From Vibrio sp. HB236076 (GTDB lineage: Bacteria > Pseudomonadota > Gammaproteobacteria > Enterobacterales > Vibrionaceae), in contig NZ_CP162602.1 of assembly GCF_040957575.1 (NCBI RefSeq), positions 620,001 to 684,000 of the forward strand: 64,000 nt of DNA, written 5' to 3'. The notes beneath the pieces were generated by a model, which saw only the letters and a program-made list of their open reading frames with translations, ran no database searches and was not told where the DNA came from. This document shows, piece after piece, positions 1 to 64,000 of the stretch. The position numbers were made by a program, and so were the translations under genes. How positions within the stretch are numbered: position 1 is the stretch's first letter; each line of letters starts with the position of its first letter.

Positions 1-324
1 AATCACATTGTCAAACACCAATAAAGGATCGCCTTTAAAAATGGGGCCGATGTCTTTTTCGCCAGGAATGGCAGTGTGATCCACCACTTTGACAACGCCA
101 GGACTGGCCGAAACCGCGCTTAGATCTAAGGATGTGATGGTACCTTTGGCGATGGTGCTCACAATCACCGCCGCGTGAAGACAGCCCTTGGGAGTTGGGT
201 AGTCATCAATAAAAGGCGCGTCACCACAGACTTGTTTACTGGCACTCTCGTGTTGCCGGCTTTTGCCAACCACGTTAGAAGAAAGTGCCGGTTGGCCTAC
301 GTTGATTTGTGTTAGCTTACGCAT
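1..324 (-). CDS. xdhB: Xanthine dehydrogenase molybdopterin-binding subunit, N-terminal 108 codons only
   Basis: The reading frame starts at 324 (MRKLTQINVGQPALSS) and runs off the left edge. The visible part is the N-terminal a/b hammerhead region of the molybdenum subunit (residues VCGDAPFIDDYP, then a Val/Ala-rich strand, HTAIPGEKDIGP). The family oxidises hypoxanthine and xanthine to urate as part of a large heteromer with the XdhA FeS/FAD subunit. Its start codon overlaps the end of xdhA by 8 bases, which indicates translational coupling. The molybdenum-binding residues lie outside the window, so activity cannot be judged. Confidence 0.9.
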   Translation of the reverse strand, partial: MRKLTQINVGQPALSSNVVGKSRQHESASKQVCGDAPFIDDYPTPKGCLHAAVIVSTIAKGTITSLDLSAVSASPGVVKVVDHTAIPGEKDIGPIFKGDPLLVFDNVI

Positions 325-1726
325 AATGCACCACCCGAGTCTCGATTTGTTGTTGTTCTAAGTAAAAGCGCTCAAATAAATTGGCCATGGTTTTAATGCG
401 ATAATCGGCGCTGGCGCGAACATCACTGAGCGGATTGATCACACTGGCTATCTGTTGTTTAACCTGGTCGATGAGCGGCCTTTCGAGACGCTGGCCGATA
501 AAGAGCGATTCAATCTCAGTTAAGCGACGAGTTTTGGCTGCGATCCCGCCGGCAGAAATACGGCATTCTCGAATCGTGCCACTGGTGTCGGGGCGGATCA
601 AAATCCCCAACGTCAAGGTTGAAATATCGTCTTCAAAACGCTTGCTGATCTTATACATAGCATGGCGGTCTTTGGCGCTTAAATAGGGGATATCAATCGA
701 TTCAATCCACTCATCCGCGCGCAGTGCGGTTTGACGATAATCGGTAATAAAATCTTCGACCGCCAATGAACGTCTTTGCTGGCCATTATCCAAGGTGATT
801 TCGGCGTTGAGGCTGATCAACAAAGGCGCGACATCGCCAATGGGTGAAGCGTGCGCTAAACTGCCGCCGAGTGTCCCCCGGTGACGAATGGCCAAACTGC
901 CAAGGCGATCAAACAGTTCATCCGTCGATGGAAAGAGCGATTTCATGGCTTGATGAACTTTGTATAACGGGACGGCCGCGCCCAGGGTGAGATAGCTCTC
1001 GTTGCGCTCTAGGGTATTGAGCTCTTTGACTTGGCTCACATCAATCAGTGCAGGAATGTCTTGTAATTGTTGAGTCACGATCAGGGATAGGTCGGTACCG
1101 CCTGCGATAAAGGGCGCATCGGGTAATTGGGCACGCGCTTTCGCCAGTTGGAGACGATCTTGCGGAGCAATATAATGAGACGCTTGCAGTTGAGAGACGG
1201 AATCTATCCATTGACTGACTTGTGGCTCACGCTCGGCAATCGGGTCGCCGCTGTGTTGCTGAATTTTTTTTGCTGCCTCGATGAGTGGCCCATAACCGGT
1301 ACAACGACACAAGTTGCCCCCCAAGTATCCGATCGGGTTTTCTACCGTGTCGGGCTGCTTAGATAGCGCATACATAGACATCACAAACCCAGGAGTACAG
1401 AAACCACATTGGCTGCCGTGTGCATCCACCACCGCTTGTTGGACGGGATGCAACTGTTTGGGCTGGCGCAGGTATTCTACGGTGATCACTTGTTTGCCGT
1501 GCAACGCATACAAGGGCGTAATACAGGCGTTGATGTTTTTGTGAACCAGGCCGTGCTGTGGGTCGCTTTCTACTATTACCACAGTACAGGCGCCGCAATC
1601 GCCACTCGCACACCCTTCTTTGGTGCCGGTTAGATCGCAGTGCTCTCTTAGAAAGGGCAGTAACATCGTATCTGCACGAGCCGAATCAACCGTTACGATC
1701 TCATCGTTAATCATGAGCTCAAGCAT
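317..1726 (-). CDS. xdhA: Xanthine dehydrogenase small subunit (2Fe-2S and FAD domains)
   Basis: This is a 469-residue electron-transfer subunit. The N-terminal ferredoxin domain has Cys39, Cys44, Cys47 and Cys68. The second [2Fe-2S] helical domain has Cys107, Cys110 (CGFCTPGF), Cys140 and Cys142 (CRCTGYG). The FAD-binding domain follows, with the FIAGGTDL loop near residue 208. All eight cluster cysteines are present, so it should be functional. It transfers electrons from the molybdenum site of XdhB to FAD and on to NAD. It is the first gene of the unit and overlaps xdhB by 8 bases. The upstream region holds a RutR-type operator shared with the divergent TetR gene. Confidence 0.95.
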   Translation of the reverse strand: MLELMINDEIVTVDSARADTMLLPFLREHCDLTGTKEGCASGDCGACTVVIVESDPQHGLVHKNINACITPLYALHGKQVITVEYLRQPKQLHPVQQAVVDAHGSQCGFCTPGFVMSMYALSKQPDTVENPIGYLGGNLCRCTGYGPLIEAAKKIQQHSGDPIAEREPQVSQWIDSVSQLQASHYIAPQDRLQLAKARAQLPDAPFIAGGTDLSLIVTQQLQDIPALIDVSQVKELNTLERNESYLTLGAAVPLYKVHQAMKSLFPSTDELFDRLGSLAIRHRGTLGGSLAHASPIGDVAPLLISLNAEITLDNGQQRRSLAVEDFITDYRQTALRADEWIESIDIPYLSAKDRHAMYKISKRFEDDISTLTLGILIRPDTSGTIRECRISAGGIAAKTRRLTEIESLFIGQRLERPLIDQVKQQIASVINPLSDVRASADYRIKTMANLFERFYLEQQQIETRVVHYA

Positions 1727-1845
1727 AACATCCTCACTTTGTTATTTTGACGCTTTTCCTTAGGCTCACACCAGTAAGGTGAAGCTGCGTCTTCTTAGCT
1801 TGGTATTTGACCAAATCGTTATTTAGGTTATATTAAAGCAAAAAC

Positions 1846-1861
1846 TTGACCACTTGGTCGA
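1846..1861. promoter_or_regulatory. RutR-type operator
   Basis: The sequence TTGACCACTTGGTCGA matches the established E. coli RutR operator TTGACCA-NN-TGGTCAA at all but one defined position. A second TTGACCA half-site lies 39 bases to the left, at 1807-1813. The site sits 120 bases upstream of xdhA and beside a RutR-family gene, so control of xdh and autoregulation are both plausible. The binding is inferred. Confidence 0.7.
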
Positions 1862-1972
1862 GTTTTTTGTGAGAAAATTTATAACAGTCTGTTAATTAAT
1901 GATAATTGCCAATTTTACTGACATCAAATTGGCATGAGTATGCTCATCGACACGCTGTTGTTATGGTATATT

Positions 1973-1990
1973 TTGGTGCAATTGCATCAA
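1973..1990. promoter_or_regulatory. 18-bp dyad TTGGTGCAATTGCATCAA
   Basis: This is an almost perfect palindrome, with one G/T asymmetry, in the xdhA/TetR spacer. A related GGTGCAT follows at 1994-2000. It differs from the RutR-type site and so suggests a second regulator. No family is assigned. Confidence 0.4.
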
Positions 1991-2136
1991 TAGGGTGCAT
2001 TTTTGGTATAGACTGGCGCTTGGGCTGATGGGCGGTGAGTGTGATTGACCATCGCACAGGCTGAGCAATAAAGTTTGCTCAATGCCACGAGCTTTGGTTA
2101 TGCTACCAGTGAATGATTGAGGAGTGCCGGTCACAC

Positions 2137-2778
2137 ATGGAAATTGAATTGGTGAAAAAAAGTGCGAAACCTGCGGGTGAAATTCGCCGTCGAAATCGAG
2201 AAAAAATCATCTTGGCCGCGACGGATGAGTTTGTAAAAAATGGTTTTAAAGGCACATCGGTCCAAGGGATCGCCGACAGCGTCAACCTGCCTAAAGCCAA
2301 TGTGCTTTATTATTTCAAATCGAAAACAGGCCTGTACAAAACCATTTTACAAGACATTGTCACGATGTGGAATGAAGGCTTTGCCGAGCAAGAAGCCAAA
2401 GACGATCCGTTTGCCATTTTAGAAGAATACATCGTGGCGAAAATGCGTTACAGCCGCTCGCACCCTAAGGCGGCCAAGATTTTTGCCCAAGAAATCATTC
2501 AAGGCGCGCCCATCATTGGCAACGACATTGAATTGCCCGTGATTGAGTGGACACAATCAAAAGCCAATGTCATTCAAGCCTGGGTCGAGCAGGGCAAAAT
2601 TAAACCGGTTGAGCCCTTGTATTTGCTGTTTATGATTTGGGGCACCACGCAATTTTATGCCGATTACGAAGCGGAAATTTCGCTTATCAAAGGTAAGTCG
2701 TTAACAGATGATGAGTTTTATCAGGCTGAGCGTTTTGTCGTTGAAACCATTATTGCCGGGTTGAAGCCTCAAGCTTAG
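2137..2778 (+). CDS. TetR-family regulator, RutR-like
   Basis: This is a 213-residue regulator with an N-terminal TetR helix-turn-helix (ILAATDEFVKNGFKGTSVQGIAD, then LPKANVLYYFKSKTGLY) and a ligand-binding C-terminal domain of the RutR type (RSHPKAAKIFAQEIIQGAP, then FMIWGTTQFYADY). RutR senses uracil and thymine and controls pyrimidine, purine and glutamine genes. The length matches RutR. The start at 2137 follows GAGGAG at 2119-2124; an in-frame ATG at 2113 has no ribosome-binding site. Its divergent position next to xdh, with a RutR-type operator in the spacer, suggests that it controls purine oxidation. Ligand identity is inferred. Confidence 0.8.
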   Translation: MEIELVKKSAKPAGEIRRRNREKIILAATDEFVKNGFKGTSVQGIADSVNLPKANVLYYFKSKTGLYKTILQDIVTMWNEGFAEQEAKDDPFAILEEYIVAKMRYSRSHPKAAKIFAQEIIQGAPIIGNDIELPVIEWTQSKANVIQAWVEQGKIKPVEPLYLLFMIWGTTQFYADYEAEISLIKGKSLTDDEFYQAERFVVETIIAGLKPQA

Positions 2779-2798
2779 CCGGTGTTTAGGTGACAGGT

Positions 2799-3203
2799 TC
2801 ACGTTTTATCGACTGGTGCGCTGGCCATCCTTTCTATGATCGGGCACTGGCTTTGATCATCCCCTGGGCATTGCTCAACCCAAGACGATAACGTATCCGC
2901 CATGCTTTGCCATTGCTCAATTTGCGCGCGGATTTGGTTGAGCTTGTCGATCGCGTGCTGTTTGACTTCTCGACTGGCTCTGTCTGGGTTTTCCGCTAAA
3001 GTGATCAATTGTTTGCACTGCTCTAAACCAAAGCCCATTTTTTTGGCATTGGCGATCAGCTGCAATTGCTCTAGGTGTTTGTGTTGGTAAATGCGATAAC
3101 CCGCGTCATTGCGAAGCGGGGCACTGATGATCTTTTTTTGCTCGTAAAGACGAATGGATTTACTGGATAATCCGGTTTTTTCTGCAACTTCACTAATTAG
3201 CAT
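2799..3203 (-). CDS. cueR: Copper-responsive MerR-family activator CueR
   Basis: This is a 134-residue MerR protein: winged helix (ISEVAEKTGLSSKSIRLYEQ), a long dimerisation helix, then a C-terminal metal loop. Cys112 and Cys120 in CPGDDQSQC sit at exactly the positions of the two Cu(I)-binding cysteines of E. coli CueR, and the length is nearly the same. CueR activates copA and cueO when copper is in excess. Neither target is in the window, so it acts at a distance. The start at 3203 gives the standard N-terminus; the frame is open further upstream, but that part runs through an inverted repeat and is not family-like. It ends tail to tail with the TetR gene. Confidence 0.9.
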   Translation of the reverse strand: MLISEVAEKTGLSSKSIRLYEQKKIISAPLRNDAGYRIYQHKHLEQLQLIANAKKMGFGLEQCKQLITLAENPDRASREVKQHAIDKLNQIRAQIEQWQSMADTLSSWVEQCPGDDQSQCPIIERMASAPVDKT

Positions 3204-3264
3204 CGCTATGATCCCCTGTTTTAGTGGCGTGTTGTGCAAAACGACTCTCGCGCGATCATAAACA

Positions 3265-3311
3265 AAAATCGCGACCATGAATACCCACTCTGGCGGCATG
3301 GTCGCGATTTT
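3265..3311 (-). terminator. Inverted repeat upstream of cueR, possible terminator
   Basis: Two perfect 14-base arms (AAAATCGCGACCAT at 3265-3278 and its complement at 3298-3311) flank a 19-base loop. On the minus strand the stem is followed by a T-rich run. It lies between the small membrane protein gene and cueR, both on the minus strand, so it may end transcription of the former. The long loop makes this uncertain. Confidence 0.45.
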
Positions 3312-3376
3312 AAAAGGGCTTTTATGCACAAAAAAGTGCAGCTGACTGGCCGTTCAGTCACGGCTTTGCCATGAAA

Positions 3377-3637
3377 TTAAGCGCGCGCTTTACTCAGCGG
3401 AGCTTGTTTTTGATTTTTATTTAGCCACATCTTGGTCAAGTAGTAGACGTTGACGACGGCGATAAAACCATTGGTGGCGGCAACCGGCCAAGCGTCGATC
3501 ATCAGACCGTAACTGGCAAACAGCGCACAGCCAATCAGGTTTAACACACGCAAGCGTACGATGTCTTTCATGGTTAAAGACAGTGCAACCATAACCGACG
3601 CAACATAACCAAACATTTCGATAGCATTGATTTCCAT
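3377..3637 (-). CDS. Small three-helix inner-membrane protein, YgjV / SemiSWEET-like
   Basis: This 86-residue hydrophobic protein has about three membrane segments (residues 8-24, 31-48 and 55-72) and a short basic tail (WLNKNQKQ). The pattern GYVASVMVALSLTMKD, then RLRVLNLIGCALFASYG, resembles small YgjV-type or PQ-loop half-transporter proteins. No substrate can be proposed. The predicted start sits 10 bases after a GAGGG ribosome-binding site. It appears monocistronic, followed by an inverted repeat ahead of cueR. The family call is by general resemblance only. Confidence 0.6.
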   Translation of the reverse strand: MEINAIEMFGYVASVMVALSLTMKDIVRLRVLNLIGCALFASYGLMIDAWPVAATNGFIAVVNVYYLTKMWLNKNQKQAPLSKARA

Positions 3638-3994
3638 GCTTTTTCCCTCAAATTTGTTACTTTTGGGTCGTTTCTTTTAAAACACGATGTAGGGTCAGTG
3701 TTATTGGTAAAGAAGCCCATAACAGTATGGGGTGACGACCGGGTTTTGCCATTCTTCTCATCGTGAGAGTTTGAGGGATTCCTTGCCTCGAATGGAACGC
3801 TGGCACTATATCAGTGCAAAGACGCCCTTAAAAGTGGCAAAAGCGCAATTGGTGAGGGTTAGCGATTACGCAAACGTTTACTTTTTTTGATCGATGATGA
3901 AAGGCATCAATGCGAGTTTACACGCCGTGTTGATAGAGACAGAAAGGGGGGGGGTATTGGTTGACGTGACTTATGGCGCTTAGCCGGCGTTTTC
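3638..3994. other. Intergenic stretch without a recognised gene
   Basis: These 357 bases separate two minus-strand genes. The only conspicuous element is a run of nine G at 3946-3954 close to the end of the next gene. No coding frame with a ribosome-binding site, no RNA gene and no clear hairpin was seen. Confidence 0.5.
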
Positions 3995-4345
3995 TTACGC
4001 TTGAATGTCGATGAGGTTACCGAGGCGCTCGTTGCTGTTTTCGATCACTTTCGCGCCAATGGCATTGTAGTTTTGCGCTTGGTTTAAGGTAAGCAAAGCG
4101 TCTAGGTTGGATACAGTCGGCTTATTTTGACCATCGGAAGACGCTTGCTTGGCGTCACCTTCAGCAGAAAGGACCTGATTGGTTGCGGTATTGGGGTTTT
4201 GCTGCCCTGAAGCCGTTAGGTCTTGAGAGGGGGTGTCGAGCTTTTGGTTGTTGGAATTATTCGCGAGCGTCTCAGCCGCAGACGACGCCATCTGCTGAGA
4301 CTGCTGTAACATCGAATACCCTGAACCGATTCCGGAAATAGCCAT
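3995..4345 (-). CDS. Small protein with flagellar-rod-like ends and a disordered middle
   Basis: This is a 116-residue protein. The first 35 residues (ISGIGSGYSMLQQSQQMA, then SAAETLANNSN) resemble the N-terminal helix of flagellar rod/hook proteins, where a conserved NNxAN motif follows. The last 38 residues (SNLDALLTLNQAQNYNAIGA, then KVIENSNERLGNLIDIQA) resemble their C-terminal helix. Between them lies an Asn/Gln/Ser/Thr-rich, probably disordered linker instead of the usual folded domains. No other flagellar gene is nearby. The product could be an exported or structural accessory protein; function is unknown. The resemblance is by eye. Confidence 0.65.
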   Translation of the reverse strand: MAISGIGSGYSMLQQSQQMASSAAETLANNSNNQKLDTPSQDLTASGQQNPNTATNQVLSAEGDAKQASSDGQNKPTVSNLDALLTLNQAQNYNAIGAKVIENSNERLGNLIDIQA

Positions 4346-4378
4346 AGGACACCTTACTTGTGTTGCTTTGCTTAGATT

Positions 4379-6556
4379 TTATACACTTTCAGCGGATTGT
4401 TCAAGGTGCTGCGCTGCCGATAAACGGTTGGCGAGATCGTGCATCTCTGGCAGCATGTGATAAATCAAAGACAGCTGTTGCAAAACCAGCTTCACCGTTG
4501 CCGAGTCGTCGTCGTGCCATTGTGCCAGGCGCTGTTCGATGTCGTTTTCATCCAAGTTGGATAGCCGTTCAATTTCGTTGGGGCTGGTGCGTTCAAATTG
4601 CTGTTCAAGGTAGTTTAAATGTTGGTAAATACTGTCAAAAGCGTCGAATATTAACGTGTGTGCTCGCTCGTTATTGATGCGCTTACGGTGAGCGCCTAGG
4701 GTCGATATGTAGCTCAACATGGCGTGATTGAGTGACAAAAAGCGAAAGCTCTCTTGAGTGTGTTTTTGGTATTTACCTGGCTCTGCCAACATATGATTGA
4801 TGGCCGCTGCGAGATTGGCGTCTTTGTCGTGGGCATCGCGGCGCGCGACTCGGTAGGCCAAGTTGTCTTTTTTACCAATCCGATATTGGCTGATTGACTG
4901 ACTTAAGTATTGTAAGTTGGCATGAACACTTTCGGCCATCACCTTATTAATTTTGCGCGAGTGCCAGTCGGGCAAGATATACCACAAGGCGAACGCGGCC
5001 AATCCACAGCCGACTAAAGTGTCAAATAAACGTGGGCTGATCACCGCAAACCCTTGTCCTAACTGATTAAAGCAGAACAATACCATTAGGGTGATAAAGC
5101 CAGTGGCATAACTGTAGTTGTTGATTCTAAAGGCAAAAAATAACACACCTGCTACAACAATAAAGGCCATTTGGCTTTCTTGGGAAGGAAAAATAACCAG
5201 TAATAACCAACCGATGAGCAGGCCGGCAATGGTGCCGATAATACGCTGGGCCAATTTTTGTTTGGTGGCGCTGTAGTTGGGTTGGCAAACAAATAAGGTG
5301 GTCAGCAAGATCCAGTAACCGCGGTCGAGATCAAACGCTTGGATAATGCCATAGCCCAGAGTCAAAGTGATGGCGAGTCGCAGTGCGTGACGAAACAGCA
5401 AGGAGTCGATGTTGAGATGGCTGCGAATACGACTTAGGGCTTCGCGTCCGTTTTTCGGGGTCGAGTCGCTAAGTTGGATGTCTTCAAGATCGGGCACATC
5501 TGGGTTGTGAATGTTATTAAGCAAGCTTTCCACGGTGGTTAAGTTTTGAAAAACGTACTCTAGTTGGCGTAGTGAGCTCTGCCATGAAGGATTGTTTTGA
5601 TCGTTCAAATGCTGGATAGATTGCTGCAAAGCACTGAGGGCGTCGCTGCACTTGGCGTTGTGGTGATAAGCACTGCCCACTTTGAGCGAGTGGGCAATGT
5701 CGCGGCAGCATTGAGCTTGAGTTTGCAATAAATGCTTGACTCTAAACAGCACATCACTGTGTTTAAAATCACTGGCGAGATCTTGATAGCGATAATGAGA
5801 TGAGGTGATCCGCTCGTGAATATCTTGAATGTGAAAGTAGATATTGAGATAACGCATACCACTGCCTGTCACTTGGCCGTGTTTCGCTCGGTTGAGGAAA
5901 GTCAATTTACCGGCGTTAAGCGCAGCGACTAAATTGCCATTGCGTTTGGCTTCTTCAACTCGAAATGGTTGTGGTGACATGTTATCGGTGGGGTGAAACA
6001 TCTCGGCTTTAATTTCAAAGTAATGCGCGGTTTGTTCAAAGATATGCGCCAAACTTTGTTGGATTGGTTGGGTTGGCCACAACAGGCGCCACAGTGAGGA
6101 AATCAGGTAATACCAACTGCTGCCACTAAGAAGCAATAAGGGTTGCAGCCAAATGTCGTCTGGACCATGGGTACCGAGCATGGCATAGATGGCCAAAAGT
6201 ATCGAGCCAAACGCGATGCTGGCGTAGCGTGGCCCAATCGCGCCGAGAATAATAAAGCCAAAGGTGGAGACAAAAAGGCCAATGGCAAACCACAGGGGCT
6301 TATCGAACAAGTACTCAACCGAGAAAGCCGCAGTGGCAAAACAAATAAACGTCAGCAGCAGAGAGGTAACCCGTCCGGTCCCCGAGCTGTCGCTTTCAGC
6401 TAGGGCAGCGGCAATCACGCCGAGGATCAAAGGGGTGACCCAAGTATTTAACTGATAATACCAACAAGGCAAAATGACGCCGAGCAAAATGATCAACATC
6501 ATAAAAGAGTAATTGATGGTTTTATTGGACCAAAGGTGGCGCAGCGATTGCAACAT
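4379..6556 (-). CDS. yccS: YccS-type inner-membrane protein (FUSC-like)
   Basis: This is a protein of about 725 residues with two blocks of membrane helices (roughly residues 10-160 and 360-500), each followed by a cytoplasmic helical region. The repeated architecture and the motifs TPLILGVIAAALAE, IGPRYASIAFGS and LLTTLFVCQPNYSATKQK are typical of YccS/YhfK and the fusaric-acid-resistance-like family. The transported compound is unknown. I prefer the start at 6556 (MLQSLRHLWSNKT), which aligns with family N-termini and is preceded by AAGG; the frame is open to 6646. It is divergent from helD. Confidence 0.85.
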   Translation of the reverse strand: MLQSLRHLWSNKTINYSFMMLIILLGVILPCWYYQLNTWVTPLILGVIAAALAESDSSGTGRVTSLLLTFICFATAAFSVEYLFDKPLWFAIGLFVSTFGFIILGAIGPRYASIAFGSILLAIYAMLGTHGPDDIWLQPLLLLSGSSWYYLISSLWRLLWPTQPIQQSLAHIFEQTAHYFEIKAEMFHPTDNMSPQPFRVEEAKRNGNLVAALNAGKLTFLNRAKHGQVTGSGMRYLNIYFHIQDIHERITSSHYRYQDLASDFKHSDVLFRVKHLLQTQAQCCRDIAHSLKVGSAYHHNAKCSDALSALQQSIQHLNDQNNPSWQSSLRQLEYVFQNLTTVESLLNNIHNPDVPDLEDIQLSDSTPKNGREALSRIRSHLNIDSLLFRHALRLAITLTLGYGIIQAFDLDRGYWILLTTLFVCQPNYSATKQKLAQRIIGTIAGLLIGWLLLVIFPSQESQMAFIVVAGVLFFAFRINNYSYATGFITLMVLFCFNQLGQGFAVISPRLFDTLVGCGLAAFALWYILPDWHSRKINKVMAESVHANLQYLSQSISQYRIGKKDNLAYRVARRDAHDKDANLAAAINHMLAEPGKYQKHTQESFRFLSLNHAMLSYISTLGAHRKRINNERAHTLIFDAFDSIYQHLNYLEQQFERTSPNEIERLSNLDENDIEQRLAQWHDDDSATVKLVLQQLSLIYHMLPEMHDLANRLSAAQHLEQSAESV

Positions 6557-6740
6557 GGGAGGCAAAACCTTATGAATCATGGCTATTATCACGGGTAGTC
6601 CTAGAAAATACAGAAATGTGGCGCAGTTCACAATATGCCAAGTCAATTAACAGACAAAATAATCGCTAAAATATTGACATTCATACCCAGACAATCAAGA
6701 TGTTACCTATTGTTCGTTACTTGGATACCAGAGCACGCGG

Positions 6741-8810
6741 ATGCAGTTAGTTGCCACGCCCAAAGCCCAATTTTTTACTCAACATGAATATTATCAGGTC
6801 AAGCTTGAGTCAAACGCCGTTGTCCTTATCTCGCGCTATTGTGAAGAGCGGATCCCCTTTTCTGTTTGGAATGGAGAGATCACGGTAAAACGCGGCTTGC
6901 TGTGGGGAAGTTTGACCTTTTTTGCCCACCGTGAAGGAACCAGCCAACACGCCTGGTGTGTTCAGGGATTGCCGTGGGCCAAAGTTAAGCCCTTTGCCCG
7001 CCAAGCCTTAGAGGCGTATCAAGCCTGGTATGATCATCAATGCACAGCGTTGATGCAAGGTCTGCCTGAGTGGGAAGCCGAGTTGCAATCGCTGCTGGCA
7101 GAACCTGCGTTTTTGACTCATTCAGCGCTGGATGTCTGGGCGCAGCGAGTGCGTCAGGCTCTGGCAGACATTCCGATGTCGATCGAAGAAGCCAAGCAAC
7201 GTATGCCGGTCCGCTTTGGCGCGTTAACGCCTTGGCTACAACAAGCCGACCAGCAACTGAGCGTTCGCAACCAACATTGGATCGACAGCAGTTTAGATGA
7301 GTGGTCGACGTTGTTTGATCAAATTGAGTCAGCGCCACTGAACCTTTCTCAGCGCAAAGCGGTCTTGCTCAATGACGATTATAACTTGATTTTAGCTGGT
7401 GCAGGCTGTGGCAAAACCAGTGTGTTGATTGCCAAAGTTGGGCATTTGCTCGCGGGGGCATTGGCCAGTGGTGATCAGATCTTAATGTTGGCGTTTGGTC
7501 GCGAGGCGGCACAAGAAATGTCTGAGCGGCTCAAGAAAAAACTCGGGGCAGCCGCCAGTGCGATTACCGTCGCGACCTTTCATCAGTTGGGGCTGAAGAT
7601 CTTGGCACAAGATGGGCAAAACGATTGTCAAGTGTGTCCGTTATCGAGTGATGAAGAACAAAGAAGAGCTTGGTGCTCAAAGTGGTTAAAAGAGTATTGG
7701 TCGACCAATGCCGCGGGTTTAAGACGTTGGCAAAAGCACTTACAGAGTTGGCCCATTGCCTATTTAAAGGGCGATGATGAATTGGCAAGCCAATATGAGA
7801 ATCCCAAATTAGTTCAGTGGCTTGATCAGCAAATGATGCATCTGGCCAGCTGTGGTTGGGGCAAAAAAGAGTGGCAAGCTGAGCTAGAAGGTCACGCCGA
7901 TGAAGAGCGGCTGATCAGTGAACTCAATTTAGTTTGGCCTTGTTATAAATCTTGGCAGAGCATGTTAAAAGACCAGCAGTGGATCGACTTTCCCAGCATG
8001 ATCTCAAAAGCGACCACGGTGGTGAATAAAAAGAGCTTTACCTCGCCTTGGCGCTATATTTTGGTCGATGAATATCAAGATATCTCGCCAGACCGTTTGG
8101 CCCTTGTTGAGTCGCTTTGTTTTGCCAATGAGCAGCGCAGGGCCTCCTTATACGCAGTGGGAGACGATTGGCAATCGATTTATCAGTTTACCGGCGCGCA
8201 AGTGACACTGACGACCGATTTTGCCAAGCGCTTCCCGATGTCGAGTTGTGCCGAGCTCGATACCACGTATCGCTACCCCAGTCAGCTTGGTCAAGTGGCC
8301 AATCAATTCATTGCGCAAAACCCAGACCAATTGCCCAAAGAAGTCAACAGCGCCAGAAAAACCAAGCAAAAAGCGGTGGTGTGTGCCAATGCCAGCAAAC
8401 TCATGGCGATTTTAGATAAGCTCAACCAGTCGGCCACCACGAAAAAAACGGTGTTGCTGCTGGGCCGTAATCATTATCACAAACCCGATGCTCTGGCGGA
8501 CTGGCAAGGCTATTACACCAATTTGTCGCTGAGCTTTATGACGTGTCATGCCAGTAAAGGTAAAGAAGCGGATTTTGTCATTTTACTCAACGTTGATGAA
8601 GGACAATTCCCAGCGAAAGTGAAGCAGTATCACTTAAATCAAGCTTTGGCGGCTGGGGCCGAGTCCTATCCATACGCTGAAGAGCGGCGATTATTCTACG
8701 TGGCGTTAACGCGAGCTAAAGAAAAAGTTTGGATTACGTATCAAGGTCAGGGCTCGGTGTTTGTGCGCGAGTTAATTGAAGGGGATTACCCGATTGCACA
8801 AATGCGTTAA
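6741..8810 (+). CDS. helD: DNA helicase IV
   Basis: This 689-residue superfamily-1 UvrD/Rep-like helicase has the HelD-specific N-terminal domain (residues 1-180). The motor core follows: Walker A LAGAGCGKTS with Lys225, motif II DEYQD at 443-447, GDDWQSIYQFTGA, and a C-terminal motif VI region (RRLFYVALTRAKEKVWITY). HelD unwinds DNA 3' to 5' and contributes to recombination repair. All helicase motifs are intact. It faces mgsA tail to tail, an arrangement I associate with vibrios. The ribosome-binding site is weak (GCGG). Confidence 0.93.
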   Translation: MQLVATPKAQFFTQHEYYQVKLESNAVVLISRYCEERIPFSVWNGEITVKRGLLWGSLTFFAHREGTSQHAWCVQGLPWAKVKPFARQALEAYQAWYDHQCTALMQGLPEWEAELQSLLAEPAFLTHSALDVWAQRVRQALADIPMSIEEAKQRMPVRFGALTPWLQQADQQLSVRNQHWIDSSLDEWSTLFDQIESAPLNLSQRKAVLLNDDYNLILAGAGCGKTSVLIAKVGHLLAGALASGDQILMLAFGREAAQEMSERLKKKLGAAASAITVATFHQLGLKILAQDGQNDCQVCPLSSDEEQRRAWCSKWLKEYWSTNAAGLRRWQKHLQSWPIAYLKGDDELASQYENPKLVQWLDQQMMHLASCGWGKKEWQAELEGHADEERLISELNLVWPCYKSWQSMLKDQQWIDFPSMISKATTVVNKKSFTSPWRYILVDEYQDISPDRLALVESLCFANEQRRASLYAVGDDWQSIYQFTGAQVTLTTDFAKRFPMSSCAELDTTYRYPSQLGQVANQFIAQNPDQLPKEVNSARKTKQKAVVCANASKLMAILDKLNQSATTKKTVLLLGRNHYHKPDALADWQGYYTNLSLSFMTCHASKGKEADFVILLNVDEGQFPAKVKQYHLNQALAAGAESYPYAEERRLFYVALTRAKEKVWITYQGQGSVFVRELIEGDYPIAQMR

Positions 8811-8852
8811 TGCTGCTTGATGGGCAAAACCGCGTGCGACTAGCGTGTTGAG

Positions 8853-8896
8853 AGCAACCTAACGGTGTACAGAAGACTTGGGCTAATTAGGTTGCT
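8853..8896. terminator. Inverted repeat between helD and mgsA
   Basis: Ten-base perfect arms (AGCAACCTAA at 8853-8862 and the complement at 8887-8896) with a 24-base loop lie in the convergent gap. There is only a short T-run, so it may be a weak bidirectional terminator. Confidence 0.4.
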
Positions 8897-8935
8897 TTAC
8901 AAACGATACCCAGTGATACCTAGTTTTAAGGGGTA

Positions 8936-9391
8936 TTACTTACGGCTGTTCAAATAGGCTTGGTAGTCTGGGATTTCAATTTCAACTTGTTGGCTGACAA
9001 GTTCAGAGGTAAACAAAAAGTTAGCAGTTGCGCGGTTGGTGGCAATTGGAATGTTCCAAACACTGGCAATCCGCAACAGCGCTTTGACATCTGGGTCGTG
9101 TGGGACGGCATTGAGTGGGTCCCAGAAGAAGATCAACATGTCCAATTTGCCTTCTGAGATCATCGCACCGATTTGTTGGTCGCCGCCCATTGGGCCACTG
9201 ATCATACTGTGGATCTCAAGGCCCGTTTTGTCATTTAACATATGCCCAGTAGTGCCAGTGGCGTATAACGTATGTTGGCGAAGTTGGTCGGCTTTTTCAC
9301 TGACCCAGCGCAATAAGTCGGCTTTGCAATGGTCGTGAGCGACTAGGGCAATGTGTTTTTTTTCGGCAAGTGTTCGAGTGGTTTTTTGCAT
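8936..9391 (-). CDS. mgsA: Methylglyoxal synthase
   Basis: This is a 151-residue cytoplasmic enzyme that converts dihydroxyacetone phosphate to methylglyoxal and phosphate, a bypass of lower glycolysis under sugar-phosphate stress. Motifs seen are [12 protein letters not shown], the phosphate loop ATGTTGHML, the catalytic [11 protein letters not shown], and [20 protein letters not shown]. The length equals that of the E. coli enzyme. The start at 9391 follows AAGGAA by eight bases; the frame is open further upstream but without family similarity. It is convergent with helD. Confidence 0.95.
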
Positions 9392-9511
9392 AGGGCTGTT
9401 CCTTATTTTAGTGCTGATAGCAAACCATAAATCCCTTACTATGTACATGAAATATCGAATTTGTTGGTGAAAATTTTGCGCTACAAACAAGGTTTAGTGT
9501 TGGGGGGCAGC

Positions 9512-9541
9512 AAAAAAAAAGCCAAGCGAGAGGCTTGGCTT
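9512..9541 (-). terminator. Rho-independent terminator
   Basis: On the minus strand, AAGCCAAGC and GCTTGGCTT pair around a five-base loop and are followed by nine T. It directly follows the small gene at 9558-9740 and supports that gene as a real transcript. Confidence 0.9.
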
Positions 9542-9557
9542 GATAGGTCGGGGTGGC

Positions 9558-9740
9558 TTATCGTTCATCGTCTTGCCAAGGGTCGACAAAATGATGTGGT
9601 AGGTCATCGCTGTGATCGTGTTGCCAGCCTTGTAACCGTTCGATTTGTTGCTCTAAGTGATTGACCATTTGGTAATCGCCTTCGCTGTACGCAACGTAAA
9701 TTTGTTGCTCCAAAGCGGCGACTTTTTCGCGAATGCCCAT
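9558..9740 (-). CDS. Small conserved-looking protein with an N-terminal helix, unknown function
   Basis: This 60-residue protein has a heptad-like helix in its first half (REKVAALEQQIYVAYSEGDY, then QMVNHLEQQIERLQ) and an acidic, His/Asp-rich tail (HDHSDDLPHHF). The start at 9740 has a strong GGGAGG ribosome-binding site five bases upstream, and a strong terminator follows directly, so a short monocistronic mRNA is likely. The coiled helix suggests oligomerisation or a protein partner. I do not recognise the family. Confidence 0.75.
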   Translation of the reverse strand: MGIREKVAALEQQIYVAYSEGDYQMVNHLEQQIERLQGWQHDHSDDLPHHFVDPWQDDER

Positions 9741-9907
9741 AAAACCTCCCATTGTATTTGGTGTGAGTTTTGGTAATGCGTTAGCGTACCCCTTGGTGTT
9801 GTTACCGCTTTTTCGCCGTGACAGGTATAAGGGGCGAGTCTTTCCATTTGATCATAGACCATGTGGTGGTTTTTTGTACTGGCTTACTTTGTTAACCGAT
9901 CACTTTG

Positions 9908-11527
9908 TTAATCGATCACTTCGACGTAGGCGGTGCAATAATCGATGCCCAATTGGGTCATGGTCTTTTGCCACTCTTTCTGATGATGTTGCAATTTATC
10001 CCCCGGGCCTTTGACCTCGACCCAGCGAAATTGTCCGTCTTTAAACGCGATTAAATCGGGCATGCCTATTTTGTGATCGCGCAAATCTTGCAGTAGGTAC
10101 TCAAACAATCCAATCAATGTTGAGCGTTCAATGTGCTGTTCAGCTAGATCAATCCACTGTGGATCAAAGGCGCCCCAGTGTACCCAGTCGTTTTGGATCG
10201 CGAATTTTTGTTGGTAGGTGGCGTGACACTCGGTCAGTCCTTGGGTTTTGATGTGTTCAAACACTTGTTGGATGGCTTGTTGTCGCGATTGGCAAAAATC
10301 ATCGTGATACATATCTAAAGGTCGAGATTGAAAAGGGTGAATAAAGGCGTACGGTACTGGGGAGAAAATGACGTGCCAAAACGCCAGCCCGAATAAGCCG
10401 TTGAGAAAGTGATTTTCGCTGTAAAAGCATTGCCAACCATCTTGCTGGTAGTGTTGGCATACGGCGTGCTCAACCCGTTGGCCTTGCAGTTTTAAGGCGA
10501 GGTCTTCTCTGTTTTCCGTTGCAACTTGCCTTGGTTGTCCCTCTAGGGCACTTGCTTGAGCCCGTTTTTGCCATTGTTTGAGCAGGGTGTAGGCGGTAAT
10601 GGTTTCTCTTTTGCCAAAAGGGGTGGCCAGCATCTCATCGAGCAGTCGTTTGGCTTGGTCGAACTCGCCTTGTTGCAGGTAAAAGCGGGCTTGGCGTTCA
10701 CGAGAGGGCGGCATGTTAGTGCGTTGATACCACGGCATGGCGGCTTTGGCGTCTTGCTGCCTTTCGAGTTGGCGGGCCAACTGGCTGATCAAGGCTTGGC
10801 TTTTTCGTTGCAACCCTTTGTGACAATCGGCGACAGGGACCGCTTGTAACCAAGTGAGCAGTGTGGATACCTCGGCATTGGGGTTGCAAAACCAATCTTG
10901 CTTAATTTGGTTGATGGTTAAGAGAGCATCGAGCTCAGAGCGGTGATGAAAATACGCGTGTTGACCCGTGTATTGATAGTCTTCAAAGCGCTGTACCCCG
11001 AGATCATTTAAAACAAATTGCGACAGGTCTTGGCGGTGATTGGCAAAAAACAGCCCGAGCAGCACCGGCAGTATCTCAGCCTGCTGGAGGCAAAAGCAGG
11101 GACATGGCAGCTGCGTTTGATCGATGTTGTGTTGCGGCTCAATCAGCGATAGCAAGGCTTTTTTGGTGGTGTGTTTATTGCCATTGAGCAGGGGTTGCAA
11201 TTCGCCTTTGGTCAGTTTGTCGGCGATGTCTGCGAAAGGCAATGTTTCAGGGAAGTCAATAAACCCATGCGCTCGTAATTCGTCAAAGCGCGCTGCGATG
11301 TCATCGAGTTCGGGGTATTGAAACTTGTCTTGTCGATAATAAGGCCCTTTACGAGATAAGATCCGGACTAATAAACACTGAGTTTGCATCGCTAGGGTTT
11401 GGTAGTCTGCCAACCACTGTTTTTCGCATTCCGTCAATAAATGAGAAAAGCTCAGGGCGTGTTCAATGAGAGTTTGAAAGTTGTCTCGATAGTAGTACAC
11501 CGCAAGGGGCGGGGCAGTTTCCGTCAT
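9908..11527 (-). CDS. VRR-NUC domain nuclease (FAN1-like)
   Basis: This is a protein of about 539 residues ending in a VRR-NUC module: GMPDLIAFKDGQFRWVEVKG, then the basic/Gln stretch DKLQHHQKEWQ. The Asp, the Glu-x-Lys pair and the downstream Gln are the metal and active-site pattern of PD-(D/E)xK nucleases. An N-terminal region with RKGPYYRQDKFQYPELDD resembles the SAP-like DNA-binding part of bacterial FAN1 proteins, and the middle is helical with TPR-like spacing. FAN1 proteins are structure-specific nucleases that process crosslinks and flaps. The start at 11527 (ATG) is chosen; a TTG at 11548 is possible. Confidence 0.85.
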   Translation of the reverse strand: MTETAPPLAVYYYRDNFQTLIEHALSFSHLLTECEKQWLADYQTLAMQTQCLLVRILSRKGPYYRQDKFQYPELDDIAARFDELRAHGFIDFPETLPFADIADKLTKGELQPLLNGNKHTTKKALLSLIEPQHNIDQTQLPCPCFCLQQAEILPVLLGLFFANHRQDLSQFVLNDLGVQRFEDYQYTGQHAYFHHRSELDALLTINQIKQDWFCNPNAEVSTLLTWLQAVPVADCHKGLQRKSQALISQLARQLERQQDAKAAMPWYQRTNMPPSRERQARFYLQQGEFDQAKRLLDEMLATPFGKRETITAYTLLKQWQKRAQASALEGQPRQVATENREDLALKLQGQRVEHAVCQHYQQDGWQCFYSENHFLNGLFGLAFWHVIFSPVPYAFIHPFQSRPLDMYHDDFCQSRQQAIQQVFEHIKTQGLTECHATYQQKFAIQNDWVHWGAFDPQWIDLAEQHIERSTLIGLFEYLLQDLRDHKIGMPDLIAFKDGQFRWVEVKGPGDKLQHHQKEWQKTMTQLGIDYCTAYVEVID

Positions 11528-11712
11528 GCTATGGCTCAAATTCGACAAGGGTCAATCATGTTGGTTAAAAGTATCATGAATGAAAACCCTGATGAAGATC
11601 AAAACTACTGCATAGTCATTCAGGTTAACGGTGGTACTTTTTGCTTTTTAAGCGTAAAAAGGTAGTATGGTGTAAGTTTTAGACAGATATTTAAAGTGGT
11701 AAGGACTACCAA

Positions 11713-12216
11713 ATGGAATTTATTCTAGCGCAATATAAGGATTATGAAGCCGTCGCGCAATTGCATAATAACAGTGAAATTTACGGTCAATCTTTGACGT
11801 TGGATGCCGAGGCTTCAAAAGAGCGATTCGAGGAATTGTGTGCAATTTGGCAAACTCGACTCACCAACCCGCCGTTTAATCAGCACGTTATCTTAGTTTC
11901 TCAACAGGAGCAGCTAGTTGGCTTGATTTGCCTTTTTGCCAATCACGACTTTGAGCGGGGCGGTTTGATTGATGCCTTGTACGTCGATGAGCGCTTACAG
12001 CATCAAGGGATCGGGCGTGAATTGGTCAAACGCGCCGCTATCTGGCAAAAGCAGCATTTTGATCGCAACGGGGTGTATTTGAAAATTTCCTCGGCTTACA
12101 AAGCGGCGTTAAAGTTCTATCAAGAGCTAGGAGCCGATATAGACAGCAGTGACGAAGAGCAAATTATTGTGAGTTGGGATTCGGTCGATGAGCTGTGTGG
12201 GCATATTGCGTCTTAG
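11713..12216 (+). CDS. GNAT-family N-acetyltransferase
   Basis: This is a single GNAT domain of 167 residues. The acetyl-CoA-binding motif A is visible as LIDALYVDERLQHQGIGREL, with QxxGxG near residue 99, and motif B as ALKFYQELGAD. The substrate cannot be told from sequence. AAGGA lies 10 bases before the start, and the gene is followed by a strong hairpin terminator. It is transcribed on its own, divergent from the VRR-NUC gene. Confidence 0.85.
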   Translation: MEFILAQYKDYEAVAQLHNNSEIYGQSLTLDAEASKERFEELCAIWQTRLTNPPFNQHVILVSQQEQLVGLICLFANHDFERGGLIDALYVDERLQHQGIGRELVKRAAIWQKQHFDRNGVYLKISSAYKAALKFYQELGADIDSSDEEQIIVSWDSVDELCGHIAS

Positions 12217-12297
12217 TTGCACGATGACAATCGGCTGTAGCGCGCCCCTTGTGTGACGCAGAACAATAAGCACTGCGTTGATTGGATATGAGAAAAT

Positions 12298-12336
12298 AAA
12301 AAGCGGCACGGTATCAGTGATACCCTGCCGCTTTTT
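12298..12336. terminator. Bidirectional terminator between the GNAT gene and the YlqF gene
   Basis: A long stem, AAAAAGCGGCA.GGTATCA with GTG loop and the complementary ATACC.TGCCGCTTTTTT, has A and T runs on both sides. It serves the two convergent genes. Confidence 0.9.
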
Positions 12337-12424
12337 TCTCTCTTATCTTTTTACTTGCTTAATTCTGCCACATTTCATTCTGTTGTTTTGCGCGATGAGG
12401 AAAGCGCAGCGCTCAATGGCTCAA

Positions 12425-13369
12425 TTAGCGTTTGTTTTTTAGGTAACGCTTGCGGCGCTCTTCTTTTTGTTTGGCTTTTTCTTCGGCCTTTTGCGCGGCC
12501 ACACGCTCAGCTTCGATCAATTCTTCACTGATCATTTCTGGTTTTTCGAGGGTGATTTTACCAAGGGTTCCGCTGCGCAGTTCGTGCAATAAGATTTCCG
12601 AGGTCTTGTGTAAATCAACCCGGCCACCGGCGCGCAGTGCCCCGCGTTTGCGACCGATGTCTTCCATGATCTCAAGATCAGACTCTGCCACTTCGTCGAG
12701 TTGATAGCGTTCAATCAGTTTTTCTGGGTAGTGCGCGGCGAGGTATTCAACGGTGTAAAACGCCACTTCATCGTATTCCATTGCCGTATCTTTGACAGCG
12801 CCGGTGGCCGCCAGGCGAAAGCCACTGTGCGGGTTTTCCACTTTTGGCCACAGCATTCCCGGTGTATCGGATAAGACAATACCGTTTTGCAGATTGATCC
12901 GCTGTTGTCTGCGAGTGACCGCCGGTTGGTTGCCGGTTTGTGCAATGGTGCGTCCTGCCAGGGCGTTGATGATGGTGGATTTACCCACGTTGGGAATCCC
13001 CATGATCATGGTACGAATGTTTTTGCCGATTTCTTCACGATGTGGTGCCAATTGACGGCATTTGTCGAGAATTTGTTGAACTTCACTGTGTTCGTGAGTG
13101 GTAATGGCAATGGCTTTAACGCCTTGTTCTTTTTCTAGGTGCTCGATCCACGCTTGGGTCATCTCTGGGTCGGCCAAGTCGCGTTTGTTCAAGACTTTGA
13201 CCACTGGTTTGTCTTTGCGAAGCTCAGAGATCATCGGGTTTTCGCTGCTAAATGGGATTCGGGCATCGAGGACTTCAATGATGACGTCGACTTGAGGGAT
13301 CACTTCCTCAATTTCTTTGCGCGCTTTGTGCATGTGACCAGGAAACCATTGAATATTGTTGTTAACCAT
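12425..13369 (-). CDS. ylqF: Ribosome biogenesis GTPase, YlqF/RbgA type
   Basis: This is a 314-residue circularly permuted GTPase. Motif G4 (NKRD, from residue 61) comes before G1 (GIPNVGKS, 124-131) and G3 (SDTPGMLWP, near 167). A C-terminal helical RNA-binding domain and a very basic tail (KEERRKRYLKNKR) follow. In Bacillus the family promotes late assembly of the 50S subunit; the proteobacterial homologue is assumed to act on ribosomes too. Start and length fit the family. It is convergent with the GNAT gene. Confidence 0.9.
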   Translation of the reverse strand: MVNNNIQWFPGHMHKARKEIEEVIPQVDVIIEVLDARIPFSSENPMISELRKDKPVVKVLNKRDLADPEMTQAWIEHLEKEQGVKAIAITTHEHSEVQQILDKCRQLAPHREEIGKNIRTMIMGIPNVGKSTIINALAGRTIAQTGNQPAVTRRQQRINLQNGIVLSDTPGMLWPKVENPHSGFRLAATGAVKDTAMEYDEVAFYTVEYLAAHYPEKLIERYQLDEVAESDLEIMEDIGRKRGALRAGGRVDLHKTSEILLHELRSGTLGKITLEKPEMISEELIEAERVAAQKAEEKAKQKEERRKRYLKNKR

Positions 13370-13819
13370 TTGAAAAATATGCCTTTTGTTTTTATGGTTA
13401 CGCGGCTAACCGCTCAAGTGGGGCACTTAAAGAATCGCCAATAAATAAGCAAACGAGAGCCGTTATTCTGTCACTTGAAGCCATGACCGCATTGTTGCGA
13501 GGATTTTAACACTTAAAAGGGTAGGACGAAAATTTAAGTCGGTTTGAAAAATGGCATTGGAGACTCACGAGTCGCGCTGGGTGTGATTGAATGAGGGTTA
13601 GCCCAACGTCTGATTTCGTTTTCTATGGTTACTCTCATCTCTGAAAAAGACGAAAAATCAACCTCACAATTATTTTTAATATTGGCATCGTCAGCGTTGA
13701 TATTTGCTTGCAAGAATAAGGAGCTTGAACACGCTGTAACGAGTCATCAAGCTCTATTTCAGGGTAACGGCCAAACGTGACACGTCAGCCGTTATAAACC
13801 GAAGCCGAAAAAAGCGAGA
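13370..13819. other. Intergenic stretch with no gene seen
   Basis: These 450 bases lie upstream of ylqF and downstream of the MocR gene. I found no frame with a ribosome-binding site, no RNA gene and no strong hairpin. Confidence 0.5.
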
Positions 13820-15304
13820 TTATGCCTCTTTCGCTAGGGCAATCTTATCTTTAACAATCTCACCCAAAATTTCTAAGCCTTCTAATATCTTTGCGCTATT
13901 AATGGCGGAAAACCCAAGGCGAATGTAATTTTTCGGCGCATCATCTTGCAAAAATAAACTGTCGCCGGACTCAACCAAAATCCCTTGTTCGGCTGCTTTT
14001 GCGATCACACTTTTACCGGTGATCCCATGGGGTAAGCCAATCCAAAAGCAAAAACTGCCCGGTGTTGAGTGGATCTCACATTGATGGAGATAACGGCTGA
14101 TCCCTTGTTCCATCAACTGCCATTTCTCTGCGTAGACACGGCGCATACGGCGAACGTGACTGTCGTAATACCCTTGGCTGATGAATAGCGCGGTAATTCG
14201 CTGATTGTTCGACGGCGGGTGGCGGTAGTGATAATGGCGCAGCTTACGCAACTCTCTGACTAAGGTTTTATTGGCCACTAGGTAGCCAATGCGAGTGCCG
14301 GGAGTCAGCGATTTTGACAAACTACCGGTATAAATGACACGGTCGTTGCGATCATAACTTTTTAACGCGGGCAGAGGGGACTCAATAAAACTGACTTCAC
14401 TTTCATAATCGTCTTCAATGATGACAAAGTTGTCTTTACAGGCTTGCTCCAGTAAGGCTTTGCGCCGTTCAACGGGCATGGTGACGGTCGTGGGGTACTG
14501 ATGGCTTGGGGTGGTGAAGACGTAGTCACACCCTTTGAGTTGCTCGCCCACTTGTAAACCCTGGTCATCAATATCGAGCGCTTTTAACTTGCTGTTGCTC
14601 AGCGAAACAATATGGTGCATTTCCACATAGCCGGGGTTTTCTACCCCAAAGGTAACCGATTCACTCCCCAACAAACTGCTCAGTAGAAACAGCGAGTTTT
14701 GTGTCCCGAGAGTGATGAGAATTTCATCTTCTTGAGCAATGATACTGCGTTTGGTCAAAATGTGATGACGGACCTGAGTCACCAATTCAGCATCATCCAT
14801 ATCGATGTAACCTTCTACCCATTCATGCAATTTTCCGCGGCTTTCTGCAATGCGCGAACACTCGCGCCATTGATAAAGTGGGAACTCTTCAACATTGATG
14901 TGGCCGTAAATAAATGGGTAGGGGTAACGTCGCCAGTTGCGGTCTTTATTTAAAGCGTTAAATTCACTCGGGCGCTTTTTAATTAACTCTCCCCATTTTG
15001 GTGCGTTTTCTGCATCATTTTGGTGAGAAGTCGATGGCTTGAGTTTGGGTTCGATCAGCAGTTCAGGGTTGACAAATAAGCCGCAGCGCTTACGGGCAAT
15101 TAAGTAACCCTCTTCAATTAGGCTATCGCAGACGAGTACGATGGTATTTCTCGAGACGCCAATTAACTGCGCCATTTTACGGCTTGACGGTAACGCCCTG
15201 TCACCAAAGGTATCTTGGTTGATTAACTCAACCAATTTCTCACGAATTTGTTGCTGGTAAGTACTTTTGTCGTGCAACTCAATATTAAATAGAAAATCAT
15301 TCAT
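13820..15304 (-). CDS. MocR-family regulator (GntR HTH fused to an aminotransferase-like domain)
   Basis: This 494-residue protein has a GntR winged helix (residues 10-80, RALPSSRKMAQLIGVSRNTI) and a fold-type-I aminotransferase domain. The PLP lysine is in YTGSLSKSLTPGTRIGYL, near residue 328, with VIIEDDYESE upstream as the PLP Asp motif. MocR proteins use the aminotransferase domain as a sensor for PLP or amino compounds. The gene is divergent from a TRAP transporter, so an amine or amino-acid-like substrate for that transporter is a fair inference. Two TGGnnC-type direct repeats 21 bases apart lie upstream. Confidence 0.9.
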   Translation of the reverse strand: MNDFLFNIELHDKSTYQQQIREKLVELINQDTFGDRALPSSRKMAQLIGVSRNTIVLVCDSLIEEGYLIARKRCGLFVNPELLIEPKLKPSTSHQNDAENAPKWGELIKKRPSEFNALNKDRNWRRYPYPFIYGHINVEEFPLYQWRECSRIAESRGKLHEWVEGYIDMDDAELVTQVRHHILTKRSIIAQEDEILITLGTQNSLFLLSSLLGSESVTFGVENPGYVEMHHIVSLSNSKLKALDIDDQGLQVGEQLKGCDYVFTTPSHQYPTTVTMPVERRKALLEQACKDNFVIIEDDYESEVSFIESPLPALKSYDRNDRVIYTGSLSKSLTPGTRIGYLVANKTLVRELRKLRHYHYRHPPSNNQRITALFISQGYYDSHVRRMRRVYAEKWQLMEQGISRYLHQCEIHSTPGSFCFWIGLPHGITGKSVIAKAAEQGILVESGDSLFLQDDAPKNYIRLGFSAINSAKILEGLEILGEIVKDKIALAKEA

Positions 15305-15846
15305 GAACGTATTCTTTGCGCCTTTGTCGTAGTCGGGATGTTAAAGCAGTAAAAACGCGGGGAGGCCGTTTATCCATGCACCAAATTAATGCAAAAATCA
15401 TACCTTCTGTACAATGCTTGTGAGACTGGACCAAAAATTAAAAAAGTTGGCTCTATACTATGACGATGGTCATAAGTAGCCTGAATGCAGGTTGAGTGTT
15501 CTATTATTAATGTTGTTATTACGATGATTTCTTCAACACCCGCTCAATGACCGGGTGAGAAACACGCGAACAAGATTGAAAAATAGCTAATTTAAATAGA
15601 TACTTAGGTCCATTTTGTTATTGAACGGTTTGGCTTTGTTACCCAATGTTCTCCCACGCTGTTGATTATCGGTAGTCAGGGTGAGATTGAGACAGGAAAG
15701 ACCGCAGATAGAATCGATTGTATGCGAGCAATGGGTTCTCTGAAAATGACGACAATGGTCTGTAACACACAGAGCACTTTTCCGGAAAGGAATCAAATTT
15801 GACTATAATCGTAAAGTGAATTGCGATTGCTAATGAGGGAATGGAT
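15305..15846. promoter_or_regulatory. MocR / TRAP divergent control region
   Basis: This is a spacer of about 540 bases. Near the MocR gene lie TGGACC (15427-15432) and TGGCTC (15448-15453), 21 bases apart, followed by TATACT (15454-15459) and the dyad TATGAC-GATG-GTCATA (15459-15474). A TATAAT at 15804-15809 lies 37 bases upstream of the dctP start and is a likely -10. A long transcribed leader for the TRAP unit from the distal promoter is possible. No gene is supported here. Confidence 0.5.
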
Positions 15847-16848
15847 ATGCAAAAGAAGAAATTTTTTAAGGCGATTTCACTGGCGACGTGCTTGATGATG
15901 TCGGCAAGTGCCTTTTCTGCAACATGGAAGATTGCAGTAGGCGACGGTGGTGGCAGTGCGCAAGAAGAACTGGGCAAAAAGTTCTCTGAAGTGCTAGCTG
16001 AAAAAACCGATAACAAATTCAAAACCGAAATTTTTGTCAATGGCCAGCTCGGCTCTGAGCAAGCGACGGTTAACGATGTGTCACTTGGCATTCTGGACAT
16101 GTCGATTCTTGGCAGTAACAACCTGGCTCCGTTCAGCCCATCGATTGGCATTTTGTCACTTCCTTACATTTTCGAAAATATTGACCAAGCGGAAACGATC
16201 ATCAATAGCGATATTGAGAAATCTCTAGCTGAAACCGTGTTAAAAGAAGCGAACGTTCGCATCATTGCATGGAGCTACTCAGGCTTTAGAATGCTGACTA
16301 ACTCAAAACGCCCGGTGAAAAACCTCGATGATCTTCAAGGTCTCTTTATCCGTGTACCAAAAAGTGATTTGATCATTAAGACTTACCAATCACTAGGCAT
16401 TAACCCAACGCCAGTTGCTTGGTCTGAAACCTTTACGGCCCTACAGCAAAAAGTCGTTGATGGACAAGAAACGCCGTATGCCGCTATTCACTCGATGAAG
16501 TTCGCTGAAATTCAAAAATACCTGACTGAAACTCATTACTTGTTTCAGCTTGAGCCTCTGATTATGTCTGAGTCGGTTTTCCAAGATCAGTCTGAAGACG
16601 TTCAAAAAGCCATCCTAGAAGCCGGTGAAGCAGCAACAGAGCACAGCCTTGCTTGGATCAAATCGCAAGAAGCCAGCATCAAAGAAGAGCTTGTGGCGAA
16701 GTACGGCCTTGAAATCGACCAGCTAGAAGACGAAGCTGAGTGGGTGAAAAGAGCGCAAAAAGGCGTATGGCCTGAGTTCTACGAGCAGGTTGGCGGTAAA
16801 GACAAAATCAATGAACTGCTGCGTACTTTAGGCAGAGAAGAAATCTAA
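15847..16848 (+). CDS. dctP: TRAP transporter substrate-binding protein, DctP family
   Basis: This 333-residue periplasmic protein has a signal peptide (basic MQKKKFFK, hydrophobic core, cleavage after ASAFSA). Family motifs include FVNGQLGSEQATVNDV, LGILDMSILG, the substrate-contact region YSGFRMLTNSKRPVKNLDDL, and GLFIRVPKS with the carboxylate-binding Arg. It delivers substrate to the DctQM carrier. The start at 15847 is six bases after GAGGGA; the earlier ATG at 15841 abuts the ribosome-binding site. A terminator-like hairpin after the gene probably keeps this subunit in excess over the membrane parts. Confidence 0.93.
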   Translation: MQKKKFFKAISLATCLMMSASAFSATWKIAVGDGGGSAQEELGKKFSEVLAEKTDNKFKTEIFVNGQLGSEQATVNDVSLGILDMSILGSNNLAPFSPSIGILSLPYIFENIDQAETIINSDIEKSLAETVLKEANVRIIAWSYSGFRMLTNSKRPVKNLDDLQGLFIRVPKSDLIIKTYQSLGINPTPVAWSETFTALQQKVVDGQETPYAAIHSMKFAEIQKYLTETHYLFQLEPLIMSESVFQDQSEDVQKAILEAGEAATEHSLAWIKSQEASIKEELVAKYGLEIDQLEDEAEWVKRAQKGVWPEFYEQVGGKDKINELLRTLGREEI

Positions 16849-16855
16849 AACCAAT

Positions 16856-16885
16856 AAAAGCAGAGTGGACACACTCTGCTTTTTT
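16856..16885 (+). terminator. Intercistronic terminator / attenuator between dctP and dctQ
   Basis: AGCAGAGTG and CACTCTGCT pair around GACA and are followed by a T-run. It lies inside the TRAP operon and likely lets only part of the transcripts continue into dctQM. Confidence 0.85.
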
Positions 16886-16961
16886 GATCCTGGATCAAAG
16901 AAAGAATGACCATTTCAAATAAAAAAGGGCTGATCTCTATAAAGGGAGTACGACAAAAATT

Positions 16962-17549
16962 ATGAAAATAATTTTAAAGATAATGGACAATATAGAGAGC
17001 TATATTTGCAGAGCGTTGTTGGTAACCTTCGTTACTTTGCTGTTTGTTCAAATTTTAACGCGCGAGATTTTCGGTTTTTCAATCACGTGGAGTGAAGAAC
17101 TCTCCGTTTACCTATTTGTATGGTTTGTCTTCTTTGGTGCAAGTTATGCGGCGAGATTGTCAGCTCATAACCGCGTTACCTTTCACTACAAGTGGTTACC
17201 TAAAAAAGTCAGCACTTTTTGCGAACTGCTTGCCGATGCGTTGTGGGTCGGTTTTAACGGCTACTTTATCTACCTAAGCGGTGATTTTGTCTTCAATAAA
17301 ATGAACCTGTTTTGGAAATCACAAACCTTGGGTATCCCGATGAAGTATATCTATTTCATCTTGCCACTGGCTTTCACTTTGATGACCATTCGCATCATTC
17401 AAGTTAATTATCTCAAGTTAGTTAAAGGGGTCGATGTGATTGATCCTGAGTCACAAGAAATGAATGAATTAATGAATACTGAACACGCTGAAGAATCTGT
17501 TCACACTGAGCCTAAAACTCAAACTGGTAATATGGAGAACAAACGATGA
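16962..17549 (+). CDS. dctQ: TRAP transporter small membrane subunit, DctQ family
   Basis: This 195-residue protein has four membrane helices (about 15-35, 45-65, 85-110 and 125-147). The family motif is in SITWSEELSVYLFVWFVFFG, followed by AARLSAHNRV. DctQ pairs with DctM to form the sodium-driven carrier. The cytoplasmic tail after residue 150 is acidic and longer than usual. AAAGGGAG precedes the start, and the stop overlaps the dctM start by four bases (ATGA). Confidence 0.92.
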   Translation: MKIILKIMDNIESYICRALLVTFVTLLFVQILTREIFGFSITWSEELSVYLFVWFVFFGASYAARLSAHNRVTFHYKWLPKKVSTFCELLADALWVGFNGYFIYLSGDFVFNKMNLFWKSQTLGIPMKYIYFILPLAFTLMTIRIIQVNYLKLVKGVDVIDPESQEMNELMNTEHAEESVHTEPKTQTGNMENKR

Positions 17550-18889
17550 GTGAAGCATCCATAGTTATGGTTTTATTTGGCTCGTTTCTCGCCTTATTGA
17601 TCCTTGGCGCGCCGGTCATGGTTTCACTGGGTATTGCCGCGTTAGCCTCGTTCTTTTATTTGGATGAAAACCCGATTAAATTCGTCCAGATTGCGTTTAA
17701 CTCTGTTGGCTCGTTCCCTCTGATGGCATTGCCTGCCTTTATATTGGCGGGGGCATTAATGGAAGCCTCCGGGATCTCAAAGCGTTTGGTCAACTTAGCC
17801 GAAAGCTTTGCCGGGCCGGTAACCGGTGGTATGTCTGCCGCGGCAGTCCTAGCGTGTATGTTCTTTGGTGCGATTTCAGGTTCGGGCCCGGCGACCACAG
17901 CCGCCGTGGGCATGTTGATGATCCCTGCCATGGTGAAACGCGGTTATGATAAGGGCTATGCGTCTGCGGTTACCGCTTCATCCGGTGGCCTTGGCATTGT
18001 CATCCCGCCTTCAATTCCAATGGTCATTTTTGGCATATCGGCACTGGGTTTGGCTGTACCGCCAGAAGCGATCCAAAAATTTGGTGAATTCCAAAGTATT
18101 TCTATCCCGAAAATGTTTATCGCTGGTTTCTTCCCGGGCCTGGTTATGGCAACGTGTTTGTTGACATTAAACTACATCCGCTGTCGTCGTCTTGGTTATA
18201 AAGGGACTGATGAAGGTTGGTCAAAAGAGAAAATCTCGGCGGCTGCAAAATCCGGTGTGTGGTCTATTTTGGCGCCACTGGTTATCTTAGGTGGCATTTA
18301 TTCTGGCTTATTTACCCCGACAGAGTCGGCGATTGTGGCTATTTTCTATACCTTGTTCATCGGTATTTTTGTCCACAAAGAATTGAAAATGGCAGAATTT
18401 GTTCAATCACTTGAAACCACCACCTGGTTATCGGGTCGCGTGTTGTTGATCTTATTCACCGCAACGGCATTTGGTCGTATTTTGGTTGAGAATCAAATCC
18501 CTGCGATTGTCGCGGAGTCAATGCTTGGCATTACGGAAAACATATACCTTATCTGGTTGTTGATCATTGCCTTTTTGTTGTTTGTCGGCATGTTTATGGA
18601 AACGCTGGCGGCGATTATGATTTTAACGCCGGTGCTTTTACCCGTGGCGTATTCACTGGGGATTGATCCGGTGCACTTTGGCATTGTGATGGTGTGTAGC
18701 TTATCGATTGGCTTCTCGACGCCGCCATTGGGTGAAAACCTCTTTGTGGCTTCAGGCATTTCCGATACCCCGCTTGAAGAAGTGACGGCGAAGACCTTGC
18801 CTTTTGCCATCATGTCAACAGTGGCGGTGATCATCATTGCTTATATTCCAGAAATTGCCTTGGTACTGCCACGTTGGCTAGGTTATTAG
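17546..18889 (+). CDS. dctM: TRAP transporter large permease subunit, DctM family
   Basis: This 447-residue carrier subunit has about 12 membrane helices and the DctM motifs GMSAAAVLACMFFGAISGSG, ASSGGLGIVIPPSIPMVIF and GFSTPPLGENLFVASG. It moves the substrate with sodium after delivery by DctP. Start and stop fit the family and it overlaps dctQ by four bases. It ends the operon and a strong terminator follows. The substrate is unknown; the MocR partner hints at an amino or amine-type carboxylate. Confidence 0.95.
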   Translation: MSEASIVMVLFGSFLALLILGAPVMVSLGIAALASFFYLDENPIKFVQIAFNSVGSFPLMALPAFILAGALMEASGISKRLVNLAESFAGPVTGGMSAAAVLACMFFGAISGSGPATTAAVGMLMIPAMVKRGYDKGYASAVTASSGGLGIVIPPSIPMVIFGISALGLAVPPEAIQKFGEFQSISIPKMFIAGFFPGLVMATCLLTLNYIRCRRLGYKGTDEGWSKEKISAAAKSGVWSILAPLVILGGIYSGLFTPTESAIVAIFYTLFIGIFVHKELKMAEFVQSLETTTWLSGRVLLILFTATAFGRILVENQIPAIVAESMLGITENIYLIWLLIIAFLLFVGMFMETLAAIMILTPVLLPVAYSLGIDPVHFGIVMVCSLSIGFSTPPLGENLFVASGISDTPLEEVTAKTLPFAIMSTVAVIIIAYIPEIALVLPRWLGY

Positions 18890-18931
18890 CCAATTAACGA
18901 CGAGCGGTTATCATTGCTAACCTAATGCATT

Positions 18932-18963
18932 AGCCAGTCACAATAACGTGACTGGCTTTTTTG
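18932..18963 (+). terminator. Terminator of the TRAP operon
   Basis: AGCCAGTCAC and GTGACTGGCT pair around AATAAC and are followed by six T. Confidence 0.92.
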
Positions 18964-19020
18964 TTTTGTGGTTTCCTCGTGTATCGGTGTTGCGCCTAAC
19001 GTTTTAAGGCTTGCTTTGAG

Positions 19021-20499
19021 CTAGACTCTAAAACTGGTCATTATTGCCGGGATCCCCGGTAATAACCCCACCAGTGCCATCACGCCGGTTAAAGCAATAA
19101 ACATGATCAATGGAATAATCCATCGGCTTAATGCATTGAGATCAGCACTGCGCTCTTTACAGCCAATTAAGCCTAAATTGTCGAGCAGCATGGTTAATGA
19201 CCAGCCAAAAGCCGGGTTCACCAGTGCCGATGAAAAGACCACAATGGCCGCCGATTGGGTGGTTTTTCCCTCGCGAGTCATGGCCATTCCCGCTTCTAAC
19301 AGAGGCAGAAAAACCCCCACGATCAAGGCCACGCACAAGACGGGTTGCCAAATGGCCAAGTCCATCGGATAACCCCAAACACTGGCAATCACACAAAACA
19401 ACGCGGTTAGAATAGCGCCAGCAGGAATGGGGCGTTTGGCGATGGCTGCGGGCACGATGTAAGTCCCCCATGAAGAGGTGAAATTGGCGCCGCCCATCAG
19501 CGAGCCAAAGGTTTGTCTGATCGCCGCGCTGAACATAGTGTCATCAATGTTCATCTGCACTTTTTCTGTTTTTTCTGGGTAACTGATCTTTTGGAACACT
19601 TGATGCCCCAAAAAGTCTGGTGACCACATCGCCACGGCCAAAACAGCAAAGGGCAATACCACAATAAAACTCTCAAAGGTTGGTAAGCCGAGCATCCATC
19701 CACTGTTCTCTCCCCACCAATAAGCGGGGTTCATGTTGGGTAATCCCGGTGCGGTTTTAAATTCGAAGGGCGCGCCGAGCAAGAAGGCTAACCCACCGCC
19801 GAGCAAGCAGCTAAAAGGCACCGCTAACCAACGTTTTTTAAAGTGCTCAAGCAAGGCGTACAGCACGATGGTGGCCAAAATAACAATAAAGGCGATGTGG
19901 CTCATGTGAATGCTGTCCGCCCAGGTAAACAGTTTTTTGACTTGTGAAATGGTGCCGACAAAGCCCAAATAAAGCAATAAACCGCCGCATACGCCTGGGC
20001 TAGTCAAGCGAGCCAGTAAACTGCCGCCCTTAGAAATGGCCAACAATAAACCAAAGATCCCAATCAACAAACCAAAGGCCATCGGATGGCCACCGGCGGC
20101 GACGACAATGGGAATGAGTGGGATCAAAGGCCCATGGGTACCGGGCAGGTTGGCGCTTGGCAAGATAAAGCCAGAAAACAGCAAAATGAACAGGGCAACA
20201 ATGATCAGTTCGTAGCGTACGTTCTCTAAGATAAACCCAGCTTCTAATCCCAATGGGGCGGCAAAAGTGGCGGCAATGGCGCCTACCATGACAATTTTGC
20301 CAATGGTGCCGGCCATGGCTGGGATCATGTCTTCAAATTCAAACCGGTAATCGCGAAAGGGAAGGTTAGGGCGCCAACGTTTAGGTCGCATGATTTGCAG
20401 TTCATGATCCAAATACTGCTCGCGGTTGTCGAACTCAGAAGCAGGACGGTGCGAATCTTGATAGCTGTCATTGGGGACGTCGGTTGTTTTTATTGTCAT
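19021..20499 (-). CDS. DUF3360-type membrane protein, SLC26/NCS2-like transporter
   Basis: This 492-residue protein has a hydrophilic N-terminal segment (1-60, with ELQIMRPKRWRPNLPFRDYR) and about 12-14 membrane helices. The overall form and the glycine/proline-rich segments (SANLPGTHGPLIPLIPIVVA and SLMGGANFTSSWGTYIVPAA) recall the uracil/xanthine and sulfate permease folds. I recall a DUF3360 family of this length and composition in vibrios; this is a memory-based call. Substrate is unknown. A good AGGAG ribosome-binding site precedes the start. It diverges from the Zur-box importer operon, so a link to metal supply is possible but not shown. Confidence 0.7.
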   Translation of the reverse strand: MTIKTTDVPNDSYQDSHRPASEFDNREQYLDHELQIMRPKRWRPNLPFRDYRFEFEDMIPAMAGTIGKIVMVGAIAATFAAPLGLEAGFILENVRYELIIVALFILLFSGFILPSANLPGTHGPLIPLIPIVVAAGGHPMAFGLLIGIFGLLLAISKGGSLLARLTSPGVCGGLLLYLGFVGTISQVKKLFTWADSIHMSHIAFIVILATIVLYALLEHFKKRWLAVPFSCLLGGGLAFLLGAPFEFKTAPGLPNMNPAYWWGENSGWMLGLPTFESFIVVLPFAVLAVAMWSPDFLGHQVFQKISYPEKTEKVQMNIDDTMFSAAIRQTFGSLMGGANFTSSWGTYIVPAAIAKRPIPAGAILTALFCVIASVWGYPMDLAIWQPVLCVALIVGVFLPLLEAGMAMTREGKTTQSAAIVVFSSALVNPAFGWSLTMLLDNLGLIGCKERSADLNALSRWIIPLIMFIALTGVMALVGLLPGIPAIMTSFRV

Positions 20500-20829
20500 T
20501 GTGTCTCCTGAAATGGGTTGGTCACGCTGAGGCAGCGAAGGCCTTTATCCTATGTGAATTGAAGAGTGAATGAAGTAAGCAAAAAGTCGAACAGGGCGAT
20601 AAAGGGCAGGTAATTGGCGGGGACATGCAGATATAAAGCATTTTAAATTCAATATTTTATATTGTTTTTATTGTTGCTTAATTTTTTAGGCATAGTTATT
20701 TAGTCTAATGGCAGTTCGAGTCGCAATTTGGCTAAATGGCAAAGGAATTGGCGCGATGAAAAGATTGATTTATACCTTTGTTATAATATAACATATCAAT
20801 CCAATCTATCTTTCACTGTTTCATTAGTC
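20500..20829. other. Divergent spacer between the DUF3360-type gene and the importer operon
   Basis: This is an AT-rich spacer of 330 bases. It contains the Zur-type box at 20779-20793 close to the importer gene and no other clear element. The frame of the binding protein is open from 20728, but that part is not signal-peptide-like and overlaps the box. Confidence 0.55.
20779..20793. promoter_or_regulatory. Zur box
   Basis: TGTTATA-A-TATAACA is a perfect palindrome equal to the core of the gammaproteobacterial Zur operator (GTTATA-n-TATAAC). It contains a TATAAT (20782-20787) that can serve as the -10, so bound Zur would block the promoter. The importer start is 37 bases downstream. Confidence 0.85.
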
Positions 20830-22356
20830 ATGAAAAAAATACTTCTCTTGTTGGTCGCCGCGTTGGGCGGCTTTTTTGTCTGGACATCGCTTTCTGGTGA
20901 TGAAAACCCCAAGACTTTAGTGGTTTCTGGCCCGTTTGAATTTCACGGTGTCGATCTTTCTAAAGACGGCAGTGTCTTTAGCCGATTAGGCGTCACTCAA
21001 TCGTTAACCGGCTTGCGCCCAGACGGTTCCATCGAGCCAGTCTTAGCGAGCCGTTGGAGCCAAAATGATACGGGCACCCAATGGACATTTACCCTTCGCG
21101 ATGGGGTGCGTTTTCACGATGGTAAACCGTTAACCGCCAATGATGTTGTGGTGTCTCTTAACCACGCTAAGGCCAAGCCCGGCATCATTAAAAATGCGCC
21201 GATCACTGCCATTCGCGCACAAGACAATCAGGTGATTATCGAGCTTGAATCGCCTTATCAGCCTTTGCTGAGCACCTTGGCGCACTTCACTCTAGGCGTG
21301 GTGTCGGCGGACGCTTTCGATCAAGCCGGTAACATCACTACACTTAATGGCACGGGGCCTTTTAGCATTGCCTCTATGGTGGCGCCCCATAAGCTGACTT
21401 TGACTAAGTTTGCCGACTATTGGGGGCAAGTGGCGAGTATTGAGCGCGTCGAATATCAAGCCGGTCATCGCTCAGAAAGCCGAGCCTTGCAAGTACAAAG
21501 TGGCCAAGCCGATATTGCCTATTCCATTGATGCCATCAGTAAGCAGTCTTTAGCTGAGGATGACAACACGGTGGTGGAGAGTGTCAATTTACCGCGTACT
21601 ATTTTAGTCAAAGTCAACAATACGCACCCATTGTTGGCGGACGTTCGTGCCCGTCAAGCGATCAGTTTTGCCTTAGATCGCTCAGGTATGGCTAACTCTG
21701 TGCTGTTTGCCCCAGGCAGTGAAGCCTATCAGCTGTTTAATACCAACCAAGCGGCATGGCATTTAGACGATATCGCCGAGCAGCAAGATATTGCGAAAGC
21801 CAAAGCCTTGTTATCGCAATTAGGTTGGCAGTTAAACGAGGCTGGCGTGTTGGAAAAAGACGGTGAAACTTTTCGTTTAAACCTGATCACCTATGCCAAT
21901 CGCCCTGAGCTTCCTCTGATTGCCACCGCGTTGCAAAACCAGTTGGCCAAGGTGGGTATTGAAGTCAATGTGTCGATTGAAAACTCCAGTGCCATTCCTT
22001 CTGGCCACCATGATGGTTCGTTAGAGCTGGCGGTGATCGCGCGTAACTTTGGCATGGCCGGTACGCCTTTGCCTTTGTTGTACAGTGACTTTAGTCAACC
22101 GCAAGGCAGTGACTGGGGACACATGAATTGGAGTAATGCCACCTTGAGTGACCATCTTGAAAGCCTGATCAGCTCGCCAAAACAAGACAGCAATCAATAC
22201 CAGCAAGATGTCGCTCGAATTTTGGCGGACAATTTACCGGTGATCCCCGTGGCGTACAGTACTCAGCACAACGCGGTAAATCGCAATCTATCGGGATTAG
22301 TCTTGGATCCTTTTGAGCTAAACTACCGTCTCGAGGCCGTGCAGTTTAATGATTAA
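20830..22356 (+). CDS. Peptide/nickel-type ABC transporter substrate-binding protein
   Basis: This is a 508-residue family 5 binding protein. It begins with a lipid-free signal or anchor segment (KKILLLLVAALGGFFVWTSL). Family features are SLTGLRPDGSIEPVLASRW, WTFTLRDGVRFHDGKPLTAN and ARQAISFALDRSGMANSVL. Such proteins bind peptides, metallophore complexes or heme. I chose 20830 because the Zur box lies just upstream; a longer frame from 20728 would include the box. It overlaps the next gene by eight bases. Zur control suggests zinc acquisition through a peptide or metallophore; this is an inference. Confidence 0.88.
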   Translation: MKKILLLLVAALGGFFVWTSLSGDENPKTLVVSGPFEFHGVDLSKDGSVFSRLGVTQSLTGLRPDGSIEPVLASRWSQNDTGTQWTFTLRDGVRFHDGKPLTANDVVVSLNHAKAKPGIIKNAPITAIRAQDNQVIIELESPYQPLLSTLAHFTLGVVSADAFDQAGNITTLNGTGPFSIASMVAPHKLTLTKFADYWGQVASIERVEYQAGHRSESRALQVQSGQADIAYSIDAISKQSLAEDDNTVVESVNLPRTILVKVNNTHPLLADVRARQAISFALDRSGMANSVLFAPGSEAYQLFNTNQAAWHLDDIAEQQDIAKAKALLSQLGWQLNEAGVLEKDGETFRLNLITYANRPELPLIATALQNQLAKVGIEVNVSIENSSAIPSGHHDGSLELAVIARNFGMAGTPLPLLYSDFSQPQGSDWGHMNWSNATLSDHLESLISSPKQDSNQYQQDVARILADNLPVIPVAYSTQHNAVNRNLSGLVLDPFELNYRLEAVQFND

Positions 22357-23296
22357 GTTGTTACTTAACCGATTCGCTCAAGCCGGCTTTGTCGCTTGGG
22401 CGGTCGGCACACTGACATTTTTAATGATGCGTTTTTTACCTGGCGACATGGCATATAAAATTGCCGCCGAGCGCTATGGCTATGATTACGTTAACCAAGA
22501 GGCGGCAGAAGCGGTGCGGGCTGAGTTAGGTCTAGAACGCAGCGGTTTCGAGCAATACTGGTCTTGGCTGGTGGATTTGGTGCAGTTTAATCTGGGTCAT
22601 TCATTAGTCAGTGGGGAAGCGGTATCGTCGGTCGTCGGTCATCACTTGTCGTACACCTTTATGTTGGCGGCGACGGCGATTGTGCTTTCTTTATTGGTCG
22701 CATTCCCTTTGGGTCTGCATGCGGGAAAATACCCTTACCAATGGGTCGATAAATTGGCGGTAGGCTTTTCGGTGCTGTTTCGCTCCATGCCGGTGTTTTT
22801 GGTGGGTTTGATCTTAATGATCGTGTTTGGCTATCAATTGGGCTGGCTTCCGGTCACCGGGTTTGGCGAGCCACAGCACATTATTTTGCCCAGTATTGCC
22901 CTAGCATTAACGTTGGCGGCCTTGTCGAATCAGATGATCCGCAACGAAGCACACGCAGTGTTTGGCGCGACTTTCATGCGTTTTGCCCGTTATAAAGGTC
23001 TGAGTGACAAGCAAGCCGAGCAGCATCATTTATCCCCGAACGTCACCCTGCCGATCATTACTTTTTTGGGCGTACAAGCGATCAGTTTGATTGAAGGGAT
23101 CGTGATGATCGAATCCTTATTTGCTTGGCCGGGTATTGGCCATGCTTTATCACACGCGATTTTTTCTCGTGATATTCCTGTCATCCAAGCCTCGGCGTTG
23201 GTGATGGGCTTGTTGTTTGTGGCGATCAATACCTTGATTGATGTGTGTCAATACGTTTTAGATCCTCGGGTAAGACAGGAGAAGTCAGCATCATGA
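22349..23296 (+). CDS. Peptide/nickel-type ABC permease, DppB-like
   Basis: This is a 315-residue permease with six membrane helices. The EAA loop region that contacts the ATPase is FMRFARYKGLSDKQAEQHHL, followed by MIESLFAWPGIGHALSHAIF. It forms the channel with the following permease. It overlaps the binding-protein gene by eight bases and the next gene by four, so the operon is tightly coupled. The EAA loop departs from the usual EAL/YtRTARAKGL consensus. Confidence 0.9.
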   Translation: MIKLLLNRFAQAGFVAWAVGTLTFLMMRFLPGDMAYKIAAERYGYDYVNQEAAEAVRAELGLERSGFEQYWSWLVDLVQFNLGHSLVSGEAVSSVVGHHLSYTFMLAATAIVLSLLVAFPLGLHAGKYPYQWVDKLAVGFSVLFRSMPVFLVGLILMIVFGYQLGWLPVTGFGEPQHIILPSIALALTLAALSNQMIRNEAHAVFGATFMRFARYKGLSDKQAEQHHLSPNVTLPIITFLGVQAISLIEGIVMIESLFAWPGIGHALSHAIFSRDIPVIQASALVMGLLFVAINTLIDVCQYVLDPRVRQEKSAS

Positions 23297-24078
23297 GACT
23301 CACTAACAAGCAAATTGCAGCCTTGGCACTCTTGTGCTTATTGGTGGTGTTTACGCTATACGGTAAGTTTTTATCGGGTTCTGATATCGCCACTCAAGAT
23401 CTAAATAATGCCTTTATGGCGCCAAGCAGTAGTGAGCCTCTGGGCACCGATCACTTTGGTCGCAGTAATTTGGCCCGCTTAGCCGATGCCATCGCCAACT
23501 CGTTACTGCTGGCGGCGGCCAGTGTGTCGCTCGCCGGTGTCTTTGGTGTGGTGCTTGGCGTGTTATCGGGCTGGTATGGCGGCTGGGTCGATCGCGTGAG
23601 CTTGGTGTTGATGAATATGGTGATGGCGATGCCTGGTTTGGTGTTAGTCTTGCTGTTTGCCGCGCTTATTCCTGGCTCCGTGACCTTCTTATTTTGTGGT
23701 ATTGCCTTGACCATGTGGGCGGATTTTTTCCGCGTGATGAGAAACAAATCTCAGCGCTTAACCCGCGCCGATGAGTTTGAAAATGCTACCTTATTGGGGT
23801 TTGGTCGTTGGTATCGCTTTCGCATGCACGTTTGGCCTTACTTAAAGCGCGATATTTTCACGCTGGCTTGTTTTGGGGCCGCCAATGCGGTTTTAGCGTT
23901 AGCCGCGCTTGGCTTTTTGTATGTGGGCATGCGTCCGCCTCATGCTGAGCTTGGCATGATGATGGTGGAGCTCTTTCGCTATTATCAGGTCGCACCTTGG
24001 GTATTGGTTCAGCCCATCGTTGCGCTGATGCTGTTGATTTTTGGCTTTTACTTTTTATCGAAAGGGCGTGAGCAATGA
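23293..24078 (+). CDS. Peptide/nickel-type ABC permease, DppC-like
   Basis: This is a 261-residue permease. It shows the N-terminal DppC signature of the family (EPLGTDHFGRSNLARLADAI), six membrane helices, and the cytoplasmic loop RVMRNKSQRLTRADEFENAT. The start at 23293 overlaps the previous stop as ATGA; the frame is open earlier but lies within the preceding gene. It is somewhat short for the family. Confidence 0.9.
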   Translation: MRLTNKQIAALALLCLLVVFTLYGKFLSGSDIATQDLNNAFMAPSSSEPLGTDHFGRSNLARLADAIANSLLLAAASVSLAGVFGVVLGVLSGWYGGWVDRVSLVLMNMVMAMPGLVLVLLFAALIPGSVTFLFCGIALTMWADFFRVMRNKSQRLTRADEFENATLLGFGRWYRFRMHVWPYLKRDIFTLACFGAANAVLALAALGFLYVGMRPPHAELGMMMVELFRYYQVAPWVLVQPIVALMLLIFGFYFLSKGREQ

Positions 24079-25529
24079 GTGAATTAACCCTAACGTCTGT
24101 GTCGGTACATCAAGGTGAGAAAACCTTCGTTGAGCCGATTTCTATGATGCTTGCCCGCGGTGAAGCCATTACCATTTTAGGCGAAACCGGCTCGGGTAAA
24201 AGTCTCTTTAGCAAAGCCATTTTGGGGGATTTACCCAAGGGGTTTTACGCCAAAGGGGATATCGTACTCAATGGTCAGGCGTTGTTGTCTTTGCCTCAAA
24301 AAGAGCGTGAAGCCTTGTGGGGCAAAGAGATGGCGGTGTTACCCCAAGAGCCGCGTTTAGCGCTTAGCCCGTTAATGAAGGTCAAGCAACAAGTCTCTGA
24401 GGTTCACCAGTGGGTATTGGGCCGCAAAAAATCGCCCAGCAATACTTTGGCTGAGCAGGCGTTTGACACTTTGAGTTTAGCGCAGCATACCGAGAAATAC
24501 CCGGTTGAACTCTCTGGCGGTATGGCTCAGCGCAGCGCCTTTTTGGCAGCGACGGCGGCAGGGGCCAAGTTGTTGATTGCCGACGAGCCGACCAAAGGTT
24601 TGGATGACAAGAGTAAGCAGCAGGTGATAGAGCAACTTTTGGCGCACAAACAACAGGGCAGCTTGATCACCATCACTCATGATTTAGACGTGGCGAAAGC
24701 CCTTGGCGGAAAAATCTATGTTTTGCTGCAAGGCAAGTGGGTCGCAGAAGGTAAAACGTTTGATGAGCTAAAAAACCAGCCGACGGACGATTACACCGCG
24801 ATGCTGTTCAATCCGCGAGTTGGCCTCAATCAGAAGGTGAAAAAGCCGCTCGGTGAGGTGGTGATCACCGCCAATCAACTCGAGATGGGCTACGGCCAGT
24901 CGACGCTGTTTACTGATCTTTCGTTTGAGCTAAAGCAAGGGGAAGTCTTGGGCTTATCGGGCGCCAGTGGCTGTGGCAAATCCACCTTGTGCGATTTGCT
25001 GTTGGGGTTAAAAGCGCCGTTATCTGGTTCGATAGACAATCACGTCACTTTTGGTCTGGGTCAGAAACTCAAATTGTATCAAGATCCGCCGCAGTCGTTT
25101 TCGGCGCAATTTACGTTACAGCGTCAACTTGACGACGTGTGTCAGCTACACCATATCGACCCTCAAACCATTGAGGATTATCGCGAGCGATTGCAGATCA
25201 AAGCCGATGTGTTGTCGCGATTGCCCAGTGAAGTGTCGGGCGGTGAGTTGCAGCGGGTGGCGATTTTACGCGCGCTGCTGTTAAAGCCTAAGCTGTTGAT
25301 CGCCGATGAGCCGACCACGCGCTTAGACCCGCACATCGCCCATGAGACCATGGCGCTGTTGATGGAGTGCGTTCAAGAGATTGGCTGTGCGTTGATCTTG
25401 GTCAGTCACAGTCAGTTAGAGCTTGAGCGCTATTGTGATAAGCGTTTGTATTTTCAAGGCGATGGGGTGGTATCGTCTATCGCGCCGAGCACGTTAGACC
25501 GTCATGAGGACACCAGTGCCGTGGCTTAG
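24075..25529 (+). CDS. Fused double ABC ATPase of the importer, DppD-DppF type
   Basis: This 484-residue protein carries two ATPase modules in one chain. Module 1 has Walker A LGETGSGKS (35-43), signature LSGGMAQR near 145 and Walker B LLIADEPT. Module 2 has Walker A SGASGCGKST near 294, signature VSGGELQR near 386 and Walker B LLIADEPTTRLDPH. Opp/Dpp-type importers usually have two separate ATPases, and fusions are a known variant. Module 2 lacks a clear Tyr in its A-loop position, though this is weak evidence. It overlaps the previous gene by four bases and ends the operon. Confidence 0.92.
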   Translation: MSELTLTSVSVHQGEKTFVEPISMMLARGEAITILGETGSGKSLFSKAILGDLPKGFYAKGDIVLNGQALLSLPQKEREALWGKEMAVLPQEPRLALSPLMKVKQQVSEVHQWVLGRKKSPSNTLAEQAFDTLSLAQHTEKYPVELSGGMAQRSAFLAATAAGAKLLIADEPTKGLDDKSKQQVIEQLLAHKQQGSLITITHDLDVAKALGGKIYVLLQGKWVAEGKTFDELKNQPTDDYTAMLFNPRVGLNQKVKKPLGEVVITANQLEMGYGQSTLFTDLSFELKQGEVLGLSGASGCGKSTLCDLLLGLKAPLSGSIDNHVTFGLGQKLKLYQDPPQSFSAQFTLQRQLDDVCQLHHIDPQTIEDYRERLQIKADVLSRLPSEVSGGELQRVAILRALLLKPKLLIADEPTTRLDPHIAHETMALLMECVQEIGCALILVSHSQLELERYCDKRLYFQGDGVVSSIAPSTLDRHEDTSAVA

Positions 25530-25569
25530 CTCACGCCTCGGTATTGGGGTTTGTTTTGGTGTAATAATG

Positions 25570-25596
25570 ACGCCGCTCACCAGAGCGGCGTTTTTT
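25570..25596 (+). terminator. Terminator of the importer operon
   Basis: ACGCCGCTC and GAGCGGCGT pair around ACCA and are followed by six T. The convergent DUF2938 gene ends 17 bases further on. Confidence 0.92.
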
Positions 25597-25613
25597 AATA
25601 TGCTTAACATCGA

Positions 25614-26102
25614 CTAAACAGGTACCCATTGCAGCGCCAGTGCCGAGAGAAACAGCCCGCAGCCAAACACAGCATGATTAATTACGCTGTGCAATCGAAT
25701 CGCGTTAGGGTTGGGCGTTCGAGAGCCTGCCACACCGGCGCCCATACCGGGCTGTAAGAGAAAAAAGGGCGCGACAACGGTGGCAATACCGAAGGCAAGT
25801 GCAGGGCCAATTGATGGCGCTGTAATCCACGTTGATCCGCAGATCATCACTAAGAGTGCGGCGTAGGCAACCCCAGTCACATAATGCGCCGTCCACCCAA
25901 TGAATCGCTCAAAACGAATGGGCGGTGATTGTGCAATAGCAGTATGGCGAAATTGACCCTGCCCCAGGTGGCCGACCCAACGTCCAACCATGGCCCAATT
26001 GGTTGGCGCAATATTGAGTAAACGCTTTCTGATTGCCCCCCACAAATCCATAACGGCCGTGGCGCCGATCCCGATCAAAATGACAAAAAACAGATGTCCC
26101 AT
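25614..26102 (-). CDS. DUF2938 family membrane protein
   Basis: This 162-residue protein has about four membrane helices (residues 3-20, 70-92, 98-115 and 140-158). The motifs ATAVMDLWGAIRKRLL, NWAMVGRWVGH and GAGVAGSRTPNPNAIRLHSV agree with DUF2938 proteins; I recall this family from sequence pattern. Function is unknown. It is divergent from a MerR-family gene, a pairing that I recall as common for DUF2938 and that suggests regulation by that protein. Confidence 0.8.
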   Translation of the reverse strand: MGHLFFVILIGIGATAVMDLWGAIRKRLLNIAPTNWAMVGRWVGHLGQGQFRHTAIAQSPPIRFERFIGWTAHYVTGVAYAALLVMICGSTWITAPSIGPALAFGIATVVAPFFLLQPGMGAGVAGSRTPNPNAIRLHSVINHAVFGCGLFLSALALQWVPV

Positions 26103-26178
26103 AGTGGTTCCCTAGCTGGTGTTGATTTTATCGTTGTGCTAGCTTACAACTTCAAGTTCACTTTAAGTCAAGGGTTGT

Positions 26179-26604
26179 ATGGACATTTCTAAAGTCGCCA
26201 AAAAATCGGGTATTCCTGCATCGACGTTGCGCTTTTATGAAGAAAAAGGCTTGATCCGCTCTGTTGGTCGGCAAGGGATCCGCAGAGTGTTTGCCGACAA
26301 TATTATAGAGCGCCTGGAATTGATCTCATTGGGGCGTGTTGCCGGGTTCTCGTTAGACGAAATCGCCGGCATTTTAGGCACGCAAGATAAGCCTCGCATT
26401 GAACGCACGCTCTTGCTGCAAAAAGCCAATGAGCTCGATCATACCATTCAACAGTTAACCGCCATGCGAGATGGCTTAAAGCACGCCGCCGCTTGCCAGG
26501 CTCCGAGTCATTTGGAGTGCCCGAGATTTCGTCGTCTCATGAGTCTCGCCGTCAGTGGAGCTCTTGGTGAAAAATCAACTAAGCAACAAAAAAAACAGCA
26601 ATAG
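26179..26604 (+). CDS. MerR-family regulator
   Basis: This 141-residue MerR protein has a winged helix (ISKVAKKSGIPASTLRFYEE), a dimerisation helix near residues 75-105, and a short tail with Cys114 and Cys122 (near AACQAPSHLECPRF). The cysteine pair resembles the sensing site of metal or redox MerR proteins, but the CxxC/Cx7C spacing alone does not name the signal. The tail is Lys/Gln-rich. It is divergent from the DUF2938 gene, and no palindromic spacer element was checked beyond the 76-base gap. Confidence 0.8.
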   Translation: MDISKVAKKSGIPASTLRFYEEKGLIRSVGRQGIRRVFADNIIERLELISLGRVAGFSLDEIAGILGTQDKPRIERTLLLQKANELDHTIQQLTAMRDGLKHAAACQAPSHLECPRFRRLMSLAVSGALGEKSTKQQKKQQ

Positions 26605-26682
26605 AAGTCTTTATCACCAGCGAGTAACATCACATTTTGTGAACGAAAATGTTGATGCTTATCACACCAATTTTTCACTCGA

Positions 26683-26716
26683 ACGAGATTTGTTTGACTC
26701 ACCGTCCAAATCTCGT
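26683..26716. repeat. Inverted repeat upstream of the HTH initiator-like gene
   Basis: ACGAGATTTG (26683-26692) and CAAATCTCGT (26707-26716) are perfect inverted copies 14 bases apart. A third near copy, CAAATCACGTCAAA at 27177-27190 inside the following gene, matches 26707-26720 at 13 of 14 positions. This may be an operator for autoregulation. Confidence 0.6.
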
Positions 26717-26796
26717 CAAACCACTCAAAAGCCATCGCGACAAATTGCCCACCTTGAACAACACTTATCAAGTCCCCCAAATAGTGAGGTAAAACA

Positions 26797-27639
26797 ATGT
26801 CTAATCCACTGTTAAGAAAAGTGTTTTGCATCGAAATTGGCACGGGTATGAGTAAGCTCGTAATGCTGAAACTGGCCGATAACGCCAATGGCAACGGCGT
26901 GTGCTTTCCCTCTCATCGTTACTTAGCGGCTAAGTGCGAAATCTCAGAGCGCTCGGTGCGCAATCAGCTAACTTATCTTGTTAAGCATGGTTGGATAGAA
27001 ATTCAAAACCGCACCAATGGCAAAGGTGGTCAGCGCAGCAATTTTTACTTTTTGAACGAGCAGAAAATCGAGCAGGCCTATCTCGAACAAATGCATCAAA
27101 GTGATGAACCCAGCCAGGCCAACAGCGTTGTTAAAAGCCTTGATTTACCGAGCAAGAAAAGCCTCGATTTACCAGCCAAATCACGTCAAAGTGTTGATGC
27201 ACAATCTGCTCAATGGACTGGGGCAGAGCGCTCTGACAATGGCCTTAAAACCGCTTCAAATCCCAGTCAATCTCAGCAAGTCTCAAACCGACAAACGTCG
27301 ACTTATCCACAAGGCGGTGGCACCGGTTACCGGTATGTCAATGAAACTGAGCGAGTAAGCAGCGGCACGGTTTGCCACACCTCATATGATACTGAGTCAG
27401 TAAAAGCAGGAACCGATTGCCGGGGGGAGGCGGCAAGGGTTGCCGACTACGCGGGCGGCACCAGTTGCCGACATAATCTTTTAAAAAGAAATAAAAAAAC
27501 TCTGTCGGCAAATCTTGCCACCCTACAAGCGCCCCCGGTGTTTGATGACCAACCCTTTAGTGAGCTAAGAGCGCAAGTGAACCTGGAACAATTTGCCCTC
27601 TGCAGGCGAGCGTTGGAATTAGCGATGAATCGACAGTGA
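26797..27639 (+). CDS. HTH protein resembling a replication initiator, carrying an embedded origin-like region
   Basis: This 280-residue protein has an N-terminal helix-turn-helix (HTH_36-like) domain: MSKLVMLKLADNANGNGVCF, PSHRYLAAKCEISERSVRNQ, then a wing up to residue 88. HTH_36-like domains are typical of phage and plasmid replication proteins such as the O-type initiators. Residues 100-250 are a Ser/Gln/Thr-rich linker, followed by a short C-terminal helix. The DNA for the linker holds a DnaA box and six palindromic repeats, as in lambda O. No DnaC/P-like loader, integrase or other phage gene lies next to it. GAGG precedes the start by nine bases. Replication function is inferred. Confidence 0.7.
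   Translation: MSNPLLRKVFCIEIGTGMSKLVMLKLADNANGNGVCFPSHRYLAAKCEISERSVRNQLTYLVKHGWIEIQNRTNGKGGQRSNFYFLNEQKIEQAYLEQMHQSDEPSQANSVVKSLDLPSKKSLDLPAKSRQSVDAQSAQWTGAERSDNGLKTASNPSQSQQVSNRQTSTYPQGGGTGYRYVNETERVSSGTVCHTSYDTESVKAGTDCRGEAARVADYAGGTSCRHNLLKRNKKTLSANLATLQAPPVFDDQPFSELRAQVNLEQFALCRRALELAMNRQ
27133..27173 (+). repeat. Direct repeat of 17 bases, 24 bases apart
   Basis: AAAAGCCTTGATTTACC (27133-27149) and AAAAGCCTCGATTTACC (27157-27173) match at 16 of 17 positions. The period is eight codons, so it also appears in the protein as a repeated KSLDLP. Confidence 0.75.
27303..27520. other. Candidate replication origin inside the HTH gene
   Basis: From left to right there is a perfect DnaA box (TTATCCACA, 27303-27311), five iteron-like palindromes (27318-27470), an AT-rich stretch (27472-27504, about six G/C in 33), and a sixth iteron at 27506-27520. 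This is the standard set of parts of an iteron-type origin and mirrors the lambda O gene. Activity is not shown. Confidence 0.55.
27318..27520. repeat. Six 15-bp iteron-like palindromes, consensus CGGCAM-NNN-TTGCCG
   Basis: Copies start at 27318, 27363, 27408, 27431, 27456 and 27506; spacings are 45, 45, 23, 25 and 50. Copy 4 is a perfect palindrome and the others have one to three changes. Four copies lie in one codon frame and two in another, so a protein repeat does not explain them. Confidence 0.8.
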
Positions 27640-27710
27640 AGGATCATGTACATCACGGTGTAACTACAAGCATACCTAGCCGACACATTTAATGCGTTAG
27701 GCCGCTCAAT

Positions 27711-27725
27711 TATTCAGGCTGAATA
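27711..27725. promoter_or_regulatory. Dyad TATTCAG-G-CTGAATA upstream of the GNAT gene
   Basis: This is a perfect 15-base palindrome 129 bases upstream of the GNAT start, in the gap after the HTH gene. It could be an operator; the protein that would bind is unknown. Confidence 0.4.
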
Positions 27726-27853
27726 TGGCCAAAGAAAAGTGAATGGCAGCATGGAAATCGATGAGAAAAAATCCCTGGTTGTTCTGTCAATATTCATTAA
27801 ATAGCGTTAAGTTGGTATCACTACATTAAAAAAACAAACCACAGGATAGGGAA

Positions 27854-28570
27854 GTGTCTGTGCGATTAAATGAATTTGAGCAGCCTATTGGTAGAGACTT
27901 GACGGGATGGGTAGCAGCAAAACTGCCTGAGAAAACAACACTGACAGGACAATTTTGCCGTTTAGAGCGCCTTGATACCGCTCGTCATGTTGAAGCGCTC
28001 TATGACGCGTTTCAAGATAGCCCCGATGCTCGACATTGGACTTATCTGCCATACGGGCCATTTGGATCTTGTGAGGAATATCGTGAATTCTTAATGGGTA
28101 TGCAAGAGCAAAGCGATCCATTCCATTACACGGTCATCGATAATGCCACCGATAAACCGGTGGGGACAGTTGCTTTGATGCGCATTGACAGCGCGAATGG
28201 CGTAATAGAAATTGGCCATGTGGTTTATTCGCCAAGAATGCAGCGGACACCCATGTCAACCGAAGTCATGGCACTGTTACAGGCTTATGTGTTTGAAGAA
28301 CTTGGGTATCGGCGATTAGAGTGGAAGTGCGATTCACTCAACAAGCCATCTCGAGCCGCTGCGCAACGTTTTGGTTTTACATTTGAAGGTGTGTTCCGCC
28401 AGTTGCAAGTGACTCAAGGGCGTAATCGAGATACGGCTTGGTACTCGCTTCTCGACAGTGAATATGCGGCGTTAAAGTCTGCCTATCAAGCTTGGCTTGC
28501 TGCAGGCAATTTTGATGAGTCGGGTCAGCAATTGAGTAAATTGGCGGATCTCATTACCCAATTAAAATAA
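27854..28570 (+). CDS. GNAT-family acetyltransferase, RimJ/RimL-like
   Basis: This 238-residue protein has a GNAT domain of the acetyltransf_3 type at about residues 27-200: CRLERLDTARHVEALYDAF, then IEIGHVVYSPRMQRTPMSTE, and RAAAQRFGFTFEGVFRQ. The family acetylates protein N-termini or small molecules; similar sequences are annotated as ribosomal-type acetyltransferases. The start is GTG at 27854 or 27860, after GGATAGGGAA. The wide spacers on both sides and the accessory neighbours suggest mobility, but no mobile-element signature was found. Confidence 0.85.
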   Translation: MSVRLNEFEQPIGRDLTGWVAAKLPEKTTLTGQFCRLERLDTARHVEALYDAFQDSPDARHWTYLPYGPFGSCEEYREFLMGMQEQSDPFHYTVIDNATDKPVGTVALMRIDSANGVIEIGHVVYSPRMQRTPMSTEVMALLQAYVFEELGYRRLEWKCDSLNKPSRAAAQRFGFTFEGVFRQLQVTQGRNRDTAWYSLLDSEYAALKSAYQAWLAAGNFDESGQQLSKLADLITQLK

Positions 28571-28798
28571 CGTGGTGAGAGGAGTAAACCCAGAACCGTT
28601 CAACACAGTGTGCAAGTAAGTCAAAGGCTGTGTGAGCAGGCTGGAACAGGTGTGACAGTTAAAGAGCAGCGGGGCATGAAAGGCTTTGAGCGGTTGAAAT
28701 CAGTGAGTGTCCTGTTAATCGCTTCTGTCATGTTATGGGAGGACCTTAACCACCTTTAATCAGGTTACCTAATTCACCATACCACTAAAATGTTAGGC

Positions 28799-29680
28799 CT
28801 ACTGTCTTGCTTTTACCGTTTTACGACTCGAAGATGGGGAAAGCAGTGTCCCCATCGAGGCTAAAACAATGATTCCGATACCAAAGCACTGCATAATCGT
28901 TAACTGCTCTCCCAGAATGAAAAAGCTCACTATGGTTCCAACTACCGGCTCCCCGCTGGTCAACACTCCGTAGCTATTGGTCGGCAACTTACGCAGAGCA
29001 AACATCTCCAACATCAAAGGAACGGCACTGGATAGGAGAGCAATAACCAAGGCTAACAAGGCGACCTCTGTATTCATCAAAGCAAACGGCAGGCTATCTC
29101 CAAAGGGAATGACCAATAAAGAAGCAAAGATCAAACCCAGAGCAGGCGCTTTACTGCCATAACATTGGCCCACTTCTTTACCCACCAGAATGTACATTCC
29201 CCAGAAAAATGCCGCGACGAGGGCATAAAATAACCCTGTCAGTTCTAACTCACTGTGCGATGATGACGATGGTATGAGCAGATAAATACCTATGGCAGCG
29301 AAGAGTACCCACAGGTAGTCAGAGCGATTCTGAGAGAAGATAACCGCCACACATAAAGGGCCGGTTAGCTCAACGGCAAGTGCAATGGCAACGGGAACGG
29401 TTTTAATGGCCAGATAGAAAAAGAGATTCATCCCTGCTATCGCGACACCGTAAATAAACACGATAAGTATCTCTTGTCTTTTCAAGCGAACTTGCCAAGC
29501 TTTCAGACCAAAAAACAAAATGATGGCGGAGATGCTCAGACGAAGCACCGTTACATTCTCAGGACTTAGAGTCGAGAACATGGATTTCGCAATAGAAGCC
29601 CCTGCAGTAATGGAGAGCATAGCAATAACCACCGCGATCACGGCTGTGGTGGTATCGAACTGGGTTGATGAAAAGCGCAT
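28799..29680 (-). CDS. EamA/DMT-family exporter, RhtA-like
   Basis: This 293-residue protein has ten membrane helices in two EamA repeats. The second repeat carries AVPLMLEMFALRKLPTNSYG, followed by LTSGEPVVGTIVSFFILGEQ, the family hallmark. RhtA-like members export threonine, homoserine or related amino acids. It is divergent from an Lrp-type regulator with paired palindromes in the gap, so its control by that regulator is likely. Substrate is inferred from the pairing. Confidence 0.85.
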   Translation of the reverse strand: MRFSSTQFDTTTAVIAVVIAMLSITAGASIAKSMFSTLSPENVTVLRLSISAIILFFGLKAWQVRLKRQEILIVFIYGVAIAGMNLFFYLAIKTVPVAIALAVELTGPLCVAVIFSQNRSDYLWVLFAAIGIYLLIPSSSSHSELELTGLFYALVAAFFWGMYILVGKEVGQCYGSKAPALGLIFASLLVIPFGDSLPFALMNTEVALLALVIALLSSAVPLMLEMFALRKLPTNSYGVLTSGEPVVGTIVSFFILGEQLTIMQCFGIGIIVLASMGTLLSPSSSRKTVKARQ

Positions 29681-29712
29681 AAGTTTATCTCGTCAAAGTA
29701 ATCGTAAACTGA

Positions 29713-29778
29713 GATAAAATTTATCAGTATTGCTGGTTAAATCTCGTTAATCTAGCTGGTAAATTGATAATATTTATC
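29713..29778. promoter_or_regulatory. Paired Lrp-type palindromes GATAAWATTTATC
   Basis: GATAAAATTTATC (29713-29725, perfect palindrome) and GATAATATTTATC (29766-29778, one asymmetric position) have centres 53 bases apart, about five helical turns. They lie in the gap between the RhtA-like gene and the Lrp-type gene, as expected for a shared operator. Confidence 0.75.
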
Positions 29779-29807
29779 GATATTGTGGAAATAAAGGACT
29801 TGACGAT

Positions 29808-30266
29808 ATGGACGCGTTAGACATGAAAATTTTGCAGCAACTTCAGAACGATGCAAAAGCACCAATGAGTGTGGTCGCAGAAAAAGTCGGTCTATCAGAG
29901 CCAGCTTGCTACCGTCGAGTGAGGCAATTGAGAAACAGTGGCGTGATTGAACGTGAAGTGGCTATCGTTAACCCTAAAAATATGGGATGGCCATTGAGCA
30001 TGCTCGTCATGGTCACCTTCGAGAGAGATCACAATGCTATCGTCAATCAATTTTTGACCAGAGTGAATAAGCAACCGGAAGTGCTGAACTCTTGGGTTGT
30101 GACGGGTGATCACGATGTTGTGTTACATGTCTTATCTACCGATACCGAGGCTTTTGATGACTTCACTCACCGAGTCTTACACAAAGATGACAGTGTGAAA
30201 TATTTCAGAACCTCGGTGATTCTAAAACATTCAAAAGCGCATGGAGCGATCCCTCCTTCATTATAA
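29808..30266 (+). CDS. Lrp/AsnC-family regulator
   Basis: This 152-residue protein has an Lrp-type helix-turn-helix (residues 2-60; MDALDMKILQQLQNDAKAP, then MSVVAEKVGLSEPACYRRVR) and a RAM ligand-sensing domain (residues 65-145). The two domains fit the family length. Such proteins respond to amino acids and often control an adjacent exporter. The divergent DMT exporter is the obvious target, with paired palindromes in the spacer. Confidence 0.92.
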   Translation: MDALDMKILQQLQNDAKAPMSVVAEKVGLSEPACYRRVRQLRNSGVIEREVAIVNPKNMGWPLSMLVMVTFERDHNAIVNQFLTRVNKQPEVLNSWVVTGDHDVVLHVLSTDTEAFDDFTHRVLHKDDSVKYFRTSVILKHSKAHGAIPPSL

Positions 30267-30387
30267 ATTCGCGCAGAGCCTATGTGTGCCTAATGCTGCG
30301 AAGCGTTTTACTGAATCTGAGTACCAATGTCTGACGTAAGAGTATTATTCGCTTTAGCCACCACAAAGTTCGGTGGCTAAAGAGACG

Positions 30388-31011
30388 TCATACTCCCTCA
30401 CACAACCCGACGTTTGATTGCGCCATCGGCACAAAGCCGGGTAAGTGTTCTACGCGAGTCAGCCAAGCTCGCAGGTTGGGGTAGTGGGCCAAAGTCACAC
30501 CCCCCTCCGGCGCCAACTTGATGTACGCGTACAAAGCCAAATCGGCAATCGTCGGGATGCTCCCTACCAACCAGTGGCGATCATTTTGGTAATGTTCCAG
30601 TTGGCTTAACAGTTTGTTGGCATCGTGGGTGAGAGGGGCTTTGTCTATATCGCGAGCGAACAAATTCGCCGCACGCAGTTTCGCGATTGAGCCCGCTAAA
30701 CGGTGAGCGGCGAGTGACAAAAATTGCTCGATATGGGCGCGAACGGTTGGCGAACTCGGTAACCATTGCTGCTTGGTGTCATATTGGCTGGCCAGATACA
30801 CCAAAATCGCATTGGAATCGGCGATAACCTGGTCACCATCGACCAACACCGGAACTTGACCAAACGGATTCAACGCCAAAAAGGCCGGTTGTTGATGCTC
30901 GCCAGCAGGCAAATCAACCGTCACGAGCTCAAACTCCAATTCAAGCATCGTCAAGAGCAGGTGCGCGCGGTGGGCATGCCCTGAAAAAGGGTGCCAGTAA
31001 AGTGTCATCAT
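30388..31011 (-). CDS. Glutathione S-transferase family protein
   Basis: This 207-residue GST has an N-terminal thioredoxin-like domain (residues 1-80, LYWHPFSGHAHRAHLLLTML and the glutathione-binding VPVLVDGDQVIADSNAI) and an all-helical C-terminal domain. The Pro in the QVPVL motif and the Asp-Ser pair of the GSH site are present. A Ser occupies the catalytic Ser/Tyr/Cys region, which cannot be fixed without alignment. The start at 31011 follows GAGGAA. The divergent LysR gene probably regulates it. Confidence 0.88.
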   Translation of the reverse strand: MMTLYWHPFSGHAHRAHLLLTMLELEFELVTVDLPAGEHQQPAFLALNPFGQVPVLVDGDQVIADSNAILVYLASQYDTKQQWLPSSPTVRAHIEQFLSLAAHRLAGSIAKLRAANLFARDIDKAPLTHDANKLLSQLEHYQNDRHWLVGSIPTIADLALYAYIKLAPEGGVTLAHYPNLRAWLTRVEHLPGFVPMAQSNVGLCEGV

Positions 31012-31081
31012 GGTTTTTTCCTCAACAAGGGTCTGTGCGATATTTAAGAACAACTTGCCAACAAGAAAAACCCCGCTAACA

Positions 31082-31098
31082 TGGAATGATAATTTCCA
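31082..31098. promoter_or_regulatory. LysR-type dyad TGGAA-N7-TTCCA
   Basis: The inverted repeat lies 16 bases upstream of the LysR start and 70 bases from the GST start. It is a reasonable shared operator for a LysR regulator and its target. Confidence 0.5.
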
Positions 31099-31113
31099 AT
31101 ATGTTGATAATTT

Positions 31114-32004
31114 ATGGATACTATTGATGGAATGAGAACAGTGGTGGCCGTGATTGAGACAGGATCATTCACGGCAGCGGCAGAGCGTTTAGGTATGTCT
31201 AAATCTTTGACCTCCAAATACGTGAATCGGGTTGAAGAGCAACTGGGCGTGCAATTGTTTCATCGCACCACGCGAAAACTGTCGGTCAACCCATCAGGCC
31301 AAGCCTACTATCACCAAGCGCTACAGGTCTTGTCTGAGTTTGATCAGCTCTACCATCAACTCAACGTCGACCATACTAAGGCTGCTGGCCCTTTGCGCAT
31401 CACTGCCTCCCAAGGGTTTGCTGAAGAACTGCTCAGCCCAATGCTGCCCGAGTTTCACGCTCGCTATCCAGACATTGAGATTGACATTATCGTCACCAAC
31501 CAAAAACTCGACTTAGTCGAGCAGGGGATCGATATCGCGTTTCGTGCCAGTGAATTGGCCGACTCCAATTTTCGCTATCGAAAGATCCTGTCGCTACACA
31601 GCTCAGTGTATGCTACGCCGCAATTAGCCCAAGATCATCGAGCAAATAACGCCCCATTACCCTGTCTTATCGATAGCAACCTACACCCACATGCTCGATG
31701 GCCTCTAACCAACGCCTTAAGTCATAGTTCAAACCGCATCGCCGTACGTACAGTGTTAAAAAGCAACAGTCCGAGACTGATTCGGCAGTTGACTCTCTCC
31801 GGTGTTGGCGCCAGTTATCAACCCGATATTGTCGTGGCACCCTATGTCAAACAAGGCGTCTTACAAAAACTGGATATCGGCTTTAAAACCCTAGACTATC
31901 CGCTCAACGCACTTTACCGAGGCGGCAGTTATCAACCCAAGCGCGTTAAGGTCTTTTTGGATTTTGTCACGCAACAACTGCACGGCACTCATCAAGATCA
32001 ATAG
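31114..32004 (+). CDS. LysR-family regulator
   Basis: This 296-residue protein has an N-terminal winged helix (residues 1-60; MRTVVAVIETGSFTAAAERL, then SKSLTSKYVNRVEEQLGVQL) and a periplasmic-binding-protein-like effector domain (residues 90-290). Members of this subgroup control adjacent metabolic or detoxification genes. It is divergent from the GST gene, with an operator-like dyad between them. The effector is unknown. Confidence 0.9.
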   Translation: MDTIDGMRTVVAVIETGSFTAAAERLGMSKSLTSKYVNRVEEQLGVQLFHRTTRKLSVNPSGQAYYHQALQVLSEFDQLYHQLNVDHTKAAGPLRITASQGFAEELLSPMLPEFHARYPDIEIDIIVTNQKLDLVEQGIDIAFRASELADSNFRYRKILSLHSSVYATPQLAQDHRANNAPLPCLIDSNLHPHARWPLTNALSHSSNRIAVRTVLKSNSPRLIRQLTLSGVGASYQPDIVVAPYVKQGVLQKLDIGFKTLDYPLNALYRGGSYQPKRVKVFLDFVTQQLHGTHQDQ

Positions 32005-32059
32005 CAAGCTAATATAAGCGATCATTTTTATATAAAATTGCGATTTGTTCTGGCGCTAT

Positions 32060-32074
32060 TGTTATGTTATAACA
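32060..32074. promoter_or_regulatory. Zur box with overlapping promoter
   Basis: TGTTATG-T-TATAACA matches the Zur core GTTATA-n-TATAAC at all but one position. It overlaps the -10 TATAAC (32068-32073), which lies 17 bases after TTGTTC (32045-32050). It stands 35 bases before the small ORF that opens the znu/zev unit. Confidence 0.82.
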
Positions 32075-32108
32075 TACTAATTGTTATTTGAGAGACTTGA
32101 TAAAACCA

Positions 32109-32249
32109 ATGAATAAAGTCGCCACATCTTTTCATTTTCCATTGATATTCAGACCCTTATCTCACTCTGCCTTGGGGCGTATCGCTTTGATCACCCCAGT
32201 GGTCGCCATTTTATGGTTAGCCATATACTGGGCGGTATTGCTGCCATGA
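32109..32249 (+). CDS. 46-residue small membrane protein at the head of the znu/zev unit
   Basis: The frame starts at ATG 32109 and ends in TGA that overlaps the ZnuC start (ATGA at 32246-32249), the mark of translational coupling. Residues 25-45 (IALITPVVAILWLAIYWAVL) form one membrane helix; the N-terminal half is basic and aromatic (HFPLIFRPLSHS). It sits between a Zur box and the transporter genes, so it is probably expressed on zinc starvation. No clear Shine-Dalgarno is seen, and I do not recognise the family. A transporter accessory role is possible; equally it may be only a coupling leader ORF. Confidence 0.6.
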   Translation: MNKVATSFHFPLIFRPLSHSALGRIALITPVVAILWLAIYWAVLLP

Positions 32250-32983
32250 TACAACTGGACAAGGTGGTACTCGGCTATCAAAACACGCCGTTGACCCCGC
32301 CTATTTCAGGGCGCTTTGAACCTGGTAGCCTCACCGCGATTGTCGGGGAAAATGGCGTCGGAAAATCAACGCTTATTCAAGCACTGACACAAGGTAATAC
32401 GCAACTTTCTGGCCAAATCCACTACGCCAAAGCCAGAGAAAACCTAATGGCTTGCCTACCACAGCACGCGCACCTCGACCGCAGTTTTCCAATCCGTGTC
32501 TTTGATGTTGTGGCGATGGGCTGTTGGCCACAAACCGGGTTGTTTCGCGCGTTAAAAGGAGTGCAGTCTGCACGCGTACACCAAGCGCTGGTCAAAACGG
32601 GTATCGAGCGCTTAGCCAACAACACCATCGATACTTTGTCGGGCGGGCAATTTCAACGCATGCTGTTTGCTCGCTTACTGGTACAAGATGCCCCAGTGAT
32701 GATCATGGATGAGCCCTTTGTTGGCATCGACTGCCAAACTCGCCAAGCCTTGATGACGTTAATCGAACAACTGAATCAAGGTGGAAAAACCTTAATCGTC
32801 GTATTGCACGATATGGAGATGGTCGAGGCGTTTTTCCCCAACTTACTGATGCTAAAGCAAGACTTGGTGCAATGGGGAAAAACCGCTACCTTGCTGCCGC
32901 ATTATGGCCACACCAGCACAATGGGTACACCGTCACCATTAGTTAACCCAGGAGAGCAAAAGCTTGAACTTGCACGTCCTTGA
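32246..32983 (+). CDS. znuC: Zinc/manganese ABC transporter ATPase, ZnuC-like
   Basis: This 245-residue ABC ATPase has Walker A VGENGVGKST (34-42), Q-loop LPQHAHLD near 73, signature LSGGQFQRM (131-139), Walker B MIMDEPFVG and the switch His in VLHDME. It is the energising subunit for the permease that follows, with which it overlaps in the same operon. The start at 32246 overlaps the upstream small ORF; an earlier in-frame start is open at 32213 but lies inside that ORF. Zur control points to zinc, but the sequence does not separate zinc from manganese. Confidence 0.88.
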   Translation: MIQLDKVVLGYQNTPLTPPISGRFEPGSLTAIVGENGVGKSTLIQALTQGNTQLSGQIHYAKARENLMACLPQHAHLDRSFPIRVFDVVAMGCWPQTGLFRALKGVQSARVHQALVKTGIERLANNTIDTLSGGQFQRMLFARLLVQDAPVMIMDEPFVGIDCQTRQALMTLIEQLNQGGKTLIVVLHDMEMVEAFFPNLLMLKQDLVQWGKTATLLPHYGHTSTMGTPSPLVNPGEQKLELARP

Positions 32984-33842
32984 TGCCTTTATCGAATTTG
33001 GCTTTATGCGCCGTTCGTTAATTGCTTGCCTGGCACTCTCTGTCAGCCTGACGCCACTGGGGGTCTTTTTATTGCTCAGAAGAATGAGCCTAGTCGGTGA
33101 TGCGCTTTCTCATGCGGTCTTACCGGGCGTGGCGATCGGCTATTTGCTTTCTGGTATGTCGTTATTGGCCATGGGACTGGGCGGTTTTATCGCGGGGCTT
33201 TTGGTGGCATTGCTCTCTAGCGTTATCAGCCGAGCAATAAAATTACACGAAGAAGCCGCGTTTGCCGGATTGTACCTTGGCTCATTGGCCCTTGGGGTAA
33301 CGTTGGTTTCTCTGCGCAGTACCGGTATCGATTTACTGCATTTACTGTTTGGTTCGCTCCTGGCGGTGAGCAACGAATCCTTGATGTTTATTGGCCTTAT
33401 CAGCACATTTACGGTGATTTTATTGGCCATTTTTTATCGTTCTCTTGTCTTTGAGTCGTTTGATGCCGCTTTTCTCACCTTGCGGGCACGGCGTTTACCT
33501 ACCGTGATACAAGCGGTGTTTATGGCGGTGGTGGTGATGAATCTGGTCGCCGGATTTCAGGTTTTGGGTACCTTGATGACCGTCGGACTGATGATGTTAC
33601 CGGCCATTGCCGCGCGTTGTTGGTCAAATCACTTACCTGTGATGTTGATAGTGGCGATGTTGGTGGGCTTTTTTAGTGCTTGTATTGGTTTGACATGGTC
33701 TTGGTATCAATCGATTCCAGCCGGTCCCGCGATTGTATTAGTGGCGACTATCGCCTTTTTAATCTCGGTGCTGTTTGGCACGCACAAAGGTGTTTTTCCC
33801 TTAGGAAAAAGCGGTTTTTTACATAAAATGATAAAGGAATAA
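32964..33842 (+). CDS. znuB: Zinc/manganese ABC transporter permease, ZnuB-like
   Basis: This 292-residue ABC-3 family permease has about eight membrane helices. Motifs include LVGDALSHAVLPGVAIGYL and GFQVLGTLMTVGLMMLPAIA, the typical metal-permease regions. The start codon is TTG at 32964, nine bases after AGGAG, and lies 20 bases before the end of the ATPase gene. It brings zinc or manganese across the inner membrane. Confidence 0.9.
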   Translation: MNLHVLDAFIEFGFMRRSLIACLALSVSLTPLGVFLLLRRMSLVGDALSHAVLPGVAIGYLLSGMSLLAMGLGGFIAGLLVALLSSVISRAIKLHEEAAFAGLYLGSLALGVTLVSLRSTGIDLLHLLFGSLLAVSNESLMFIGLISTFTVILLAIFYRSLVFESFDAAFLTLRARRLPTVIQAVFMAVVVMNLVAGFQVLGTLMTVGLMMLPAIAARCWSNHLPVMLIVAMLVGFFSACIGLTWSWYQSIPAGPAIVLVATIAFLISVLFGTHKGVFPLGKSGFLHKMIKE

Positions 33843-33845
33843 AGA

Positions 33846-34733
33846 ATGAAGGTTTGGCAAAAATCAATCTTGGCGCTGTCGGCGAGCGCGGCGTTAACTC
33901 CCGCAGTGATGGCGAAAGACCTCGATACCGTGGTCAGCTTTTCTGTGATGGCCGATATTGTTAAGCAAGTGGGCGGTGAGCATGTTCACGTCACCACGCT
34001 CGTTGGGCCTGATGGCGACCCGCATACTTTTGAGCCGGCGGCCAAAGACAGCGTCACACTCAAACAAGCCGATGTGGTGTTTATCAACGGACTGGGTCTT
34101 GAAGGTTGGATGGATCGCTTGGTGACTGCGTCGGGTTATCAAGGTGACGTTGTCACAATGTCCAATGGTGTCACGACGCTAACCATGGAAGAAGACGGTG
34201 AGCATCTTATCGACCCACACGCGTGGAACAGTGCGAAAAATGGTGCGATTTATGCCCGCAATGTCATGAATGCGCTCATCAAAGCTGACCCAGAAGACGC
34301 GGACTATTACAAAGCTAAAGGGCAGGCTTATATCGAGCAGTTAGAAAAACTCGACCAGTGGGCGAAAAGCGAATTTGCTGAGATTCCAGTAGAGAAACGC
34401 AAAGTCCTCACCAGTCACGATGCCTTCGGATATTTTGGCGAGGCTTATGGCGTGAGTTTTCTCTCACCCGTTGGTGTATCAACAGAAGCCCAGGCCAGTG
34501 CAAAAGGCGTGGCTGAGCTCATCGATCAACTCAAGTCAGAGCATATTTCGGCTTACTTTATTGAAAATCAAACCGACCCGCGATTAGTTGAGCAAATTGC
34601 CAAAGCCAGCGGCGCATAACACGGCGGTGAGTTATTCCCAGAGGCTTTATCTCAATCAGGAGAAGAGGCCGATACTTATGCCGATGCGTTTAAACACAAC
34701 GTGGAAGTCATGGTAACCAGCATGAAAAAGTAA
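33846..34733 (+). pseudogene. znuA: Zinc/manganese-binding periplasmic protein (ZnuA-like), interrupted by an in-frame TAA
   Basis: The full-length frame is 33846-34733 (295 codons), but codon 258 (34617-34619) is TAA where CAA would give the family-like sequence SGAQHGGELFPE. Everything after it is still in frame and intact to a natural TAA at 34731. One C-to-T change explains it. Ligand candidates His60 (GDPHTF), His125 (DPHAWN) and His191 (SHDAFG) are before the stop. The fourth-ligand position and last helix (FPEALS, then MVTSMKK) are after it. The signal peptide is at residues 1-23. No His-rich loop is present, unlike many ZnuA. The truncated product is likely inactive unless the stop is read through. 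Confidence 0.8.
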
Positions 34734-34742
34734 GCCAATAAC

Positions 34743-34772
34743 GGGTTGGGGAACAAGATGGAAACCCAACCC
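34743..34772 (+). terminator. Hairpin after the ZnuA-like gene
   Basis: GGGTTGGG and CCCAACCC pair around 14 bases, with a short T-containing tail (ATTTTAA). It may reduce read-through into zevA. Confidence 0.5.
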
Positions 34773-34869
34773 ATTTTAACGTGAGTTGGTATGGCTCAAA
34801 AGGAACAAAATCGCTCGAGAGGTGTCGAAAAATACCTAACGTTTAGTTTTATTTTTTAATGTGGTGAAT

Positions 34870-35532
34870 ATGAGTTTGGGGTATTGGTTTAAAAAGGGCA
34901 GCGTTTGCGGCGCCCTCATGGTGTTAGTGATGAAGACAACCACGGCTTGGGCTCATCCACACTCTTGGATTGACACCACCACTACGATTGAAGGAGATGG
35001 CCAATCGATTACGGGGTTTCATATGGCGTGGACTTTTGATCCAATGACCACGGCCTACATGCTTGATGGTGAAGACATGTCTGCCAGTCAGCGCGAGCAA
35101 ACCCTGCACAAGGTGGCCTTATCTGTGATCAATAATATGCTGTCGAGCCACTACTTTACCTACTTTTTTGAGCCTGATGGCAAAACGCCGATCCGCTATC
35201 AACAAGTCGACACCGCCACTCTCACCATGGACAAAGGCAAAGCGACATTGCGCTTTGATTTGCCCTTGGTCAAGCCGTATCCCTTTAATGGCAACTCGCT
35301 CACCCTCAAAATCTTTGATCCAACGTATTACGTTGACATGTCGTGGGACGATAAGCACCCATTGCAATTATCAGACACGTTGCGCTCTCACTGCCAGGCC
35401 CAAATTATTGAGCCCAATCCAACGCCCAAACAAGTCAGTTATGCGATGTCGATTCCCGCCGACGCCGACCCTGACGACGCGCTGGGGCAACTCTTCACTC
35501 AAACTGCCAAAATCACCTGTGAGCCATCTTAA
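34870..35532 (+). CDS. zevA: ZevA-like periplasmic zinc-binding protein (DUF1007)
   Basis: This 220-residue secreted protein has a hydrophobic signal segment (GALMVLVMKTTTAWA), and the mature protein begins AHPHSWIDTT with two histidines at the N-terminus. The DUF1007 pattern includes GFHMAWTFDPMTTAYML and DVSW-type region VDMSWDDKHPL. In Haemophilus influenzae, ZevA/ZevB support growth at low zinc. The start at 34870 is the ATG; GTG codons at 34861 and 34864 are alternatives, with no clear Shine-Dalgarno. zevB follows after 20 bases, and the Zur-box unit is upstream. Confidence 0.85.
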   Translation: MSLGYWFKKGSVCGALMVLVMKTTTAWAHPHSWIDTTTTIEGDGQSITGFHMAWTFDPMTTAYMLDGEDMSASQREQTLHKVALSVINNMLSSHYFTYFFEPDGKTPIRYQQVDTATLTMDKGKATLRFDLPLVKPYPFNGNSLTLKIFDPTYYVDMSWDDKHPLQLSDTLRSHCQAQIIEPNPTPKQVSYAMSIPADADPDDALGQLFTQTAKITCEPS

Positions 35533-35552
35533 GGCTGGCAAAGGAATCTGTT

Positions 35553-36647
35553 ATGTCGTCCGTTTCTCATTCTAAATCTGAATCTCCCCACCAAGAGGCC
35601 GACTCAGCGGCGCCGATAGCCCCTGCTCAAACCAAACGAGCTTTTAAGGTGATATGGCAAAGTGTGGCCTTAATCGCCCTTGTTGCGGCCGGTTATGGCA
35701 TATGGTGGCAATGGCCAACGATTTTGCTTACCTCGCTCCAATGGCAAAAACAACTGGTCAATCAAATGAGTGAGTTGCTCTATCTCACCCATCAAAACCG
35801 CGAATCCATGTGGCAATTGGCGCAAATTAGCTTTTTATATGGCATGTTCCACTCATTGGGGCCTGGTCACGGCAAAGTGGTGGTGAGTACCTATTTGGCC
35901 ACCCACAATACCAAAATCAAAATCGGACTTTATATCACCATCATCTCGGCGTTGGTGCAAGCGGTGACGGCGATTGTGTTAGTGACAGGCGTCTTATTGG
36001 TGCTTGAAGCGTCGATGCGCCACTTAAATGGCGTGGTTAATCAGTTCTTCCACGCCAGTTATGCCGGGGTGTTTTTGCTCGGTGGTTACATTGTATGGCA
36101 GGGGATAAAGCAATGGCGCCGCGGCCGCGCTTCAGATCATACTCACGACCATCACCATCACCATCACCATCACCATCACGGAGAGCATAGTCACGACGAA
36201 ATCCATCATGCTCACAACCACCATCACGGTGAACATGACCACCACCACAGTGCAGACTGCGGCTGTGGTCACAAACACTTAGCCTCCGCCGACGAGCTCA
36301 ATCAGGCCACCACACTTAAAGAGTACGCCGCCATGGTGATCAGTATTGGCTTGCGGCCGTGTACCGGCGCAGTCTTGGTGTTGTTTTTTGCCAATTTGGC
36401 CGATGTCTATTGGTTGGGCGTGGTCAGCAGTTTTTTAATGGCCGTCGGCACGGCCATCACGACCTCAAGCATTGCGCTGATGACTGTATCGGGACGTAAA
36501 TTTGTCCGCTTCTATTTAAAAGACTCAAGTGTGACGCGCATTAACATATGGCCTTGGCTGCGTATGGCGGCAGGGCTGTTGTTAATGCTGGTGGCGGTGA
36601 TTTTATTTAATCAAGGCGGTTTTGGTATGTCGCCAATGTTTAATTGA
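35553..36647 (+). CDS. zevB: ZevB-like membrane transporter with a His-rich loop
   Basis: This 364-residue protein has about seven membrane helices in two groups. The first group holds the motif GMFHSLGPGHGKVVVSTYL (near residue 101) and the second ISIGLRPCTGAVLVLFFANL. Both are marks of the NiCoT/RcnA-like family. A loop at about residues 190-245 is extremely His-rich, with ten consecutive His and a CGCGHKH end, and probably binds metal in the cytoplasm or periplasm. Its partner ZevA is the preceding gene. The family's direction of transport is debated; I infer uptake from the pairing. Confidence 0.85.
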   Translation: MSSVSHSKSESPHQEADSAAPIAPAQTKRAFKVIWQSVALIALVAAGYGIWWQWPTILLTSLQWQKQLVNQMSELLYLTHQNRESMWQLAQISFLYGMFHSLGPGHGKVVVSTYLATHNTKIKIGLYITIISALVQAVTAIVLVTGVLLVLEASMRHLNGVVNQFFHASYAGVFLLGGYIVWQGIKQWRRGRASDHTHDHHHHHHHHHHGEHSHDEIHHAHNHHHGEHDHHHSADCGCGHKHLASADELNQATTLKEYAAMVISIGLRPCTGAVLVLFFANLADVYWLGVVSSFLMAVGTAITTSSIALMTVSGRKFVRFYLKDSSVTRINIWPWLRMAAGLLLMLVAVILFNQGGFGMSPMFN

Positions 36648-36710
36648 TGTGATATGCCGCGAAGGCCACGATTGAATCAAATTGGAAAGGGAATTTTTGT
36701 TCACAAAGGG

Positions 36711-36853
36711 TGAGAAGCAAATAACCAGGTAGGGTAGACCTTTTATTTTTCCCTGCGTCGCAGAGGTTTTTTTACATCATTTCAGTAACCAATAACCAAA
36801 TGACGGATCGACATTTGAACTGAAACCATGAACAGGTTGTTATTTGCTTCTCA
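36711..36853. repeat. 143-bp element bounded by perfect 15-bp inverted repeats
   Basis: TGAGAAGCAAATAAC (36711-36725) and its exact complement (36839-36853) flank 113 bases. Inside lies a hairpin with seven T (36750-36777). There is no coding frame and no target-site duplication. It resembles a MITE-like remnant, but a chance or structural repeat cannot be excluded. Confidence 0.55.
36750..36777 (+). terminator. Probable terminator of the znu/zev unit
   Basis: CCCTGC pairs with GCAGAGG-type sequence around GTC and is followed by seven T. It lies within the 143-base inverted-repeat element downstream of zevB. Confidence 0.6.
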
Positions 36854-36907
36854 AAATGGTCTTTACTCTGGCCGATCGCTAACCAGAGTAAAGTTCAGTG
36901 CTAATGG

Positions 36908-38101
36908 CTAATTAAACGCTCGTGCTAAGCGCCCTTGGCCATGGTATTGATACTGCTCTGCAAGGTGGTTAATCAATATCGATTCACCCGCTTTTAAGGT
37001 GATGGTTTTGGTTGGGTGATCGACGGTAATTTCCCCTTCAATACAAAAGAGAATCTCGGCGCTGCGCACAAACAAGGTGTTTTCCATCGGCTCTACGGTC
37101 ACGATTTCAAAGGCAAAATCATCAACCGGAATCGGGTAACTCAAGCGACCTTGTTTATTTACAGGAGCTAATTTTAAGTCCTGAGGTTCAATACTGACAA
37201 ATTTTGTATTGGCGATCAGCTCTGGCACATCAATGTACTTAGGAGTTAAACCAGCTCGAAGCACATTGTCTGAATTGGCCATGATTTCCAAAGCAGTCCC
37301 TTCGACATACGCATGTGGGGTTTCTGCGTGTAAAAACATCGCTTCACCTGGTGCCAGTTCAATGGTGTTGAGAAATAAAGGCGCAAATAAACCAATATCC
37401 CCTGGGTAGTGCTCGCGAAATGAGCGCGCGTATTGCAAGGCTTCTCGCGCCATAAACGAAGTCACCTTACTGTCGATAGCGCGGTTTAATTCTTCTAACG
37501 CCACGCTTTTACGTTCGCCTTCCAAGGTCATTAACGCCGAAAAGAAACTCTGTAACTGCTGCTTACCCGGCGCCGCTTTTAAGGCTTCGATGTTGCTTTG
37601 CAGGCTGTCTATCTTGGCTTGTTCGAATAGGCTAATAATATCTTTGATAGGTCTAAAGCCATTCATAGCTTTATAAAAGGTTAGCGCGTAAACCAGTTCA
37701 GGCTTGTGGTTTGGATCCTTGTAATTGCGATGGGCAGCGTTTAAAGGGATCCCTTGTTGGTTCTCTCGCTCAAAGCCTATTTCGGCATTGGCTTTGTTGG
37801 GGTGTACCTGAATCGAAAGTGGGGTTTTAGCGGCCAATACCTTAAACAGAAAAGGCAACTCGCCAAAACGGCTTGACGTATAAGTGCCTAAAACCGCCGC
37901 TTTATCTTGATTGATGATCTCTGAGATCAGCGCATCGGTTCCGGCGATTTTTGAGCAGCCATTGGGGTGAGCCCCCATCCACATTTCCGCTTGGGGTTCA
38001 CCGCTTGGGTTGGCAATGCCAAACAATTCTTCAATCGACGTTTGGCTGCCCCACGAATAGTGTTGAATGGGGTTATCGAGCTTAAATAATAAATCAGACA
38101 T
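36908..38101 (-). CDS. manA: Mannose-6-phosphate isomerase, class I
   Basis: This 397-residue zinc enzyme converts mannose 6-phosphate to fructose 6-phosphate. Zinc-ligand motifs are seen: QVHPNKANAEIGF near residue 97 and HAETPHAYVEGTALEIMANSD near 255-275, with the C-terminal cupin region GEITVDHPTKTI. As the last gene of the mng unit it handles the mannose-6-phosphate released by MngB. A nine-base gap separates it from the glycerate kinase gene. A second manA elsewhere in the genome is likely. Confidence 0.93.
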   Translation of the reverse strand: MSDLLFKLDNPIQHYSWGSQTSIEELFGIANPSGEPQAEMWMGAHPNGCSKIAGTDALISEIINQDKAAVLGTYTSSRFGELPFLFKVLAAKTPLSIQVHPNKANAEIGFERENQQGIPLNAAHRNYKDPNHKPELVYALTFYKAMNGFRPIKDIISLFEQAKIDSLQSNIEALKAAPGKQQLQSFFSALMTLEGERKSVALEELNRAIDSKVTSFMAREALQYARSFREHYPGDIGLFAPLFLNTIELAPGEAMFLHAETPHAYVEGTALEIMANSDNVLRAGLTPKYIDVPELIANTKFVSIEPQDLKLAPVNKQGRLSYPIPVDDFAFEIVTVEPMENTLFVRSAEILFCIEGEITVDHPTKTITLKAGESILINHLAEQYQYHGQGRLARAFN

Positions 38102-38110
38102 AATGAGCCT

Positions 38111-39250
38111 CTACGACAACTGCTGGCCAAGGCGAAGTGTGGCAGCAATGTTGCGCGAAGTGCGGATAACATTGGCTTCAGCTTCGGCCAAAACTTGGGG
38201 TAATGCTTGTGGTGAGCGAACACTGTCAAAGACAGCGGTTATTTTCGAATACAAAGGCGTCAGATCTCGTCCATTGGAACCGGCAATCGCAATCACGGGG
38301 ATGGCGAGTTCTGCGGCCAGTGAGGCGATGCCCCAGGGGGTTTTGCCTTGTACGGTTTGGTGATCCATCTGCCCTTCACCGGTGATGAGTAAATCGCTGC
38401 CGGCGATGACGTCTTTGGCATTGAGCATGCTAAGCACCATGTCTATACCGGCCACCATTTGTAAATCAAACGCGACAGAAAGCCCCAGTGGTGTGCCGCC
38501 TGCAGCGCCAAACCCTTTAGTGGTATGGGGGTCAAAAGACGTATGCAGTTGTGCCACACTGGCAAAGTCGGCTAAGGCGATGTCGAGAGCATCGACCATC
38601 TCAGCCGTCGCCCCTTTTTGTGGGCCAAACACCACACTGGCGCCATGTTGACCGTACAACGGGTTATCGACATCACACGCCACAATCAACTCGACGTGTT
38701 GGCAGCGAGGATCGAGATCGGTGACATCGATTTCGGCCAGATTCGACAAGGCTGCACCGCCTCTGGGTAACGTTTGACCTTGGGCATCGAGTAACCGTCC
38801 ACCAAGTGCTTCGATAATGCCGGCACCGCCATCATTGGTGGCACTGCCTCCTAAGCCGAGGACAATTTTATCCACGCCAAGGGAAAGGGCTTGGCGGATA
38901 ATTTGGCCGGTTCCATAGGTCGAGGTGATCATAGGGTTACGCTCACTGATGGGCAGTAAATCAAGCCCCGAGGCGGCCGCTATTTCAATCAAAGCGGTTT
39001 TGCCTTTATCCAGCAATGCCCATTGCGCAGACACAAGTTCGCCATTCGGGCCTTCAACGCAACTGGTTTGCCACTCACCACCGAGTTGTGCCATCAGTAC
39101 TTCGACCGTCCCTTCACCGCCATCGGCCAAGGGCAGGTGAAGGTAGTCAGCCTCTGGGTAAATGGCTTTGAAGCCTTGCTCCACTGCGACACAAACCTGC
39201 TTGGCACTGAGCGATTCTTTAAAGGAGTCAGGTGCGATTACAATCTTCAT
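38111..39250 (-). CDS. Glycerate kinase, type I
   Basis: This 379-residue kinase phosphorylates glycerate. Motifs are IAPDSFKESLSAKQVCVAVE at the N-terminus, HLPLADGGEGTVEVL, GLGGSATNDGGAGIIEALGG and ITGEGQMDHQTVQGKTPWGI. It belongs to the GarK/GlxK group. It acts on the glycerate made by the alpha-mannosidase of the same unit and so completes that branch. Whether the product is 2- or 3-phosphoglycerate cannot be told by eye. A tight 10-base hairpin (39262-39285) sits between it and mngB. Confidence 0.92.
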   Translation of the reverse strand: MKIVIAPDSFKESLSAKQVCVAVEQGFKAIYPEADYLHLPLADGGEGTVEVLMAQLGGEWQTSCVEGPNGELVSAQWALLDKGKTALIEIAAASGLDLLPISERNPMITSTYGTGQIIRQALSLGVDKIVLGLGGSATNDGGAGIIEALGGRLLDAQGQTLPRGGAALSNLAEIDVTDLDPRCQHVELIVACDVDNPLYGQHGASVVFGPQKGATAEMVDALDIALADFASVAQLHTSFDPHTTKGFGAAGGTPLGLSVAFDLQMVAGIDMVLSMLNAKDVIAGSDLLITGEGQMDHQTVQGKTPWGIASLAAELAIPVIAIAGSNGRDLTPLYSKITAVFDSVRSPQALPQVLAEAEANVIRTSRNIAATLRLGQQLS

Positions 39251-39261
39251 TTGACTTACCT

Positions 39262-39285
39262 TGGCACCGCAGTAGTGCGGTGCCA
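39262..39285. other. Hairpin between mngB and the glycerate kinase gene
   Basis: TGGCACCGCA and TGCGGTGCCA pair around GTAG. It has no T-run, so it is a processing or mRNA-stability element rather than a terminator. Confidence 0.7.
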
Positions 39286-39292
39286 GTTTGGG

Positions 39293-41932
39293 TTAAAATT
39301 TAACTTGGAACGATTTCACTTGGCACGGTTTTAATTCGCCAAACGATTGACTGTCGACGGCAGTTTCGAGCAGAGCTTCATCCAGTTGCGTTTCTTGCCA
39401 TTGTGTCACTGGGCTAGTGAAAGCGACGCTATCGGCAATCGTATCTGTTTCTGATGGGTTATAGACACGTAAGATCAGGGCTTCACGGTCTTCGGCTTTC
39501 TTCAATACGCTCAGTACCGCACCGTCAATCGACTTATTCAGTAAGCTGTAGGACAGTGGTAAGTTTTGCTCACCGACGTTGAGCTTCATCGCGTTGTACG
39601 GAATCTTGTTGTAGCACTGAATTGGGGTGACGTTCTCACGTGCCGCTGCCATGACATTGGCAGAGAGGTGATCGCCTTTAAAGCCAAATAACGCAAATTC
39701 GCACACGATTTTGCCGCGTACTTGCGAGTCTGGCGCTGGGATCTTAATACCAGACGGGCGTCCAGGGCGAAGCAGAAGATTCTCTTTGCCAAGGACACCA
39801 ACCCCTCTAAACAGTGTCAAGGCAAAGGTGTCACGCTCTTGGTTGCCTTGGCTGGAGATGATTTCAAACTCTCTCAGACCATTGGTCATAACAGCGATAC
39901 CGCCTTGTTTGTTTTCGACTGCGGCGAAGTTCATCAACTGATAAACCGGCACAGGGGCTTCTTTCCAACCGTCTTTTTCCCAGTTCGCCATTTCGGCATC
40001 GTCAGTTGGGCGAGTGATCAAGCCAAATTGGTTATCAGCGACCACGGTTTTCGAAACAAATGGCGTTGGCACTAACACGCGCACACGGTGGTCATCGGCT
40101 TGGTTGTCGAGCTCCATACGCACTTCAATGCGACGTGAACCTTGTTTTAGCGTCACTTGGCAATCGATGTCGACATAACCATTTTTCTCTTCTCCCGCTT
40201 CACGCTCCGCTAAATCCGCAGGGACAGGCATACGAGCTTGAATTGACGCCACCGACTGGAAGCCTTGGTGATCAATCTCGATGGTGTGTTGACATTCATC
40301 GGAATACAGAAGCCACTCACGACGAGAAGGAGAGTAGTCATATTCATCGCCATCATCAGAGCCATCTTCGATTTTGAGTGCTTGCTCATAAACATGATCT
40401 GAGGCTTTATCGAGAATGGTTAACGTGCCGTTGGTATTGACATTAATGCGGTAAAACTCGTTCTCTAATACATTGTCGCCTGACTCGGCCGATTTGAGCA
40501 GGCCGCGCTCATTGCCTTTGATGTGTAAAGTGGTAAAGCCCATCGCAGGTACGGTGTATTTAAATTGAATGTCGTATTCAACAAATGGGTCGTAGTTACC
40601 ATAGTGAACGATTTGACGGTCAATTTTACCTGGGTCAATTTCGCGCTGATCTTGGATAAAGTATTCAACCTGGTTGCCATCTTCATCAAAGAGATCAAAA
40701 GACTGAGCGCGAATCGTAATTGTGGTGTTAATGATTTCTTCGCGCTCATAAGGCATAAGGTTGAACAGGGCCAGTTTGTCACAACCTTCTTTGGCTGGCA
40801 TATGATCAACAATTTTACGTTTGTAGAAGTTAATCAAGTTGGTGGCCATGTCGTCGGCTAAGATGTAACGGTTTAAGATCTCGGCATGAACCTTGTCTGA
40901 GCAGCAACAGCCAATCGAGTCGTGAGCGTGGTTTTTCATGCTCTCTTTCCACATTTTTTCAATCAGGCCGTGGTGATATTCAAAACCCAGTTTCCAAGCG
41001 ATAGACGCAAGCGGCTCTAGAATATTAACAATTTTGTTTTCCACTTCAGCGTGGATGAGTTTGATATCCATACGAGTTGAAGAAATGGTGCGGTGAACAC
41101 GCATGTATTTACCATCGTTGAACTCGCCTTTGATGGTATCCAATTTCTCTCTTTGCTCTTCTAGAAGGGCAAAGATGTCTTCATAGCGACTCATGTGGAA
41201 CGATTTGTCTGGGTAAATCTCTCTGAGTTTGTCCATGACCTCAAAAATATCTTGCTGAATCGGCATTTGGTCATGGCCGTTTGGCAATAAGATATTTTTA
41301 GTGACAGATGGTTTTTCTAATACCGGGAAGTATTTATCTAGGCGGGCACGCAGGCCGGCTTCGTCTTGTGGCAAGTATTTACCAATCGCATAACCCAAAG
41401 GCAGTACTTGAGCAATGACTTCACTGCCGTCGTTGGATTGCCAAACGAACTCGGTTTTGTCAGTGCCGTGACGCTCAGAGCAGCCGCGCCAGAACATAGC
41501 ATGACGAATACCAAAGCCTTGATAAATGGCGGGCAGTTGTGAGCTCATCGAAAATGAATCTGGCAAATAGCCAATTTTCATCGGTTCGCCAAGTTCAAGA
41601 CAGTCACGAAGGCCGTACATCATGTTGCGCACGATCGATTCACCTGAAACTTGCATGGTGTCCGTTTGAGAGTACCAAGGGCCGATGATTAATTTTCCGG
41701 CTTGTACCAGCTTGCGAACGCGCTCTTTGTTTTCCGGTTTGATGGCAAAGTAGTCTTCAATGACTGCCGTTTGGCCATCGAGAACGTAATATTTGTAATC
41801 GGGATCATTCTCCAAACGGGTCATGATCTCTTCCATGTTGTTGACAAGGAGAATGCGAGACTCTTCCGTGGTGAAATACCATTCACGGTCCCAGTGCATG
41901 TGTGGAGTAATATGAACGCGAGTATCAGTCAT
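39293..41932 (-). CDS. mngB: Mannosylglycerate hydrolase, GH38 alpha-mannosidase
   Basis: This 879-residue protein has the GH38 catalytic domain at residues 1-270 ([16 protein letters not shown] at the N-terminus and the nucleophile region [20 protein letters not shown]). It has a middle domain and a C-terminal beta domain near residues 500-870. MngB splits 2-O-(6-phospho-alpha-mannosyl)-D-glycerate into mannose 6-phosphate and glycerate. Operon partners MngA, ManA and glycerate kinase support the specific call over generic alpha-mannosidase. Length equals that of the E. coli enzyme. Catalytic residues appear intact. Confidence 0.93.
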
Positions 41933-42049
41933 AGTCTTTTACCATTAGGCCACGTGTGCCTGTTTGTTTGTAAATCAAATTCTCATCGAGAGATGAATCT
42001 TGTATCGATAACCATTGTGAAAAGCATCGGCCATCACAGGCTAAGGAGT

Positions 42050-42082
42050 TGTCTCAGAGTTGACAGTCAGAACTCTGAGACA
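42050..42082. other. Hairpin between mngA and mngB
   Basis: TGTCTCAGAGTT and AACTCTGAGACA pair over 12 bases with a nine-base loop. No T-run follows on the minus strand. It likely marks an mRNA processing or stability site in the operon. Confidence 0.7.
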
Positions 42083-42087
42083 GGGTG

Positions 42088-44019
42088 TTACTGCGCTGTT
42101 GATTGAGCAGAAAATTTACCGTTTTTCACCGCATGGGCACGCCAAGTGATCAATGTGAGCGTCGAGATAATCGCGCCGATGACGGCTGCGCCAAACCAGA
42201 TAGCAGCGGCTAAGAAAGCCCCAACGCCAGCGTCGTGAAGCAAGAAGATAGAGAAGATCCCAGCCCCAGGTGTTGACAAACCTAAACCGGCTGCGCCAAC
42301 CATTGCGCCTGTGACCACGGAGCCGAGTAAGAACGAACCAATCACACGAATCGGATCTTCAATCGCCATTGGAATGGCCCCTTCGGTGATCCCAGCCAGA
42401 CCAAGTAACCAAGTGGACTTACCGGTTTCAATTTCAAAATCTTTAAATAAACGCGGTGCCATTAGTGTTGAGGCGGTCACGGTAAAGGCCGAGACCATTT
42501 TCACCGCGCCAAAGATGGCGTATGGGCCGTAGACACCATTGGCCATAGCGCCAAGACAAAAAGCATAAGCGGCTTTATTGACCGGGCCACCAAGGTCAAA
42601 GGAAACAAAGAAGCCAATCACAGCACCGAGTAAAATCGCATTGGTCCCCGACATGCCATTCAGCCAATCGGTTAAGCCTTGGTTTAACCAAGCGACCGGT
42701 TTACCGATGACAAACAGCATCAATGAGCCAGCGACTAAGGTGCCGATAACCGGATAGAGGTAGAAGGTTAAGAAGCCATTAAACGCTGGGGTCAGACGCA
42801 CGTTTTGTTTTACCCAACGCATGACGTAACCGGCCAGTATTCCGCCGACAACACCGCCTAAAAAGCCAGAGCCAATCAGGTTGGCTGCGATACCGGCGGC
42901 AAAGCCTGGCCCAAGAGCGGGTTTATCCGCTAAAGAATAAGCCGTATAAGCGGCCAGTACCGGTACCATTAAGGTGCCAAGCAAGCCACCACCGAGTTTG
43001 CGATACATCCATAGCCAAGAGCCTTCTTCGGCGTACAAATCTTGTAGGTCAAACATTTGTGCGAGTAACACGGCAACGGCCAACACGGTGCCGCCGGCGA
43101 CAATTAAGGGCACAGCGTAAGAAATACCGGACAGCAGTGCTTGCTTAAGCTCGGTTTTGAGACCGAGTTTTTTCGGCGTTTGTGTTTCGCTGTGGGTTTT
43201 ACGAGTGCCTGTATCACGGTTACCCGCGTCGAGTGCCTCATTTAAAATGCGCTCAGCGTGTCGAATCGGTTCAGCTACCGGCACTTCAACTCGAGGGATG
43301 CCTTCGAAGCGCTCAATTTCTTTGATGGCCACTTCGGCCGCGAAGACCACTGCCGTCGCTTCATTGAGCTGTGCGGCGGTTAAGCGGTCTTCAATACCAT
43401 TGGCGCCTTGTTTTTCAACGTGTACGTTAATACCGAGTTTGGCACCGGTTTTTTCCAAATACTCAGCGGCCATATACGTGTGGGCAATTCCGGCTGGGCA
43501 AGCGGTGACACAGACAACGGTTGGGTTATTTGTATTTGATTTGTATTCTTTTATCTGTTCATCATCTTGTGAATCGAGCAGTGAGAGGATCTCTTCTGCG
43601 CTGGTGGCCTTGAGCACGGCGTCTCTAATATCATCGTCGACAAGTGTGGTGGTTAGGCTGGTCAAAAGTTGCATGTGGGTTGATCCAGCTTCGGCATTGG
43701 GAATCGCGATTAAGAAGATAAGATTGACATCTTCTTCTTCATCGAGACCTTGCCATTTCACGTCTTCTCTTAGTGTTGCAACGGCGAAAGCCGCTTCCTT
43801 AACCGCATCGGTTTTACCGTGAGGGACAGCTAAGCCTTCACCTAGTGCGGTCGGGCCTTCTTCCTCACGGGTAAAAACGGCGTCTAAAAAAGCCGCTTTG
43901 TCGTGTAATTTTCCTTGCTGATCCAACTGCTCAGCAAGATGGTTTATCGCGTCTTCACGACTGGTAAATGTCGTTTGTAGGGTGATCAGCGATGGGTGGG
44001 TAATAGATGATAATTTCAT
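42088..44019 (-). CDS. mngA: Mannosylglycerate PTS transporter, EIIABC fusion
   Basis: This 643-residue PTS protein has an EIIA domain (residues 1-150; active His67 in GEGLAVPHGKTDAV), an EIIB domain (165-270; active Cys174 in VTACPAGIAHTYMAAEYLEK) and a fructose-type EIIC domain (about 290-630, roughly eight membrane helices). It takes up and phosphorylates 2-O-alpha-mannosyl-D-glycerate. The order A-B-C matches the E. coli protein. It heads the operon and is divergent from mngR. Confidence 0.95.
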   Translation of the reverse strand: MKLSSITHPSLITLQTTFTSREDAINHLAEQLDQQGKLHDKAAFLDAVFTREEEGPTALGEGLAVPHGKTDAVKEAAFAVATLREDVKWQGLDEEEDVNLIFLIAIPNAEAGSTHMQLLTSLTTTLVDDDIRDAVLKATSAEEILSLLDSQDDEQIKEYKSNTNNPTVVCVTACPAGIAHTYMAAEYLEKTGAKLGINVHVEKQGANGIEDRLTAAQLNEATAVVFAAEVAIKEIERFEGIPRVEVPVAEPIRHAERILNEALDAGNRDTGTRKTHSETQTPKKLGLKTELKQALLSGISYAVPLIVAGGTVLAVAVLLAQMFDLQDLYAEEGSWLWMYRKLGGGLLGTLMVPVLAAYTAYSLADKPALGPGFAAGIAANLIGSGFLGGVVGGILAGYVMRWVKQNVRLTPAFNGFLTFYLYPVIGTLVAGSLMLFVIGKPVAWLNQGLTDWLNGMSGTNAILLGAVIGFFVSFDLGGPVNKAAYAFCLGAMANGVYGPYAIFGAVKMVSAFTVTASTLMAPRLFKDFEIETGKSTWLLGLAGITEGAIPMAIEDPIRVIGSFLLGSVVTGAMVGAAGLGLSTPGAGIFSIFLLHDAGVGAFLAAAIWFGAAVIGAIISTLTLITWRAHAVKNGKFSAQSTAQ

Positions 44020-44270
44020 TCTTGTTGTCCCAATCTTGTATTGTTTTGTTTCGCGATAATAATACCAATCTAAGTCAAGTTTTCTGTGATCTTGATCTTA
44101 TTTGTATTAAATAGGTATTTATTGTTTTTGTCAATGATCTGAGTTTTGGGTTATTTGACTGTTATTGGTATTGGTATACGGGTAAAACATTTATCATCTA
44201 ACGATTGAATGTTAGTGGCTTACCTTTATAGAATAGACCCTAATAAAGAGTTGAGAAGATTGAGGTAATC
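44020..44270. promoter_or_regulatory. mngA / mngR divergent control region
   Basis: AATACCAAT (44061-44069) and its inverted form ATTGGTATT (44164-44172) are 103 bases apart. The right copy continues as a tandem TTGGTATTGGTATACGGG, with a GTATAC dyad at 44174-44179 that resembles HutC-type operators. These are candidate MngR sites, not proven. Confidence 0.5.
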
Positions 44271-44990
44271 ATGGCAAGACTGCCAATGTATCGACAGATT
44301 GCAGATGCGATAAGAGAACGGATCAGTGATGGTATTTATGAGGTCGGGACGGCCTTACCGACAGAAGCTCAATTGCGTGAAGATTTTGCTTGCAGTCGAG
44401 TGACAGTAAGGCAAGCCTTAAAGCTTTTGATTGAAAATGGCGAATTAGAGAGTGTGCAAGGCAGCGGCACTTACGTCAAAGAGCAAAAAGTTAATTATGA
44501 CATCTACCAACAAAGTAGTTTTGCCGAGAAATGGGCTCACCTTAACGCTGATATTCACAGTGATGTGCTCACCTTCGAAGTGGTGAAAGCCACATTGAGT
44601 TTAGCGGAGCTGTTGAATGTGCAGGAAAATGAGGTCTTGTATCATGTGATCCGGGTTCGTTACTTAGACAAAAAACCCATTACTGTGGAGGAAACCTGGT
44701 TACCGACATCGTTGTTTCCCGACTTAACCTATCAAGTGATGCAAGGCTCTAAATATCATTACATAGAGAAGACGAAAGGGTTAACGATTGATAGAAGTGA
44801 ACAAGAAATCATTCCTGTCTTGCCGCCTGCAGACATCGCCGATTTATTACACATCGATCCTGGGCAACCCATTATTGAAAAGCGCAACCGCGGTTTTTTA
44901 AATGGCGATGTGGTGTTTGAATACAGTCGCAACTATTTTAAAACCACCGATTATAAATTTACTTTAGTGGCTAAGCGGCATAAACGATAA
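44271..44990 (+). CDS. mngR: Mannosylglycerate operon repressor, GntR/HutC family
   Basis: This 239-residue protein has a GntR winged helix (residues 5-70; MYRQIADAIRERISDGIYEV, then FACSRVTVRQALKLL) and a UTRA effector domain (residues 90-230). E. coli MngR, also called FarR, represses mngAB. Its divergent place beside mngA supports the call; mannosylglycerate or its phosphate is the presumed effector. A GAG-containing ribosome-binding site precedes the start. Confidence 0.9.
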   Translation: MARLPMYRQIADAIRERISDGIYEVGTALPTEAQLREDFACSRVTVRQALKLLIENGELESVQGSGTYVKEQKVNYDIYQQSSFAEKWAHLNADIHSDVLTFEVVKATLSLAELLNVQENEVLYHVIRVRYLDKKPITVEETWLPTSLFPDLTYQVMQGSKYHYIEKTKGLTIDRSEQEIIPVLPPADIADLLHIDPGQPIIEKRNRGFLNGDVVFEYSRNYFKTTDYKFTLVAKRHKR

Positions 44991-44993
44991 GTG

Positions 44994-45971
44994 TTACAAA
45001 GCCATGGCAAAAGTGGCGGCAATAAAGGCGTGATCGCTGGCTTGGCGGTCACGCTCGTAAATGGGGTTTACCAAATGCTGGTCGCAGACCCGGTAATCGA
45101 TCAACGTGGCGACTGAGCGAGGGTGGGCGGGGTCAAACTCTTGTGAACAAAGAATATAATCCAACACATTCCCTTTGGCAAAATGATAGTGAGTGGCGCG
45201 GCGCTCAGAGGGGGCTTGAAGGCGTTGCTGCCAACAATCCTTGAGTGCTAAAGCGTCGAGCTCAGTTGAAGGGTTATCGACTAAGGCTTGAGTGATACTA
45301 CTGTCTAAAGATTGATTAAAGTCACCGACTAAGAGGGTGGGCATTGGCTCTTTTTGGTATTGACGGTTGGCCAATAGACGCAACATGACCGCTTCTTGCC
45401 CGCGCTGCTGGTGAGAGAGCCAGCGTGCCATTATCGGGTCGTCTTGATCATCCATTGGCCGTTGTGATTTTAAATGGCAGACGTAAACCGCCACGTTTCC
45501 AAACAGAGGCACGTCGACCGTTGCAAACAAAGGCGTTCGGCTAAACGGGGTAAATGAAGCGGGCAGTGCATCAAGACGTTGGCTCTCTAGCCCGGATACT
45601 TGCGTTATTGGATAACGGCTTGCTAGAGCCACCACAGGTTGAGAATAAATATAATCACTTTCGACGTGTGGGGTATCGACGGTGGCGAAAAAAGGGTAGC
45701 CAATGGCTTGGCATAAACGCTGACACTCATCGGCACTGAACACTTCTTGAAAACCGATCATATCGGCGTCTAGCTCGCGCAACTGGGCTTGAGTCCAGCG
45801 GCATTTTTCTTGCCACTGCTCGCGCTCGTAAATATTGTCGAATTGATAATAAGCGTTCGGCGGTGCTAAAAAATTAAGCAGATTGGCACTGGCGATGGTG
45901 AGTGTCGGTTGAGACAAAAGGGCTCCTTGAGCGGGTGTTTGATTATAGTGTAGCAAAAAATCCCTCGTCAT
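44994..45971 (-). CDS. Endonuclease/exonuclease/phosphatase family protein
   Basis: This 325-residue protein shows the EEP fold: N-terminal SANLLNFL with the metal Asn, GFQEVFS (metal Glu), CHLKSQRP, GDFNQSLDS (Asp-x-Asn) and the terminal SDHAFIAA (catalytic Asp-His). All EEP motifs are present. It lacks a signal peptide and its substrate (DNA, inositol phosphate or sphingomyelin-like) is unclear. It lies three bases after mngR on the opposite strand. Confidence 0.88.
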   Translation of the reverse strand: MTRDFLLHYNQTPAQGALLSQPTLTIASANLLNFLAPPNAYYQFDNIYEREQWQEKCRWTQAQLRELDADMIGFQEVFSADECQRLCQAIGYPFFATVDTPHVESDYIYSQPVVALASRYPITQVSGLESQRLDALPASFTPFSRTPLFATVDVPLFGNVAVYVCHLKSQRPMDDQDDPIMARWLSHQQRGQEAVMLRLLANRQYQKEPMPTLLVGDFNQSLDSSITQALVDNPSTELDALALKDCWQQRLQAPSERRATHYHFAKGNVLDYILCSQEFDPAHPRSVATLIDYRVCDQHLVNPIYERDRQASDHAFIAATFAMAL

Positions 45972-46000
45972 TAAGGGCGGTGTTACTTAATCGGGCAACA

Positions 46001-46027
46001 AAAAAACAGAGTCAATGACTCTGTTTT
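46001..46027. terminator. Terminator after the MFS transporter gene
   Basis: AAAAACAGAGT and ACTCTGTTTTT pair around CAATG, with A and T runs on both sides. It follows the inositol-type transporter on the minus strand and precedes the EEP gene. Confidence 0.88.
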
Positions 46028-46050
46028 TAAGCTTGAGTGATGAATGCGGA

Positions 46051-47493
46051 TCAGACTTGAACCTCAGCCGATGCGGCTTTTGACTCCTTGCCCAATTTTT
46101 TTGCCATGGTGTCTTCCATTTTCTCTAAGCTAATGCCTTTGGTTTCAGGTACATACTTAACCACCACCAACATACACAGAATCGACAGGCCAGCGAAAAG
46201 CCAGAATGAGAACGCGCCGTTAAATTCACTTTGCAAATACGCATTGTCATTGAGCATCGGGAAGGTTTGGGTGACGACGAAGCCAGTAAACCACTGTGCG
46301 CCTACCGCAATCGACATGGCCCGTGTGCGAATGCTGTTCGGGAAGATCTCTGAGATAATGGTCCAACACGCGCAGCCCCACGACAACGCATAAGACACTA
46401 CGTAAAGACACAAAGCAAAGAGCGCCGCGTAGCCTGTGGTATTGCTGTATAGGACTTGAGCCACAATCAGCATGCCGATGGCACAGCCAATGGTGCCGTA
46501 CTTCATTAGAGGTAGGCGGCCGACACGGTCAATTAAATACATACCCAACGCATTACCCGCGATGAACACCACCCCGATAAACGTGGTTTGGAATAAGGCG
46601 CTTTCGGTTGATCCAGTAATGGGTTTGAGGATCTCTGGGCTGTAGTACAAAATCACATTAATGCCGGTTAATTGTTGCGCCGCCGCAATAAAGGTACCAA
46701 TGATTAAAATGGCGAATAAAATCGGCGAGCGCAGGCTCACTTGTTTGCCATCTGCAGAGTTAGCGCTGAGCAACGATTGCTGGATCTCTTTGATGAGGCG
46801 ATCGGCATGCTCTGGATTGGAAATTCGAGATAGGGTTTTCTTAGCATCAGCCAGACGATTTTGTAGCACCAACCAACGCGGTGATTCAGGGATCAAAAAC
46901 AGCAAACAGGCGAACAAGACAGCCGGGACCACTTCTGATGCCAGCATCCAGCGCCAGCCTAAATCCGTCAGCCAAGCTTCAGACATCCCTTTTGAGATTA
47001 AGTAGTTAACATAAAAAACCCCGGTTTGACCCACCACAGCAGATTGCTGAAACATGCTGACCGCGCGGCCGCGAAAATCCTTCGGCGCCACTTCAGACAT
47101 GTACATCGGCGAGACCACACACGCGAGGCCGACGGCGACACCGCCTATAATACGCAGCCAGATATAAAAGCTAAAATTGGGGGCAACCGCTGAGCCTACG
47201 GCCGAAACGATAAATAAAATGGAGGCGATGAAAAGGGTTTTTCGTCGTCCGTAACGCAAGGCACACCAACCGGCGCTGACCGCACCAACGATACACCCCA
47301 ATACCACACTTGAGACTGCCCAGCCGGTTTCAATCGAAGACAGTGAAAAGTATTCGCGAATAGGGCCAATCGCCCCTGAAATTACCCCAGTATCATAGCC
47401 AAGTAAGATCCCGCCGAGCGCGGCGATGGAGCATATCCTAATGATATAGGCAAAGTTGTGTTTGTACTTCTTTGTCTGAGTTGTCGTTTCCAT
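46051..47493 (-). CDS. iolT: Sugar-porter MFS transporter, probable inositol importer
   Basis: This 480-residue protein has 12 membrane helices and the sugar-porter signatures GYDTGVISGAIG, WCALRYGRRKTLF, VAPKDFRGRAV, GINVILYYSPEIL and VPETKGISLE. It is divergent from the inositol catabolic genes and shares their control region, so myo-inositol transport is likely; a pentose cannot be excluded from sequence. AAAGGA precedes the start. Confidence 0.85.
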   Translation of the reverse strand: METTTQTKKYKHNFAYIIRICSIAALGGILLGYDTGVISGAIGPIREYFSLSSIETGWAVSSVVLGCIVGAVSAGWCALRYGRRKTLFIASILFIVSAVGSAVAPNFSFYIWLRIIGGVAVGLACVVSPMYMSEVAPKDFRGRAVSMFQQSAVVGQTGVFYVNYLISKGMSEAWLTDLGWRWMLASEVVPAVLFACLLFLIPESPRWLVLQNRLADAKKTLSRISNPEHADRLIKEIQQSLLSANSADGKQVSLRSPILFAILIIGTFIAAAQQLTGINVILYYSPEILKPITGSTESALFQTTFIGVVFIAGNALGMYLIDRVGRLPLMKYGTIGCAIGMLIVAQVLYSNTTGYAALFALCLYVVSYALSWGCACWTIISEIFPNSIRTRAMSIAVGAQWFTGFVVTQTFPMLNDNAYLQSEFNGAFSFWLFAGLSILCMLVVVKYVPETKGISLEKMEDTMAKKLGKESKAASAEVQV

Positions 47494-48080
47494 GTTTTGT
47501 TTCCTTTTGTGGAGTTACTTAACCTCGAGACCGATGAACGGTGGAGGAAAGCCATGTCCCACTCGATGTAGGGTACGAGTTTGGGCGCTATACCAGTGTC
47601 ATTCAATCGCGGCTTATTACCACTAGGTTAATCGACCGCACACTTTCATTAGACTGGTATGACCAAAGCAATGAGTTTGTGTTTGAAAATTATTTTTCAT
47701 TGCTGGTTTTTCAATCATAAGGAATCGCGAGCTTTAAAACCAAGGCTAAATGTTAAATTTTGTTAAAAACGTTAATTGGATCAAGTTTTAGTAAATATTT
47801 TTCATCGCAACGATTTTGATTAAGTTATTGTTTTTATTTGTTTTTGTAAAAACGTGATCCCAGGTAAAAATCAATAAAAACCCTTGTTGCACATGGCTTT
47901 GTTTCATTTTTTTACTGTGGTTATTTTTGTTATTGTTAATTGAAAAATATTTTTCATTTTCTAATTTTTTCAGGTAGGGTTATTGGCAGTGAAGCAAACT
48001 TTGAACACGTGCCCTACAACACTCGTTTTGTTTGATTCCTGGCTTAAACACATTGATAAAAAAATCGTTGGAGAAAAAAA
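47494..48080. promoter_or_regulatory. iolT / iolE divergent control region
   Basis: This is a 587-base AT-rich region. It holds three copies of a 16-base motif, TGAAAAATATTTTTCA: a perfect palindrome at 47941-47956, a one-mismatch copy at 47684-47699 and a weaker half-match at 47789-47804. No small gene was seen. These are candidate IolR sites. Confidence 0.7.
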
Positions 48081-48974
48081 ATGAGCAACGTGAAGTATGG
48101 AATTAGCCCTTTAACATGGACCAATGACGACATGCCAGAGCTTGGCGGAGAGATCCCATTGGAAACCTGCTTAAGTGAAATTGCGCAATCTGGATTTACT
48201 GGCACCGAAATGGGCACAAAATACCCAAGAGATCCTGAGGTTCTCGTGCCTTTACTCAACAAGCACGGATTAGAACTGGCGTCGGGCTGGTTTAGCGGCA
48301 ATTTAATGATCAACACCCCTGAACAAGAAATTGACGCCATGCAATCTCACATCGCTTTGTTAAAAGCAGCAGGTTGTAAAGCCATGGTTTACGGTGAAGT
48401 GAGCAACAGCGTCCACGGTGATATTCGTATTCCACTCTCAAAACGCGTGATCCTGACCCCAGCACAATGGCAAGAATACGGCGACAAAATCACCAAAGTT
48501 GGCGATTACCTGCTCAATGAACACGATATCAAGCTCTCTTTTCATCACCATGTCGGCACCATTTGTGAAAGCGAAGACGACATCAATATGTTGATGGAGT
48601 GCACCGGTGAGTCGGTCTTTTTAACCCTAGATACTGGCCACATTACCTATGGTGGTGGTAACCCCGTCAAGATGATTGAACGTTGGGGACATCGCATTGG
48701 GCATATGCATTTTAAAGATCTGCGCCTCGCGGTGATGGAAAAAGCCCGTAACGCGGATAAATCGTTTTTAGATGCGGTACTCGATGGTGTCTTTACCGTA
48801 CCGGGTACCGGCGATGTGGATTACGACGACGTGTTTGCTGCTTTAAAAGCGCGCGATTATTCCGGTTGGCTACTGGTGGAAGCCGAACAAGACCCGGCTA
48901 AAGCGCATCCATTGACTTACGCTAAGACCGGCTACCAAAACATCACCGGTTACGCGCAAAAATACGGACTTTAA
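48081..48974 (+). CDS. iolE: Myo-inosose-2 dehydratase
   Basis: This 297-residue TIM-barrel enzyme removes water from scyllo-inosose. Family motifs are NVKYGISPLTWTNDDMPELG, SFHHHVGTICESEDDINML and LTLDTGHITYGGGNPVKMI. The barrel metal ligands (Glu, Asp, His, Glu) fit. It opens the catabolic operon and uses a GGAG ribosome-binding site. It is followed by a strong hairpin before iolD. Confidence 0.95.
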   Translation: MSNVKYGISPLTWTNDDMPELGGEIPLETCLSEIAQSGFTGTEMGTKYPRDPEVLVPLLNKHGLELASGWFSGNLMINTPEQEIDAMQSHIALLKAAGCKAMVYGEVSNSVHGDIRIPLSKRVILTPAQWQEYGDKITKVGDYLLNEHDIKLSFHHHVGTICESEDDINMLMECTGESVFLTLDTGHITYGGGNPVKMIERWGHRIGHMHFKDLRLAVMEKARNADKSFLDAVLDGVFTVPGTGDVDYDDVFAALKARDYSGWLLVEAEQDPAKAHPLTYAKTGYQNITGYAQKYGL

Positions 48975-48980
48975 ACACCC

Positions 48981-49019
48981 AGATGAGACAGGGTGACTCT
49001 CATTCACTCTGTCGCATCT
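48981..49019. other. Stable hairpin between iolE and iolD
   Basis: AGATGAGACAGGGTGA pairs with TCACTCTGTCGCATCT (one mismatch and one wobble) around a seven-base loop. No T-run follows. It probably stabilises the iolE end of the transcript. Confidence 0.7.
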
Positions 49020-49070
49020 CACTGAACAGAACTGGCACGAACTCAGTCAACACAAAGTTGGAGTGACTCA

Positions 49071-50942
49071 ATGGAAACGTTGCGATTAACAGTAGCAGAG
49101 GCGCTAGCAAAATACCTAGCGGCACAAAAAATTCTTATCGATGGTCAGGTAGAGCAATTGTTTGGTGCTGCTTTCGCCATCTTTGGCCATGGTAATGTAA
49201 CTTGCTTTGGCCAGCAGTTAAAAAATATTGAAGACCAAATACCGACCTGGCGCGGTCAAAACGAACAATCGATGGCGACGGCAGCCATTGCCTACGCCAA
49301 AGCCAATCGCAGACAGCGTATTGGTATTGCCACCAGCTCAATTGGCCCAGGCTCAACCAATATGGTGACCGCAGCCGGTATCGCACATACCAACCGTTTA
49401 CCCGTGCTGCTCATCTCCGGTGACGCCTACGTCAGCCGTTTGCCGGATCCGGTCTTGCAACAGCCAGAAAACTTTAATGATCCGTCTGTGACCTGTAGCG
49501 ATACCTTTAAGCCGTTAACCCGTTACTGGGACCGCATTATTTCGCCGACCCAATTAATGCACTCGCTGCCTCAAGCGATTGACACCATGTTAGATCCCGA
49601 AACCTGCGGCCCGGCGTTTATCGGTCTGCCACAAGACATTCAAGGGGTTGCTTATGATTTCCCAGTGGCTTTCTTTGCCGAAAAAATTCACCGAATTCGC
49701 CGCCCAGAAGCCGAGCGAGTCGAGCTTGAACAAGCGGCCGAAGTCTTAAAACAGGCCAAGAATCCTTTGATTATTGCCGGCGGCGGCGTGCATTACTCCT
49801 TGGCCACTCAAACCCTGGCTGAATTTGCCAGCCAACACAATATCCCAGTGGTCGAAACCATTGCCGGCCGCGCCTGCTTGTTGCAAGACAACCCGCTCAA
49901 TGCCGGGCCGATTGGGGTCACGGGCTCAGATTCGGCCAACCACATGGCGGCCAAAGCCGATGTTGTCTTGGCGATCGGTACCCGTCTACAAGACTTTACC
50001 ACCGGCTCATGGACGGTATTTCGCAACGAGAAGATGCGCCTTATCACACTCAATGTGGCGCGCTTTGATGCGATTAAACACGGCGCATTGACCATTCGTG
50101 CCGATGCGCAGCGCGGTTTGATCGGCTTGTCAGAGCAATTAGGTGACTTTCAAGCAGACCAAGCTTGGGCCAAAGAAGCGAAAACCCAAGCCGAGCAATG
50201 GAAAGCACAGGTGCATCAACGCACTCACCCCAAAGAGGGCGAGTTGCTGCCAGGGCTGGGGTCGTATGCGCAAGTCATCGGCAAAGTCAATCGTGCCATG
50301 GAGCCAGGGGATACGGTATTGACCGCCGCGGGTGGCTTGCCGGCAGAGCTGTCCATGAACTGGCAAAACTACCAAATTGGCAAGTTTGATATCGAATTTG
50401 GCTTCTCTTGCATGGGGTATGAAATCGCCGGCGGTTGGGGGGCTAAAATTGCCAACCCAGATAACGATGTGGTGGTGTTAGTCGGTGATGGCTCTTATTT
50501 GATTCAAAACTCAGACATTTATTCATCGGTGTTAACCGGTCATAAAATGATTGTGGTCGTGTGTGATAACGGCGGTTTTGCGGTGATCAACAAATTGCAA
50601 AACAACACGGGTAATGCGTCGTTTAACAACCTACTCGACGATTGTCGCCGCCCAGATGGGGAAACCGCGCGAGTCGACTTTGCGATGCACGCTCGTGCCC
50701 AAGGGGCGATCAGTGAAAAATTAACCTCGGTGGAAGAATTTGATGCCGCTTTTGCCAGAGCCAAAGCCGCCGACCGCACTTATGTCATCGTGGTCGATAT
50801 CGATCCGGTTTCGCCTGCGGCGTGGTCGAAATGCGATTGTTGGTGGGAAGTTGGCCTACCTGAAGTGACCGATAACCCAGAGACAGAGAAAAAAGTGGCC
50901 GACTGGCAAGAAGGCCGAGTGAATCAGCGCCGCGGCGTTTAA
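49071..50942 (+). CDS. iolD: 3D-(3,5/4)-trihydroxycyclohexane-1,2-dione hydrolase
   Basis: This 623-residue thiamine-diphosphate enzyme opens the ring of the dione produced by IolE, giving 5-deoxy-D-glucuronate. The TPP-binding motif is GDGSYLIQNSDIYSSVLTGH near residue 467, followed by VCDNGGFAVINKLQ. The central domain has LIIAGGGVHYS and GVTGSDSANH. Length and order match the family. GGAG precedes the start. It is the second gene of the operon. Confidence 0.95.
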   Translation: METLRLTVAEALAKYLAAQKILIDGQVEQLFGAAFAIFGHGNVTCFGQQLKNIEDQIPTWRGQNEQSMATAAIAYAKANRRQRIGIATSSIGPGSTNMVTAAGIAHTNRLPVLLISGDAYVSRLPDPVLQQPENFNDPSVTCSDTFKPLTRYWDRIISPTQLMHSLPQAIDTMLDPETCGPAFIGLPQDIQGVAYDFPVAFFAEKIHRIRRPEAERVELEQAAEVLKQAKNPLIIAGGGVHYSLATQTLAEFASQHNIPVVETIAGRACLLQDNPLNAGPIGVTGSDSANHMAAKADVVLAIGTRLQDFTTGSWTVFRNEKMRLITLNVARFDAIKHGALTIRADAQRGLIGLSEQLGDFQADQAWAKEAKTQAEQWKAQVHQRTHPKEGELLPGLGSYAQVIGKVNRAMEPGDTVLTAAGGLPAELSMNWQNYQIGKFDIEFGFSCMGYEIAGGWGAKIANPDNDVVVLVGDGSYLIQNSDIYSSVLTGHKMIVVVCDNGGFAVINKLQNNTGNASFNNLLDDCRRPDGETARVDFAMHARAQGAISEKLTSVEEFDAAFARAKAADRTYVIVVDIDPVSPAAWSKCDCWWEVGLPEVTDNPETEKKVADWQEGRVNQRRGV

Positions 50943-50988
50943 CCGGCGAGTGAATATCGGGCTTCAAAGCGTCGATAAGGAGACAGAC

Positions 50989-52164
50989 ATGTTTAATGAA
51001 GAAATCAAATTGGACGCACCGCTGCGCTGGGCGATGGTGGGCGGTGGCCGCGGCAGTCAAATCGGCTACTCACATCGCAACGCCGCCACACGAGATGGCT
51101 TATTTCAATTGGTGGCCGGGGCATTTGATATCAATGCTGAGCGCGGCCGTGAATTTGGCGTCAATCTAGGGCTAGACCCAGAGCGTTGTTACGCCGATTA
51201 CCAAACCCTATTTGAGCAAGAATCGCAAAGAGAAGACGGCATTCAAGTGGTGTCGGTTGCCACGCCAAACTTTACTCACTATGAGATTTGCAAAGCCGCG
51301 CTTGAGGCCAAGTTACACGTGGTGTGCGAAAAACCCATTACGTTTTCGACTGAGCAAGCACTCGAGCTCAAAGCCATTGCACAGCGCAACCAGTGTTTGC
51401 TCGCGGTGATGTACGGTTACAGCGGATTTCCTATGGTGCACCAGGCCAAAGAAATGGTAGCTCGCGGTGAGCTTGGCGACATTCGCATCGTCAACACTCA
51501 GTTTGCTCATGGCTTTAATAACGAAGAGTACGAAAAAAACGACCCAGGCCTAAAATGGCGAGTTCAACCTGAAACCTCGGGCCCTACGTTTGTCTTGGCT
51601 GACGTCGGCACACACGCCTTCTTTTTGGCTGAATTTATCACTGGGCTCAAGTTAGAGCGCCTAGCCTGTATGCGCCAAAGCTTCATTGCTTCAAGAGCGC
51701 CACTCGAAGACAACGCCCATGTGATGATGCAATTTGACAATGGTGCTGTCGGTACCTTGTGGGCGTCATCGGTCAATGCAGGCTCGATGCATCAACAGAA
51801 GATCCGCATTGTCGGCGCAAAGGCCTCACTGGAATGGTGGGATGAATACCCAAACCAACTGCGTTTTGAGCAACAAGGCAAACCGGTGCAGATCTTAGAG
51901 CGAGGGATGGATTACCTGCACAAAGAGAACGAGGGCGTCAATACCAATCGCGTCGGCGGTGGTCACAGTGAAGGCTACTTCGACTCATGGGCCAACTTAT
52001 ATCGCCGTTACGCATTTGCGTTTGATGCGGCGAATCGAGATGACCAACAAGCACTATCAAACGCGTGGTTTCCCGATATCGATGCGGGGATCAATGGGGT
52101 GCGCTTGTGTGAAAAATGTGTCGAATCGGCCGATGCCGGTGCCATCTGGGTCGACATGCAATAA
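50989..52164 (+). CDS. Gfo/Idh/MocA-family oxidoreductase
   Basis: This 391-residue NAD(P)-dependent oxidoreductase has a Rossmann motif AMVGGGRGSQIGYSHRN near residue 15 and CEKPITFS near residue 118. It belongs to the inositol-dehydrogenase-like branch but differs from the IolG at 56.9 kb. It may oxidise another inositol isomer such as scyllo- or D-chiro-inositol, or a related cyclitol. The start at 50989 has a strong AAGGAG; the frame upstream overlaps the end of iolD only partly. Confidence 0.85.
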   Translation: MFNEEIKLDAPLRWAMVGGGRGSQIGYSHRNAATRDGLFQLVAGAFDINAERGREFGVNLGLDPERCYADYQTLFEQESQREDGIQVVSVATPNFTHYEICKAALEAKLHVVCEKPITFSTEQALELKAIAQRNQCLLAVMYGYSGFPMVHQAKEMVARGELGDIRIVNTQFAHGFNNEEYEKNDPGLKWRVQPETSGPTFVLADVGTHAFFLAEFITGLKLERLACMRQSFIASRAPLEDNAHVMMQFDNGAVGTLWASSVNAGSMHQQKIRIVGAKASLEWWDEYPNQLRFEQQGKPVQILERGMDYLHKENEGVNTNRVGGGHSEGYFDSWANLYRRYAFAFDAANRDDQQALSNAWFPDIDAGINGVRLCEKCVESADAGAIWVDMQ

Positions 52165-52178
52165 CGTTGAGGTGAACA

Positions 52179-53180
52179 ATGACAAGTTTTACATTTGAAG
52201 AACAACGCCCATTGGACGCCATTGTCCTTGGCCGAGCTGGCGTCGATTTGTACGCGCGTGAAGCCAATACCGACATGGCCGATATCTCGGGATTTAATAT
52301 GTTTGTCGGCGGCTCGGCGGCCAATATAGCGGTTGGCATCAGTAAATTAGGCGGGCGCGTTGGCTTTATTAGCTGCGTGGCACAAGATGCCTTTGGCGAC
52401 TACGTAAAACGCTATATGAGTCAGCAAAACATTGATCTAACCGGCATGAAAAGCGATGCCAGTGGCTCGCGTACCTCCGTGGCCTTTACCGAAATGAAGC
52501 CCAAAGACTGTACGGTCCTGATTTATCGCAACAACGCCTCAGATTTGACACTGGCGCCAGAAGACATTGATCAAAACTACCTAGCAACAGCGAAAGTCTT
52601 GGTGGTGACAGGCACCGCGTTAGCACAAAGCCCGAGCCGTGAGGCAACCTTGCTGGCGATGGAGTGTGCGCGCAAAGTGAACACCAAAGTGGTCTTGGAT
52701 GTCGATTACCGTCCTTACTCTTGGCGCAGCGATGTCGATGCGGCCCTGTACTACGATGTTGCCGCGGGGTTGGCCGATATCGTGATTGGCAACCGCGAAG
52801 AGTTTGACATGATGGAAACCATTGAAGCGCCAGGCAACGGTGATGATGACCAGACCGCCGCTCGCTTTCTGAGAAAGCACACTCAGGTGGTGGTGATCAA
52901 AGCTGGTGAGCTGGGCTCAAAAGTCTACTCGCGGGATCAAGAAAAGTTTGCCCAGGGCATTTTCAAAGTCACAGCCAATAAGCCGTTTGGCTCGGGTGAT
53001 GCGTTCGCTGCCGGTCTGATTTGGACGTTGACACACGGTGGCAGCTTAGAAGAAGGCGTTCGCAATGGCTCTGCGGCCGCGGCCATCAATGTCAGTGGCG
53101 ACAGTTGCACTGAGGCCATGCCGAGCAAAGACGCGCTGTTTGAGTTTATTGCCAACCACACTGAAAAGCACCGCGGCTAA
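52179..53180 (+). CDS. iolC: 5-dehydro-2-deoxygluconokinase
   Basis: This 333-residue PfkB-family kinase has an N-terminal DAIVLGRAGVDLYAREANTD, then FVGGSAANIAVGISKLGGRV, and a C-terminal GSGDAFAAGLIWTL motif with catalytic Asp near residue 271. It phosphorylates 5-dehydro-2-deoxygluconate at position 6. Start and length match the family. It is the fourth gene of the operon and overlaps no neighbour. Confidence 0.93.
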   Translation: MTSFTFEEQRPLDAIVLGRAGVDLYAREANTDMADISGFNMFVGGSAANIAVGISKLGGRVGFISCVAQDAFGDYVKRYMSQQNIDLTGMKSDASGSRTSVAFTEMKPKDCTVLIYRNNASDLTLAPEDIDQNYLATAKVLVVTGTALAQSPSREATLLAMECARKVNTKVVLDVDYRPYSWRSDVDAALYYDVAAGLADIVIGNREEFDMMETIEAPGNGDDDQTAARFLRKHTQVVVIKAGELGSKVYSRDQEKFAQGIFKVTANKPFGSGDAFAAGLIWTLTHGGSLEEGVRNGSAAAAINVSGDSCTEAMPSKDALFEFIANHTEKHRG

Positions 53181-53280
53181 TAATCACTCTTATTATGAAG
53201 ACACAACGGTCGCCATTGGCTTAGCAAGTGAAGCACAACGCTCGAGTCAATGGATACCGTCAAACGAGAAGGACAATACC

Positions 53281-54150
53281 ATGGGTAAGCATATTCCCCC
53301 TTTTGATAACCAAAACCAGCCAATTATTGATATTAACGATGACGTGACGCCGCTGTGTTATTTCAATCAAGTGTATCTCAAACAAAGCGAGCAATTTGAC
53401 CATCTTGTCGAAGGGTATGAGAGCGTGATCGTGTTAGCGGGTGGGACCTGTTCCATCCAGGTGAGTAATGGCAGTGACGTTGTCACTTACGATAACATTG
53501 GCCAGCGTAAATCCGTCTGGGAAGGCAACCCCGAATCGGTTTATGTGCCGGTGGGGTATCGCGCTCAAATCACCTGCGTTAGTGAGCAAGCCGACATCAT
53601 GATTGCCGGTGGCAAATTTGAGGCGTCACTCACGCCATTTTGCGTGCGCCAAGACGAGGTCGACATTGTTCAATATGGCTCCGATGACACCAAAACCCAT
53701 CGCAAAATTAAACACGTTCTCGGCCAGTCAAACTCTGAGCAAAGAGGGCGCTTGTTGGTCAGTGAGCTCTTTACCGTCGGCGCAGGTGGCTGGTCAGGCT
53801 TTCCGCCGCATAAACACGACGTCGATCGCGTTAAGCCCGATGGCAGTCGCGAAACCAAGTACGACGAAGTGTATCAATTTCGCTTCAATCCAGACTTTGG
53901 CTTTGGCGCGCAATTTCTTTACGAACACGAAGACGACTATGGCCCAGTGTATCACGTCCGCACGGGCTCTGTGATTGCCATCGATAAAGGCTACCACCCA
54001 AGCGTTGCGGCACCGGGCTATGAGATGTACTACTTCACCATCATTGTCGGTGCGACCGATAAATCACTGATGCAACACTTTGACCCTAATCACGAATATC
54101 AAGTTGAAACCATTCCCGGTATCAAAGATATGATTGCCAAATTCAAGTAA
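53281..54150 (+). CDS. iolB: 5-deoxy-glucuronate isomerase
   Basis: This 289-residue cupin enzyme isomerises 5-deoxy-D-glucuronate to 5-dehydro-2-deoxygluconate. Motifs are the cupin His pattern GWSGFPPHKHDVDR, then ETKYDEVYQFRFNPDFGFG. The start at 53281 is chosen because it gives the family N-terminus; a longer frame overlaps iolC. A 100-base gap precedes it. The metal site residues are present. Confidence 0.93.
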   Translation: MGKHIPPFDNQNQPIIDINDDVTPLCYFNQVYLKQSEQFDHLVEGYESVIVLAGGTCSIQVSNGSDVVTYDNIGQRKSVWEGNPESVYVPVGYRAQITCVSEQADIMIAGGKFEASLTPFCVRQDEVDIVQYGSDDTKTHRKIKHVLGQSNSEQRGRLLVSELFTVGAGGWSGFPPHKHDVDRVKPDGSRETKYDEVYQFRFNPDFGFGAQFLYEHEDDYGPVYHVRTGSVIAIDKGYHPSVAAPGYEMYYFTIIVGATDKSLMQHFDPNHEYQVETIPGIKDMIAKFK

Positions 54151-54159
54151 GGAAACACT

Positions 54160-54987
54160 ATGTTGGTATCGTTAAAAGAATTATTACCAGAGGCGGCCAG
54201 TAGCAATTATTCTGTGCCTTGTTTTAACGTGTTTGGCTATGAAGACGCAAAAGCCGTGGTGCAAGCGGCAGAAGAGACCGGCCATCCGGTGATCATCGCC
54301 TGCAATAAAGACGTGGCGGACTTTTATGGCGTTGAAACCGCGGCGGCGATGTTTTTAAACTTGGCTCATCAGGCCAGTGTCCCCGTGTGCTTGCACCTTG
54401 ATCACACGTATCAAGAAGACATCGTATTTCGCGCGTTAAAAGCCGGCTTTAGTTCGGTGATGTTCGATGGATCTCAATTGCCATTGGAAGAAAACATTAC
54501 TCGCACGAAAAAAGTCGTTGAAGTGGCTCACGCCCTCGGTGCATCGGTTGAGGGAGAAGTGGGGTCGGTACCTTATGATGAAGGGCGCGATCACATCAAA
54601 ACCATTTACACCGAGCCTGAAGATGCCCAGCGTTTTGTCAATGAAACCGGGGTCGATTGTGTGGCGATTTCGATTGGCAACATTCACCGTTTGACCGAGC
54701 CGACCAGCACGATAGATTTTGGCCGCTTAGATCGCATTGCTGGCCTGGTCGAGGTACCATTAGTGATCCATGGGACCAGTGGTATTCGCGACGAAGACAT
54801 TGTCAAACTCAAACAAAGTCGCGTGGCGAAATTTAATATTGGCACTTGTTTACGACAAGCCCTTGGCCACAATTTGCGTCAATACATGAATGAAGAAGTC
54901 GCTAAGTTTGACCGCATTTACTTTATGCAAAAAGCCATGCCTCACGTGCAACAAGAGGCTAAGCGCAACTTTGAATTGTTGTTTTAA
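54160..54987 (+). CDS. iolJ: 6-phospho-5-dehydro-2-deoxy-D-gluconate aldolase
   Basis: This 275-residue class II aldolase has the zinc motif HLDHTYQEDIVFRALKAGFS (near residue 80), HIKT near residue 145, and HGTSGIRDEDIVKL with the metal His near residue 202. IolJ splits the phosphorylated intermediate into dihydroxyacetone phosphate and malonate semialdehyde. The context fixes the name; the protein resembles generic fructose-bisphosphate aldolases. GGAA precedes the start. Confidence 0.9.
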   Translation: MLVSLKELLPEAASSNYSVPCFNVFGYEDAKAVVQAAEETGHPVIIACNKDVADFYGVETAAAMFLNLAHQASVPVCLHLDHTYQEDIVFRALKAGFSSVMFDGSQLPLEENITRTKKVVEVAHALGASVEGEVGSVPYDEGRDHIKTIYTEPEDAQRFVNETGVDCVAISIGNIHRLTEPTSTIDFGRLDRIAGLVEVPLVIHGTSGIRDEDIVKLKQSRVAKFNIGTCLRQALGHNLRQYMNEEVAKFDRIYFMQKAMPHVQQEAKRNFELLF

Positions 54988-55037
54988 GCCTGAGTGCTAC
55001 GACCTGCAACAAGACACGTTAACCAAAAGGGGTAACC

Positions 55038-55874
55038 ATGACAGATCAAAATATTGCCATGCCACAAGATCTCGACAGCTTAAAAGAGATCATTGCCAAG
55101 CGCTATAACGAACTCAGCGTTCGTCTACAGCAAGTGGCTAATTTTGTCAGTGAGCACCCCATGCTTGTTGCGGTAGAAACAATGGCCACCATTGCCCATC
55201 AAGCCAATGTGCCTCTTTCGACGTTAAGCCGCTTTGCCAATGCAATGGGCTTTGATGGCTTTTCGTCGATGCAGGCCCTGTTTAAAGAGCAATACCTCAA
55301 TCGCCCCCGTGATTATAAGCAAAGAGTGTTAAAAGCACGGGAGATGGAGGAGATCGCCCACGATTCACCCCAAGCGATCTTTCAAGATTTTGGCACGGCC
55401 AACCTTGAAGCGATGGAGCATTTACAGCATTCGGTGTCGCCCGCCAAACTCGACCGAGCGGTGCAGGTGTTAGATCAAGCGCAAACCATTTACATACAAG
55501 GTACTCGCCGTGCTTACCCGGTGGCGTTTTACTTGTATTATGCCTTGATGAAGTCGGACAAAAACGTGGTGTTACTCGATGATCACGGTGGCATGTTAGG
55601 CCCGCGTTCGCAGCAAATGACCAGCAAGGATGTGCTTTTTGCCATCACGTTTAATCCGTATGCCCAAGAAACGTCCTCTTTGATCGACGGGGCGGTCGAC
55701 AAGCAAGTGCCAATCGTGTGCATTACCGATAATCAGGTCACCTCGCACGGCAGTAAAATGACGGTGTGTTTTGAAGTCGAAGAGGGAGAGCTGATGGGCT
55801 TTCGCTCCTTGAGTGCCTCGATGTACTTAGCTCAGGCCATTGCGATCAGTTTGACCTGCCATCAAGTCAAATAG
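55038..55874 (+). CDS. iolR: RpiR-family regulator, IolR-type
   Basis: This 278-residue protein has an RpiR helix-turn-helix (residues 12-85; NFVSEHPMLVAVETMATIAH, then STLSRFANAMGFDGFSS) and a SIS sugar-phosphate-sensing domain (residues 125-260). Its place inside the iol cluster suggests that it represses the cluster and releases it on a phosphorylated intermediate. The palindromes at 47.7-47.96 kb are the proposed sites. Confidence 0.9.
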   Translation: MTDQNIAMPQDLDSLKEIIAKRYNELSVRLQQVANFVSEHPMLVAVETMATIAHQANVPLSTLSRFANAMGFDGFSSMQALFKEQYLNRPRDYKQRVLKAREMEEIAHDSPQAIFQDFGTANLEAMEHLQHSVSPAKLDRAVQVLDQAQTIYIQGTRRAYPVAFYLYYALMKSDKNVVLLDDHGGMLGPRSQQMTSKDVLFAITFNPYAQETSSLIDGAVDKQVPIVCITDNQVTSHGSKMTVCFEVEEGELMGFRSLSASMYLAQAIAISLTCHQVK

Positions 55875-55911
55875 CACCCAAAACGTAACAATAACCATAA
55901 CAACGACTGCC

Positions 55912-55926
55912 CAACCTCCAAGGTTG
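55912..55926. other. Short hairpin after iolR
   Basis: CAACCT and AGGTTG pair around CCA in the 117-base gap between iolR and the following isomerase gene. It is short and without a T-run; its role is unclear. Confidence 0.4.
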
Positions 55927-55991
55927 CGGCGCCAATAACGTCTATCCAATGTCTAAAAAGACAGAAGGGATCTGAAAATAAGGAGAGTGCC

Positions 55992-56861
55992 ATGCGTTTT
56001 GCTCTACATGGTATGTGTTCGCTGTATTCAAATATTCAATCTGACATTCGCCTAGCCAAAGAAACAGGTTATCAAGGCCTTGAAATTCACACTGAAAAGT
56101 TGTGGCGGTATATTCAAGCTGGGTTAAGCGCTCAGCAGTTTAAACAAAGACTCGACCACTTTGGCGTGCTGCCGACGGCGATTGACATCATTGGCCAAGT
56201 AGAAGTGACCGACAAAGCGCTACAGGCCAAATTGTTTCAAGAAACCGAAACCCTGTGCCAGTTCGCTCAAGCGATTGGCGCGCCAACCATCCAACTCAAT
56301 GCGTTTGAGGGGCTCAATGGCTTAACCAGCCAGCAAAATATCGATCTGACGGCGCAAAACATTCGCCAAATTGCCGATATTGGCAAAGAATACGACATTC
56401 GCTTTCAATACGAAGGGGCAGCGTGGACTCCGATCGCCAAGCTCGAAGATTACTATCGCCTTCACGATGCGGTAGGCCGAGACAACTTTGGTTTCGTACT
56501 CGACACTTGGCATTTATGGGCTTGCCGAGGGGCGACGCTCGAGCAGATTGCCGCGATTGACCCAAGCCTAATTTACAATGTGCATATTTCAGATGGTCTG
56601 CGCCCTGACGTTGGCCAAGCCTGGCCAGACGAGCGTGAATTACGGGGCTGTTTGATTGGCGAAGGGCAGATCCCACTGCAAGAGTGGGTGGATGCGATAC
56701 AGCAAACCGGTTACGACGGCTTTTATTCTGGTGAGTACCTCAATGGGCAGATGTGGGAAGGGGACTACGTCGACATTGCCACGGCGATGTTGGCCGGCAT
56801 GCAACGCCTTTTTCCACAACCCAAGTCCATTGAGGACGTTTCACTCAGCACAACAGCGTAA
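55992..56861 (+). CDS. Sugar phosphate isomerase/epimerase, IolI/IolE-like TIM barrel
   Basis: This 289-residue AP-endonuclease-family barrel has HGMCSLYSNIQSDIRLAKET, GVLPTAIDIIGQ, QYEGAAWTPIAKLEDYYRLH, and FVLDTWHLW with metal ligands. IolI (keto-inositol isomerase) and IolH-like proteins have this fold, and IolI is the most likely role in an inositol cluster. The exact substrate cannot be assigned. GGAG precedes the start, and the gap to iolG is 11 bases. Confidence 0.82.
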   Translation: MRFALHGMCSLYSNIQSDIRLAKETGYQGLEIHTEKLWRYIQAGLSAQQFKQRLDHFGVLPTAIDIIGQVEVTDKALQAKLFQETETLCQFAQAIGAPTIQLNAFEGLNGLTSQQNIDLTAQNIRQIADIGKEYDIRFQYEGAAWTPIAKLEDYYRLHDAVGRDNFGFVLDTWHLWACRGATLEQIAAIDPSLIYNVHISDGLRPDVGQAWPDERELRGCLIGEGQIPLQEWVDAIQQTGYDGFYSGEYLNGQMWEGDYVDIATAMLAGMQRLFPQPKSIEDVSLSTTA

Positions 56862-56872
56862 ACGGGGGCTTT

Positions 56873-57862
56873 ATGTTTAATATTGCTTTATTTGGCGCAG
56901 GTCGCATTGGCCAAGTGCACGCGGTGAATATCGATGCCCACCCACAATCGCGTTTGTATTCACTTGTTGAGCCCTTTGATACTTTTGCCAACGCGTTTAT
57001 GGCTCAGTATCCAGAGGTAAAAAGGCAGACGGTCGACGAAGCGTTAAACGACCCCGCAGTTGATGCGATTGTGATCTGCTCGGCGACGGATACTCACGCC
57101 GATTACATTGAACTGGCGGCTAAGCATCAAAAAGCCATTTTTTGTGAAAAGCCGATTGACCTCGATATTGCCCGAGTACGCGATTGTTTGGCGACGGTTG
57201 AACGCACTCAGGTGCCATTTTTACTCGGTTTTAACCGCCGTTTTGATCCGCAATTTCGCTTGTTAAAAGAGAAAATGGCGGGCGGCGCCATCGGCAAAGC
57301 GGCCTCGGTGGTGATTACCTCACGGGATCCGGCTGCGCCACCGCAGCAATACATTCAATCGTCTGGCGGCCTATATCGAGACATGGCGATCCACGATTTT
57401 GATATGGCCTGTTATCTGTTAGGGGAATCACCGTGCGAGATTTTTGCGCATGGTACCTGCATGGTCGATGAGCGGATTGGCGACGCTGGGGACATCGATA
57501 CCAGTGTTGCCGTGCTCTCTTTTCCATCGGGCGCAACGGCCACCATTCACAACAGTCGTCAGTCCGGCTATGGCTATGATCAGCGCATTGAAGTTCACGG
57601 CGAAAAAGGCATGCTGCAAGTGGCGAACATGACGGAAAATTTACTGACCTTGAGTCAAGCGAAGGGGCAACACAGTGCGGTGCCCAAAGCTTTCTTTTTA
57701 GAGCGTTATCAAGAGGCCTACCAGCAAGAATGGCAACATTTTGTTGAAGTGCTCGAAGGCAAGCCGGCCTTGTGCGGAGCCCACGATGGCCTCAGAGCAT
57801 TAGAAATTGCCGATGCGGCGCTTAAATCGTCACGTTGTCACAAACAAGTGACCTTGTCATAG
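56873..57862 (+). CDS. iolG: Inositol 2-dehydrogenase
   Basis: This 329-residue Gfo/Idh enzyme has the Rossmann motif ALFGAGRIGQVHAVNID, EKPIDLDIARV with the catalytic-site Lys near residue 97, and FNRRFDPQFRLLKEKM. It oxidises myo-inositol to scyllo-inosose, the first step of the pathway. The motifs fit IolG better than the Gfo/Idh at 51.0 kb. It ends the operon and a strong terminator follows. Confidence 0.9.
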   Translation: MFNIALFGAGRIGQVHAVNIDAHPQSRLYSLVEPFDTFANAFMAQYPEVKRQTVDEALNDPAVDAIVICSATDTHADYIELAAKHQKAIFCEKPIDLDIARVRDCLATVERTQVPFLLGFNRRFDPQFRLLKEKMAGGAIGKAASVVITSRDPAAPPQQYIQSSGGLYRDMAIHDFDMACYLLGESPCEIFAHGTCMVDERIGDAGDIDTSVAVLSFPSGATATIHNSRQSGYGYDQRIEVHGEKGMLQVANMTENLLTLSQAKGQHSAVPKAFFLERYQEAYQQEWQHFVEVLEGKPALCGAHDGLRALEIADAALKSSRCHKQVTLS

Positions 57863-57909
57863 TATCGCAGGTTGTCAGCGTCGCGGTTGCGCGTTACAAG
57901 GTCCACATC

Positions 57910-57941
57910 AATAAGCCACCAGAGTCGGTGGCTTATTTTTT
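57910..57941 (+). terminator. Terminator of the iol operon
   Basis: AATAAGCCACC and GGTGGCTTATT pair around AGAGTC and are followed by T residues. The creA gene ends 52 bases further on the other strand. Confidence 0.9.
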
Positions 57942-57993
57942 GCGCTAAGCGAGCCAGTCGTTGCTCAGCCAGAGCATCTTACCGACGCGACCC

Positions 57994-58482
57994 TTAAGAT
58001 TTGTTGGGGGTACTTGGCTCAACGTATGCGGGTGTGCCCCATAGCGGCACCGTCGACAAACTGTGTTTGAAGCTGCCAGAGGTCTCTTTGGTCGAGTAGG
58101 ACACATACATTAGAGTTTGATGCTCTTTATCAAAAATACGGCGAATTTTCATTGACTTAAAGAAAATGCTTTTCGATTTTTTAAACACCACTTCCCCTGA
58201 GCTGGATTTGTCGATTTTGGCAATCATATCCTTGGTAATGGCGCCGGTTTGACGACAAGCGATGGCGCTATCACTCGGGTCGGCCAGGCTTAAATCCGCT
58301 TCAATACTGGCGATGTGGCAGGTGACACCGGGGATCAAGGGATCGACCAGTGAGTTGATTTTAATGTCTTTGGTGGTAAATAACCCCAAAGAAACATCGC
58401 CCACTTCATCATCACTGCACGCGGTTAACGCGGCCGCGAGTAACACGGAGAATCCCAGTTTTTTCATCGTTACTGTTTTCAT
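57994..58482 (-). CDS. creA: CreA-family lipoprotein
   Basis: This protein of about 162 residues has a lipobox (LLAAALTACSDD, Cys about residue 23) and the CreA pattern: DISLGLFTTKDIKI-like start, LVDPLIPGVTCHI, DLSLADPSDSAIACRQTG. It is of unknown function in the periplasm, recalled as part of the creABCD region in enterobacteria. I chose the start at 58482, after GAAGTG; ATG at 58467 also fits the lipoprotein signal. It is convergent with iolG. Confidence 0.85.
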   Translation of the reverse strand: MKTVTMKKLGFSVLLAAALTACSDDEVGDVSLGLFTTKDIKINSLVDPLIPGVTCHIASIEADLSLADPSDSAIACRQTGAITKDMIAKIDKSSSGEVVFKKSKSIFFKSMKIRRIFDKEHQTLMYVSYSTKETSGSFKHSLSTVPLWGTPAYVEPSTPNKS

Positions 58483-58639
58483 CGTCACTTCATTGTTTGT
58501 CATCGATAGTGAAGATAATAGCACAGTGACTTGGCAGCGTAACTAGCAGTCGATGCTGACAAAGGTTGCTCTTGCTGGATAAATGATTGATGATGGGGCG
58601 TAAAACCCGTTAAGTGGGAACAGCCTAATTGAGGATGAT

Positions 58640-59167
58640 ATGGCAAAGCAAAGTGCGGACAAAAAACTGATCCAACGCAAAAACCAATGGCTTCTCAGCC
58701 AAGTTGAGGTTGATTACCCCACCAAGGAAAGTTTAATTGGTCGCGATTTGTATTTTAATTACACCAAGACGCAAGAAACGGTTCAATTGAGCTTAGATAA
58801 CTTGATGCCAGCTTCGCCTTTGGTCGAAGAGTTTTATTTGGTCGATTTTCACCGTTTGACGATTATTTTCTCGCTGTTGCAATCTCAGCATTGGCCGCAA
58901 GAGCGCGATCAAGCCATGGTCCTTGAGTTTTTATCGCAAATTATTTTGGATGGCGAAGTGTCATTGTACGTGGGCTTTCGTCAGCAAGAGGCCATCTGCG
59001 CGGCCATTGTCACACAAGAACAAGACGCCTGGCTGATTTCAGACACCGTATCGGCAAAAGGCGGTTTGACCGGGTTGGACATTGCCTACGCGTTGTACCA
59101 CCATCTGGTTGAGCACGGCGAGAGCGCCGAGCAACTGTATGTCGAATTGCCACACAATATTCATTAA
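58640..59167 (+). CDS. Protein of unknown function, 175 residues
   Basis: I do not recognise this family. It is a soluble protein with no signal peptide or membrane helix. The first third is basic (AKQSADKKLIQRKNQWLLSQ), the middle is mixed helical, and the end has a beta-rich piece (GEVSLYVGFRQQEAICAAIV) that loosely recalls a GNAT-like core without the acetyl-CoA motif. GAGG lies six bases before the start. It is isolated between creA and the small-ORF unit. Confidence 0.75.
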   Translation: MAKQSADKKLIQRKNQWLLSQVEVDYPTKESLIGRDLYFNYTKTQETVQLSLDNLMPASPLVEEFYLVDFHRLTIIFSLLQSQHWPQERDQAMVLEFLSQIILDGEVSLYVGFRQQEAICAAIVTQEQDAWLISDTVSAKGGLTGLDIAYALYHHLVEHGESAEQLYVELPHNIH

Positions 59168-59480
59168 CACCAGGGAAGACTTACGTCGCCGTTACGCTGA
59201 GGGGGCGGTCAACTTGTTGAGGTGACATTCGGTGGCGGCGTGTTGAGGGGGCGAAAAAGTCATGCGTCGCAAGGTTAGGTGACTAGCGCGAGGGTAACCC
59301 TAAAGCGCCCCTTAGCACAAAAGTAAGAATACGTTCAAATTGTCGCAAAATTGTCATCTAGCGCTTGTATTGTTAGCGCCATCGTAGTAACTATATAGGT
59401 TGTCGATAAGACATTATTTCCCTATATGGATCATACCAATCTGATGAGCGTATGCACTCGATGTAGCGCAGGAAAATAAC
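59168..59480. promoter_or_regulatory. Promoter region of the small-ORF unit
   Basis: This gap has a promoter-like pair, TTGTTA (59370-59375) and TATATA (59392-59397) with 16 bases between. An 11-codon frame, MSVCTRCSAGK, at 59444-59479 ends one base before the next start codon and could be a leader peptide; it has no ribosome-binding site. The rest holds nothing recognised. Confidence 0.5.
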
Positions 59481-59618
59481 TTGAAAATAAGACAAGAGAG
59501 GCAGCGGAGTGGTTATTTTACCGTTGATGTCCCGACTTGGTTATCAAGTGTTTTTAATCCGCTAGGGTGGCTCGCTATTGGGTCAGAAGGGTATATCGCT
59601 GTTCAAGGAGAACAATGA
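59481..59618 (+). CDS. 45-residue small protein, coupled to the next ORF
   Basis: The frame starts at TTG 59481, seven bases after AGGA (59470-59473), and ends in TGA overlapping the next start. Residues 1-11 are basic (MKIRQERQRSG) and residues 13-45 mixed hydrophobic (YFTVDVPTWLSSVFNPLGWL). It is not a classical signal peptide. No family is recognised. The promoter upstream and the coupling support translation, but there is no direct proof. Confidence 0.5.
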   Translation: MKIRQERQRSGYFTVDVPTWLSSVFNPLGWLAIGSEGYIAVQGEQ

Positions 59619-59728
59619 TGATTCAAGAAGATCAATTTAATGATGAGCTAGAGATGCTCGATGCGTTGGAAATTGGCATGTCGTTTCTTGGTGACTTTCA
59701 CCAAGACATGGAAGGCGAGGCTGAGTAA
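59618..59728 (+). CDS. 36-residue acidic small protein
   Basis: The ATG at 59618 is seven bases after a strong AAGGAG (59605-59610), and its first base is the last base of the upstream stop. The protein is very acidic (MIQEDQFNDELEMLDALEIG, then FLGDFHQDMEGEAE). Pairing a basic 45-residue protein with an acidic 36-residue one suggests that the two may bind. A second ATG at 59615 is also open. Function is unknown. Confidence 0.6.
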   Translation: MIQEDQFNDELEMLDALEIGMSFLGDFHQDMEGEAE

Positions 59729-59848
59729 CATCGCGCTGTCCACCCAATGGCATGACAACAGACAGGCGTTGCCGGCAGTCTGGCTGAGTAGCCGACAAAC
59801 GTTATCATCTGCATGGCAACAGTAACTTGGTGAGCAAAATAACAAACC

Positions 59849-60448
59849 ATGAATTATTTGGCTCACCTTGACATCGCTCACTACTGTCAAAGCGACAAGC
59901 TTGGTAATTTGTTGGGTGACTTTGTTAAAGGTCACCCTGATTCACTGCGCTTGCCAACAGTGGTTAAACAAGGCGTCTTATTGCATCGTTTTGTTGACCG
60001 ATATACCGATCAACACTCGCAAGTTCTTGCGCTTAAAACCTTATTTCCCTCATCGTTACGCCGTTATGCGCCCATTGCCCTTGATGTGTATTGGGATCAT
60101 TGTTTGGCTCAGTCTTGGTCTCAACGTTACCCCTACAGTTTAGAGGCGTTTTCACAGCAGGCCAAGCAAGAGATTGAACACAGTTGGTATGCGGATGTTC
60201 CGAGTTCTTTTTCTCAAGTTCACCACAAGATGTGGTCTCAGCAATGGCTGTTGCAGTATCGCGATCCAGACAGCGTTGATCGGGCCTTGTTGTCTATTGT
60301 GCGCCGCCGTCCTCGCTTAGCCCCTTTGGCCGAGACCAGTGAGATTCTCAGCGCCCATCAACAACACCTTGAGCACGTGTTTAACGACTTTTATCCCCAA
60401 GTGCTTGCCGCTTCGTCACAATATTTTACTCAATCAATCAAGCAGTGA
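59849..60448 (+). CDS. acpH: Acyl carrier protein phosphodiesterase
   Basis: This 199-residue AcpH-family (DUF479) hydrolase removes the phosphopantetheine arm from acyl carrier protein. Motifs are MNYLAHLDIAHYCQSDKLG, then NLLGDFVKGH with acidic metal residues, LLHRFVDRYTDQH and VYWDHCLAQ. The length matches E. coli AcpH. No strong ribosome-binding site is visible. It is followed by the DEAD-box gene after 33 bases. Confidence 0.93.
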   Translation: MNYLAHLDIAHYCQSDKLGNLLGDFVKGHPDSLRLPTVVKQGVLLHRFVDRYTDQHSQVLALKTLFPSSLRRYAPIALDVYWDHCLAQSWSQRYPYSLEAFSQQAKQEIEHSWYADVPSSFSQVHHKMWSQQWLLQYRDPDSVDRALLSIVRRRPRLAPLAETSEILSAHQQHLEHVFNDFYPQVLAASSQYFTQSIKQ

Positions 60449-60481
60449 TATGATCCGCGGCCTACTAACTGGAGCGCACCT

Positions 60482-61747
60482 ATGTCACATTCATTTCTCG
60501 ATTTGGGCTTAACCCCGCAATTATGTCAGCAATTGTCCACCATTGGTTTTCATCAACCGACTGAAATACAAGCCAATGCAATTCCAGTGGCATTGGCGTT
60601 AAACAACATGGTTGCGGTGGCGCAGACAGGAACGGGGAAAACGGCTGCCTATGCGCTGCCACTCCTTCATCGTTTGAGTATGCGCCTTGACGAGCCGCAG
60701 CCCGGGCCGTTTGCTTTGGTTGTCGTCCCTACCCGAGAGCTTGCGCAGCAGGTTCACGATGATATCCAATCCTACATTGGTGACCAAGATCTGCGCTTAG
60801 GCGTGATTTATGGTGGCACCAGTTATCACATGCAAACCAAGCATCAACTCAATCAGTTAGATATCTTGGTGGCCACACCTGGGCGTTTGCTGGATCACTT
60901 GCATCAGGGCAATGTCAGCCTTTCTCACACTTGTGCGTTGATACTCGATGAAGGGGATCGCTTATTGGACTTAGGCTTTTTACCTGACATTCAGCGCATC
61001 ATTAATAAGATGCCAAACCGCGATCAGACGTGTTTGTTTTCCGCCACCTTTGATGAAAAACTCACCCGTGTGACCGAACAGTGGGTCAAAAATGGCGTGC
61101 GGATTGAAGTGACCCCGGCCAATACCTCAGCGCAAACCGTGACGCAAAAAGTCATTCAAGTCGACAAGACCAACAAACCGGCGTTGCTCGCGTATTTGAT
61201 TGGCCGCTCGCGCTGGCAGCAAGTATTGGTGTTTACCAAAACCAAACAAGCGTGTGAGGCGCTAGTGAAATCGCTGAAACTCGATGGCATTAAAGCGACC
61301 TTCATCAATGGCGATAAAAGCCAAGGGGCACGTATTAAAGCGTTAGACGATTTTAAACAAGGCAAAGTGCGTGCTCTGATCGCCACCGATGTCGCCGCAA
61401 GGGGGATTGATATTCCTAAACTCGACGCGGTGATTAACTTTGAATTGCCTTTTAAACCGGAAGATTATATTCATCGCATTGGCCGAACGGGGCGCGCGGG
61501 GGAAAGTGGTATTGCCTTGTCATTGGTCGCCCAAGATGAGGAGGTGCGCTTATTTGAAATCGAAACCTTACTCGATAGCAAGTTGCCGGTGGAGTGGGTG
61601 AGCGGTTTTGAGCCGGGTCAAGTCAAGCCTGAGCCGGTGGATGACAGCGAATCGCGCCGCCATCAGCCGCGCGTGAAGCCGCTGACTCGCGCAGAGGAAA
61701 AACGGCGCTTAAAAGCCCGTTTGTTAAAGCAAGCCAAGAAACGATAA
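60482..61747 (+). CDS. DEAD-box-type RNA helicase with DEGD motif, RhlE-like
   Basis: This 421-residue helicase has Q motif FHQPTEIQANAIP, Walker A AQTGTGKT near residue 47, PTRELAQQ, TPGRLLDH, motif II DEGD (in LILDEGDRLLDLGF), SAT, ARGIDIPK and HRIGRTGRAG. Motif II has Gly in place of Ala, which is unusual for the family. The C-terminus is basic (KRRLKARLLKQAKKR). The core is intact. It likely acts in RNA remodelling at low temperature or ribosome assembly. GGAG precedes the start. Confidence 0.9.
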   Translation: MSHSFLDLGLTPQLCQQLSTIGFHQPTEIQANAIPVALALNNMVAVAQTGTGKTAAYALPLLHRLSMRLDEPQPGPFALVVVPTRELAQQVHDDIQSYIGDQDLRLGVIYGGTSYHMQTKHQLNQLDILVATPGRLLDHLHQGNVSLSHTCALILDEGDRLLDLGFLPDIQRIINKMPNRDQTCLFSATFDEKLTRVTEQWVKNGVRIEVTPANTSAQTVTQKVIQVDKTNKPALLAYLIGRSRWQQVLVFTKTKQACEALVKSLKLDGIKATFINGDKSQGARIKALDDFKQGKVRALIATDVAARGIDIPKLDAVINFELPFKPEDYIHRIGRTGRAGESGIALSLVAQDEEVRLFEIETLLDSKLPVEWVSGFEPGQVKPEPVDDSESRRHQPRVKPLTRAEEKRRLKARLLKQAKKR

Positions 61748-61780
61748 CGACACGGTCAACAGCGCGTCATCGACCATGAG

Positions 61781-62419
61781 TTATTGAGCCCATTGTAGGA
61801 CTTTATACATCTGTAAGTATTTATACACGGGCTGTTGTTTTTGTTTCGATTGCAGCGGGTGGCCAATTTTGACGTAACAAGGGGAAATGCCAAAGCGCGT
61901 GTTGAGTTGCCAATCGAAGCCCGTGGATGACTCAATCAAGTGTACGCCTTGCTGCTGGTAGTCACTCAGGTTGTCTGGTAAGCGGTTTAACCACCAATGG
62001 ATCATTTCACGGCTGGTCCGGCCGCGATTGATCCAGTGATCGCTTATCAAAAACAGCAAATCATTGGGCTGGATGGCGTATTGATATTGGGCCTGCCACT
62101 GGTGGATTTCACCAATGAGCTTCTCTCGATAGTGGCCGCCGCCACTGACCATGTGATGCGCAATGATCCACACGGTGCCAAGCGAGCACGTCACTCGATA
62201 TTGGTGCGGTGTATCACTGTTGTGGCTCGTCTCTAGCGGCGCTATCTGGCAAGGCAGTTGAAAGTTGTCCAGTGTGTGCTTCATTCTGCGGCTAAAGGCT
62301 TTCGCCAAGTGATGTTGGTTGATGCCCTTATTGTGTACCGCAGGATAATGGTTTTGACAGATCACCAGGCAATCACGCTGAAAATCTCGTACGCTTTGAG
62401 TAACAAAATCGAGTAACAA
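61781..62419 (-). CDS. Protein of unknown function, 212 residues
   Basis: I do not recognise this family. The protein is rich in His, Gln and aromatic residues (FVTQSVRDFQRDCLVICQNH, later RYREKLIGEIHQWQAQYQY). No signal peptide, membrane helix or catalytic motif is visible. It is convergent with the helicase gene. The frame is long and has ordinary codon use, so it is probably real. Confidence 0.7.
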   Translation of the reverse strand: MLLDFVTQSVRDFQRDCLVICQNHYPAVHNKGINQHHLAKAFSRRMKHTLDNFQLPCQIAPLETSHNSDTPHQYRVTCSLGTVWIIAHHMVSGGGHYREKLIGEIHQWQAQYQYAIQPNDLLFLISDHWINRGRTSREMIHWWLNRLPDNLSDYQQQGVHLIESSTGFDWQLNTRFGISPCYVKIGHPLQSKQKQQPVYKYLQMYKVLQWAQ

Positions 62420-62760
62420 GGCCAGTAGTTCCGTGACTTAGCAATCAAAACAGCTTACCACTGGCCAGGGGCGACTGACTAGCCTTAGCGTCGCGCTTCT
62501 TGAAGTGCCTAACAATTTCTCTACTGACGGCGGTTAAGCAAAGATCGTTATATCGCTGTTCATCGTAATCTCTGTCATTACCTAAACCTTGTGGATAGCA
62601 AACGGTCTTTGTATTTCAGATTTGATAATTTATTGAAAACGGGAATGAACCTTTGTCGCTATCCTCAATCAAACCTTTCAAAGAATCATTAATCAAATCT
62701 TTGAAACTCTTATCATTCATCACTATGATTAAGCATAGGGATGAATAAAAAGGAAACGTC
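62420..62760. promoter_or_regulatory. Control region of the cytochrome b561 / YceI unit
   Basis: This 341-base gap has a direct repeat, ATCAAACCTTTCAAAG (62668-62683) and ATCAAATCTTTGAAAC (62692-62707), 24 bases apart. The second copy runs into the -35 TTGAAA (62701-62706) of a promoter whose -10 is TATGAT (62724-62729), with 17 bases between. No gene was seen. Confidence 0.6.
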
Positions 62761-63300
62761 ATGGATGAAACGGTATCGACCTACCCAAAGCTTATTCGCA
62801 TCGTTCACTGGGTATCGGCCTTAGTGGTGATTGCGATGTTTGCCGTTGGCCTGTGGATGGTGGATTTAACCTATTATAGCGCTTGGTATCAAACCGCACC
62901 GAATTGGCATCGCTCAATTGGTATTTTACTCGCCCTGCTGACCTTGGTGCGCATGGGGGCCAAAGTGGCGATGCGCTCACCGACAATACAAGGCACGGCG
63001 CTTGAGCGGCGTCTTGCTCATAGCGCGCATGGGATTTTATACCTTTTGTTGTTAACCATGTTTGTGTCGGGGTATTTGATTTCAACCGCCGACGGAAGAC
63101 CCATTGCCGTGTTTAATTGGTTTGAAGTACCTTCGACGGGGCAGTGGTTTGAGCATCAGGCTGATATCGCAGGTAATGTCCATTATTACGCGGCTTGGTG
63201 TTTGATTGTGCTGGCGGGCTTTCACGCTTTAGCCGCTTTAAAACATCACTTTTACGATCACGATGATACCTTGAAAAAGATGACAGGAGTCTCTAAATGA
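62761..63300 (+). CDS. yceJ: Cytochrome b561, YceJ-like
   Basis: This 179-residue membrane protein has four helices. Histidine heme ligands occur as IRIVHWVSALVV, NWHRSIGILLALLT, LAHSAHGILYLLLL and VHYYAAWCLIVLAGFHALAA. It probably moves electrons from ubiquinol to a periplasmic partner. The downstream yceI overlaps by four bases (ATGA), so the pair is a coupled unit. AAGGAAA precedes the start. Confidence 0.9.
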   Translation: MDETVSTYPKLIRIVHWVSALVVIAMFAVGLWMVDLTYYSAWYQTAPNWHRSIGILLALLTLVRMGAKVAMRSPTIQGTALERRLAHSAHGILYLLLLTMFVSGYLISTADGRPIAVFNWFEVPSTGQWFEHQADIAGNVHYYAAWCLIVLAGFHALAALKHHFYDHDDTLKKMTGVSK

Positions 63301-63866
63301 AAACATTGTTAAAACGCGTGGCATTATCTGCGCTTTGTTTGATGCCATTGTCGGCTTTTTCCGCTGACTATGTGATTGATACTAGTGGAGCGCATGCGTC
63401 CGTGAATTTTAAAGTCAGTCACTTGGGCTACAGTTACATCATCGGACGTTTCAATCAGTTTTCTGGCACCTTTAGCTATGATCCTGAAGCGATTGAAAGT
63501 TCCAGTGTGTCTGTAACGGTGGATACCACCAGTCTCGATTCCAATCACTCAGAGCGCGATAAGCACTTGCGCGGCAGTAAATTTATTGATGCGTCCAAAT
63601 ACTCAACGGCGACCTTTGTCAGTAAAAGTGTCGAAGACAAAGGCGATGGTAAATTGTTGATCACCGGTGACATGACCTTGCATGGCGTGACACGTTCAGA
63701 AACTTTAGAAGCGAATTTAGTTGGCGCGGGTAAAGACCCGTGGGGCGGGGAGCGAGCAGGCTTTGAAGCTAAGACGCGACTTCAACTCGATGACTACGGC
63801 ATTAAGCCCGTCGGGGCCACCACTTATGTCGATTTGGATATTGTGTTTGAAGGGATCAAGCAATAA
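63297..63866 (+). CDS. yceI: YceI-family periplasmic protein
   Basis: This 189-residue protein has a signal peptide (LKRVALSALCLMPLSAFSA) and a YceI lipocalin-like beta barrel with ASVNFKVSHLGYSYIIGRFN, then TTSLDSNHSERDKHLRG. YceI proteins bind isoprenoid quinones or amphiphiles. The pairing with cytochrome b561 is well known; both are often induced by osmotic or base stress in E. coli. The last 134 bases of the window after it hold no gene. Confidence 0.92.
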   Translation: MKTLLKRVALSALCLMPLSAFSADYVIDTSGAHASVNFKVSHLGYSYIIGRFNQFSGTFSYDPEAIESSSVSVTVDTTSLDSNHSERDKHLRGSKFIDASKYSTATFVSKSVEDKGDGKLLITGDMTLHGVTRSETLEANLVGAGKDPWGGERAGFEAKTRLQLDDYGIKPVGATTYVDLDIVFEGIKQ

Positions 63867-64000
63867 TACGCTTGATTGAGTCAGCGAATCTCCTCACTTG
63901 TCTGGCTGGGGAATAGAGGGGCAGCACTTTTGTGTTGCCACCTGCTGCACAGGGTTTTGATCCATCTTGGCGTTATCGTTCATCACTACGCCGCTTCATG

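Follow-up and report, generated by a model that had tools for sequence, protein, structure and literature searches.

A solitary phage O-like initiator gene with a candidate internal origin on a Vibrio chromosome

Introduction

The O protein of phage lambda opens the phage origin and, together with P, loads the helicase. Iteron plasmids and the origin of Vibrio chromosome 2 (RctB/ori2) bring iterons, a DnaA box and AT-rich DNA together. In the excerpts available from one account, the lambda O gene has iterons and an AT-rich tract in its middle (PMC7466680), and excerpts from another describe oriJ of the defective Rac prophage of E. coli as a lambdoid origin surviving on the chromosome, with no Rac replication seen after lambda infection (PMC3945230). 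Small chromosomal elements known as PICMI are described from the Vibrionaceae in the retrieved text of a further source (PMC10803314), and in the PICI the origin lies behind rep.

Here we describe a locus in a stretch of 64,000 nucleotides of a Vibrio genome (the window), in which a sequence-only reading had pointed to an origin-like region inside an orphan initiator-like gene. The architecture is a known one and the setting unusual, the gene at 26797-27639 being a candidate for a stray, solitary, chromosome-borne O-type initiator with its origin. As far as the excerpts consulted describe lambda O with ori-lambda and the O genes of Stx phages, it is like them in carrying iterons and an AT-rich tract in the middle of an initiator gene that is O-like by PHROG. 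It differs from them in having neither a P-type loader nor a prophage around it, in the DnaA box inside its origin, in the iterons on both sides of its AT element and in its three chromosomal copies. Whereas oriJ lies in a recognisable prophage, the window gene stands alone; unlike the initiators of iteron plasmids and ori2, its product is O-like and its origin lies inside the initiator gene. New here are the solitary gene, the three copies, the internal DnaA box and a link to a capsule-locus module of which we found no description.

Results

Identity of the gene

The product of 26797-27639 carries an O-like winged-helix N-terminus, recognised by Pfam HTH_36 (E 2.2e-12) and by PHROG 'replication initiation O-like' matches (E 8.1e-25 and 1e-24), and its earlier description as HTH_36-type and initiator-like is borne out. 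A plasmid-type Rep family is not supported for this product, whose best families are phage O-like and whose RepC match falls far below the cut-off. The C-terminal tail found no match in the other O-like proteins compared or in plasmids, and a single chance-level one in phages (E 7).

Table 1. Positions of the features discussed (window coordinates unless a locus is named; copies 1, 2 and 3 are the window copy and two further copies in the genome).
Feature	Position	Strand	Remarks
O-like initiator gene, HTH_36, 280 aa	26797..27639	+	Pfam and PHROG profiles
Unit common to copies 1 and 2 (gene plus ~108 bp upstream), 953 bp, 89.5% DNA identity	26689..27641	+	blastn against L034 (stretch around copy 2)
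DnaA box TTATCCACA	27303..27311	+	present in all three copies
Iteron 1, one mismatch to 13-base core	27319..27331		core scan
Iteron 2, exact core	27364..27376		core scan
Iteron 3, one mismatch	27409..27421		core scan
Iteron 4, exact core; 15-base consensus exact at 27431	27432..27444		core and consensus scans
Iteron 5, exact core; 15-base consensus exact at 27456	27457..27469		core and consensus scans
AT-rich element, likely unwinding site	27471..27503	+	related genomes have it in their O-like genes, read in a different frame
Iteron 6, exact core, beyond AT-rich element	27507..27519		core scan
C-terminal tail	27535..27636	+	among O-like proteins compared, only in the three copies of this genome
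Amidase_2, small membrane protein and unknown gene, divergent from O-like gene	L434 6335-9644; L435 5964-9388; L035 8848-12679		

Origin-like DNA inside the gene

The perfect DnaA box and the AT-rich stretch of the sequence-only reading are both present (Table 1), the latter corresponding to the most AT-rich 31-mer of the gene (87%). Its six copies of a 15-base palindrome stood in part: there are six sites, four with the exact 13-base core GGCAM-N4-TGCC used for the scans and two with one mismatch to it, but only two of the six fit the 15-base consensus. A seventh site, again one mismatch from the core, begins at 27585. The palindromes lie in codon frames 0,0,0,2,0,2, that is, four in one frame and two in another, just as had been read. 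Among 200 dinucleotide shuffles of the 64 kb none had more than 4 palindromes in a stretch of 202 bp, where the real sequence has six; 2000 codon shuffles of the gene averaged 0.36 sites and never exceeded 4, against the 7 that it has. The DnaA-box pattern taken alone is not enriched in the 64-kb window (5 found, 8.6 expected). The gene holds its iterons behind the HTH part with the AT-rich tract adjoining them, and it also shows the iteron-plasmid-like combination of DnaA box, iterons and AT-rich DNA.

Iterons in phage O-like genes

Phage relatives were found by protein, the best 80 of 574 loci giving 77 distinct genes. Four to six 14-bp repeats lie behind the HTH part, at nt 240-480, in 64 of these 77, and 64 of the 77 exceed all 40 of their codon shuffles in repeats. 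Vibrio phages make up 66 of the 150 phage records with a match to the window protein. A second, protein-blind scan of viral contigs (IMG/VR) looked for two GGCAM-N4-TGCC sites 5-14 bp apart and returned at least 120 stretches; 51 of the 120 listed code for an O-like protein, as judged with an HMM built from 79 N-terminal sequences, and the palindrome pair lies inside the O-like frame in all 51. A control palindrome of the same composition gave one O-like stretch in 120, none with the pair inside, and a second control gave 0 of 120. The 51 genes represent 40 distinct N-termini at 90% identity; their first iteron follows the HTH part, starting between nt 245 and 540 (median 293). In 31 of these genes the most AT-rich 40 bp starts no more than 40 nt after the last iteron. 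By sequence, the window palindromes are O-type iterons, of the same GGCA-N5-TGCC class that these viral genes carry internally. The lambda O-like layout proposed earlier, an initiator gene with iterons and AT-rich DNA inside it, is supported by the sequence, the O-like profiles and the phage iterons.

The viral genes differ from the window gene in that their iterons mostly start closer to the HTH part, and iteron spacing here is wider and less regular than in most phages, with the first site later in the gene. They also differ in the DnaA box, which lies inside none of the 51 scanned O-like genes (two have a related box upstream); the exact TTATCCACA is found in 0 of the 77 phage O genes, and two of these carry a looser box within their HTH part. 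The portions of the literature that our search returned name no O-type origin that has a DnaA box. The expectation that homologues keep both repeats and box is realised in the paralogues, which keep iterons, AT element and box, and only half realised in the phage relatives, which keep the iterons but not the box.

Three copies in the genome

The genome comprises two contigs (3.88 Mb) and contains two further copies of the window gene. Copy 2 lies on the same contig ~161 kb away, its protein 91% identical; copy 3, on the large contig, has a protein 47% identical to that of the window copy. The reading frames of all three are free of stops. Copy 3 and the window DNA are alike by blastn over only 101 bp (27426-27526, 89%), which correspond to the iterons and the AT element. 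In every copy the exact TTATCCACA lies upstream of exact GGCA-N5-TGCC sites (four in the window, five in copy 2, four in copy 3), the first of which falls at nt 480-567 of the gene, and DnaA box, iterons and AT element are kept throughout. In a tree of the HTH part the three copies group together (91/79), separately from the chromosomal module genes described below and from phage genes, but the grouping is not strongly supported. Searched against 227 genomes of the genus, the window DNA has a long match only in its own genome, it has no DNA match among phages and plasmids, and no close relatives of it were found among genome contigs. The label 'orphan' is apt for the window copy, which stands alone, but not for the gene, which is one of three, the third adjoining lysis-type genes.

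Several observations concern the surroundings of the other copies. Directly downstream of copy 2 are two GmrSD-type genes (L034 4178-7518), and upstream of it lies a gene for a 336-aa protein (L034 9147-10157), which has no Pfam match and weakly resembles an uncharacterised PHROG. Around copy 3 there are long repeats, both tandem and dispersed (L035 388-1692, 7579-8905), a frame near it (L035 16602-16919) is one that we take to be REP-type transposase-like, and a 208-aa neighbour has no relatives in phages or in 147 other genomes of the genus. The repeats near copies 2 and 3 look by eye like what we assume to be REP-type sequences, not attC. An integron cassette or transposon was considered and set aside, no terminal repeats or attC-type ends being seen by eye on the 953-bp unit.

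Genomic setting of the window copy

The ten neighbours of the window copy, from 22349 to 32001, are of ordinary chromosomal types, with families that include ABC transporter, DUF2938, MerR, GNAT, EamA, AsnC, GST and LysR. At E 0.001 none of the ten is assigned to a family of phage replication, loader or integrase proteins, no P-type loader or helicase gene is among them, and the nearest match to the tyrosine integrase family (PF00589) is ~45 kb from copy 2 and farther from copies 1 and 3. The earlier statement that no loader, integrase or other phage gene accompanies the locus agrees with these searches. The suggestion of a phage satellite is not supported: no PF00589 match lies nearby, and none of the PICMI core genes (integrase, AlpA, primase) was seen in the surroundings of the window copy. 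In five of seven annotated records of relatives, the O-like gene is followed directly by a P-type gene (Aggregatibacter phage S1249 and Pasteurella, Plesiomonas and Shewanella records) or by a DnaB-type helicase gene (Vibrio phage V039C); in Vibrio phage D65 and SfV the downstream gene is unnamed.

Cumulative GC skew, in 4-kb steps, rises through the window with no turn at the ~27-kb site. A search for an empty site by flanking DNA gave only short matches for the upstream flank and, for the GNAT gene of the downstream flank, one 72% match in one genome. A common end near 27705-27745 was considered and dropped, similar stretches lying inside unrelated coding genes in three other genomes; a fourth similar stretch lies ~4 kb behind copy 2.

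Selection on the DNA

The origin segment of the window copy differs from that of copy 2 by a dS of 0.018 and a dN of 0.048; for the HTH part, the linker and the tail, dS is 0.146, 0.50 and 0.30, respectively. Since gene conversion ought to reduce dN as well, constraint at the DNA level fits better than conversion. Codons for the same residue are identical at 69 of 70 positions in the origin segment and at 144 of 171 elsewhere (p 7e-4); the corresponding counts against copy 3 are 23 of 23 in the core and 38 of 85 elsewhere, with a p of 3e-7 that is optimistic, since the alignment itself served to define the core. Gaps aside, differences fall on 2 of 34 aligned positions in the half-sites of the palindromes and on 7 of 19 in their centres. 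The DnaA box of copy 3 is out of register in the automatic alignment and was therefore looked for separately. The box codes Tyr-Pro-Gln in all three copies, which form two lineages, so protein-level conservation could account for the box stretch.

A second line of evidence comes from relatives, with 19 distinct full-length genes taken from 30 rows and truncated genes left out. Synonymous identity reaches 0.93-0.94 in one linker stretch, over the AT element, while the other 15-codon windows (more than 1000 comparisons) give 0.55-0.90, the single one above 0.85 touching the same linker stretch; one sparse, gapped 15-codon window has 0.92. The core of the conserved stretch is CACACATAATCTTTCATAAAGAACATAAAACAG; the window AT element agrees with it at 18 of 20 bases, more than any other site on the two strands of the 64 kb (15 at most). 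Among 43 distinct genes including the three copies, the match is 20/20 in 18 genes, 19 in two, 18 in three (window, copy 2 and one more) and 17 in three including copy 3. In each gene scoring at least 17, none of 60 codon shuffles matched the element. Where it scores 17 or more, it is read in frame 2 in the three copies but in frame 1 in the relatives; one and the same DNA thus codes different peptides, which is the strongest sign of its being kept as DNA. The element is absent from most truncated genes, from phage-type genes and from some chromosomal module genes (L021, L031, L033), and it is weak (15-16) in others; its exact sequence occurs in eight stretches of viral contigs, none O-like by tblastn. 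Selection seems to act on the DNA of the origin segment, and the earlier claim to that effect, made from the codon frames of the repeats, gains two signs in its favour, the near absence of synonymous changes and the AT element kept in a different frame.

A link to the chromosome 2 origin was also considered. In one same-genus genome of 227, 24 of 25 bases of the AT element recur (L037 1501-1525), beside a gene that we take to be RctB-like, at what is presumably a chromosome 2 origin. This 25-bp AT-rich match (E 2.5e-4) is probably a chance one and was treated as such.

A related chromosomal module with an amidase

An O-like match is present in 88 of 329 genomes of the family. Among the best-scoring loci in 40 other genomes (tallied by hand), an amidase relative adjoins the O-like gene in 35; the remaining five have O genes without the amidase, which group with phage genes where they were included in the tree. 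Contexts were retrieved around 17 genes for which the amidase had already been seen; in all 17 the O-like gene is divergent from the amidase and a small membrane protein (phrog_9646) in the same order. We read the small membrane protein as holin-like, a reading that no family states. The genes wza, wzb and wzc lie within the 16-kb stretch in 9 of the 17 contexts. Copy 3 has relatives of the amidase (49%) and of the membrane protein (62%) as neighbours, and its wider neighbourhood resembles polysaccharide genes by eye, with one RmlB-type match; wza, wzb or wzc had no match near copy 3 in the stretches examined.

Same-genus O-like genes answer the question of conservation only in part, since they mostly keep the AT element but show no DnaA box (0 of 29 loci, five of them phage type) and no clear iteron array; no regular array was found in the module genes. 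As module genes lack iteron array and DnaA box, some of them also the AT element, and phages lack the box, the full layout is seen only in the copies of this genome and, minus the box, in phages. The retrieved portions of the literature, including those of PMC7829505 and PMC3130711, contain no description of a capsule-locus module.

Discussion

We consider it likely that 26797-27639 is a phage lambda O-type initiator with its own origin in the linker-coding stretch, a solitary paralogue of an O-like gene that this and related chromosomes, probably those of Vibrio, retain next to the amidase and the small membrane protein, in many cases within the capsule locus. This reading builds on the computed gene identity, iteron class, DNA-level conservation and three copies. 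For its working we infer that the winged-helix N-terminus would most likely bind each palindromic iteron as a dimer, that the assembled initiator complex would melt the AT element and that a helicase would be loaded there, as by lambda O with P. Phages frequently bring along a P-type loader or a DnaB of their own; neither is coded near the window copy, and the DnaA box would therefore let host DnaA help deliver DnaB. Given the absence of a skew turn at the site, the three genes probably stay silent during normal growth, or act weakly or conditionally. The locus points to phage-type origins being able to persist on a bacterial chromosome with no prophage around them, their DNA kept by selection in several copies.

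The gene may instead be a dead relic, a prophage replication gene whose origin DNA looks conserved through recent duplication or gene conversion. The 89.5% identity of copies 1 and 2 over 953 bp, the lack of partner genes around the window copy and the GC skew without an origin signature all agree with this. However, the three frames are stop-free, dN in the origin segment exceeds dS (0.048 against 0.018), which we would not expect of gene conversion, and other genomes retain the AT element in a different frame. A relic is unlikely on balance.

Whether the cassette fires in some condition, giving chromosome 2 an extra replication start as an active accessory origin, is a further question. It has a complete-looking origin with a DnaA box, an intact gene and three copies, and the Rac prophage of E. 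coli is said, in the excerpts available, to possess an active origin, oriJ (PMC3945230). The missing loader and the absence of a skew turn argue against it, as does the tight control that firing would need, and an origin active in this way is quite improbable. The segment is nevertheless a concrete candidate for an accessory origin.

Interference with phages was also considered, in which the chromosomal O and its iterons would sequester or divert the replication complex of an O-type phage entering the cell. It is a live rival because, in the retrieved text of one study, plasmids with lambda iterons and oop block lambda replication (PMC3349717), and copy 2 adjoins two GmrSD-type genes. The lambda effect needed oop RNA, however, and no phage record with window DNA was found. 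Interference is very improbable. Autoregulation alone, with the palindromes as operators for the HTH protein and no replication role, would suit an HTH protein with palindromic sites, but these sites lie 500-700 nt inside the gene, adjoin an AT element and a DnaA box and follow a layout like that of phage O genes, and it is the least probable of these alternatives.

Many species keep the related module, which joins a replication gene to a lysis-type gene; we found no described role for it. The capsule region of V. parahaemolyticus O3:K6 changes fast although it is without integrase or transposon, according to the retrieved part of one report (PMC10734457). In a speculative scheme to which we give very little credence, the module would over-replicate its own neighbourhood from an internal origin, lyse a few cells and release amplified capsule DNA for uptake by neighbours with natural competence. 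Its origin-initiator half would have spread to chromosome 2 as the window copy and copy 2, the DnaA box replacing the loader. If true, the module would be a capsid-free counterpart of gene transfer agents and would help explain capsule swapping without an integrase.

Two minor observations concern the DNA flanking the window gene. A short open stretch at 27685-27804, reading ...SIIQAEYGQRKVNG..., resembles at the DNA level parts of unrelated genes in other genomes, probably as a remnant of coding sequence or by chance. At its start, ahead of the initiator gene, the unit common with copy 2 carries an inverted repeat, GTTTGAC / GTCAAAC, at 26692-26698 and 26715-26721, which is a possible operator.
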